Virus record (IMG/VR): IMGVR_UViG_3300032238_001291
Coordinates: 1 to 37,736 of that record
DNA: 37,736 nucleotides
Direction: 5' to 3' (one strand)
DNA from: a virus
Shown here one piece after another: positions 1 through 37,736 of the stretch. Position 1 is the first letter of the stretch, and every line of letters starts with the position of its first letter. A program made the position numbers and the translations under genes. The notes under the pieces were generated by a model. The model was not told where the DNA came from. It did not search any database and saw only the letters and a list, made by a program, of their open reading frames with translations.

Positions 1-1463
1 GCCATACTATCTTTTATTCCTTCTGCAAGAGATATAAGATATTGTGCTTTTGCTTGAGAGTCTGATTTATTGGTAAGACCAGGACCCATAATCAAGTAAT
101 CAACTTGAATATTATCTTTATTTGAGAACAGATTGTATGAGGTTTGCAGATCACCAAGAGTTGCAGCATATCCTCCAGCAGCAGAATAACTAATACCACC
201 ACTTAAATTATATGTTTTGTTTCCGATTGCGCTAAAAGTTACTCCCTGAGCATTTTGTCCCCAGAGACCTTGTGCTGTTGTGTATGGTGTAAATGATGTT
301 GAGAATGCAACTGCTCTTGGTGCAGTACCCCAGAAGGCATCTGCAGCATTTGATGGATTGTAACCTGCCCAGATTTGGGAGGAAAAATCTGCAAGATACT
401 GTTTATACCAGATTTTCTGAGGAGAGTTGACTGAAGAAACCGCATCAGCTGCTTTTGAAAGACCTATATGCTTTTCAATAAGTGTTCCTTGATTTCCTGT
501 AATTGTTCCAAGATCATCGACTACAACGATGTGCATTCCATCACCTTCACCAGATCTATCCAATGAATATTGGTTAGATGTTGGTCTTGGTGCGATTGAC
601 TTCCAATAAATTGTGCTATTTGTAAGACCTAAGGTTTGTTGATCATACCAATCAACAACCGTTGCTGGAGTTACTCCTGCTAATCCTTGAGTAGAACCAG
701 TAGCAATACCAGAATTGTTTATGAACTTGATTGTATTTGAAGTTGAGAACGATGCATAACTTGCTGATTGTGCATAGTTAATTAAAGTCTCTGTTCCTGC
801 AGTAGAAACTCTTGAAACAACATGAACATCAATTGTACTATTTCCGTTCGTGGAATCAGTAGTAATTCCTGTGATGATTCCTTTCAAATATCCACTAAAC
901 AGAGAAGTTGTGCCAGCACCAGGAAGAACAACGTTGGTAAGTGCAGCAGTAACTCCGAATCCAATTGAAGCACCTAAAGTACCTAAATTGGTTGTTGCAA
1001 TTCCAATTGTTTGATCTGCAAAATCATCAATAAAACAAACTTTTAGTCCATTTGCCCAAGTACCTGGATTCTTTGCAGCATATGTGAAGTTAGTTGCTTC
1101 GGACCAGTTACTGGTATAGTCGTCGTAATTTTTAATTTTTGAATTTGTTGTAGTACCAATACCAACACCTGCATTAGCATTATTCAGTGTTGAACCATCA
1201 GTTCTAACAACTTTTAGAACACCACCATATGAAAGAAATGATGATGCACTCATCCAATACTCATATTGCGAATCTGATGAAATTGGTTTGCCAAAAGTAT
1301 TGATTAAATCTTGTTCTGTTGCAATGTCAATTGGATAATCGACTGGTCCAATTGGAAAGGGTCCAGCAATTGCGCCAATGTTATCTAAAACATTATCAGC
1401 TCTTCCTACTGTTAAATCAACCTCTCTGACGAGTACGCCTGGAGATAATTGAGGAGTCGCCAT
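1..1463 (-). CDS. 18: Tail sheath protein gp18, C-terminal part beyond the window edge
   Basis: The frame is open from the ATG at 1463 to the left edge, giving about 487 residues with no stop. T4 gp18 is 659 residues, so roughly a quarter is probably missing. The N-terminus (MATPQLSPGVLVREVDLT) is typical of T4-type contractile sheath subunits, followed by a segment rich in Gly, Thr and Ser and a conserved region containing QKIWYKQYLADF and GLWGQNAQGVTFSAIGNK-like sequence. In the family this protein polymerises around the tail tube and contracts at infection. The start is set by GGAGA six bases before ATG. Its place directly after gp17 and a tiny gene matches T4 order, with the tube gene gp19 expected further left. 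A late promoter lies 35 bases upstream inside an inverted repeat that includes the ribosome binding site. Identification is firm. Confidence 0.93.
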   Translation of the reverse strand, partial: MATPQLSPGVLVREVDLTVGRADNVLDNIGAIAGPFPIGPVDYPIDIATEQDLINTFGKPISSDSQYEYWMSASSFLSYGGVLKVVRTDGSTLNNANAGVGIGTTTNSKIKNYDDYTSNWSEATNFTYAAKNPGTWANGLKVCFIDDFADQTIGIATTNLGTLGASIGFGVTAALTNVVLPGAGTTSLFSGYLKGIITGITTDSTNGNSTIDVHVVSRVSTAGTETLINYAQSASYASFSTSNTIKFINNSGIATGSTQGLAGVTPATVVDWYDQQTLGLTNSTIYWKSIAPRPTSNQYSLDRSGEGDGMHIVVVDDLGTITGNQGTLIEKHIGLSKAADAVSSVNSPQKIWYKQYLADFSSQIWAGYNPSNAADAFWGTAPRAVAFSTSFTPYTTAQGLWGQNAQGVTFSAIGNKTYNLSGGISYSAAGGYAATLGDLQTSYNLFSNKDNIQVDYLIMGPGLTNKSDSQAKAQYLISLAEGIKDSM

Positions 1464-1469
1464 GTTTTT

Positions 1470-1525
1470 CTCCGTAAAGTCTCAGTTTATCTGAAAATAT
1501 TTATTAAAAATTTACTTTACGGGAG
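1470..1525 (-). promoter_or_regulatory. Ribosome-binding-site-masking hairpin around the gp18 late promoter
   Basis: On the minus strand, CTCCCGTAAAGT (1525-1514) can pair with ACTTTACGGAG (1480-1470) with one bulged C. Nine pairs are uninterrupted (1472-1480 with 1514-1522). The downstream arm contains the GGAG of gp18. The loop holds the late promoter AATAAATA (1498-1505). RNA reading through from gp17 carries both arms; RNA starting at the late promoter carries only the second. The pairing is seen directly; the regulatory role is inferred from the T4 precedent. Confidence 0.6.
1498..1505 (-). promoter_or_regulatory. T4-type late promoter for gp18
   Basis: AATAAATA on the minus strand matches the NATAAATA late consensus of T4-like phages and lies 35 bases before the gp18 ATG. 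It would be read by host RNA polymerase carrying the phage late sigma factor (gp55 family), which is not in this window. Confidence 0.7.
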
Positions 1526-1545
1526 GGAAATGTGTGGTGAACAAA

Positions 1546-1776
1546 CTACCAATCTGGATATTGCCAATCAATATAAAGTTGTTTATTTTTTCTTGCCTCT
1601 ATTATCCTCCTTACTGTACACTCTTTACATTCATGAGAGTATGAAGATGCAACTGGTCCTCTGTACTTACGGGTTCTGTAAAAATCATCAGTTAAACTTT
1701 TTACCTCTCTACAAATTCTACATTTTCTATCAGTAAGCAATAAATGCCCAAGTTTTATTTGCTTATCAAGTTCCAT
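1546..1776 (-). CDS. Small zinc-ribbon-like protein between gp17 and gp18, 76 aa
   Basis: This small protein has two Cys pairs, CRIC near residue 20 and ECKEC near residue 52, with a basic stretch between and after them, so it may bind one zinc ion. No function is recognised. The ATG at 1776 overlaps the gp17 stop as TAATG, which suggests translation coupled to the large terminase. An in-frame GTG at 1794 would add six residues, but it lies inside gp17 and has no better ribosome binding site. The position, wedged between packaging and sheath genes, hints at a virion or packaging accessory role, but the Cys pairs also resemble the N-terminal part of HNH-type proteins such as the one at 3432. 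No HNH core residues are present, so it could also be a remnant of such a gene. Confidence 0.7.
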   Translation of the reverse strand: MELDKQIKLGHLLLTDRKCRICREVKSLTDDFYRTRKYRGPVASSYSHECKECTVRRIIEARKNKQLYIDWQYPDW

Positions 1777-3425
1777 TATGTCATATAATCCCACATATGA
1801 GACATATCCCCATATTCATCAACAAACCACCTATCACCATCACTATCCACAAAACTCTCAGATCCCAAACCATCCAATATAAATCCAAATGGTGACATAT
1901 CTTGCTCAATTTGATTTTTTTGTTCCTCGTATAATCTTTTTCTAACGTCTTGGTCTGTAAGTTCTTTAAAGTAATCTTGCGCAACCAACCAGGCATAAAT
2001 TACAAGGCACATTGCGAGGTCATCATTGCATCCTTCTTCTGCCTCAAATGAATTATGCTTTTGGATGAAAGTTGTCAACTCTGCGATGATTTCATAATCA
2101 TTGAGGTATAACTTATCTTCCTCAATCATAGTCTTCAGATTAAGGCATCCGACTTTTTTGACGGTCTTAGACATCTTAACGCCTAGCTGAGTCTTCTTTC
2201 CAGAAAATCCTTGTCCAACTATTTGTCCCGCTCTACCTCTCATAGAGCACATCAATAGATTATTATACTCTAAATCATACTGCAGAATACTTGCCACCTG
2301 ATCGCCAACATCATTAACTTCACATAGAATATATGCATTGTTATAACTCTTTGCCATCTCATAAATGACACTTGGAAATAGCATTGGTTTTATTTCATTA
2401 TTTCTATACTTTGCAACTACGCGATGCGGAAACTGTGTTATATCAATTACTGTGAATGCCGAATAATCGTTTCCTACCCCCCTAGCAACGTCTACAGTCA
2501 TCAAATAGTCATGTTCCTCAACTGGATCCACATAAACATCTAAACCCGCGCTGCGGGTCTTAGGGTGGTCATACACAAGGGTTCTGAGTTTAGACGGTGC
2601 GATAAGAGTATCAACAGATCCTAGGAATTCGCATTCAAACTCAACTTTAAATTGTTGCTCAGAAGTGTTAGCAATAGTTTGTGCTTTCCACTTCTCATCT
2701 CTACCAGGAACTTCACTCCAATGAACATCAGTGAAGATATATTCATTTTTTCCCTTCTCAGCATCGTGCCACATTCGGTAGAAATGATTCATACCGTGAG
2801 GAGTAGAAACTATGATAACCTTAGTACTTTTACCAGAAGTAATCGTAGGATATACTGATGCGAAGAATGAATCTGCGATATGATTTGGGACGAATGCAAA
2901 TTCGTCCAAGAATAGTATGTTGAATGACATACCACGAACAGCAGATGCTGATGTGGATGCGGCAAGAATTTTGGAACCATTCTCTAACTCAAGTGAACCT
3001 TTGTTCCACGAAATAATACCTTGCTGCATCCACTTGGGTAAGTTTTCATATGCAGTTTGTAGTCTATCAAGAAGTTCCCTTGCAGTTGCTGCTTTGTTTG
3101 CAAGAATACCAATATTCACATTATCGTTAAAAACTGCATAATGAAGTAGGAAAGACACTACAGTGGTTGACTTACCAGTCTGTCGCGGCATCTTACAAAT
3201 ATTAAATCTGTGCCTATGAAAATTATTAACTAGTTTCTCTTGAAATGGATACATTTCAAAAGGCATTAATCCGTGGTCAAGTGTTACGATTTTTACATAA
3301 TTTTTTGCAAAATAAACTGGGTCATCCTTGCATTTCATAAACTCAAGAATTTGTTCTTGAGTAAATTCAATAGAAGTGTTTGCTTTTTTTAAATTGGGAT
3401 TACCAAGATAGACATCATCTGCCAT
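1776..3425 (-). CDS. 17: Terminase large subunit gp17 (packaging ATPase and nuclease)
   Basis: This is the DNA packaging motor and headful nuclease, acting at the prohead portal. The 549 residues are slightly shorter than T4 gp17 (610). In the ATPase domain I see Walker A MPRQTGKS at residues 79-86, Walker B LFLDEF at 171-176 with catalytic Glu 175, and coupling motif STPHG at 207-211. The C-terminal RNase H-like nuclease has Asp 312 (VDVARG), Glu 369 (CEVND) and Asp 468/469 (CNDDLAM). All key residues are intact, so it should be active. ATG at 3425 is preceded by AGGAG about ten bases away, and that site lies in the last codons of the upstream endonuclease gene. In T4 genes 16 and 17 overlap; here two other genes separate them. 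Confidence 0.97.
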   Translation of the reverse strand: MADDVYLGNPNLKKANTSIEFTQEQILEFMKCKDDPVYFAKNYVKIVTLDHGLMPFEMYPFQEKLVNNFHRHRFNICKMPRQTGKSTTVVSFLLHYAVFNDNVNIGILANKAATARELLDRLQTAYENLPKWMQQGIISWNKGSLELENGSKILAASTSASAVRGMSFNILFLDEFAFVPNHIADSFFASVYPTITSGKSTKVIIVSTPHGMNHFYRMWHDAEKGKNEYIFTDVHWSEVPGRDEKWKAQTIANTSEQQFKVEFECEFLGSVDTLIAPSKLRTLVYDHPKTRSAGLDVYVDPVEEHDYLMTVDVARGVGNDYSAFTVIDITQFPHRVVAKYRNNEIKPMLFPSVIYEMAKSYNNAYILCEVNDVGDQVASILQYDLEYNNLLMCSMRGRAGQIVGQGFSGKKTQLGVKMSKTVKKVGCLNLKTMIEEDKLYLNDYEIIAELTTFIQKHNSFEAEEGCNDDLAMCLVIYAWLVAQDYFKELTDQDVRKRLYEEQKNQIEQDMSPFGFILDGLGSESFVDSDGDRWFVDEYGDMSHMWDYMT

Positions 3426-3431
3426 AATAAA

Positions 3432-3839
3432 TCAACTCCTATCTTTTAAATATAAAATTGCTTTTTCTAAATTTTGGATATTATCTTTAAAATTTCCCAA
3501 TCCTCTATTGCAGTGATTACAGAGCATACCTCTAAATTTTCCATCTTTGTGATTGTGATCCATAACTAAAGAGTAAAGTTTTCCCAAATGTTTATTATTT
3601 TTTGATCCTGCAAATTCGTTTCCGCCACATATATCACATTTATCCTGTTTCTTCAATTTTCTAACTTCATCATCAGAAAGTTGACCTCTAAATTTACCTC
3701 TGTTTATTTCACTTCTATAAGATGCTCTACATTTTCTACACCAACTATCTAATCCATCTAATTTTTTATTGTGGGGAGGGAAACTAATTGTATCTTTTGA
3801 CTTTTCTTCTTTACATTTGGTACAAATCTTAAAGTTCAT
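3432..3839 (-). CDS. Endonuclease VII-like HNH protein (probable free-standing homing-type nuclease)
   Basis: The 135-residue protein has an N-terminal zinc-ribbon-like part (Cys 6, 9, 34, 37) and a C-terminal part resembling the recombination endonuclease VII family: CDIC at 68-71, the catalytic-type DHNH at 94-97 and CNHCN at 107-111, followed by a short helix. T4 endonuclease VII (gp49) has the same Cys pairs around a DHD core and resolves branched DNA. This copy lacks the gp49 C-terminal dimerisation region and sits between virion genes, so a free-standing homing-type endonuclease is more likely than the resolvase itself. It ends six bases before gp17. No clear Shine-Dalgarno precedes the ATG; a late promoter in a hairpin loop lies just upstream. 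Family assignment is firm, role inferred. Confidence 0.85.
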   Translation of the reverse strand: MNFKICTKCKEEKSKDTISFPPHNKKLDGLDSWCRKCRASYRSEINRGKFRGQLSDDEVRKLKKQDKCDICGGNEFAGSKNNKHLGKLYSLVMDHNHKDGKFRGMLCNHCNRGLGNFKDNIQNLEKAILYLKDRS

Positions 3840-3842
3840 ACT

Positions 3843-3876
3843 TTTTCATTACTTTACATTATTTATGTAATGAAAA
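3843..3876 (-). promoter_or_regulatory. Late promoter inside the loop of a 10-bp inverted repeat before the endonuclease VII-like gene
   Basis: Perfect arms TTTTCATTAC (3876-3867 read on the minus strand) and GTAATGAAAA (3852-3843) enclose a 14-base loop. CATAAATA, matching NATAAATA, spans 3867-3860. The downstream arm ends four bases before the start ATG. A competing inner repeat (3854-3859 with 3865-3870) also exists. RNA begun at the late promoter would lack the first arm. Confidence 0.5.
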
Positions 3877-3884
3877 GGTATGAA

Positions 3885-5618
3885 TCAACACTTCCAACGT
3901 TTTCTTGCTGCTAATCCTCTTTCTCCTTTCCAACTTCTACTACGGGAGCAGAAGTTTTTGCGACGTTTTGCTGCTTTACTTCCTGGTTTTACATCACCAG
4001 TTACAGGTGCTTGAAGATGGGAACCAGTAGCACGATTGTATTTATCCCTACCTTTTTGAGTAAGTCCACCACCTCTTTCTACTGAAAGTTTTTCACCCCT
4101 TCCAACCGATAATACAGGACCTTCTTCTTCTATTTTTTCTTCTCCAATTGTTCCATTATTGAGAAGATAATTTTTTGACTTGGAATTTACAACTTGAATT
4201 AGTGGCATTCCTGGTTGAATTCCTGAAACATTATATTGGAGAACTTGAGCCCCTGGATAAACTTTCTGAATCTCCAATGTCACATCTTTTCTAGTTGGCA
4301 TTCCCATTTGAGGGAAGAACATTCTGATAGAATATGTCCTTCCCCTCCAAGAAAGAATTACTGCAATAATATTACCAGTTTCTGACTGAAGACGAGTTGC
4401 CTCTTCAATTTGAGATTTAAAACCTTTGATTGGTTCTGGTTTAATTATGTCAACTACTTCAGCAAAAGTATTTCCATTAGCATCCTCAATAGTTACAGAT
4501 TCTTTTTTAGTTTTATCTCCCCAGTTTCCAGCACCCACCTTACGGCACTTAACTAATGCTCCAGATGCATATGCACTTGGCCAAATTTTATATCTTGATT
4601 TTACTTTTTCTTTACATGCATCTTCATTTACAAATTCTTCAGTTGCAACATTTTTTGCTTTACCAGATCTTTCTGCATTTGGATCTTCTTTTCTCTTTCT
4701 TCTTGCTGCTCTTTCCTCTTCTTCTGGAGACATTTCTGATGCCATCTTAGAACTACCACATTTTGGTTTGGTAGTCTGACCTGGTTGTTTTGCACATGGC
4801 TTTCCGGCGTACTTACCTCCTAATTGCACCCATCCTGGTTTTCCATCTGATGATTTACTTTTTGAGAACCAGTCATGAAGAGAAGTATCACCGGATTTCG
4901 ATGCTTCCTGAAGTTCTCCAAGAATTTTATCTACAAGTTTTTCTTCTTTTTTAACCTTTGGAAGTTCTGCAGTTTTTCCTAACTTTCTTTTTGCAACATC
5001 TGCCTCATTAGCATTTGATGATGTAGTTAATGCTTCAATCTTTCTTCTCTTTGCTGCTACTTTATGTGCTGTAGGATTTATAGTGAATGATTCTTCCATT
5101 TCTCTACTACTAACATAGTCTGCCGCAGTATCAATATAATCTGCTGCTTTTGTAATTTTCGACTGGACCCATGCTTCTAAGTTTCCTTCACCCTTTCCAA
5201 CTTTCATTTGCAATCTTTTAATTGCATCCTTCATCGTGGCAAGTTCTGAACGTGCCATTGAATATTCTTCATCCTTAACAGAAACTTTATCCCATGCCTT
5301 TTCACCATAAGAACATTCGGATCTTGATTCTCTTTTATCACAAAGTGGGCAATATCTTTGCTCTTCGTTAGACTCTTTTACATCTTTAAATTTTTTATGT
5401 TCTTTTTTTGCAGATGCTTCCATTTTCTTTAAACGAGTATAGTAGTCTGGGATTTCATCTAAATGTTGAAGAGCAATGTCCATTGCAAGTTCATGGTCTT
5501 TAGTATGCTCGTGCTCAATTGGTTCTCCCATATCAAGTTGCTTCTGAATAAAAGAAACATCAAGACGATGTTTCTTTGCAATTTGTTCAACTGTTTTATG
5601 AGATTTCAACTTCGGCAT
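3885..5618 (-). CDS. Composite 577-aa protein with DUF5661-like N-terminus; virion or prohead-associated role possible
   Basis: No function is recognised. Residues 1-65 resemble the DUF5661 family (a KTVEQIAKKH start, then EHTKDHELAMDIALQHLDE and PDYYTRL). A CPLC pair with a further Cys at 102 follows, then charged, helical, coiled-coil-prone sequence to about 250. Residues 259-290 form a distinct GWVQLGGKYAGKPCAKQPG module with several Cys. A long Lys/Glu-rich linker leads to a compact domain at about 375-475, and the tail (about 520-577) is strongly basic with Cys, ending RKRWKC, similar to short basic Cys-containing tails seen in other phage structural proteins. It looks like several modules fused together. 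A late promoter lies 23 bases upstream. Its place between gp16 and gp17 suggests late expression and perhaps a packaged or capsid-associated protein; that is inference. Confidence 0.8.
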   Translation of the reverse strand: MPKLKSHKTVEQIAKKHRLDVSFIQKQLDMGEPIEHEHTKDHELAMDIALQHLDEIPDYYTRLKKMEASAKKEHKKFKDVKESNEEQRYCPLCDKRESRSECSYGEKAWDKVSVKDEEYSMARSELATMKDAIKRLQMKVGKGEGNLEAWVQSKITKAADYIDTAADYVSSREMEESFTINPTAHKVAAKRRKIEALTTSSNANEADVAKRKLGKTAELPKVKKEEKLVDKILGELQEASKSGDTSLHDWFSKSKSSDGKPGWVQLGGKYAGKPCAKQPGQTTKPKCGSSKMASEMSPEEEERAARRKRKEDPNAERSGKAKNVATEEFVNEDACKEKVKSRYKIWPSAYASGALVKCRKVGAGNWGDKTKKESVTIEDANGNTFAEVVDIIKPEPIKGFKSQIEEATRLQSETGNIIAVILSWRGRTYSIRMFFPQMGMPTRKDVTLEIQKVYPGAQVLQYNVSGIQPGMPLIQVVNSKSKNYLLNNGTIGEEKIEEEGPVLSVGRGEKLSVERGGGLTQKGRDKYNRATGSHLQAPVTGDVKPGSKAAKRRKNFCSRSRSWKGERGLAARKRWKC

Positions 5619-5640
5619 TAAATTGCACTAAATCTTTTTA

Positions 5641-5648
5641 TATTTATT
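5641..5648 (-). promoter_or_regulatory. T4-type late promoter for the 577-aa gene
   Basis: AATAAATA on the minus strand, 23 bases before the ATG at 5618 and overlapping the gp16 stop codon. It would also supply late transcripts to the endonuclease gene and gp17 downstream. Confidence 0.6.
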
Positions 5649-6081
5649 AATCTTGGATATCCTGAGACTGTTGCTTTAAAAGTTTTGCAAGTTCCGCAGT
5701 GGATCCCACAAACAATGCATTTGTTACATTTGTTGGACCTTTTACTCCCCTCTCTTCTTCTATATCCTTAAGTTTCTTCTGTAAGTCCATTAATTTATCT
5801 GTTGCATCTGCAACGTTTTTGATTAACTGCCCCGCAACTTCGTATGCACGAGGCATTTCACTTTCTTGGGCAAGTTCTAGAATACCATTAATTGCCTCTT
5901 GACCCTTTTCTATTAGAGAATATAAATTTCCTCTAGTGTAATCATAATCTTTTTTTATATCATCAACTACAGATGCAACTTTCTCAATTTTTTCTATAAC
6001 TGCCTCAGTCTCAACGGGAACAATATTCCCGCTAACATTAAAGGCTTCATTTAAATTGTCAAACTTTTTTGTCATTTTCAT
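5647..6081 (-). CDS. 16: Terminase small subunit gp16
   Basis: In the T4 family this oligomeric subunit recognises DNA and stimulates the gp17 ATPase. The 144 residues are close to T4 gp16 (164). Features that match are a long central helical pair (about residues 25-110) predicted to form a coiled coil, the motif SEMPRAYEVAGQLIKNVADA, and a C-terminal VTNALFVGSTAELAKLL segment of the kind that ends T4-like small terminases. It follows gp15 as in T4, with a gap of eight bases. The start could be residue 1 (6081) or Met 3 (6075); neither has a strong ribosome binding site. Identification is confident from sequence plus position. Confidence 0.9.
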   Translation of the reverse strand: MKMTKKFDNLNEAFNVSGNIVPVETEAVIEKIEKVASVVDDIKKDYDYTRGNLYSLIEKGQEAINGILELAQESEMPRAYEVAGQLIKNVADATDKLMDLQKKLKDIEEERGVKGPTNVTNALFVGSTAELAKLLKQQSQDIQD

Positions 6082-6089
6082 ATCATCTA

Positions 6090-7094
6090 CTAAGTTGTAG
6101 TTCCACTGAATCCAAAATCATCTCCATCTTCAACTAGAAGATTATCTGCAGATGTAATGGATTTTACTTGTGCTCCCGAAAGATGAGAAATAATACTCGT
6201 ACCATCTCTACCTCTATCAACGGTGAGGGTATTTCCAGATTTGGATTTTACATAAATTTCCTCACTTTCAATTTCAAGATATGTATTTGCAGTAATTGAA
6301 CTTGCATCATTTACTGAAATTAAAACATCTTCTGTTGTAATGTCTTTTGAAATGTTTGTAAGAACTGTTCCTGTATAATTTTTGATTGCTCGTGGTTCCA
6401 CAGTATATACAACTTCCCTTGTTGGGGCAGTTGTAGTAGTTCCACCTGCAATGTAACTGATTGTTGTCTTTTTGACAATATCTTTTGTGGCAGAAGAGAC
6501 TGGTCCGAACAAATATGTTTTTGCAGTAAATCTTAGTGTATAAATGAGAACTCTTCTTGTAGCGAAATCACCTTCATAATCATCCTGCATAGTGATATTT
6601 TCCAAAACAATTGGAATATCTCTTTTTTCATTGATGCTTTCTACTAAGTCAACTGTAAGAGTATATGCTGGTTGAAAATATGGCAAAATTTGTTCTATAA
6701 TCTGGAGACAATCATCATTGAGTTTGGACATTATACTCAATTCAAATTGCATATTATATGGAACAGGCATAAATGCTTTTTTTATCTCTGTTCCGTTTGT
6801 TGGATCTTTTGATGTAAATGTTTGAGTAGTTGTAACTTTTCTTGATGCATCATAAGTTAATCCAGTAAACTCAAATGACATCCTTGGCAATGTTATTTGA
6901 GTTTTTTTACTTAAATCTGCTGATTGTTCAAGTCTTGCTAAAAACTTTTGAGTTGGACCATATGCAAGTGGAACTTTTATCACGCTGACTACATTATCAG
7001 AGGAATTGGTATGCTTTATTTCTATATCATTAAATAAAGAACCAAAAGCAATTATAGTTCTTCTTAAAATTTCGTTATAAAAATACTCAAACAT
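6090..7094 (-). CDS. 15: Tail terminator / sheath stabiliser gp15 with extra C-terminal module
   Basis: gp15 caps the finished tail tube and sheath and joins the tail to the neck. The first 19 or so residues (MFEYFYNEILRRTIIAFGS) and the region with ELSIMSKLNDDCLQIIEQILPYFQP match T4 gp15 closely. At 334 residues it is longer than T4 gp15 (272). The excess is at the C-terminus: residues about 250-334 contain a module with EIESEEIYVKS and VDRGRDGT that also occurs in the gp7 and DUF4815-like proteins of this window. A consensus late promoter (TATAAATA) is 41 bases upstream. The N-terminal identification is firm; the function of the extension is unknown. Confidence 0.93.
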   Translation of the reverse strand: MFEYFYNEILRRTIIAFGSLFNDIEIKHTNSSDNVVSVIKVPLAYGPTQKFLARLEQSADLSKKTQITLPRMSFEFTGLTYDASRKVTTTQTFTSKDPTNGTEIKKAFMPVPYNMQFELSIMSKLNDDCLQIIEQILPYFQPAYTLTVDLVESINEKRDIPIVLENITMQDDYEGDFATRRVLIYTLRFTAKTYLFGPVSSATKDIVKKTTISYIAGGTTTTAPTREVVYTVEPRAIKNYTGTVLTNISKDITTEDVLISVNDASSITANTYLEIESEEIYVKSKSGNTLTVDRGRDGTSIISHLSGAQVKSITSADNLLVEDGDDFGFSGTTT

Positions 7095-7134
7095 TGCGAT
7101 AAATTTTTTACTAATATTTAATCATAATAAAATA

Positions 7135-7142
7135 TATTTATA
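7135..7142 (-). promoter_or_regulatory. Consensus T4-type late promoter for gp15
   Basis: TATAAATA on the minus strand, an exact match to the T4 late consensus, lying in the AT-rich gap between gp14 and gp15, 41 bases before the gp15 ATG. It probably drives gp15, gp16 and the genes beyond. Confidence 0.8.
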
Positions 7143-8558
7143 CTACGGCATTCCAAAGGGATTTTTCTCATTAAAATCTATAATTAAATCCGCTTCATTT
7201 TCTATATTTTCATTATCAGAAAATCCGTCATTAACAGTATATGTGTCAACCAATCTTAATACGTGAGATGCTCCAGAATCAGATCCTACAATATTTTCAG
7301 AAACTAAAAATTCTCCTGACAGATTAGATATTTCAAGTATATTTGAAACAGAATTCCAAGATCTTACTCTTGCAGTTGTGCTACTTATTGAACCCACTAC
7401 AATTTCATTAAAAATATAATCTCCTACAGACGTTAAGGAAGGACTTTCAATTGTAATAGATGGAACTTGTGTGTATCCTAGACCAGCATTTGTTATTCTT
7501 ATTTGAGTAATAACACCCGCAGAATTTACAATTGCGGTTGCTGCAGCTGAAACTGTTGAAATTCCAGTAAATGTAATCGGTGGAGGCAAAGTGTATCCAG
7601 AACCACCATTTGTAACTGTAATTATTCCAATAACTCCATCACCAATCGTTGCTGTTGCCGTTGCTCCGTCACCATCACCAAAAAATGCAACCTTGGGAGA
7701 TACTGTGTACCCATAACCAGGATTAATAACTTCAACCGACTGAACTGATTTTAAATTTGGATTAACATTACTATTACACACAACAATTCCACCAATCATT
7801 GTTGCAGATCCAATACCAGTCATTCCTCCGTTTGGTGCAGAAGAAATTGCAACTCTCGGTGCTGATGAATATCCGCCACCTCTATTTGTAACAGTAAAGT
7901 ATCTTATACCCCCATTAATCAATGTAGTAATAGCAGATGCCGTCACGCCAGATCCTACAAGTGTTAATGTTTGAATTGACCCATAAACGTTATGCTCAGA
8001 ATTAACATCTCCAGTACCACTTCCACCTATAGAATCATCAATTTGACCAATTCCAGTATCAATTACTTCATCTTCATATCTAAAGAGTTCGCATCTTAAA
8101 TCATAAGTAGTATTTCCTTGAAGTTGGTAAAATGGTTTTTCGTGTTCAACATATTTTATTTCAAATAAACGATCTCCCAGAGGAAAATAAATTAAATCTC
8201 CTTCTTTGGGGCGAGTTGATAATTTAATATTTTGCTCATTTTTTATAAGTGGAGAAATATACGTTTCAAATCTTTCCCTTGATATTGAAAGAGTTAATTC
8301 ATTAAGTGCTTGAATACCAAATTTTGAAAGAATTGTTGGATTTTCTCCATATCCATCATAATTGACAAGATATGCTTCTATTGGATATGCGTTATCAAAT
8401 GAAGATTGTATAAGTTCTCTTATAACAGTTTTTTGTGTGAGATATTTTCTAGGTAAATAATAAACTTCAACACCATACATTCTCAATTGTTCATTGACTA
8501 AATCTTGAATAAGATCTCTTTCTGATTGGGAACCTTGAAGAAAAAATGGATTAAGCAT
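7143..8558 (-). CDS. 14: Neck protein gp14 with a repeat-rich C-terminal extension
   Basis: gp14 forms a neck ring that closes the filled head and receives the tail. Residues 1-160 (MLNPFFLQGSQSERDLIQDLVNEQL, GVEVYYLPRKY, GDLIYFPLGDRLFEIKYVEHEKPFYQ) correspond to T4 gp14, including the paired aromatic motifs near 140. T4 gp14 has 256 residues; this one has 471. The extra part, residues about 190-400, contains four Gly-x-Gly-Tyr units (for example GGGYSSAPRV, GYGYTVSPKV, GSGYTLPPPI, GLGYTQVPSI), and after them a module with VGSDSGASHVL. A short conserved tail (NPFGMP) ends the protein. It lies four bases after gp13 and shares its transcript. Confidence 0.92.
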   Translation of the reverse strand: MLNPFFLQGSQSERDLIQDLVNEQLRMYGVEVYYLPRKYLTQKTVIRELIQSSFDNAYPIEAYLVNYDGYGENPTILSKFGIQALNELTLSISRERFETYISPLIKNEQNIKLSTRPKEGDLIYFPLGDRLFEIKYVEHEKPFYQLQGNTTYDLRCELFRYEDEVIDTGIGQIDDSIGGSGTGDVNSEHNVYGSIQTLTLVGSGVTASAITTLINGGIRYFTVTNRGGGYSSAPRVAISSAPNGGMTGIGSATMIGGIVVCNSNVNPNLKSVQSVEVINPGYGYTVSPKVAFFGDGDGATATATIGDGVIGIITVTNGGSGYTLPPPITFTGISTVSAAATAIVNSAGVITQIRITNAGLGYTQVPSITIESPSLTSVGDYIFNEIVVGSISSTTARVRSWNSVSNILEISNLSGEFLVSENIVGSDSGASHVLRLVDTYTVNDGFSDNENIENEADLIIDFNEKNPFGMP

Positions 8559-8562
8559 ACAA

Positions 8563-9408
8563 TTAACCGATCATATCCAAAGGTGGAAGTTCATAAGTAT
8601 TGGACATTTTTTCCATTAAAATATCAAGTTCTCTTTGAGCATCATCAAACATTTGGCGCCCATTAAGTTCTACTCCACCTGGAAGTTTAACACCAGTAAA
8701 TTTCATCATATTCTGTCCCCATTGACGTTTAATCAATGAAGTTAGGTATGGTTTGATAAAGGAATCATTCCAAACTCTACTATAATCATTTGGATCTAAA
8801 ATAGCATAACAATCTAAAATAATATAATTTCCAACTGTTACTGATCCCCAATCAATATCAAGATATAATCTATCCTGCCTTTTATTAAATCTAATTTGTT
8901 TTTGTGTATTCAGTAAAAAATCAAGATCTTCCAAATATGTTTTGACCATTGCATATGACAAAAGTTCTGTTGTTCCCCAATAATAAACATCATTTAGAAA
9001 TAATTGGTACTTAACACTAAACATATTATGAGTAATATTATTTGACCCATCAAACTGAAATATTTTGTTCACTCCAATAACACCGGGAGGGACTTGTAAA
9101 TAATTGCTATTTTCTTCATATTTAAATGTTGTTGCGGTTCCTACAATAGTGGTGTTTACCGTTGTGGTTACAATCCCAACACCTGAATTATTACCCCTAG
9201 CTCTTCCCCTATCAATATCTTCTTGTGTAAATTGATATTTAAAAAATGCTGGATAAACACCATCAAAATGACGTTCTTGAAAAAACTGAATAGCATCATC
9301 TACAAGATCGTCAATTTGTTCATTAGCGACGTTGATTTCCAAAACTGGCGCCCCCAGTTTTCTCTTACAATAATCTATTAATTCCTGTCTAGTAGATGGT
9401 TGCGCCAT
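8563..9408 (-). CDS. 13: Neck protein gp13 (head completion)
   Basis: gp13 is a ring protein that binds the portal after packaging and, with gp14, forms the neck. The 281 residues are near T4 gp13 (309). The start MAQPSTRQELIDYCKRKLGAPVLEINV and the segment DDLVDDAIQFFQERHFDG are characteristic of T4-type gp13, as is the C-terminal region with LIKRQWGQNMMKFTGVKLPGGVELNG. A GAGG site about eleven bases upstream supports ATG at 9408. The gene precedes gp14 with a four-base gap, which is the T4 arrangement. Confidence 0.93.
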   Translation of the reverse strand: MAQPSTRQELIDYCKRKLGAPVLEINVANEQIDDLVDDAIQFFQERHFDGVYPAFFKYQFTQEDIDRGRARGNNSGVGIVTTTVNTTIVGTATTFKYEENSNYLQVPPGVIGVNKIFQFDGSNNITHNMFSVKYQLFLNDVYYWGTTELLSYAMVKTYLEDLDFLLNTQKQIRFNKRQDRLYLDIDWGSVTVGNYIILDCYAILDPNDYSRVWNDSFIKPYLTSLIKRQWGQNMMKFTGVKLPGGVELNGRQMFDDAQRELDILMEKMSNTYELPPLDMIG

Positions 9409-9431
9409 TTATACAATACCTCTTAAGATAT

Positions 9432-9614
9432 TTAGGGTGCTGGAGAAATTCCTAAAGACAATACTACTTCTTGCTGCTTCAAATAAAGTTTATAATAACA
9501 CTTTGCAATGGTTTTAATTTGCTCAATGTCTTCTATACTATCTATTTCTGACGCAATTTTAAAATATTCAAAACTCTTGCTTAAATTTTCAAGTTCTATT
9601 TTATTTGGATCCAT
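9432..9614 (-). CDS. Small helical protein, 60 aa, unknown
   Basis: This is a short, mostly helical protein with an acidic first half and the segment AKCYYKLYLKQQEVVLSLG in its second half. It has no recognised domain, signal peptide or membrane segment. Its ATG lies inside the last 14 bases of the preceding 78-codon frame, so the two are probably translated together. The place between the DUF4815-like protein and gp13 corresponds to the wac region of T4, but it is far too short to be fibritin and shows no resemblance to it. It is called a gene because of the tight packing and the lack of a competing frame. Confidence 0.6.
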   Translation of the reverse strand: MDPNKIELENLSKSFEYFKIASEIDSIEDIEQIKTIAKCYYKLYLKQQEVVLSLGISPAP

Positions 9615-9828
9615 TAACTAAACTCCTAAGTAAAGATTTTATTTCATCCAGATCACCTTTCATATTAGCAACATCAGACTCAAGATTTTGTATCTTTTGA
9701 TACTCATCATTTTTTGTTTCACGTCTTAAAACATATTCCTGATATTCTGACATATTGTTATTGATAATAGAATTTGTATTTGGATCCCGAAGTAAATTTG
9801 GATGTCCTTCAACTTTTAAGTATGTCAT
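9601..9828 (-). CDS. Small protein with C-terminal coiled coil, 75 aa, unknown
   Basis: The N-terminus (MTYLKVEGHPNLLRDPNTNSI) is an extended polar segment of a kind found at the start of several small cyanophage structural-region proteins. The second half (about residues 40-72) has heptad-like spacing of hydrophobic residues, including IQNLESDVANMKGDLDEIKS, suggesting a coiled coil. ATG at 9828 comes one base after the TAA of the 2493-codon gene, so I prefer it to the in-frame TTG at 9837. It may be a small structural or assembly protein acting with its neighbours; this is inference from position only. Confidence 0.65.
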   Translation of the reverse strand: MTYLKVEGHPNLLRDPNTNSIINNNMSEYQEYVLRRETKNDEYQKIQNLESDVANMKGDLDEIKSLLRSLVNGSK

Positions 9829-9829
9829 A

Positions 9830-12800
9830 TTAAGCAAGAGTAATAACTCTAAGATCTTTCAATCTTGGTACATATGTTTGACTTGTTGAAGTCAGAATAA
9901 TCTTAATTCTGTATGATCTAAATGTTGGCAGTTGATCGACACTGAATGAATATTCTTTATATTCAAGATTTTGTGACAAGAATCCTAATGAAGTTGATGG
10001 GGAAACATAAGAGTCTGGACGACCATCATTATTTGTTGGATTGATGACCTGCTTTCTTACATCCAAATTCATATAACCTGGGAATGGTACAAAAATTGGA
10101 GTGAAGTTTTGATTTTCTCCAATTGCATAGAAAGCGCGAATATCTGAGTAAATATTAATGTTTGCATTTGCCAAAAGAAGAATTGAAGATGCAGGACTTT
10201 CCAAAGAAATTTCTTTGGAAATATATTGGAATGCTGTAGGATCATCCATAATACTATTAACTCTACTATCGGCTGCATAATCTGTGATTATGCTATTTAC
10301 TCTGTTTGAAGTTGTTATTAAACTGACTCTTTGAGTATCAATAACAGGACTTAATCTGCTATCAATGGTGTTCAGGAGAAGTCTCATATCCAAGGATTTA
10401 TTTCCAGGCAAATTGGTGAGATTTGCATCTTCGTTTACTTTGGAAGCAATTATTCTTGCGCTATCGAGATAGTTTGTTTTATTTACTGAAATAGATTCGA
10501 ATCCATTATTGGCATACGGAACTTCATTTCCACTAATACTTTGTCCTGTTATCGTTCTTATTTCGGCACTTAATGATGTTCCTTGAACAGTTAGATTTTG
10601 AATCATTGGAGTGACCAACTCAAAAGGAATATTTTGAGTTGCTTTAGTATTATACCCCCCAGTTGATTTGGATTTGTTAAGATAAAGTTTGGGGAAACCT
10701 GTTCCAACAGATCTATCATTTCCATTAGATGACATATCAATCTTAATATTATAAGAATCAAAAGTAATTGGATTTGATACTGTTACATCTTCAAGATTAT
10801 GTGTGCTATTAATTCTATTTAAAGATACGCCGGATAATTCATACTTATAAACAGGAGTTCCTGCTGGATAATTTTTGGGATTTGATCCTCTAACGATAGT
10901 TCCGCCAAGCGTACCTCCAGAAGAAGAAGTATAAGAAATTACTTCATCTCCAATTAAAACATAACCTAAATTAGTTGTTCCAACTCCAACATTTTCGAAT
11001 GTGGTAAAGTTTGAAATACCATCTACAGAAATCGCTGCTGTAGAATCTGAATTGTACGCAAGACTTAATTTTGTTGGCGCAATATCAGATTCAACTCCAG
11101 AAATAGTTACATAATTTTGATTAAAATACATTCCATGATTTTTATGATTGACTAGAATATGCAATCCATCAGATTCTGTAATAATTTCAGATATTGTTAC
11201 TGCAACCCCGACAGACTTATTCAGATCAGTTGTTATGCCAGAACTATTTGTATATCGTAATGTTTTGCCAATTCCGATTTCAAAATCTCCTTGGACATTA
11301 TCAAGAATGAGTTGATTAGTACTAGCAATAGAAACTATAGAGAATCTTGCATTGCTTCCTACGGAAGTGGTGCCAATAGTTGTAATTCCAAGAACATCCC
11401 CAACTTGATATCCAGAACCACCATTTGAAATGGTTGCACCAACTGCTACACCGTTGCTAATGGTAATATTTGCAGTTGCATTTCTACCATTTCCCGTTAT
11501 TGTGGTCAAATTGACATTATTAAATGTGAGAGATCCAGAAGATGGAGTATAACCTATACCAGCATTGATTATATTGAGAGTACTAAACGCAATTCCTGCA
11601 CTGCCCACATAATTTCCAGTAGCATTTGTATTATACTGAGAAACAGTATTTCCGAGAGTCAATCCACTATCTTGTAAAGTCGATCCCAAACCTACTCTAA
11701 TTCTTCTTGAATTTGTATTTAATGAATTTGGAAGTAATGTAGGTATTTGTCCATTACCTTCCTTTAATTCTGGACTGTAATATTCTACATTACCACTTGA
11801 TAAGAAATCTGCACGATAAAGAACAAATTTCATATCTTCCCATTGACTTGCCTCCCAGGTAGCAGCATTTTGAGATTTAAATAATGATCCAAGATAAGGT
11901 TGATTTGAAATATAAGTTTGTGTTAGTAGATCATTTTCGCCAATTCTTGAAATATAAACACTATATTTAGTTGAATTTGATGCAAGACAAATACAATAAT
12001 CTTTGCCACCTTCAAGGTAAACTGGCGATTTGAAAATAAACGATGTTGCAATAGAAGAATCCGAAGAAATATTAATTTGTCCAGGATCTAACGTAATTTC
12101 AGAAAATGGCAAAACTTTCTGTGTTGGATATCCATTTTGCATCGTCCTCAATTGGAACGTTACTGGAATATCATTATCATCTTTCGATGAGAAGAATACC
12201 TCACATCTTGTTAAGAAAACTCCAGTTTCATCTTCAACCAAGAAAGATTGTGCAAGAGGATCATACCAACCAACAACTCTTGCCCCAGATGAACGTGTAT
12301 TTGAACCAATTGCTCCACTAGAGGTTGATGATGAAGTTGAAGATACAGATCTTGATTCAAATTCTTGTTTATTTTGAATTCTTCCATTTCTAACGGAAAC
12401 TATATTTTCTTGAACTGTTTCAATTGATCCATCAGAAATAAATCCTTCCTCAGCAATTGTTGTAGCTGCATTTTGATCATTTAGATTATTATTTACCAAA
12501 GTAAAGACTTTATTGCCAGTTGCAAATCTTGGATTGTCTAAAATATTTGGATTTGGAATAAAGAAACTGCCAATCAAAGTTGCTGATAAATCAGATATTA
12601 ATCTGACATTGGTGATTGTAGCTTGGGCGCCGCTTGTTTGACCAACCAATATCATTCCACTTTCTACCCATCCACTATATTCTCCTTGGAATTGAGTTGC
12701 CAATGAAAAAGTATCAACGTTTAAAATATTAGATGTGGATGAGTAAGTTGGTTGTAGTACTTGATTTGTGTATGGATTTTGTGGATAGGTAATAGTTGGT

Positions 12801-15800
12801 AGATTATAAGGTCCTTCTTTATGATTTGATTGAGCAACTCTGAATCTAATTGATGGGTGCAATGTTTGTGAGTTTGGTCCAAGTCCTGTGGTTCTAGATG
12901 TTCCTATTACTTTTTCACCGACTTGGAAGTTTCCAGAAATCATATTAATTTCAAGAAGTTTTGGTACACAATATTTTGTAACATCTATACCATCAAAAAA
13001 TGCATAAAGTTGTGTTAATGGTTTTACTTTTTTAGTAATAAATTCAATATTTCTAGATCTCATATATGGAACAATATTTCTACTTACAACTCTGTCACCA
13101 ACAGATGTATTTTCAAATTGTTCCGCTACAAATTTAGTTGTTCCTGTTCTTGATGCAGTTCCTGTTAATGTAGTTGTAGTAGTTGTTGATTGGAAAGTTG
13201 TTGTTGTACTCAAATCTTCTTGCCAACGTGTTGCTGATCCGCTGCCACCATTTATCCAACCGCCTGTTCCCCAAGTTCTACTTGAATTTGATGTTTCTGT
13301 CCATGAACTTGTACTTGAACTTGTACTTGAACCAGTCCATACAGTTTCCCATGCATTCCAAACAGTAGGTGCAAATCCAGTTTGTGGATCAATGTTTAAT
13401 GTTCTAACTGCAAGTTGCATTGTAGAATCAAAATTACCTTCAACATTGATAATTTTTGCATCTAATCTAACAGTATCTACCCATGTATCTGATGCGGGAG
13501 TTAATTCTAAAGATCCTTGCCAAAAACTAATTAAGAAAGGAGTGACACTTTCCTTTCTCGTTGCAAATGATTGCTTCAACCATTCAACTTCAGCATAATC
13601 TAAAGTAATAATATCGCCTGTTTTTCTAATATTATTGCCTTCGATAGGAGCAAATGCCAAATCTTCAGTTGGATCTACATTGGTTACGGGACCAGGTATT
13701 AAATCAATCGAATTGGTATAATGTCTTGCCCTTAATTCATTATTTTTAAAATCTATACTATTTTTAAATTCAATAGAATTTTCTTGTGGTAAAAGAGATG
13801 AGAAATTGTCAACAAAAAATCCAGACTTAAATCTATTCAAACCTTGAGCATCAGATATGAATAAATTTGAGGTATTACTTTCTAAAAGTGAAAGTGAAGT
13901 ATAATATTCTAGAGATTTGACACGATCTTCAATTTTTTTAATATCTGCCATTGTAAATCTCTTATGCTGCAAGAATTCAATTGAAGCTTGAGATACATTA
14001 TATAAATATGGAGGAAGTGTTATGGCAGCAACTTCCAATGAATCGTCTATAATATCTGGACGAGTAAGTTTTTCTCCTGGTGTTCCAAACTTAATTTGGA
14101 ATCTTCCATCTTTTGAAAGATATATTCTATCAATTCTTCCAAGGTAGAAAGAGAATGTTGTTACAATTGATTCATCTGATGCAAGAATATTTGCAGCAGA
14201 ATTTCCAGAAGAATTGAATGTTCTTCCATAAAATTCTAAAGGAGATCTTGATCCACTTGTTACTGTGTAATCAGAAACTTTTGGTCTGATATCAATTATA
14301 TCAGTATTTCTTGATACATTAACTACTTGAATTTCTTTTGAATAATCAAATGTGCTATATGAGTTTGCAGTTGTAATGTCTCCATCATCCGAAGATTCAT
14401 AATACCCGTTTGTGAAATATACTTTTAATTTTCTTGAAGGTTCTTGAACTTCCGATTTTCTTGTTATATATCCATAATCATAAAATGTTCCTTTTTGACC
14501 ACTTCCAAAGGTAAAATTAGAAGAAACGTTGGGACTTGGGGAATTTAATGTAGTAATAATTGCACTAACCTTAGATTCTTCAAATGTGACCGTTTCTCCT
14601 TCTTTAAATCCATTTTGATTCTTTGAAATAAATGAAATTTGGGAGTCAGTAAGCCTTTCTGCACATATTCCAATTGCGCCACTGGATTGTCCTACAAATT
14701 TTTCGCCTATTATCAAATCTGTTGTTTTTGTTGATGGACCACTAATTGATGATAATACAATTGTGGGAGCTGAAGGATTGGATGTGTCTAAAGATTCATA
14801 AATTCCATGAATATTAATAATATCTGCAACATTCAATGATATTATTTCATCCTGAACTCTTGTTCCATATGGATAATTTCCATAAACCAACCCATCATTA
14901 ACAGTTGTAGTTCCTGTTCCAGAATATGAATAAATTGATTTGTCGATAATAATTGAATTGACTCTTTTTTTTCTTTTTATTTTTTCTTTTGGTTTAGATT
15001 TTGTTAAAGTAGCGACTAAAGTTGCGCCAGTATTATTTGAACCTAAATTATAAATTTGTAATTGGGATGATCCACTAATGAATGCAAATTTATCAGAAGT
15101 TAGAACTTCAGTCGTACCGTCAGATCTAATTAATGAATATCTTTCTTCATCGAAAGGTAAAAATGTTTCATTAGTTCCTGCAGTTACTGGAGTTGATAAT
15201 TGATTTCCAGAAATATTAACTGTAAATGATTTTCTTATTGTAAGAGAAGCATTAGTTAAATCTACATTGGAAATATTATTTTTTGGTAATGTTGTATAAA
15301 GTGTATTATCTGTAGAAACTTCTAAACCTGTTGTTAAAATTTGAAGATCGGTTACAGATAATGAGCTAGATGGTAATATACTGCTTGTTATTCCAGATAC
15401 TGATTGTACTTGTGTAACTGTAACTGTTGTTGAACCAACACTAACTACTTTTGCAAATACTTTATATGGTTGAGAAGTGTCAGTATATTGGACTAAGTTT
15501 CCTGGTTTGATAATAGTTCCAGGAAATTGCGTATTTGAACTCGTTACGGTACTAATGCCACCAGAATAAGTGCTGATAGTTGCTATTCCAATGGTATATC
15601 CAGTTGATTGAATTGTATCGGCAGTAAATGTAGATGCAGATCCTACAATACCATAAACTGATTTAATATCAGAAATACCATAAGATGTTACAGCAGTAGA
15701 AACTCTTCCATTTATAATTCCATTAAAAGTAAGGGATTCGTTAGGCACAAAATTACCATTAGTTTCATATAGTACTAAAGATTTTGAATTTGAAACTGCA

Positions 15801-17311
15801 TCTTTTAAAAATCCCGTTGCTCCACTAGAATTCCCTTTTACAAAAGTTGGAATTGCTAAGGTAATTGCTTCATTTACAGTTATTTCAGTTGTAGTTTGAA
15901 CATCATAAAGGGAAATATTCCATTGGTTGATATTTGTATTGGATGTACTATAAGATCCAGATTCTAATCTAAAATCATAAACTCTTGCAACGCCAATTTC
16001 TTTTCCTGGTGCAGTCGTTTGTGCTGATCCTACTCTCTGATCTCTTAAACTTAAAACATAAGTGTTTCCAATTCCAATTGTCGGAGACCCATAAACTCTA
16101 TTTAATTTTAGAGTGGGTCCTGTATTGTAGTTTATTGATTGATTTTCTAAATTTTTTGTTGTTCTTGGTTTTGGTAGATCTAAAAATGTTGGAGAAATTG
16201 TCTCAATTTCATACCCCTTTACAAATGCCTTTCCGGGCGAAATTTGATATATTGCCAAATCGCTTGAAGGAGTAGAACCTGCATAGGTAAATTGACCTAC
16301 ATTAAAAATGCCACGATTTCCTAATCCATCATTTAAAGATTCTTTTACTGAAACATCAAAGGGGGATACATAATAATCTCCAGATTCTGAGTATGTTCTT
16401 CTAGCTAACTCATCTTCGATAATACTATAATCTGTAGTTTGTTTTAATGTTCTAAGAACACCATCTTTAATAGTTGCTAATTCTACAAAATTATTATCAT
16501 TAAAATCGTTTAAACTCTTTTTAAAGAGGGATGTAGATATTTTTAGCCTATCCGCCCCTGGGGCAGAATAGTTATTAAATCCCTGAGAATTATCATTTAA
16601 TGCCTCATCAATATCTGCATTGATAATTTCTTCATTAACAAATAAACCTATTCTATAATTTGGTTTATTTGCATACTGATCAAGAATCAATGTTTCAGAA
16701 CTTACGTTTACAAATTGTCCGCGAATAAAGTAAACACCATCTGTAATTGAAAATGCAGATCCAGTTGAAGTTGCATTATTGGCAACGGTAATTGCAAATG
16801 GAGTTCCTGCGGAAATAGTCGCATTTCCTAAAAGACCTGATGTAATTGTTGTATTTGATGACAATGATTCACCATCAAAAAATTCTTTTGTTGAATTATT
16901 TTGAGTACTAGATCCAATGTAACTTACATATAGAGTTATATTTCCTCTTTCAGATTCATTTGCCAATAATATCTTTTCTACTACTGCAGTAACTCCAGAA
17001 GTTTGTCCAGTAATTTTTGTTCCTATAAGTTGATCTGCATATGCAGACACAGGAACTCCCAGATAAGTGTTATTTAATTCAACTGCATAATATAGAGAAT
17101 TATATGCAGTATTTCCTGGAATAACCTTAGCACCTTCTTTGAAAAAGTGCTGTCCAAATTTTTCAATTTGATTTTGTAATATTGATTGTAGAGTTGTTAA
17201 CTCTCTTGCCTGCACAGGATATCCAGGTTTAAATAATACTCTATAATAGTCATTATTTGCATCAAAATCGTCAAAATATGGAGCTACATTAAGATTAGTT
17301 TGCTGAGACAT
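9830..17311 (-). CDS. Giant DUF4815-like virion protein, 2493 aa, in the T4 gp9-wac position
   Basis: The N-terminus (NVAPYFDDFDANNDYYRVLF, PGYPVQARELTTLQSILQNQ) matches the DUF4815 family of phage structural proteins. Later landmarks are a Ser/Thr/Trp-rich stretch at about 1320-1390, the segment GDRVVSRNIVPYMRSRNIEF near 1410 followed by LYAFFDGIDVTKYCVPKLLEI-like sequence, and a C-terminal region with many short beta segments ending YVPRLKDLRVITLA. Several G-x-SGA modules and two GxGY units recur inside it. It lies six bases after gp8 and before gp13, where T4 has genes 9, 10, 11, 12 and wac, so it may replace some baseplate-periphery or fibre-attachment functions. No clear Shine-Dalgarno precedes the ATG. 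It is certainly a late virion protein by context; the exact role is not known to me. Confidence 0.88.
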   Translation of the reverse strand: MSQQTNLNVAPYFDDFDANNDYYRVLFKPGYPVQARELTTLQSILQNQIEKFGQHFFKEGAKVIPGNTAYNSLYYAVELNNTYLGVPVSAYADQLIGTKITGQTSGVTAVVEKILLANESERGNITLYVSYIGSSTQNNSTKEFFDGESLSSNTTITSGLLGNATISAGTPFAITVANNATSTGSAFSITDGVYFIRGQFVNVSSETLILDQYANKPNYRIGLFVNEEIINADIDEALNDNSQGFNNYSAPGADRLKISTSLFKKSLNDFNDNNFVELATIKDGVLRTLKQTTDYSIIEDELARRTYSESGDYYVSPFDVSVKESLNDGLGNRGIFNVGQFTYAGSTPSSDLAIYQISPGKAFVKGYEIETISPTFLDLPKPRTTKNLENQSINYNTGPTLKLNRVYGSPTIGIGNTYVLSLRDQRVGSAQTTAPGKEIGVARVYDFRLESGSYSTSNTNINQWNISLYDVQTTTEITVNEAITLAIPTFVKGNSSGATGFLKDAVSNSKSLVLYETNGNFVPNESLTFNGIINGRVSTAVTSYGISDIKSVYGIVGSASTFTADTIQSTGYTIGIATISTYSGGISTVTSSNTQFPGTIIKPGNLVQYTDTSQPYKVFAKVVSVGSTTVTVTQVQSVSGITSSILPSSSLSVTDLQILTTGLEVSTDNTLYTTLPKNNISNVDLTNASLTIRKSFTVNISGNQLSTPVTAGTNETFLPFDEERYSLIRSDGTTEVLTSDKFAFISGSSQLQIYNLGSNNTGATLVATLTKSKPKEKIKRKKRVNSIIIDKSIYSYSGTGTTTVNDGLVYGNYPYGTRVQDEIISLNVADIINIHGIYESLDTSNPSAPTIVLSSISGPSTKTTDLIIGEKFVGQSSGAIGICAERLTDSQISFISKNQNGFKEGETVTFEESKVSAIITTLNSPSPNVSSNFTFGSGQKGTFYDYGYITRKSEVQEPSRKLKVYFTNGYYESSDDGDITTANSYSTFDYSKEIQVVNVSRNTDIIDIRPKVSDYTVTSGSRSPLEFYGRTFNSSGNSAANILASDESIVTTFSFYLGRIDRIYLSKDGRFQIKFGTPGEKLTRPDIIDDSLEVAAITLPPYLYNVSQASIEFLQHKRFTMADIKKIEDRVKSLEYYTSLSLLESNTSNLFISDAQGLNRFKSGFFVDNFSSLLPQENSIEFKNSIDFKNNELRARHYTNSIDLIPGPVTNVDPTEDLAFAPIEGNNIRKTGDIITLDYAEVEWLKQSFATRKESVTPFLISFWQGSLELTPASDTWVDTVRLDAKIINVEGNFDSTMQLAVRTLNIDPQTGFAPTVWNAWETVWTGSSTSSSTSSWTETSNSSRTWGTGGWINGGSGSATRWQEDLSTTTTFQSTTTTTTLTGTASRTGTTKFVAEQFENTSVGDRVVSRNIVPYMRSRNIEFITKKVKPLTQLYAFFDGIDVTKYCVPKLLEINMISGNFQVGEKVIGTSRTTGLGPNSQTLHPSIRFRVAQSNHKEGPYNLPTITYPQNPYTNQVLQPTYSSTSNILNVDTFSLATQFQGEYSGWVESGMILVGQTSGAQATITNVRLISDLSATLIGSFFIPNPNILDNPRFATGNKVFTLVNNNLNDQNAATTIAEEGFISDGSIETVQENIVSVRNGRIQNKQEFESRSVSSTSSSTSSGAIGSNTRSSGARVVGWYDPLAQSFLVEDETGVFLTRCEVFFSSKDDNDIPVTFQLRTMQNGYPTQKVLPFSEITLDPGQINISSDSSIATSFIFKSPVYLEGGKDYCICLASNSTKYSVYISRIGENDLLTQTYISNQPYLGSLFKSQNAATWEASQWEDMKFVLYRADFLSSGNVEYYSPELKEGNGQIPTLLPNSLNTNSRRIRVGLGSTLQDSGLTLGNTVSQYNTNATGNYVGSAGIAFSTLNIINAGIGYTPSSGSLTFNNVNLTTITGNGRNATANITISNGVAVGATISNGGSGYQVGDVLGITTIGTTSVGSNARFSIVSIASTNQLILDNVQGDFEIGIGKTLRYTNSSGITTDLNKSVGVAVTISEIITESDGLHILVNHKNHGMYFNQNYVTISGVESDIAPTKLSLAYNSDSTAAISVDGISNFTTFENVGVGTTNLGYVLIGDEVISYTSSSGGTLGGTIVRGSNPKNYPAGTPVYKYELSGVSLNRINSTHNLEDVTVSNPITFDSYNIKIDMSSNGNDRSVGTGFPKLYLNKSKSTGGYNTKATQNIPFELVTPMIQNLTVQGTSLSAEIRTITGQSISGNEVPYANNGFESISVNKTNYLDSARIIASKVNEDANLTNLPGNKSLDMRLLLNTIDSRLSPVIDTQRVSLITTSNRVNSIITDYAADSRVNSIMDDPTAFQYISKEISLESPASSILLLANANINIYSDIRAFYAIGENQNFTPIFVPFPGYMNLDVRKQVINPTNNDGRPDSYVSPSTSLGFLSQNLEYKEYSFSVDQLPTFRSYRIKIILTSTSQTYVPRLKDLRVITLA

Positions 17312-17317
17312 AATTCG

Positions 17318-18865
17318 TTAGAACTGCAAAATGACTTTGATATCTTCTTTTTGATTTGATGATCTAGTAATCGATGGTCTATTATCTACATAAATGATGC
17401 TGCCACTGTATTTTTTAACTTCGGGAGAAGAAATACCTTTTGTAAATGATTGACCAAAATAGTAGGTCCTATTATTTATTACCGTTGATACACCAGTAAA
17501 TGAAGTACTAATTGATAAAGAAATATTTCCTCCAGAAATAACTAAACTGCCACCTGTTGATGGAGAACTTGTAAATTCCGTTAAATCAAATCCATAAGTT
17601 GGATTCGTAATTCCAATACCTGCCGTAGTAAATCCTGCAAAAGATCTATCTTGCCAATATTTTAATACGCCAGTATTTTGATCATAATTAACAACTCTAC
17701 CAACTGCAGTTATGCCAGTTCCTACTGTTTGGGTAATATAAGAATCTGCTGTAAATGTTGCTGAACTGTAACCAATTCCAGTCAGTCTAAGTGCAGAAAG
17801 AGCACTTGCTTTATCTAAAGTTAATAAAGATCCTCCAAATGCTTGAGGATTTTTTACAATTCCAACTCTGGCAATTTGATTGCCTGTAATAAAATCTGGA
17901 TTTTCTATATCGTTTTCTATTCTAGAATAAAGTAAAGTATTGTATGCCCCAAGTTCTCTATAAATGTCATAACCATGACCTCCTTGTGGCGAAATAATAA
18001 CGTTAAACGTTGGTATAGATGATCCAGTTGGAACTCCTCCAGAAACTAAATCAACATTTCCATAGGTATATCCAGATCCTTGACTTGAAATTGTAACCGA
18101 ATCTACTACCCTATCGTTATTAATTACAATTGTGCATTCTGCGCCAGTGCCATCTCCTTTTATAGGAACTCTTGTATATGTTCTATTTGCAGTTCCTAAC
18201 CCAACACCCCTATTTGTGATGGTAACAATTTTAATTGACCCGTCAACAGCATTATCTCTAACTGAGGCATTATCAGTGCCAGTTTCCCAATCAGAAGGAA
18301 CTGGCATAAAATCTGTTGATTCAAATTTTACAATATCACTTGGTTTAATTGTGTAAAGATATTTCCAAATATATCCATCACCACTGGATCCAGCAGATCT
18401 TGGTTCCAAATCAGTAAATGTTGGTTCATCCAGAGAAGGTCCTCCATTTGGATTTTCTGGATTTATTCCATTTTGAAGGCAAATATAAACTTTATAGTCG
18501 CTATTTAAAACATAGTAATATGCAGAATATAAATTAGTTGCCCCAGAAACTTTAGCGGTATTTGATCTACTATAATCATGGCGATACATATCATAGGTTG
18601 TTCCCGATGACCATATTCTTTTCTGAACAACCTGTCTTATATCACTTGAATTTATTTTCTTCAAAGCAATCATTGTATCCCAATAATTATTTTCCTCGTC
18701 AAAGTTATCCTTTGGGGAAGGTGGATTTGCATCCCAATCAGATTGAATATCAGTTGAATTTGGTAGTCCAATAAAAGAATAATAAGAATTTGAAGAACTT
18801 GTAACGCCAGATACAAAGTTCTTTGCATTCAATATTCTAATTTGGTCAGTTATAATTGCTGCCAT
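17318..18865 (-). CDS. 8: Baseplate wedge protein gp8, enlarged
   Basis: In T4 gp8 is a dimeric component of the baseplate wedge, next to gp6, gp7 and gp10. Here the N-terminal 190 residues contain YWDTMIALKKINSSDIRQVV, a long aromatic stretch around YSAYYYVLNSDYKVYICLQNG, and SSGDGYIWKYLYTIKPSD, which corresponds to the GDGYVWEYLFEIPP segment of T4 gp8. The protein has 515 residues against 334 in T4; the extra part is a C-terminal region with Gly-rich GSGYTYGN and GVGLGTANR units and beta-rich repeats. It directly follows gp7 as in T4. A late promoter lies 18 bases before the ATG at 18865. Confidence 0.88.
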   Translation of the reverse strand: MAAIITDQIRILNAKNFVSGVTSSSNSYYSFIGLPNSTDIQSDWDANPPSPKDNFDEENNYWDTMIALKKINSSDIRQVVQKRIWSSGTTYDMYRHDYSRSNTAKVSGATNLYSAYYYVLNSDYKVYICLQNGINPENPNGGPSLDEPTFTDLEPRSAGSSGDGYIWKYLYTIKPSDIVKFESTDFMPVPSDWETGTDNASVRDNAVDGSIKIVTITNRGVGLGTANRTYTRVPIKGDGTGAECTIVINNDRVVDSVTISSQGSGYTYGNVDLVSGGVPTGSSIPTFNVIISPQGGHGYDIYRELGAYNTLLYSRIENDIENPDFITGNQIARVGIVKNPQAFGGSLLTLDKASALSALRLTGIGYSSATFTADSYITQTVGTGITAVGRVVNYDQNTGVLKYWQDRSFAGFTTAGIGITNPTYGFDLTEFTSSPSTGGSLVISGGNISLSISTSFTGVSTVINNRTYYFGQSFTKGISSPEVKKYSGSIIYVDNRPSITRSSNQKEDIKVILQF

Positions 18866-18882
18866 TTTATGCGTTTTTTATC

Positions 18883-18890
18883 TATTTATG
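18883..18890 (-). promoter_or_regulatory. Putative T4-type late promoter for gp8
   Basis: CATAAATA on the minus strand fits NATAAATA and overlaps the gp7 stop codon, 18 bases before the gp8 ATG. The predicted RNA would have a very short leader and no clear Shine-Dalgarno, which lowers confidence. Confidence 0.5.
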
Positions 18891-21800
18891 GAATATAGTT
18901 TAAGTATTTTAGAGGATTGCTCCTTCTTAAAATTGTTCCGGTAGAAATTCCCATATATCCATTTAAAGTATATGCATTATACGAATTGTCCTTAATTCTA
19001 GATCCAAGAACAACTCTACCCCAACTATATTCTCCATAAAAATTACTAAATCCAATTCCAGTCAAACCATTATAACCAGAAACGCTTACTGTTACTTTTG
19101 CAACATAAGTAATGCCAAGACCAATCACTGAAGTTTGTGCTATCGAAACTGATGCTACCTGATAAACATTATCTAAGAAAGTAGATCCAACCCCAACAAT
19201 TGATCTTGAAGAATTGAGAGAGGTCACTCCCTTTCCAACATTAGAATTATTAATTACAAAGTAATATCCAGTCTGAATTCCGCTGATAGTAGTTACCCCA
19301 GTTATTGAAGAATTTCTGAGGAAAGAATCTTTTGCAATAACAAAATCAAACACAATTCCAGTTGATGCAACTCCAACCGAAGTTGTTGATATTCCAGAAA
19401 TGATGCCAAAATCACCCTCAAATGAATTAACTGTATTGTTTTCAAATTGGAAAGTTGGAGATTCTATTAAAACAACTGGTGGGTTTGATGCAACATATCC
19501 TGTTCCTGGTCCAGTTATTGAGATGGAGGTGACAATTCCAGAAGTAATTGATGCAATTGCAGTTGCTCTTTGAGTAGTTCCAAGTCCAACAGGATTTTCA
19601 ATGGTTATTGATGGGGAGATTGTATATCCAACTCCACCATCAGAAAGGACAATTGATGAAATTGTCCCTGCAGCAGATACAATTGCCGTGGCAGCTGCAG
19701 ACACTTTATAATCTTGGGATATTAATGTGATATCCTTTTGGAAAGATAATGAAGTATTATTTTCATTGATTGGATTAAAGAATGGTCTAATACTCTGGAC
19801 AAAGGCAATTGTAGATCCTATGCCAACCGATTGAATGAGGTATGATGTTGGATAAATTGAAGCTTCATAAAGAATGCGATCCTTTCCGACACCTTTTCCA
19901 TCAACAATTTTATCTTCAGTTTGGCGGCACCAAACAATTGGTCTTAATAAAGTTTCATCTCCAGTATTTCCTGGTCCAAAATATGGATTTGTATTGAGAA
20001 GATTTGTTGAATTTGTACTTGTAACTGTTCTTGATTCTTCTTGTAATGTTGGGATTTGTCCTGCAGATAAATCATATCCAATAGTCAATTCATCGCCAAT
20101 TTTTATAGTTTCTAAAATATTTCTTTCAATAACATCCTCAGAACCGCTTCCTTTATAAAAAATAATTTTTGATACATCACCTGATTTTGGAGGTTCGGTA
20201 AATGTTATTGTACTTCCGCCTGGAAAAATATAACCTTTACCTGGAACTTGAAGTACATCATTTATAAAAACAAGAAGTGAATCTTGTACATTAATATTTG
20301 AACCTTTTGACGAAAGTATAGAAACTAAATTGCCTTGATATTTGATTGGGAAAACAATTTTTTCTCCGTCAAATAAAGTATCAACACTGTCTAATAATTG
20401 CAATTCGCCGATAGACCATCCACTAAATTTATCGGTAAATGTATTTTGAATTCTTACTTGGAATTCACTAAAACTTGAAGTTGTTGGAATTCCCGTAAGT
20501 CCGCCAGTTGGAACCGTTAAAATTTGCCCTATACCGTATCCATATCCAGTATTTTTAATTTCAAAATCTATAACACTAGAACCTTGTCCAACAACAATAT
20601 CAATAACTGCCTGAGTTCCTAACCCACTTACTGATGAAGAACTATAAACTAATGGAATATTTGAATACAATAATGGAGGATCAATAAAGACATATGGTGG
20701 ATTTATTGAACTATACCCAGTGCCTGGATTAGTTACTGCAATACTAACAATATGTCCATTAGAAACTGTTGCCGTACCTATAAATTTAATATTCGGAGTT
20801 GCTGTTGAAGAAGTTCCAACACCAACCCTAACAGTTTGTATTCCCGCACGATATCCAGATCCACTATTTCCAATACTAATAGAAGAAATTGTGCCCAATC
20901 CAGAAATAATAGCAGTTCCGCCAGCAGAAACTAAAGGTTGATATCCAAATCCTTCTCTTGATTCGACAGATACAATAATGCCACCTGTTGGTAAATTGGA
21001 AGTATTTACATCATATACAGAAGAGACTGCAGTTCCAACAAAACTAATTGTTGTTATTCCAGTACTTTCAGATAGTGTATATCCAGCAGTTAGACCTGGG
21101 GATTGGAATATGTCATTTACTAAAATGACAGCATTTTTTGTAGATATTCCAGTTACATTAGAACTGTTTGACTTTAAAATAAAATCTTTTTGAGTAGCAT
21201 TAAATTTTAATGAAATATCATCAAAAATGTAATTATTATAATAAGTTTCATTTGTTGTATTTTTTGTGCCGGACCTCATGAAACTTCTTCCTTGGAAACT
21301 GGAAGATGTTGATATTCCTAACCAGTCTCTTTCATCTGGTGGATTGGTAGTAGTGCCTAATGGAATATTTCCATATGGAGATTCAGCAAAATTGAGAGTG
21401 TTGTCAACAATATTATAGTTACCAACTACCTTAGTTACTAAAGTTCCAGTTGAATATCCAGCAACAATAGTTCCCAACCAAGATCTGCGAACTGCTATCG
21501 AATTAGTGCTACCAATACCAACAGCATCGATTTTCATAATTTCGTCAGCAACTTTAATTAAATCTCCACCAAAGAATGATGATATTCCCGTAAAATATAA
21601 TAAATCATCTGTTGAATATGCATTAGTTGCTAATGTTGTAGTCACTGCAGTTGCAACAATAGGTGATTGGATAAGATTATCAATCGCAACTATTACTTTA
21701 GCATTTTGATTTTTGGAAGTAAATGTGTGTATAGTTCCGATACCAACACTTGTAAAATCTAAAGTTGCTGGAACATATTTTAAAGCATCTTCAGCACTTC

Positions 21801-24800
21801 TTGCAAGTTTAATTTTGTTGTTATTCAATTTTACTACATAAACACTCGATGGCAATTTATTGGTGGAACCTACGCTTACAAAAGACGTAGTTGCAATTCC
21901 AATTGCTGCCGTAGTTCCAGAATCTGCACTAGTATAAACTACTTCTTCCCCAGTAACAAAGAAATGATTTTGTAAAGATATAGTATTTTCTAAAAGATTG
22001 ACTATTGTGGAATTGCTTCCATCAAAAGATCTTTTGAATATTTCATAACCTTCATGTGTTAAATCAAATTCTCTCTTAATATCTCTATCAGTTGCATAAT
22101 AAGTACCATAATTTGTTTCTATAGAAGCATTATTAAAATCTACAATATCCTTGTAATCATCTTGATTTCTCAATGCATTAAAGAATATTTTTACAGAAAC
22201 GTTAATATTTGGCAAGGGCGTAAATGTTAATTTAGTTGAAGTTGTTGTTGCAGCCCCCACTGTCCCAAGTCCTGCAAAAGTTTCGACATGAGCATACTCG
22301 GCAATATAAGTCTCTGTTCCATCATCCAAGACAACAATTTCTGATAATTGGTGTCTATTATTGGTAGTATCGGAAACCTGAAGTATTCCGTATAAACAAT
22401 TATATTCCTCAGGATATTCTGCGATTACTGTTGCAACTGGAGATGTTGACGAAGATATTGAAGTTGATGTTGCTTGTAAACGAGCGTGCTTCATATCAAA
22501 AGTACCAATACCTGATGATAAGGTATTGCCAATAGCAACTTGAATTGTATTAATTGTTGCGGCTATTCCAATGTTTGGAATAAAATCAATTTTTAATTGA
22601 GATCCTGATAGATATGAATAATAAGTACCAAGTCCAGAATTAGAGTATATATCCTGAGTTATTGTTGTCAATTGTCCATAATCAAGATAATGTACATTAA
22701 TGCCATCATGTAAAACGCTCAGTTCGTCAAATTGATAATCACCATTTGATCCTGTAACTTCAACTAAAACTTTTGTGGATGTATAAGTACTTGCAATTCC
22801 AACAATTGTAGTTGCCCCAGAAGAAACACTAACACTACTTGTTTTTATATCAACAATACCTCCAAAATTAGAGGTGCCAGTACCAATAAAACTATCTTTT
22901 AAATTGTATGATAATGTAGTTACGTCGTAATCATTTACTGAATATTTTGTTGGATAGAAAAAGAGAACACCCTCACTTCCATCAACAGCGAAGTCAAATG
23001 ATCCTTGATCATAATTAGATTCAACTCTACCGTATTGATTAATATAACCAAGATAATTGTCATGCAAAATAGTGAGGAGCATTATCTGTCTTTGTCCTAC
23101 ATATCTCCTATCTTTTACATATGCAATATATTTTTGAGATCTTGCATCAGTAAGATCAAATCTATGAATCTCACTGAACCTAGATGACCTTGGATTGCTA
23201 TTAAATTGAGAACTAATATCATCAATAGATAATACTCTATTCCCAACAGATTCAAAATAATCTGTTAATATTCTACTAGAGAATAAAATTTCATCTGAAA
23301 ATGTTGATGACCCAATATTGAGTGAATTTTCACTAACTAAATCAAAATCATAAACACAATTTAAATCAACGACGCTGACAATATCATTTATAACTTCAAC
23401 CGAGGTTAAATATGTTGAAAGTCCAACTACCATTGAATTTGTATTTGATTGTGGCAAAGAAGATTCTAACTGATAATCTGCAAATTTTTTAAATCCCAGA
23501 GTGTGATTTAATGTACTCACTACATCATTCCAGGTATCATAATCTACTTTAGATTTTAATGAATATGAGAAATTTTGATAATAAAAACTATCTTGGATTC
23601 TTTGAGAATTCTCATTTAAAAATCCAGCATCAATTTGCCAACCTTTTTCAACAATTGATTTTGTATCTAAATTGAAGAATGAATCAAATTTGTCAATAGT
23701 AGAAATAATACCTTGAGTTTTTGATGTTAATCCCTCAACAATTTCTCCAACTACAAAATCATCTTTGGAACTTATTTTTAATTGATTTACTTTATAATTC
23801 CAATCGCCAACATAACCATTTGCAGAATTTGATTTGAGATTTTCTCCAATCAAGAAATTATTTTTCTTGAGAACTGGATTAAAAATTGGAAAATATTTTT
23901 GAGGAATAATCCTTCCGGAGGAGTTTGTGTCATCGTATTTTCCTGGAATTTCTCCAGAATCTAAGAATTCTCCTAAATTGTACTTAACAGTGGCATTATT
24001 TCCTCCGAGATTTGCATCAACATAATTAATTGTAAATAACTGATAATCATAATCAGATGAGTTATAACCTCTGCCAGTAGAATTAACGCCAATACTAATA
24101 TTTTCAACTAAAACTTTATCATTAACTGCAAATGGGAATGAATCTGCAGTACTAAACCCAACAGAAAGTGTAATTGTTACATCATTAGTTGTAGTATTAA
24201 ATCCTACAGAACTGATACCAACACCATTTGAATTTTGTATAGGTAAAATTGTTGGAGTTAAATTGTATAATCCATAAGAATTTCTCAAAATAGTTACTTG
24301 ACTATCGCCAATATTATATCTTAAGTCAACTTCTGGAACTATTTGATTTGTTTTTCCATCAAAAACAAGTAATTTTGGCGCAGAACTGTAACCTCTCCCA
24401 AAAGAAGTAATTCCAATAGATTCAAATGAAGCTAAAGGTTCTATTTTTGCAATTTGTGGAAGAGAGGCACTTGGTCTAACTGTAAAATCTGAGGGAAAAT
24501 CAAATCCAATATCTTTAATTTTTGTTTTTTTAATTTTTCCTATTGATGTACTAGATGGTTCAAGTAAAGCACCTGTTCCGATACCAGAATTTATACTTAT
24601 TATTGATGGCAATGAATAATAATTTTGTCCTTTATTTGTAATATCAAGTTTTGAAATTGGACCATATGCATATAAAGAATCTGTATAATAATTCAATGTA
24701 GAAGTACTTGATGCATATGAAACAGATTCTGGAGTTTTTGTTAAATTATATGTAAATGAATTTGTTGATGCGATTGTTATTGGATATTGTCCATTATAAG

Positions 24801-27800
24801 AACTTACTTTTATTCGAATTTCGTTATTTGAAAATACGGAAGAATCTATATTTACTTGTTCTTTTTCGATTGGCAATGTGCTATTATAGACTGGAACTAA
24901 AGTATAATAAAGTTTTTCTGGAAGATATTCGTTGACAGAAAGAATTGCTTTTGCATCACTACTAACGCCCACTGCACCAAATCTCTGAATTTCAAATACA
25001 TTAGTTTCTTGTGTTGAATCAAATGGATCAGTAAAGTCTGAATTTTTATAAAATTCTAAACTAAAAGCAGGATAAGAATTTGCTTGATTTACATATGAAA
25101 GAGAAGAATCTGACAAATCAAATGTTACTGTAGAATTTCTATAAACTTCAATTGGAGGATTGACTGATGAAAGAGTTCCGGATGAAGAACTGGTAATTCC
25201 TACAATTTCTGGTTGCAAACTAACTGCACTATAATAAGTGTTAGAAAGTTTGATTGTATTAGAATCAATAATTACAATATAATATATCTTATTGTTTTGA
25301 AGTCCTACTGCAGGAGATGATGAAGTATGAACTACTTTTTGCCCATTAATAAATCCATGATTTGTTATTGTTATAGAATTTAAAGAAGTATCAATCCCAA
25401 TGGATGAAAAAGTTTTTGGATTTATAAGTAATTTTCTATTGTAATCATTGTATTTGACTACAATTGAAGTTGATATTGATGGATTTACATCAACAAAAAC
25501 CGTATCATTATTTTGCAGTCCATGAGTTCCTGCTGTAGAAACTGTTACAGTATTTCTAGAAATTTTTCCAGTAATTACGGAGTAATTGGTTTGAAAACTA
25601 TGATAGTTCCCAGAACCAATTCCTGTGAAATATAAAGTACTTAAACCACTTGTTGTTGATGCAATACCTACAAATGTTCCAGTTGAACCAAGTCCAACTT
25701 TTACACTAGAGATTCCAATAAGATCATTTGAGATTTTTGCAACATAAACAACTGATTGATCTGATAAAGTAACCAATGAAGAAATTCCATTCGTTGAAAC
25801 TCCTATTACATTTCCGCCATTTGGAGAATATGTGAGTTGATCTCCTGTTTCTAATTGGTGATTTGGAATATAGATTGTTTTAGTGGGAATAAAAATCTGA
25901 GTAATTCCTGCACCTGGATTAGAGAAGAATATTGTTGTTCCAATTCCAACACCAGATCTAGTTCCTAATCCTACAGATTCAACTGGATTGAAATATATTT
26001 GTTTGTTAATTTTATAATCATATGAAGTTTTAAAACCAGAATTTGCTATTAGTTTTCTTGGATTTTCGTATAAAACTTCAGTTGTAGTATGTGCAGAACC
26101 AATGCTACCGTTGACTGACCTTAAAACTCTTATTCTTGAAGACTGAGTATCAATATTTAAAATCTTTACTTTTTCTGTTCCTATAGAGAATATATCATTT
26201 TCGCGTATATATGATGAATTTAAATTTCCACCAACAGAGAAATAAGTTACTAATCCAGTTGCTCCTGTTGTACCTACACCAGTAACAAGAGATAATGTAT
26301 TGATGGTTGAAATTCCAATCTGATATGATCCCTCAATTAATGCAGAAGTTGTATTTAATCCTGAAATAGATACAATATCTTTATTCGAATAATTATGTGG
26401 ATTTGGGGCAAAAATTGTAATTGATCCGGTATTATTTGATGGGTATATTTCTACATTCGAAATTGTGCTTGTTGCAACACTAACAGAATTTACTGATTTT
26501 CCTTTTAATCTGGAAACTTTAACACTAACATTATATCCAGAAGTGCCAGATTCATTAAAAATTACTGAATCATTAACTTTATAGTTATTTCCTCCAGTAA
26601 CTATACCAATATTTTCAATAAATCCAGGAGATGCATATTTAACATTTGCAGTTTGATTTAAAAGATTTGGTACTGTCAAATAATTGTATGATGCATTTTC
26701 ATTAATCAAATTATAATAAGATGTATTTCTAACCCAATCTGTTTTATTCAGATCGATTTCTTCTTGATTTGATGATTTTTTGAAATTAAATTCATTTGGT
26801 TTTGATTTATAGTTTTCACCTATTAAATATGGAAAAGTTGGTCTTTTATATCCAGCAAAAACACCAGAAGAATCTATCAAAGAGTTAATGGTTGCAAAAT
26901 ATGCATAAGTTCCATTTGGAAATTCTGGAGTTACACAAAATCTGCCATTATTTTCATCTAAAACAGTATCATCGCTAGTTTTTAGATAAACATAATCCTC
27001 AACAAAAAACCCTAGAGGAAATTCTATTATAGAAGGTCTATTTGGTTTTAAAATTTTTGTATATCCGGATTTAATTTGAGATACTACTCCACCCTGTCTT
27101 TTTATATATCCATAAGGACCATATATTGGGTTTCCATCATAAGCCCAACCAATAATTGGAGAATGGTTTGAGGACGAAACTTCAATATTATTAACTTTTT
27201 TCAAATCGAGTTTTGAACTTCCATATAAAGATTTGCCACTTTGATCGACAGAATAAACTATCTCTCTAAGTCTTCTTGGGGCATATAAATGAGAATACTG
27301 TAATTCATATTCTTTATTAATTCCTTCAGTAATAAATCCATCATCACTAGTAATATTATAAAAATATTTTTCAAATAAATTTACATTCCATGTTGTTATT
27401 TTTGGCAAAAATTCAACAAAAGAACCTGCGGGGATTATTTTTATTGAAGTTGTATCTGAATTATATCCAATCCCACTTTCAATAACTTTTATTGATTGAA
27501 TTTGTCCATTTTCTACAATTGGGATTATAACTGCACCAACGCCATCTCCGGTAATAGTCAAATTTGGGGGAGAATTGTAGTTGTTGCCTTTACTATTGAC
27601 TAATACTTCAACAATTTTGCCATCAGAAACAATAGGGGCAAGTTGTCCACCTGAACCACTATCTAAAGTAACTAATGGTAGTCTATTATAATTTAATACA
27701 TCAGAAGTTCCATAAGCAGAACCTTTTGATGATAAATGAATGGAAGTAATTTCTCCTCTGAATATTGGTTGAACTACTGCTTTAAATGTTTCGTTATTAA

Positions 27801-30800
27801 TCGAAGAAATTCCAACATTTCCAAGTATCTCTACGGAAATTTCTGGATAATTGAATGTATGAGTACCAGACCCTGTAGAATTAAATTTGATGTATTGATT
27901 TGTGTTGTAATAAAAATCCTGATTAGTCGCACCCAAACCTACTTGAGATAATTTAAAATTATCATCATCAATTTTTATAACATAATAATTTGTATTAGTA
28001 GATAATCCGCCAACTGGAGTTCCATTGGTAGTGTAGTTTATAATTTCTCCAGATTTAAAGTCATGATTTTTTATTTCAACTGAATTTAAAGATGTGCTAA
28101 TTCCACTGGAAGATGTGGTTCTAATTTTGTTTTCATATCCGCTTCCAGAATTAACTATATTAATAGCTGCCAAAATGGACTTTTTATTAAAGGATTCAAT
28201 TGCATGAATACCCGTACCATAGGATGTCAAAACAACAGTATTGATTCCAGATACAGAATCATTTAAGGTTTTGTGTAATTTAATAGCATATGGAGTTTGA
28301 ACAGAAACATAGTATGAGGAATCTGTTGATAACCCTCCAACAGATAATTGTCCATTTGTTTTATAAATGACTCTTTCAGAATTTGCAAATTTATGATATG
28401 TTGTAAATCCAATCGTTGATGAAGTTGATCCCAATCCAACAAGAGATGCATTTGATTGGGAATTAAAATTAACCTGATGAGTCACTAATTTCATATTGGC
28501 AGATGCTTTTGCATTGATGCCATTTCCACCAGTAATTTTAATGATAGGAGTATCTTGATAATCAAATCCTGGATCAATTACTCTAATTTCTTTTAAATTT
28601 CCTTTTACTGCACAATAACCAGTAGCTCCTGTGCCAACTAAATCTTCAATGTTTAGAGATGGTGGATTAATAATATCATATCCAGATCCTGCGGAAAGAA
28701 CTTCAATTTCTTCTAATTCTCCATATGAGACAGTATCTGTAGATTTGTAGTTTAATATTTCAACACCATTAATTAGTATTCCAGTTAACCCTGGTTTTGT
28801 TGGATATGATTGTCCTTCAATTGTTGATGGAGATATTTCTCGTAAAAGTTTCTGTGACTTTAAAGTTTTTGATTTAAATTTATAAAGTTCAATTTTATTT
28901 GAATTTACTGAAGTTGGATTATCAATTGAAAGAAATATTGAATCTTTTATATTTGATCTACTTTTTGCTAATTTAATATTACTTGAATCTACTCTTTTTG
29001 CATAATAAATTCCTTCATCAAATAAAGAACTTAACGTAGTGATTGTTTCTACTACGACCCCATCTGCATCAATGGAAGAAACCGTATTTTTTTCTGGAGT
29101 ATAATATACAATATCACCAGTATAAAATCCATGATCAGTAGAAGATGTTATTTTAAAGGTGTCTCCCTCAAACGTTCCGGAAAATGTTATTGATTTATCA
29201 GAAATATTAAGATCTTGATTATTATAATATGGTAAAGAAGGTGATGCAACTAATGTCTTGTTCTTTATTTTGTAAATATTTTGAACATTAGCATTTATTG
29301 TTGATGTTGAAGGGAAAGTGGATGAATTTACTTTCAATAATTCTCTTTTTATAGTATAGTTATTTTCTAGTAGTTCGCCTTGCCCTCTTATTGTTAATGA
29401 ATTTGATGATGTAATGTCAATAATACTTGCAGTTTTTTCTTCTCCAGATTCGCCAATTACTTTTAAGTTATCTCCTATTTTAAAAATATGATCATTTGTA
29501 GTAATGAAACGATATGTATTGTCTACACTATCAAGTTTAGAAAAAGATGCAACATTATACGAAGTTGCTAAATTAAATAACCAATTATTTGAAACTGCAT
29601 CTTTTTGATCAATGCCAAGAGTTTTAATCTCTGTGGTATCGCCTTTTGTATAATAATAAGTGTCATCAACAATATCAAGATTTTTTAATACGGAATTAAT
29701 TTTTACTTTTATTAATTGACCTTCATACATTCCATATGCAAAAGTATTGATTCCAATATTACTGGCATCTAAAATTGTTGCCGTTAAATTGGAACAATCA
29801 AAAAATTGTGTGAGAGATTTTGAGGAATATGATACTATGCCCAAACTTCCATCACTATAAGTTACTGACAATTCACCACTTTGAGAAAATCCAACAGTAG
29901 AATCTACAGATAATACTGTGGTTCCGGCAGAAACTTGTCCGATTAGTTTTGTTTTGGGGTGAATAGAAAATTTTCCATATATCGCGCCATCTACATTAAT
30001 ATCCCTATTATATCCTGAGTCAAGACTTAATTTATAATAAGTATTTCCAACTCCAGAAATTATTTTTTCAACTTTTGCAATTGGTGCATATGCCTTAGTG
30101 ATATCTCCGTAGGAATCTCCGTAGGAATCTTGTATCAGCGTAGAATTTTCAAGATTAAGTGGATCTCCAGAAATACTTTCAACAACTAAATCTTCCGTTA
30201 CATCATAATGGGCATCTGATGGTCTAAAAAGAAAATCTTTTGGGCGAATTATTGATACATTTTCGCCGTAAAGTGCTTTGAATAAGATTCTAAAAGATTC
30301 ATCGGTTCCCTTACTTCTATAAAAATCCTTTGCTTGTTTAATAAAAAGAGATTGATTTAAATCAGTTGTGAAAGTTCTATTCTCAAATCCAGGAGATAAT
30401 TGATATTTTGATTTAAGTAAAAATTCTTTGAGAAATAATGAACTTAAATTGGTGATTGTTGCGCCAGAAAAATGTTCTGCAACTTCTGATTGGGAAAATA
30501 CTAATTCATCTGGATGATTTTGTTTGTTATAAGAAGTAATACCACTAAAACCTCTTATACATCCAGTAAATGAACTATCAGTTTTACCAGTATATGTGAT
30601 AATTTCATTATCAATTTGAATTAATCCATATGAATCCGGAAATCCGTAGGTTCCATTCGTGATTATTCCATCAAATGCTACATTGATAACATCATCAATG
30701 ATTGATACATCAGAAGACAATGTTGCACTTTCAATTTGATTTGCCTGTTCATCAATTTTTATGTAACTATCAATATTTTGTATTAAATCAACGGGAGCAC

Positions 30801-30924
30801 CCTTAAATTCTTGAGATATGTAATACTGTGATAAGAATTCAGAAACTAATGGAAATTCTTCCCTCACATAAGAAGGAAGTTGATTTTGGACGATGTTGCT
30901 AAACTTGATTCTAGTTTCTGTCAT
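18886..30924 (-). CDS. 7: Giant baseplate wedge protein gp7 homologue, 4012 aa, with YHYH-like segment
   Basis: The N-terminal 230 residues are the conserved core of cyanophage gp7-type wedge proteins: PSYVREEFPLVSEFLSQYY, then LFLKEFLLKSKYQLSPGFE and FIKQAKDFYRSKGTDESFRI with LYGENVSIIRPKDFLFRPSD. T4 gp7, the wedge organiser, has 1032 residues, so this protein is about four times larger. At about 1260-1345 there is a YHYH-like segment (GWAYDGNPIYGPYGY, later NGTYAYFATI). The rest is beta-rich and modular: about twelve GxGY-type units, six copies of a module ending in YYV then IKL, and three copies of a module with a (R/L)RG or RRSW motif. The frame is intact over 12 kb without a stop. It follows gp6 by four bases and precedes gp8, the T4 order. 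Confidence 0.9.
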   Translation of the reverse strand: MTETRIKFSNIVQNQLPSYVREEFPLVSEFLSQYYISQEFKGAPVDLIQNIDSYIKIDEQANQIESATLSSDVSIIDDVINVAFDGIITNGTYGFPDSYGLIQIDNEIITYTGKTDSSFTGCIRGFSGITSYNKQNHPDELVFSQSEVAEHFSGATITNLSSLFLKEFLLKSKYQLSPGFENRTFTTDLNQSLFIKQAKDFYRSKGTDESFRILFKALYGENVSIIRPKDFLFRPSDAHYDVTEDLVVESISGDPLNLENSTLIQDSYGDSYGDITKAYAPIAKVEKIISGVGNTYYKLSLDSGYNRDINVDGAIYGKFSIHPKTKLIGQVSAGTTVLSVDSTVGFSQSGELSVTYSDGSLGIVSYSSKSLTQFFDCSNLTATILDASNIGINTFAYGMYEGQLIKVKINSVLKNLDIVDDTYYYTKGDTTEIKTLGIDQKDAVSNNWLFNLATSYNVASFSKLDSVDNTYRFITTNDHIFKIGDNLKVIGESGEEKTASIIDITSSNSLTIRGQGELLENNYTIKRELLKVNSSTFPSTSTINANVQNIYKIKNKTLVASPSLPYYNNQDLNISDKSITFSGTFEGDTFKITSSTDHGFYTGDIVYYTPEKNTVSSIDADGVVVETITTLSSLFDEGIYYAKRVDSSNIKLAKSRSNIKDSIFLSIDNPTSVNSNKIELYKFKSKTLKSQKLLREISPSTIEGQSYPTKPGLTGILINGVEILNYKSTDTVSYGELEEIEVLSAGSGYDIINPPSLNIEDLVGTGATGYCAVKGNLKEIRVIDPGFDYQDTPIIKITGGNGINAKASANMKLVTHQVNFNSQSNASLVGLGSTSSTIGFTTYHKFANSERVIYKTNGQLSVGGLSTDSSYYVSVQTPYAIKLHKTLNDSVSGINTVVLTSYGTGIHAIESFNKKSILAAINIVNSGSGYENKIRTTSSSGISTSLNSVEIKNHDFKSGEIINYTTNGTPVGGLSTNTNYYVIKIDDDNFKLSQVGLGATNQDFYYNTNQYIKFNSTGSGTHTFNYPEISVEILGNVGISSINNETFKAVVQPIFRGEITSIHLSSKGSAYGTSDVLNYNRLPLVTLDSGSGGQLAPIVSDGKIVEVLVNSKGNNYNSPPNLTITGDGVGAVIIPIVENGQIQSIKVIESGIGYNSDTTSIKIIPAGSFVEFLPKITTWNVNLFEKYFYNITSDDGFITEGINKEYELQYSHLYAPRRLREIVYSVDQSGKSLYGSSKLDLKKVNNIEVSSSNHSPIIGWAYDGNPIYGPYGYIKRQGGVVSQIKSGYTKILKPNRPSIIEFPLGFFVEDYVYLKTSDDTVLDENNGRFCVTPEFPNGTYAYFATINSLIDSSGVFAGYKRPTFPYLIGENYKSKPNEFNFKKSSNQEEIDLNKTDWVRNTSYYNLINENASYNYLTVPNLLNQTANVKYASPGFIENIGIVTGGNNYKVNDSVIFNESGTSGYNVSVKVSRLKGKSVNSVSVATSTISNVEIYPSNNTGSITIFAPNPHNYSNKDIVSISGLNTTSALIEGSYQIGISTINTLSLVTGVGTTGATGLVTYFSVGGNLNSSYIRENDIFSIGTEKVKILNIDTQSSRIRVLRSVNGSIGSAHTTTEVLYENPRKLIANSGFKTSYDYKINKQIYFNPVESVGLGTRSGVGIGTTIFFSNPGAGITQIFIPTKTIYIPNHQLETGDQLTYSPNGGNVIGVSTNGISSLVTLSDQSVVYVAKISNDLIGISSVKVGLGSTGTFVGIASTTSGLSTLYFTGIGSGNYHSFQTNYSVITGKISRNTVTVSTAGTHGLQNNDTVFVDVNPSISTSIVVKYNDYNRKLLINPKTFSSIGIDTSLNSITITNHGFINGQKVVHTSSSPAVGLQNNKIYYIVIIDSNTIKLSNTYYSAVSLQPEIVGITSSSSGTLSSVNPPIEVYRNSTVTFDLSDSSLSYVNQANSYPAFSLEFYKNSDFTDPFDSTQETNVFEIQRFGAVGVSSDAKAILSVNEYLPEKLYYTLVPVYNSTLPIEKEQVNIDSSVFSNNEIRIKVSSYNGQYPITIASTNSFTYNLTKTPESVSYASSTSTLNYYTDSLYAYGPISKLDITNKGQNYYSLPSIISINSGIGTGALLEPSSTSIGKIKKTKIKDIGFDFPSDFTVRPSASLPQIAKIEPLASFESIGITSFGRGYSSAPKLLVFDGKTNQIVPEVDLRYNIGDSQVTILRNSYGLYNLTPTILPIQNSNGVGISSVGFNTTTNDVTITLSVGFSTADSFPFAVNDKVLVENISIGVNSTGRGYNSSDYDYQLFTINYVDANLGGNNATVKYNLGEFLDSGEIPGKYDDTNSSGRIIPQKYFPIFNPVLKKNNFLIGENLKSNSANGYVGDWNYKVNQLKISSKDDFVVGEIVEGLTSKTQGIISTIDKFDSFFNLDTKSIVEKGWQIDAGFLNENSQRIQDSFYYQNFSYSLKSKVDYDTWNDVVSTLNHTLGFKKFADYQLESSLPQSNTNSMVVGLSTYLTSVEVINDIVSVVDLNCVYDFDLVSENSLNIGSSTFSDEILFSSRILTDYFESVGNRVLSIDDISSQFNSNPRSSRFSEIHRFDLTDARSQKYIAYVKDRRYVGQRQIMLLTILHDNYLGYINQYGRVESNYDQGSFDFAVDGSEGVLFFYPTKYSVNDYDVTTLSYNLKDSFIGTGTSNFGGIVDIKTSSVSVSSGATTIVGIASTYTSTKVLVEVTGSNGDYQFDELSVLHDGINVHYLDYGQLTTITQDIYSNSGLGTYYSYLSGSQLKIDFIPNIGIAATINTIQVAIGNTLSSGIGTFDMKHARLQATSTSISSSTSPVATVIAEYPEEYNCLYGILQVSDTTNNRHQLSEIVVLDDGTETYIAEYAHVETFAGLGTVGAATTTSTKLTFTPLPNINVSVKIFFNALRNQDDYKDIVDFNNASIETNYGTYYATDRDIKREFDLTHEGYEIFKRSFDGSNSTIVNLLENTISLQNHFFVTGEEVVYTSADSGTTAAIGIATTSFVSVGSTNKLPSSVYVVKLNNNKIKLARSAEDALKYVPATLDFTSVGIGTIHTFTSKNQNAKVIVAIDNLIQSPIVATAVTTTLATNAYSTDDLLYFTGISSFFGGDLIKVADEIMKIDAVGIGSTNSIAVRRSWLGTIVAGYSTGTLVTKVVGNYNIVDNTLNFAESPYGNIPLGTTTNPPDERDWLGISTSSSFQGRSFMRSGTKNTTNETYYNNYIFDDISLKFNATQKDFILKSNSSNVTGISTKNAVILVNDIFQSPGLTAGYTLSESTGITTISFVGTAVSSVYDVNTSNLPTGGIIVSVESREGFGYQPLVSAGGTAIISGLGTISSISIGNSGSGYRAGIQTVRVGVGTSSTATPNIKFIGTATVSNGHIVSIAVTNPGTGYSSINPPYVFIDPPLLYSNIPLVYSSSSVSGLGTQAVIDIVVGQGSSVIDFEIKNTGYGYGIGQILTVPTGGLTGIPTTSSFSEFQVRIQNTFTDKFSGWSIGELQLLDSVDTLFDGEKIVFPIKYQGNLVSILSSKGSNINVQDSLLVFINDVLQVPGKGYIFPGGSTITFTEPPKSGDVSKIIFYKGSGSEDVIERNILETIKIGDELTIGYDLSAGQIPTLQEESRTVTSTNSTNLLNTNPYFGPGNTGDETLLRPIVWCRQTEDKIVDGKGVGKDRILYEASIYPTSYLIQSVGIGSTIAFVQSIRPFFNPINENNTSLSFQKDITLISQDYKVSAAATAIVSAAGTISSIVLSDGGVGYTISPSITIENPVGLGTTQRATAIASITSGIVTSISITGPGTGYVASNPPVVLIESPTFQFENNTVNSFEGDFGIISGISTTSVGVASTGIVFDFVIAKDSFLRNSSITGVTTISGIQTGYYFVINNSNVGKGVTSLNSSRSIVGVGSTFLDNVYQVASVSIAQTSVIGLGITYVAKVTVSVSGYNGLTGIGFSNFYGEYSWGRVVLGSRIKDNSYNAYTLNGYMGISTGTILRRSNPLKYLNYIP

Positions 30925-30928
30925 TTGA

Positions 30929-32854
30929 TTATGATCTTACTAAGTTCCCGTTGGTGTAGCTTGATGTTACAATGTAGTTTGATGCGGATGGATCAAGACC
31001 CGATGAAACTTCATCAACAACCATTTCAAATATACTATTATTAATATCTAGTTGCAAATATAAATCCTGCAATCCAATCACATCATTTGATTGTGGAGTA
31101 GCAGAAATTTCTATAATTGATTGTCCATCTTTGATTTTGGCAGAAGTAATATTAATTGGATTTAATGTAACAATACCATTAATATAATCAATTTTTCCAA
31201 CACTTTTTCTTAGAATTGTTGGACTCAGTGATGATGTTGATGGCACAGTAAATAGGAATATGGATCCAGTTTTTTTATTAGTATCTGGAATATCTGAAAG
31301 ATAAACATCTTCCAAAATTCCATTTACTTTAAATGCGGATGATTTGATATTATAACCATCCATACTCTTAATATGTAATTGATTTCCAAATCCAATTGAA
31401 TATTCTGCCAAACTATTTAATACAATCCTAAGATCTCTTCTCATATGAACCTTAGTAATATTTGAGGTAACAGAAGAATGACTATCATCAATGATTTTTA
31501 AGAATTTACTATACTTAAATCTTGCTCCATACTTATTTAACTCAGTAGATTGTGCATACTTATTTGCATTTGCCTGAATTATACTGGAAACATATGCAGA
31601 ATTTGGAGCAAGATTTGTATTATAATAAACCTTCGAATCTATTTCAAGATAAAGATATTTTAAATCTAAAATTTCTGGAACAATACCTGCAACAGCATAT
31701 TTCTTCAACTTCATTTTAATATTTTCTTTAATCAAATTTGGAAGAAAATCACCAGTTCTTGGTTTAATGCTAATAAAAACCTTTCCATATTGTGGCGGAA
31801 TTACTTCTTCTCCACCAAATACTGAAATGGATTCTGTTTCGGGATAAATTTTTGCAGGAATCAAAGTCTCATAATCATTTGCAGTCAGTGCTCTATTTTG
31901 AGATGCATAGATTCTGGGAGCATATTTTTTAATTGATTCAACTCCTTCTATACTTTCTCCGCCAATTGAAGATAATCCAGTTGTCAAAAGAGAAATTCCA
32001 GATGAAACAACATAGTCTGTAGAATTTCTTGTATAGGTTAATCTTCCCGAAAAACTAAATTGTCCAATACCATTTCCACTATCACCATTGGTTACAATAT
32101 ATGATATTTCAACATAGTAACCTTCTTGAAATGCTTTTCCAAAAACACCATCTCCAAAAATTAATTCATATCTTTCATCTTCAATTTCTTGTAGGAAGTA
32201 AACTTCAGATTCTCCATCAATACCAAATAAACTGTCTTGAAGATTATATTTTACTGAGGAAGTTATTGAAGAATTACTTTTAACTAATACTGATATTAGA
32301 TCAGTATCAATTCCACTGTTTGGAAGAATAAATCTTTGATTTGGATTTCTTGTACTATAAGTGAAGTTGGTATTTAATAAAACCCCCTCATAAATTTGAA
32401 TGTCAGTAAAAGATGCAATATTATCAACTACAGGAACGGTAATATCTTCTAAAATAGAGAAAACAAATGATTGATTTCCAAAAGAACCTGTAGTACTTGC
32501 AACAGGACCTTTTTTTAACGTCAATGATGCAGGAGAAGGAGTAATATTTGTCGTATCGACAAAGAAACTTACCGTTGCCCTTGATGCTTTCTTTGACCGA
32601 GGAATATATCCAATATTTCTTGCCAGAGAAACGACATTTTCTCTGAGTGTTGCGCTATCAATGAATACTTCATTTGCCACCATATTGGCATTATATGAAG
32701 TAATATAGGTATTATATGCCAGAACATCAAGAATTGTTGAAAGATTAGATCCTTCAAAATCGTAATCAGTAAAATTGGAATTTGACTTTAAGTAATCTCT
32801 TAAAGTTGTCTTAATCTGGTCAAAGTCCAGATTTGTAAAGTTTACTAATGGCAT
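30929..32854 (-). CDS. 6: Baseplate wedge protein gp6
   Basis: gp6 forms the ring that joins neighbouring wedges in the T4 baseplate and belongs with the baseplate J-type proteins. At 641 residues it is close to T4 gp6 (660). The N-terminal region contains DYDFEGSNLSTILDVLAYNT followed by YNANMVANEVFIDSATLREN and IGYIPRSKKASRA, a stretch diagnostic for gp6 and J-like proteins. Further on, KKYAPRIYASQNRALTANDY with the following YPETES segment is also characteristic. The ATG at 32854 directly follows the gp25 stop codon, and AGG lies within the end of gp25, indicating coupled translation. Confidence 0.95.
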   Translation of the reverse strand: MPLVNFTNLDFDQIKTTLRDYLKSNSNFTDYDFEGSNLSTILDVLAYNTYITSYNANMVANEVFIDSATLRENVVSLARNIGYIPRSKKASRATVSFFVDTTNITPSPASLTLKKGPVASTTGSFGNQSFVFSILEDITVPVVDNIASFTDIQIYEGVLLNTNFTYSTRNPNQRFILPNSGIDTDLISVLVKSNSSITSSVKYNLQDSLFGIDGESEVYFLQEIEDERYELIFGDGVFGKAFQEGYYVEISYIVTNGDSGNGIGQFSFSGRLTYTRNSTDYVVSSGISLLTTGLSSIGGESIEGVESIKKYAPRIYASQNRALTANDYETLIPAKIYPETESISVFGGEEVIPPQYGKVFISIKPRTGDFLPNLIKENIKMKLKKYAVAGIVPEILDLKYLYLEIDSKVYYNTNLAPNSAYVSSIIQANANKYAQSTELNKYGARFKYSKFLKIIDDSHSSVTSNITKVHMRRDLRIVLNSLAEYSIGFGNQLHIKSMDGYNIKSSAFKVNGILEDVYLSDIPDTNKKTGSIFLFTVPSTSSLSPTILRKSVGKIDYINGIVTLNPINITSAKIKDGQSIIEISATPQSNDVIGLQDLYLQLDINNSIFEMVVDEVSSGLDPSASNYIVTSSYTNGNLVRS

Positions 32855-33256
32855 TTACCTAGTAGGTTGCAGAACGAATTGTAATTGCTGAGCAGGAACA
32901 TCAACACCAATAATTCTATAATTAATAACTATATCAAAAGAACCATTATCATAATCTGGAATTGTTTGTACCTCAATCAATTGAACTCTTGGCTCATAGT
33001 TATTAATTGAGTTGCGAATTTCATCTCGAATAATTGATGCGGAAATTTCATCAACATTTTCAAAAAGTGATCTACTGACTCTTGAACCAAAGTTTTCATT
33101 AAAAAACTTTTCGCCAGGAAGAGTAAAAACAATATTACGAAGAGAGCGAGCAATCGCGGTTTCATTTTTGAGCGCAATTAAATCACTGTTCAGAGGATTG
33201 CTCTGAAAAGTCATACTAATATCTTTGAAACCCTGACTTACTCGCTCTAGTGGCAT
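32855..33256 (-). CDS. 25: Baseplate wedge protein gp25
   Basis: gp25 is a small wedge subunit with a lysozyme-unrelated fold conserved in all contractile systems; it links the wedge to the sheath start. The 133 residues match T4 gp25 (132) in length. The motif LPGEKFFNENFGSRV at about 46-60 is the family signature, and IIRDEIRNSINNYEPRVQLIEV is the usual downstream helix-strand segment. It is directly followed by gp6, as in T4 and many tailed phages. A late promoter (AATAAATA at 33277-33284) sits 21 bases before the ATG. Confidence 0.95.
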   Translation of the reverse strand: MPLERVSQGFKDISMTFQSNPLNSDLIALKNETAIARSLRNIVFTLPGEKFFNENFGSRVSRSLFENVDEISASIIRDEIRNSINNYEPRVQLIEVQTIPDYDNGSFDIVINYRIIGVDVPAQQLQFVLQPTR

Positions 33257-33276
33257 TAAATATTATAATTCTACCT

Positions 33277-33284
33277 TATTTATT
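33277..33284 (-). promoter_or_regulatory. T4-type late promoter for the gp25-gp6-gp7 unit
   Basis: AATAAATA on the minus strand, 21 bases before the gp25 ATG, immediately after the stop of the 83-aa gene. It is the first late promoter of the virion block and could feed more than 14 kb of baseplate genes. Confidence 0.65.
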
Positions 33285-33287
33285 CCA

Positions 33288-33539
33288 CTAAAATTCAGTT
33301 AAAGGAATAGGTTCCGTGCCATATTCCCAGTCATCATAATCTTCATCATTTCGAATTTTTTCATGAAGTTCTTTTTGAACTTTAAAATCGTGTTTTTTGG
33401 GAGTCAATTCATCATTTGCAATTTCACGAAGCATTTTTTGCTTTTCTACTTTATTTTCCCAACCATACTCACCAGATAAGTATGATGTTCCCCACATTTC
33501 GTGCATATAATTTGAATCTTTATCAATCTGTTTAGTCAT
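33288..33539 (-). CDS. Acidic 83-aa protein, unknown
   Basis: No domain is recognised. The protein is highly charged, with an aromatic N-terminal part (NYMHEMWGTSYLSGEYGWEN), a Lys/Glu-rich helical middle, and an acidic C-terminus with DEDYDDWEYG. It has no signal peptide or membrane segment. ATG at 33539 is preceded by AGGAG at a spacing of about seven bases. A 6-bp hairpin overlaps the start of that site, and a pseudoknot-capable segment lies further upstream. It sits between the non-virion small genes and gp25, so its time of expression is uncertain. Confidence 0.75.
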   Translation of the reverse strand: MTKQIDKDSNYMHEMWGTSYLSGEYGWENKVEKQKMLREIANDELTPKKHDFKVQKELHEKIRNDEDYDDWEYGTEPIPLTEF

Positions 33540-33546
33540 TTTTTTG

Positions 33547-33590
33547 CTCCTGATTTGTTAATCAGAACTTTTTACGGGGTTTCTATCCCG
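33547..33590 (-). promoter_or_regulatory. Structured leader of the 83-aa gene: hairpin versus H-type pseudoknot
   Basis: On the minus strand CGGG (33590-33587) pairs with CCCG (33578-33575). Loop bases TAGAA (33585-33581) can pair with TTCTG (33667 is not involved; the partner is 33567-33563), making an H-type pseudoknot with an A-rich linker. The same TTCTG overlaps the first arm of a hairpin CTGATT / AATCAG (33565-33560 with 33555-33550), whose second arm contains the first two bases of the AGGAG ribosome binding site (33551-33547). The two folds exclude each other. The pairings are seen in the sequence; switching is inferred. Confidence 0.4.
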
Positions 33591-33607
33591 AATGACTTAA
33601 AACACTG

Positions 33608-33826
33608 CTACAGGTCCGTACAAGTGTCTTGGAGAGTATTGTTTCTGTGAAGTGTAAAATTCTTTTGTATACGAATATCAGAGTTTTTGAATGTCCAGCA
33701 TTCGCCATTACTATCTAGAAACACAACCCATTCAAGATCGTGTTCTTGTGATCTATCGATACAAAAAAATGCCCAACCCTTACCCTTTGGAGTAAGAACT
33801 GGGATTGTAGGATTTAATTGAAGCAT
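33608..33826 (-). CDS. Conserved-type small cyanophage protein, 72 aa, unknown
   Basis: The protein starts MLQLNPTIPVLTPKGKGWAF, followed by a beta-rich centre with LEWVVFLDSNGECWTFKNSD. I recognise this as a small single-domain protein of a type common in cyanomyoviruses, whose function is not known to me. The pattern of short strands and Gly turns suggests a compact beta domain, perhaps a nucleic-acid- or protein-binding fold; that is a guess. It has no membrane segment. ATG at 33826 follows the stop of the 46-aa gene by eight bases and lacks a good Shine-Dalgarno, so it is probably translated by coupling. Confidence 0.78.
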   Translation of the reverse strand: MLQLNPTIPVLTPKGKGWAFFCIDRSQEHDLEWVVFLDSNGECWTFKNSDIRIQKNFTLHRNNTLQDTCTDL

Positions 33827-33834
33827 AATAATTT

Positions 33835-33975
33835 TTATTTACCTTGACCCCTATACTTTTTCTTGCGTCCATTACGAGAGGTTGCACTTAGCAATGTACG
33901 CGCTGAACGTCCTTGACGAGTCTTCTTAGGTGCTCCAGGTTCGAACACGGTTTTATTACTTCCACCTTTAGCCAT
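33835..33975 (-). CDS. Very basic 46-aa protein, unknown
   Basis: The frame reads MAKGGSNKTVFEPGAPKKTR at its start and NGRKKKYRGQGK at its end. It is dominated by Lys, Arg, Gly and Ser, so nucleic-acid or ribosome binding is plausible but unproven. The ATG at 33975 overlaps the stop codon of the 52-aa gene by eight bases, and a strong GGAGG lies nine bases upstream within that gene, which makes the start secure. It is one of a chain of overlapping small genes starting with the glycosyltransferase. Confidence 0.75.
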   Translation of the reverse strand: MAKGGSNKTVFEPGAPKKTRQGRSARTLLSATSRNGRKKKYRGQGK

Positions 33976-34126
33976 TTAAAATTTCCTCCATTTCAATTTC
34001 ATTAGGATCAATATCTTCTCCCGAGTAAAAACGCTCTGAGAAGTCTTGAAGAACCTCAGTGCCCTCTTCGGCACTGAGGTTCATATAAATTTTACGCCCT
34101 TTGTATAAAAGATTGTAAAGTTTCAT
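33968..34126 (-). CDS. Acidic 52-aa protein, unknown
   Basis: The sequence begins MKLYNLLYKGRKIYMNLSAE and ends with an acidic segment (SGEDIDPNEIEMEEILNG). It looks like a small folded protein with an initial strand pair and helices; no family is recognised. Its ATG shares one base with the glycosyltransferase stop (TAATG), indicating coupled translation. The codons for residues about 15-25 form a perfect 13-bp inverted repeat (34051-34082). The gene ends inside the start of the 46-aa gene. Confidence 0.75.
   Translation of the reverse strand: MKLYNLLYKGRKIYMNLSAEEGTEVLQDFSERFYSGEDIDPNEIEMEEILNG
34051..34082 (-). repeat. Perfect 13-bp inverted repeat inside the 52-aa coding sequence
   Basis: Arms GAACCTCAGTGCC (34051-34063 on the plus strand) and GGCACTGAGGTTC (34070-34082) enclose a six-base loop. 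No T-run follows on either strand, so it does not look like an ordinary intrinsic terminator. It could be an RNA processing or stability element, or an attenuator within the cassette. Confidence 0.65.
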
Positions 34127-34893
34127 TAGATTACGCGAGTTTTTTCATGCCCAACACGAATACGAGGATCGCACCATGTTACCATACCTGCTGCTTTTGC
34201 ATCAAGACAGAATGAAACATCCTCACCGCACATATCCTGTACTTTACCAGAATCAAAGACTTGCATCTTCGGAGCAAACCAAGGATATTCAAGACGCTCA
34301 AAGACGCCGTGCTTAATCAGTACCCAACCAAAACCAGTGTAATCAACTGTGAAGGGTTTACGACGCTTTGAGATTGACTCAACAGTTTCGTGGTTCATTA
34401 CTCCACCATTCTTGCGGAAGTCTTCTTCTTCTAACCAGTGTGCGACAGAGGTTGTGTGACCATCTTCTGTCGCATACCATCCTGCGACAATCTCTTTCTC
34501 TTCACCTTCTTCATTCAGAGCAAGATCACAGAGTTGCCAGAACTTGCTAGAGTCAAAGACAATATCCGAGTCAATCCAAAGTTGATAATCATATTGTAGT
34601 TTACCGTCCCAAGGAATTTGCTTGGGACCTCTAAGAACATTTGCACCAAGTACCTTACACCGTGCAAAGTTAACCATTGATGAGTAATCTTGTGAGATTT
34701 GAATACTCATTCCATTTTGGACAAGATCAAAACAAAGTTGTACAAATGCTTTTAGAAAGATAAACGAACACCCTCTACCAGGTAAGCAGAAGACAATCGA
34801 TTTCCCTTTCATTCTTGCTTTGATTGCATCATAATTCCACTCCTCTCTGGGAGTAGATGGTGCAGAAGCTTTAACAGTAAATCCTTTTGCCAT
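34126..34893 (-). CDS. Glycosyltransferase, GT-A / family 2-like, 255 aa
   Basis: This is a probable cytoplasmic sugar transferase. The N-terminal half has a nucleotide-binding-type strand (SIVFCLPGRG at 32-41) and a metal-binding DxD-like motif in LWIDSDIVF (Asp 108, Asp 110). Later, GEDVSFCLDAKAAG (223-236) fits the acidic catalytic-base region of the GT-A fold, and RVGHEK (246-251) is the usual C-terminal His motif. No signal peptide or membrane segment is present. The acceptor is unknown; it could be a virion protein, host surface glycan or nucleotide. The start at 34893 has AAGG about 14 bases upstream, which is not ideal. It heads a chain of overlapping genes. Family assignment is fairly confident, substrate not assignable. 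Confidence 0.75.
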   Translation of the reverse strand: MAKGFTVKASAPSTPREEWNYDAIKARMKGKSIVFCLPGRGCSFIFLKAFVQLCFDLVQNGMSIQISQDYSSMVNFARCKVLGANVLRGPKQIPWDGKLQYDYQLWIDSDIVFDSSKFWQLCDLALNEEGEEKEIVAGWYATEDGHTTSVAHWLEEEDFRKNGGVMNHETVESISKRRKPFTVDYTGFGWVLIKHGVFERLEYPWFAPKMQVFDSGKVQDMCGEDVSFCLDAKAAGMVTWCDPRIRVGHEKTRVI

Positions 34894-34943
34894 AAGTTAA
34901 AAATAACCTTCAATATCAATTTTATCGCTCTATTTAGCATTTG

Positions 34944-35138
34944 TCAATGAGAGGAATTTAGAATTGTTTCTTTATTTACAAACAATTCCTCATATGACAA
35001 ATCCTCCACAGTATAATCAGTTTTCATTAGACCAACCATATTCTTCAGTGTCTTCCAAGTCGTTGTAAATTCTTCTTCTTTAATTGAATGAAATAAACAC
35101 CTGTCCTTTGCATATATGTGATATATCTTGCTAGTCAT
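34944..35138 (-). CDS. Small cyanophage-type protein, 64 aa, unknown
   Basis: The protein begins MTSKIYHIYAKDRCLFHSIK and continues with an FTTTWKTLKNMVGLM helix and an acidic tail with YTVEDLSYEEL. It appears to be a compact alpha/beta domain. I recognise the type as a frequent small protein in T4-like cyanophages but not its function. GGAG lies about eleven bases before the ATG at 35138. It follows the 52-aa membrane protein on the same strand and precedes the glycosyltransferase. Confidence 0.75.
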   Translation of the reverse strand: MTSKIYHIYAKDRCLFHSIKEEEFTTTWKTLKNMVGLMKTDYTVEDLSYEELFVNKETILNSSH

Positions 35139-35173
35139 AAAAAAATTTCTCCGGAATTTTTTTTTTCTTTATT

Positions 35174-35332
35174 TCATTTTGTTACTGCATTATATATCAC
35201 AACCATACAAAATCCCAGTGCTACAAAAAAAGGGCGTGGATAACGAATCATCCATCCCGCTAGTACTACTTTCCAAAAATTCCAATATGGGTGACTTCGA
35301 GTATATCGGAGGGGGTTTACAGGACTAATCAT
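35174..35332 (-). CDS. Small membrane protein, 52 aa
   Basis: The frame begins MISPVNPLRYTRSHPYWNFW, has a moderately hydrophobic segment (VVLAGWMI, residues 22-29), then a basic turn (RYPRP) and a clear membrane segment (FFVALGFCMVVIYNAV, 35-50). It probably inserts with one or two helices in the host membrane. ATG at 35332 comes three bases after the stop of the 25-aa gene, with GGTGG upstream, indicating coupled translation. Small membrane proteins in this part of such genomes may act on the host envelope, but no function is shown here. Confidence 0.65.
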   Translation of the reverse strand: MISPVNPLRYTRSHPYWNFWKVVLAGWMIRYPRPFFVALGFCMVVIYNAVTK

Positions 35333-35335
35333 GTT

Positions 35336-35413
35336 TTATTTCTTTCCACCCTTCTTTAGGGTTCTTTTATCTGGGCGAGACTTACCACCCTTATGAATCC
35401 ACTTTACACCCAT
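35336..35413 (-). CDS. Very basic 25-aa peptide
   Basis: The short frame starts MGVKWIHKGG and ends LKKGGKK; about 40 percent of its residues are Lys or Arg. It is accepted because a good GGAG lies eight bases before the ATG, it ends three bases before the next start, and it follows two sigma70-like promoters. Binding to RNA, DNA or a host enzyme is possible, but nothing in the sequence decides this. Confidence 0.5.
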   Translation of the reverse strand: MGVKWIHKGGKSRPDKRTLKKGGKK

Positions 35414-35524
35414 TTTTTTTCTCCGAAAATTTTTTTATATGAGAGAGATAGAGAGGTCGAAAAAGACATACACTGTAGGTTAGGGACTTAGGGGTTTTTA
35501 TAAACCGCAACGCCCCCCACCGAC

Positions 35525-35553
35525 GATATAAACAATCAACCGATAACTGTCAG
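35525..35553 (-). promoter_or_regulatory. Second, weaker sigma70-like promoter
   Basis: On the minus strand CTGACA (35553-35548, five of six to TTGACA), a 17-base spacer and TATATC (35530-35525) form a plausible host-type promoter, about 112 bases before the 25-aa gene. The -10 box is imperfect. Confidence 0.4.
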
Positions 35554-35571
35554 AATACGCATACACGCATA

Positions 35572-35600
35572 AGCATAACATGTAGGGGGCACAGTGTCAA
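35572..35600 (-). promoter_or_regulatory. Sigma70-type promoter upstream of the 25-aa gene
   Basis: On the minus strand TTGACA (35600-35595), a 17-base spacer and TATGCT (35577-35572). The -35 box is perfect and the -10 keeps the TA...T core. The spacer contains CCCCC, as does the promoter at 37645-37673. A short inverted repeat (ACAGTG 35591-35596 with CACTGT 35612-35617) overlaps the -35 box and could be an operator. The 35414-35645 interval otherwise shows only a CT-rich tract near 35441-35456 and no coding frame with a ribosome binding site. Confidence 0.55.
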
Positions 35601-35645
35601 CAACACTCACGCACTGTTTAACAACTAGCACCCCCACGGTTAGCA

Positions 35646-35786
35646 TCACATCATAGACTCATAATACGCTGCACAGTTATCAATGTTCTCCTGTTCAATG
35701 TCGCTCACGATAACATCCAGAATAGACAGAATCTCATCACCAGTGTTACCTTGAGCAAGCAGAGCGAGAGCAACAGAGTTAGACAT
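35646..35786 (-). CDS. Small acidic protein, 46 aa, unknown
   Basis: The sequence starts MSNSVALALLAQGNTGDEIL and continues with SILDVIVSDIEQENIDNCAA, a strongly helical, acidic peptide. I recognise this as a recurrent tiny cyanophage protein type but no function. No Shine-Dalgarno is visible: the leader before the ATG at 35786 is pyrimidine-rich. A 7-bp inverted repeat (TGGGTTA 35817-35823 with TAACCCA 35835-35841) lies 31 bases upstream of the start. The clear codon structure and absence of other frames support it. Confidence 0.65.
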   Translation of the reverse strand: MSNSVALALLAQGNTGDEILSILDVIVSDIEQENIDNCAAYYESMM

Positions 35787-35861
35787 AATCAAGAAGAAAG
35801 AGTAAAGAACTGTTGGTGGGTTAGTTTATAGTCATAACCCAGGACTGTTTGTGTAACTAAC

Positions 35862-36053
35862 TTAACGAACTTGTGTCACAAAGTTAGTACCACTGGAGCG
35901 GTTGGTTCTACAACGGTTGCCCTTGGTCTGTGATAGAATGAGATCAGACTTACGGGGTTTGATTGTTTCCAACCGTGTCACCTTAACCTTGCCCTGAACT
36001 TCAGCGATTGTGAGATCCAGAGTAGACAACGAAGCGAACTCAGAGACTGTCAT
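35862..36053 (-). CDS. Small basic protein, 63 aa, unknown
   Basis: I prefer the ATG at 36053, giving MTVSEFASLSTLDLTIAEVQ at the start; the in-frame TTG at 36083 is less likely. The second half is Arg/Lys-rich (KPRKSDLILSQTKGNRCRTN) and could bind nucleic acid. No domain is recognised. It follows the 105-aa gene by 30 bases and shows no Shine-Dalgarno, so it may be translated from the same transcript by a Shine-Dalgarno-independent route. Confidence 0.6.
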   Translation of the reverse strand: MTVSEFASLSTLDLTIAEVQGKVKVTRLETIKPRKSDLILSQTKGNRCRTNRSSGTNFVTQVR

Positions 36054-36083
36054 GATCAGAAATGTGTGGTGTTTGAGTGTCAA

Positions 36084-36401
36084 TTAGTTGAGACGCATTC
36101 CAGAGAAGAAAGGAATTGTTCCGAATTGTTTAGAATTGAGGAACCACTGTCCTGCTTTCTGAAATACACGCTCACCATCGATTCCATGAGCAAACAGAAT
36201 AGCATTCAACCGCGACTTGGTGGTTGCTGTTTGATGCTTACCATCAAACAGTTGGATGAAGTTTTCACCAATAGTTGCGATCTGATTACCGTGAAGAAAC
36301 ACACGGGAGATCTTACCTTCGGAAACAACTTCAGTGTTACCACTCTTCCAATTGAGTGCTTCGATGATTGCTTCGTTCATCAGGGATTCAATCTTGCGCA
36401 T
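36084..36401 (-). CDS. Conserved-type cyanophage protein, 105 aa, unknown
   Basis: The protein starts MRKIESLMNEAIIEALNWKS and contains a beta-rich centre with ISRVFLHGNQIATIGENFIQ, then TKSRLNAIL and a C-terminal VFQKAGQWFL...FFSGMRLN region. I recognise the overall pattern (LHGN, IA, TTKSRLNA, GMR at the end) as a protein type common in T4-like cyanophages, function unknown. No signal or membrane segment. The ATG at 36401 has no Shine-Dalgarno; its leader is A/C-rich and resembles that of the 111-aa gene. Confidence 0.75.
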   Translation of the reverse strand: MRKIESLMNEAIIEALNWKSGNTEVVSEGKISRVFLHGNQIATIGENFIQLFDGKHQTATTKSRLNAILFAHGIDGERVFQKAGQWFLNSKQFGTIPFFSGMRLN

Positions 36402-36471
36402 TGTTTGAGTTGCGGTTGAGTGGTGTTCCTTTGACTCTCTTAATATACACGATTCAGAGCGCTGTGCTCAT

Positions 36472-36807
36472 TTACTGTGCCACTTCTACATCTGTCACAT
36501 CGCTAATCATATGAGCAAAATATTCGATGCGATTGTTGATAGAAACTGTGGCACTGTAAAGTTTATCAAACACCTGAGTTTTGTTGTTGATAAACAGCAC
36601 AGCACGATGCACATAAGACTGCATCAGTTCTTTGCCACCTTGAGCATACCATTGCGCTGCTTTGTTGTATACAAACTGAGAGACAGCAACAACAACAGCA
36701 ATCACCGTAGCAGTAAACATCACAAACTGTTGCAGATGTTTCTTATATTCAATTTTAGAAACCTGCTCCAGGAAAGCATCAGCAGGAGGGAAGGATTGAG
36801 CGAACAT
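36472..36807 (-). CDS. Single-helix membrane protein, 111 aa, unknown
   Basis: After an N-terminal amphipathic part (MFAQSFPPADAFLEQVSKIE) comes one clear membrane segment at about residues 28-47 (QFVMFTATVIAVVVAVSQFV), and then a 60-residue soluble tail with helical character. No signal peptidase site is evident, so it is probably an inner or thylakoid membrane protein with a single anchor. No family is recognised. The ATG at 36807 has no Shine-Dalgarno; its A/C-rich leader ends CAAACAAACA. A weak promoter-like TTTACC / TATTGT pair lies upstream (36857-36886). Confidence 0.7.
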   Translation of the reverse strand: MFAQSFPPADAFLEQVSKIEYKKHLQQFVMFTATVIAVVVAVSQFVYNKAAQWYAQGGKELMQSYVHRAVLFINNKTQVFDKLYSATVSINNRIEYFAHMISDVTDVEVAQ

Positions 36808-36856
36808 TGTTTGTTTGTGGTGAGTGAATGTGGAGAAGTCTCAACCACACATATAC

Positions 36857-36886
36857 AATACACGATCTTGCGGAGAATGGTAAATG
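36857..36886 (-). promoter_or_regulatory. Weak sigma70-like promoter before the 111-aa membrane protein gene
   Basis: On the minus strand TTTACC, an 18-base spacer and TATTGT, four of six matches in each box. The sequence ATCGTGTAT across its spacer and -10 box is repeated just upstream of the 105-aa gene (around 36444-36452), followed there by TATATT-like sequence, which suggests a shared promoter type. Confidence 0.3.
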
Positions 36887-36914
36887 ATTGTGCCACTTGT
36901 ACTTGTGGCACAAT
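36887..36914 (-). terminator. Stem-loop just after the HNH gene, possible terminator
   Basis: Perfect 10-bp arms (ATTGTGCCAC 36887-36896 and GTGGCACAAT 36905-36914 on the plus strand) with an eight-base loop start five bases after the HNH stop codon. The downstream sequence on the minus strand (CATTTACC) has no long T-run, so termination is uncertain; RNA stabilisation is the alternative. Confidence 0.45.
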
Positions 36915-36918
36915 GGTA

Positions 36919-37344
36919 TCAAGAACCTGTGCTTTCTAAGATGTTATCAAGAACAGCAGATAAGATCTCCACGCTATCGCGATCAGTTTCTTCCAATTGT
37001 TGCATCACATCTTGCAGTTGAGGTAAGATACTGATGACAGTCTGTGGCACCCTGATAATACTCATTTCACCCAGATTCTTATACTTTAAGGGTCTCCCTC
37101 CAACACAACTTTTAGGTCGAAACTTTGAATCTTTCTTAGTCTTTTCAATATGACATTTGTTACATAGAAGTTGACACTTTGCGACTTCTGCTAATAGAAT
37201 CTCTTTTGGTTTGGTATATCCTGCAGCAATATTGAATGACTTTGTAGATGGATCAATGTGATCGAATTCTAATGATTCTTTGCAACCACATTCCACACAC
37301 TTTCCACCCATCTTTTCGATGAGAATTTCCCTTAAATAGTTCAT
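36919..37344 (-). CDS. HNH endonuclease with an extra C-terminal domain, 141 aa
   Basis: Residues 1-75 form a classical HNH zinc domain: Cys 16 and Cys 19, the catalytic-type FDH (His 29) with DPSTKSFNI, and CNKCH at 61-65. Residues 92-141 form a separate segment starting MSIIRVPQTVISILPQLQDV, followed by an acidic helix; it resembles short ribbon-helix-helix-like or cyanobacterial accessory domains, but this is uncertain. It is probably a free-standing homing-type endonuclease whose second domain adds DNA or partner binding. ATG at 37344 has no good Shine-Dalgarno. It is preceded by an 18-bp inverted repeat with a consensus late promoter in the loop, and by a possible six-codon leader frame overlapping its start (ATGA). 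Confidence 0.87.
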   Translation of the reverse strand: MNYLREILIEKMGGKCVECGCKESLEFDHIDPSTKSFNIAAGYTKPKEILLAEVAKCQLLCNKCHIEKTKKDSKFRPKSCVGGRPLKYKNLGEMSIIRVPQTVISILPQLQDVMQQLEETDRDSVEILSAVLDNILESTGS

Positions 37345-37350
37345 AGGTAA

Positions 37351-37406
37351 TTTGTTAGCATAATACCTGATTATTTATATGTTTTTAGAGGTATTATGCT
37401 AACAAA
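37351..37406 (-). promoter_or_regulatory. 18-bp perfect inverted repeat with late promoter in its loop, before the HNH gene
   Basis: The arms TTTGTTAGCATAATACCT (37406-37389 on the minus strand) and AGGTATTATGCTAACAAA (37368-37351) match perfectly, with a 20-base loop. The loop contains TATAAATA (37379-37372). RNA from the early promoter at 37645 would carry both arms; RNA begun about six bases after the late promoter would begin near the second arm and could not form the hairpin. The second arm contains AGG-N4-ATG, a possible leader start. Confidence 0.7.
37372..37379 (-). promoter_or_regulatory. Consensus T4-type late promoter for the HNH gene
   Basis: TATAAATA on the minus strand, an exact T4 late consensus, 28 bases before the HNH ATG and inside the inverted-repeat loop. 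Confidence 0.75.
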
Positions 37407-37442
37407 ACTCAAACACCTTATTTGGTATAAAAAACTACCAAC

Positions 37443-37616
37443 TCACCACCTGTCGGGTGTATCAAGGTCCTCAACATATGCTGAAACCTTCTCTGCTGGT
37501 TCCAACTGAAATACTTTCTCCCAGTCTAGATTATGAGGATCAAAATCACTCATCACCTCAAGTTCTAGCGTGACCCTATAACGCTGCTTCTGTGTCTGAT
37601 GATACGCAACCGACAT
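37443..37616 (-). CDS. Small cyanophage-type protein, 57 aa, unknown
   Basis: The chosen ATG at 37616 is preceded by GGAG eight bases away, which outweighs an upstream in-frame start at 37673 that would lie within the -35 box of the promoter. The protein has a beta-strand start (RYRVTLELEVMSDFDPHNLD) followed by an acidic, probably helical part (WEKVFQLEPAEKVSAYVEDL). No function is recognised. It is the first gene after a strong sigma70-type promoter and so is likely expressed early. Confidence 0.7.
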   Translation of the reverse strand: MSVAYHQTQKQRYRVTLELEVMSDFDPHNLDWEKVFQLEPAEKVSAYVEDLDTPDRW

Positions 37617-37644
37617 AAGTGTTCTCCGTTGGTGTTGTGGAACT

Positions 37645-37673
37645 ACTATAAGATGTCTGGGGGTCATTGTCAA
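37645..37673 (-). promoter_or_regulatory. Near-consensus sigma70-type (early) promoter
   Basis: On the minus strand TTGACA (37673-37668), a 17-base spacer and TATAGT (37650-37645), eleven of twelve box positions matching. It lies 29 bases before the ATG of the 57-aa gene. The spacer contains CCCCC. Host RNA polymerase could use it immediately after infection. Confidence 0.75.
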
Positions 37674-37684
37674 GACCTTGGGGA

Positions 37685-37692
37685 TATTTATC
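37685..37692 (-). promoter_or_regulatory. Possible late promoter upstream of the early promoter
   Basis: GATAAATA on the minus strand fits NATAAATA and lies just upstream of the -35 box at 37668-37673. It would give the 57-aa gene a late as well as an early start. The remaining bases to 37736 show no further feature. Confidence 0.35.
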
Positions 37693-37736
37693 AGTGTGTG
37701 GTGATTTTGGTGGGGGGATTGTGAGGATTTTGTGAC

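Follow-up and report, generated by a model that had tools for sequence, protein, structure and literature searches.

A late-promoter hairpin in front of an HNH endonuclease gene of a T4-like cyanophage: a probable late-only translation switch

An HNH endonuclease gene in a viral DNA stretch of 37,736 nucleotides (the window, at its full length) is preceded by a perfect hairpin with a late promoter motif in its loop. Sequence comparison made it likely that this gene is under a temporal translation switch of the T4 type, by which probably only its late messages are translated. The anatomy of the hairpin, its conservation, the compensatory changes in its arms, the predicted opening of the late RNA and a conserved early promoter upstream make up the observed part of this arrangement.

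The window, judged from its sequence to be a fragment of a T4-like cyanophage, encodes a terminase that shares 83–88% identity with its counterparts in Synechococcus and Prochlorococcus myoviruses, and another of its proteins is Gp96 of Kyanoviridae. Late promoters of the form NATAAATA, the cyanophage late motif, are reported for T4-like cyanophages (PMC2984593).

Anatomy and predicted folding of the hairpin

The features of the region are listed in Table 1. On the minus strand, the order was TTTGTTAGCATAATACCT-CTAAAAACATATAAATAATC-AGGTATTATGCTAACAAA, followed by TTACCT and the ATG of the 141-aa ORF. The two arms were 18 nt each, 100% complementary (18/18) and spaced by 20 nt, so the inverted repeat was indeed perfect, as the preliminary description of this DNA had it. 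The exact late motif TATAAATA that it had placed in the loop was also there. This motif was not enriched in the window (3 occurrences versus 5.6 expected by chance), and the evidence is therefore its position rather than its presence.

The ORF had been called an HNH endonuclease. This was supported by a family profile (PHROG 4234, E 8e-22), while the score against Pfam PF01844, 18.5 bits, fell short of the 21.4 cut-off. The sigma70 promoter proposed upstream, TTGACA-17-TATAGT, matched the consensus at 11 of 12 positions and lay about 300 nt upstream of the HNH ORF.

Table 1. Positions of the hairpins, promoters and genes in the window
Feature	Position	Strand	Remarks
Left (5') hairpin arm	37389..37406	-	missing from predicted late RNA
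Right (3') hairpin arm	37351..37368	-	ends 6 nt before ATG; retained in late RNA
Hairpin loop, 20 nt	37369..37388	-	
Late promoter -10 TATAAATA within loop	37372..37379	-	predicted +1 ~37366
HNH ORF, 141 aa: N-terminal HNH nuclease and C-terminal RPLKYKNLG domain	36919..37344	-	ATG at 37344
C-terminal small domain of HNH ORF	36922..37098	-	b-a-a, ribbon-helix-helix-like by pattern only
57-aa upstream gene, presumed early	37443..37616	-	phrog_12516
Sigma70-type early promoter TTGACA-17-TATAGT	37645..37673	-	putative source of read-through RNA
Second late-promoter hairpin, TTCATACCTTTTCATTAC-ATAAATAATGTAAA-GTAATGAAAAAGTATGAA	3835..3884	-	SD-like AAAAAG and ATG inside right arm
Endonuclease-VII-like HNH ORF, 135 aa, putatively governed by second hairpin	3432..3839	-	

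The RNA of the hairpin region folded with z = -5.3, and none of 200 shuffles was equally stable. The predicted late transcript, which lacks the left arm, was unstructured (z = -0.65). For positions -18 to +3, the predicted unpaired probability was 0.13 in the read-through RNA, which is thus mostly closed around the start codon, and 0.61 in the late RNA expected from the loop promoter, which is mostly open there. The same predicted rise was found in 69 of 70 distinct units from five groups, for some of which the late start picked by the script is doubtful because the late motif is weak. The predicted late leaders were mostly 11–25 nt long, and that of the window about 22 nt.

The preliminary description had also proposed that the early RNA hides the start. 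The pairing of -18 to +3 agreed with this, but the start codon itself lay outside the perfect stem, which ends 6 nt upstream of the ATG. Inspection of the sequence revealed no Shine-Dalgarno close to this ATG. What the stem closes is the ribosome footprint, not the start codon. With the AUG outside the stem and no clear Shine-Dalgarno in this HNH family, this suggested occlusion through the neighbourhood of the start.

We infer from this layout the use of the late promoter, the block of translation and the timing, as follows. During early infection, sigma70 polymerase of the host would transcribe the 57-aa gene and continue into the HNH gene. In this read-through RNA the arms would pair and close the ribosome footprint before the AUG, and the nuclease would not be made. 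Late in infection, a gp55-type polymerase would initiate at the motif in the loop. The resulting RNA would start in the right arm, lack the left arm, present an open leader and be translated.

Several smaller elements were seen around the gene. The right-arm AGGTATT could instead pair with AATACCT just 5' of the ATG (37345-37368, minus strand). This alternative pairing was found in many relatives, was weaker in the window, and could form a small hairpin in the late leader. A perfect 10-bp inverted repeat, ATTGTGCCAC-AAGTACAA-GTGGCACAAT (36887-36914, minus strand), closely followed the stop codon of the HNH ORF and had no U run. A leader mini-ORF (ATG...TATGA overlapping the start; ATGCTAACAAATTACCTATGA in the window) was present in the window, L002, L005 and L011. 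It was absent from L003, L004, L006, L009 and L012, and was thus not a conserved feature. An Rfam search of the window and four loci at the gathering threshold gave no match.

Conservation and compensatory change

A search of viral contigs produced 143 relatives of the HNH ORF, of which the best 80 were kept. Eleven distinct genes, including that of the window, combined the HNH part with this C-terminal domain or with the T[ED]R class of it. All eleven had an inverted repeat at the equivalent place, with arms of differing sequence. The exact arm pair of the window gave 0 matches in the viral contigs. This indicated that the pairing was conserved, and not the sequence.

In this family, the left arm paired on average at 15.7 of 19 positions with its own right arm and at 13.3 with those of the others (0 of 20,000 permutations, which covered ten of the eleven genes). 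Counted over all eleven, 7 pairs had changed on both sides, versus 0–3 in slid controls, and the covariation score was 0.211 versus 0.101 for shuffled alignments (0 of 500). In 29 relatives of the C-terminal part that stand alone (see below), the permutation test of own-arm pairing gave 0 of 20,000, and with the nine unique stems 8 of 20,000.

The preliminary description had counted a loss of complementarity in relatives against its own proposal. A hairpin with self-pairing above cross-pairing was kept in ten of the eleven genes, with compensatory changes; the sole exception was L011, of which the outer stem was degraded. The stem of L002 contained two mismatches, and those of the fusions L012 and L017 were one base pair shorter, in both arms alike. 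These comparisons indicated that the hairpin is not a product of chance and that its stem is selected as a structure.

The late motif was poor in three of the eleven loops (L002, TATAATTA; L008, CTATATAA; L011, TATATAAT). Most loops of the T[ED]R type had TATACATA.

Of 49 loci, 40 had a sigma70-like promoter between -287 and -336 relative to the ATG of the unit, and the 57-aa upstream gene was also found in 40 of the 49. The early promoter, the upstream gene, the hairpin and the late -10 in the loop formed a conserved set. Early read-through is expected from the conservation of the promoter and the 57-aa gene with the unit. Two cultured relatives of the upstream gene lacked both the hairpin and the HNH gene, which suggested that the hairpin and the ORF come and go together.

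The hairpin lies 36 nt past the stop codon of the 57-aa gene, and might thus be a transcription terminator or 3'-end stabiliser of that gene, unrelated to the HNH gene. The terminator reading was rejected for the lack of a U run after the hairpin on either strand. Such a role is also at odds with the late motif kept in the loop and with the fixed distance to the downstream ATG. Moreover, the upstream gene was a different one in L077, L078, L101, L102 and L113 and was not found in L017, and the cultured relatives had the upstream gene without the hairpin. We consider this explanation most improbable.

It is just as improbable that the repeat is a terminal or site repeat of a mobile element, or a homing site, with no regulatory role. 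HNH genes are often mobile, and the unit was missing from related phages; this presence or absence among relatives was the only observation bearing on homing. On the other hand, both arms lie on one side of the gene, in fixed register to the ATG and with the late motif between them, and no further copy of an arm was found, either at the opposite end of the gene or in other places.

Arm sequence and the C-terminal domain

The C-terminal part of the HNH ORF (RPLKYKNLGEMSIIRVP...) also exists alone as an ORF of about 58 aa in many contigs. These ORFs lie directly 3' of 17-bp hairpins, perfect or nearly so, most of which carry (C/A)TAAATA in the loop, and are under purifying selection (median pN/pS 0.37). 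Stand-alone ORFs of about 55–60 aa (RPLKY or RPKNY) with perfect or near-perfect hairpins were seen at loci L025, L036, L041, L074-L081, L093-L113 and L194-L204. The stand-alone protein had no match by tblastn in 50,697 isolate phage records and none in bacterial and archaeal genomes, and the ORF had none in Pfam, PHROGs or NCBIfam.

The HNH module is located between the hairpin and codon 2 of the small gene. The window gene therefore looks like a small hairpin gene into which an HNH module was inserted, or the reverse. The 58-aa protein was modelled as b-a-a (pLDDT 74). Since Foldseek gave a best E of 1.5 and a PDB sequence search nothing significant, ribbon-helix-helix was kept as a guess based on pattern.

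The arm sequence tracked the type of C-terminal domain, which makes an additional role of the arms as the operator of an autorepressor possible. On this reading, the inverted repeat would be foremost a DNA operator: the C-terminal domain would bind both arms, cover the late promoter and repress its own gene. We hold this to be possible but rather doubtful; such an operator could work alongside the RNA switch.

Among the stand-alone genes, the arm hexamer matched the predicted-strand residues in 37 of 37, in three classes: EM[SN]I with GTTAAC (11/11), xG[VSA]M with GNTA[GT]C (18/18) and T[ED]R[MI] with GTCCC (8/8). The fusions L012 and L017 had led us to expect the third class before it was found. 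These matches are as expected from an operator. However, the arms and the strand codons are only about 40 nt apart in these genes, and linkage alone can yield such an association, which an HNH module inserted between the two would preserve. In the fusions, the EMSI and GVM classes were mixed. The DNA of L012 and L005 was 90% identical in the HNH part and 43% in the strand region of the C-terminal domain, and their stems differed, which again favors an operator.

The arm sequence was absent elsewhere in the searched phage contigs (up to 222 kb) except for two single matches with one mismatch. This suggested that such control, if it exists, would act on its own gene, for which the autorepression of I-TevI is a precedent (PMC2988022). 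Conversely, an operator does not need 17–18 perfect pairs, and the hairpin was also found before HNH genes without the C-terminal domain. The fold assumed for DNA binding was not supported by the Foldseek result, nor did the stand-alone ORF match any family in the databases named above.

Tentatively, then, one repeat might do two jobs, as an RNA block of translation and as a DNA operator of the encoded domain. Arms and protein would co-evolve in three specificity classes, both in a stand-alone repressor-like gene and in the HNH fusions.

Other gene families and known systems

The layout on which the late-only translation switch is proposed was found before three further families: the stand-alone ORFs of about 58 aa, a family of 165–169-aa HNH proteins and a family of endonuclease-VII-like HNH proteins. 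The HNH genes of the latter two are unrelated to that of the window, and so are their stems. The 165–169-aa family (L063-L067, L071, L080) had an unrelated hairpin whose loop contained TATAAATA.

The hairpin of the endonuclease-VII-like family was present in this window (Table 1) and in about 17 further distinct relatives from metagenomes. The cultured phage S-SRM01 had it too, as a perfect 20-bp stem containing both the Shine-Dalgarno and the AUG. The T4/T5 and A4/A5 lengths of the arms mostly varied together in this family, and distant relatives were without the hairpin. The genes upstream of the second window hairpin are probably late themselves, and the early part of the switch may thus not apply to it. 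In L125-L127 and L156, the late motif and the right arm were kept and the left arm was lost. These appear to be natural deletions of the putative switch.

In S-SRM01 (MW015081), gene 49 had an 11-bp late-motif hairpin (142259-142300, L122), and weaker ones preceded the psbA-intron endonuclease (207727-207771, L124) and gene 25 (95860-95908, L121). In Syn9 (DQ149023), a 15-pair stem around AGTAAATA was seen from 104797 (L207), right where the plastocyanin gene (gp117) starts, with the start codon in the right arm.

In 724 kb of sequence, which included loci chosen for their resemblance to these genes and was therefore not an unbiased survey, 31 distinct stems held TAAATA, all located at ORF starts; for each of six control hexamers, 0–5 stems were counted. 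The whole genomes of Syn9 and S-SRM01 contained few strong late-motif hairpins.

The principle of the late-promoter hairpin is known from T4 e, soc, 49, I-TevI/II/III and segB and from Aeh1 mobE (PMC2988022, PMC3014915), gene 49 of T4 being a documented case (PMC3014915). The preliminary description knew of none in cyanophages, and we found none described in the open-access papers searched. Term searches of cyanophage papers gave no mention of hairpins. The present results would carry this classical control of T4 over to cyanophages, and the evolutionary comparison indicates that the structure is selected. The occurrence in at least four gene families suggests that keeping a nuclease hidden until late may be a general need of genes inside early-transcribed regions, and the cultured S-SRM01 is a phage in which the switch can be tested.

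As predicted for the window, the long early or middle RNAs of T4 e, soc, 49 and I-TevI/II/III form a hairpin that hides the translation start, and a late promoter inside its 5' part gives an RNA without the first arm (PMC3014915, PMC2988022). The T4 stems hide an explicit RBS or AUG, whereas the stem of the window HNH family ends just before the AUG and no Shine-Dalgarno is evident. The phage family (here Kyanoviridae) and the sequences also differ. A very stable hairpin that stops just before the start region and leaves it uncovered is likewise present at seg43 of Aeromonas phage 25, for which the review gives no late promoter in the loop such as the window has (PMC2988022). Aeh1 mobE and T4 segB are also free-standing endonuclease genes with a hairpin and a late promoter, mobE being of the HNH type; mobE is set in the nrd genes, while the window unit follows the early-promoter 57-aa gene and lies upstream of gene 25 (PMC2988022).

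I-TevI, which represses itself, resembles the window gene in that an endonuclease gene has a candidate site for its own product over the late promoter (PMC2988022). In the window, the two hairpin arms would themselves form this site. The tracking of the C-terminal domain class by the arm sequence, as it appears in these comparisons, is a feature beyond T4. Should the arms also serve as operators, a single sequence would act both as an RNA structure and as a DNA site controlling the same gene, and this dual constraint could be traced through three natural specificity classes.
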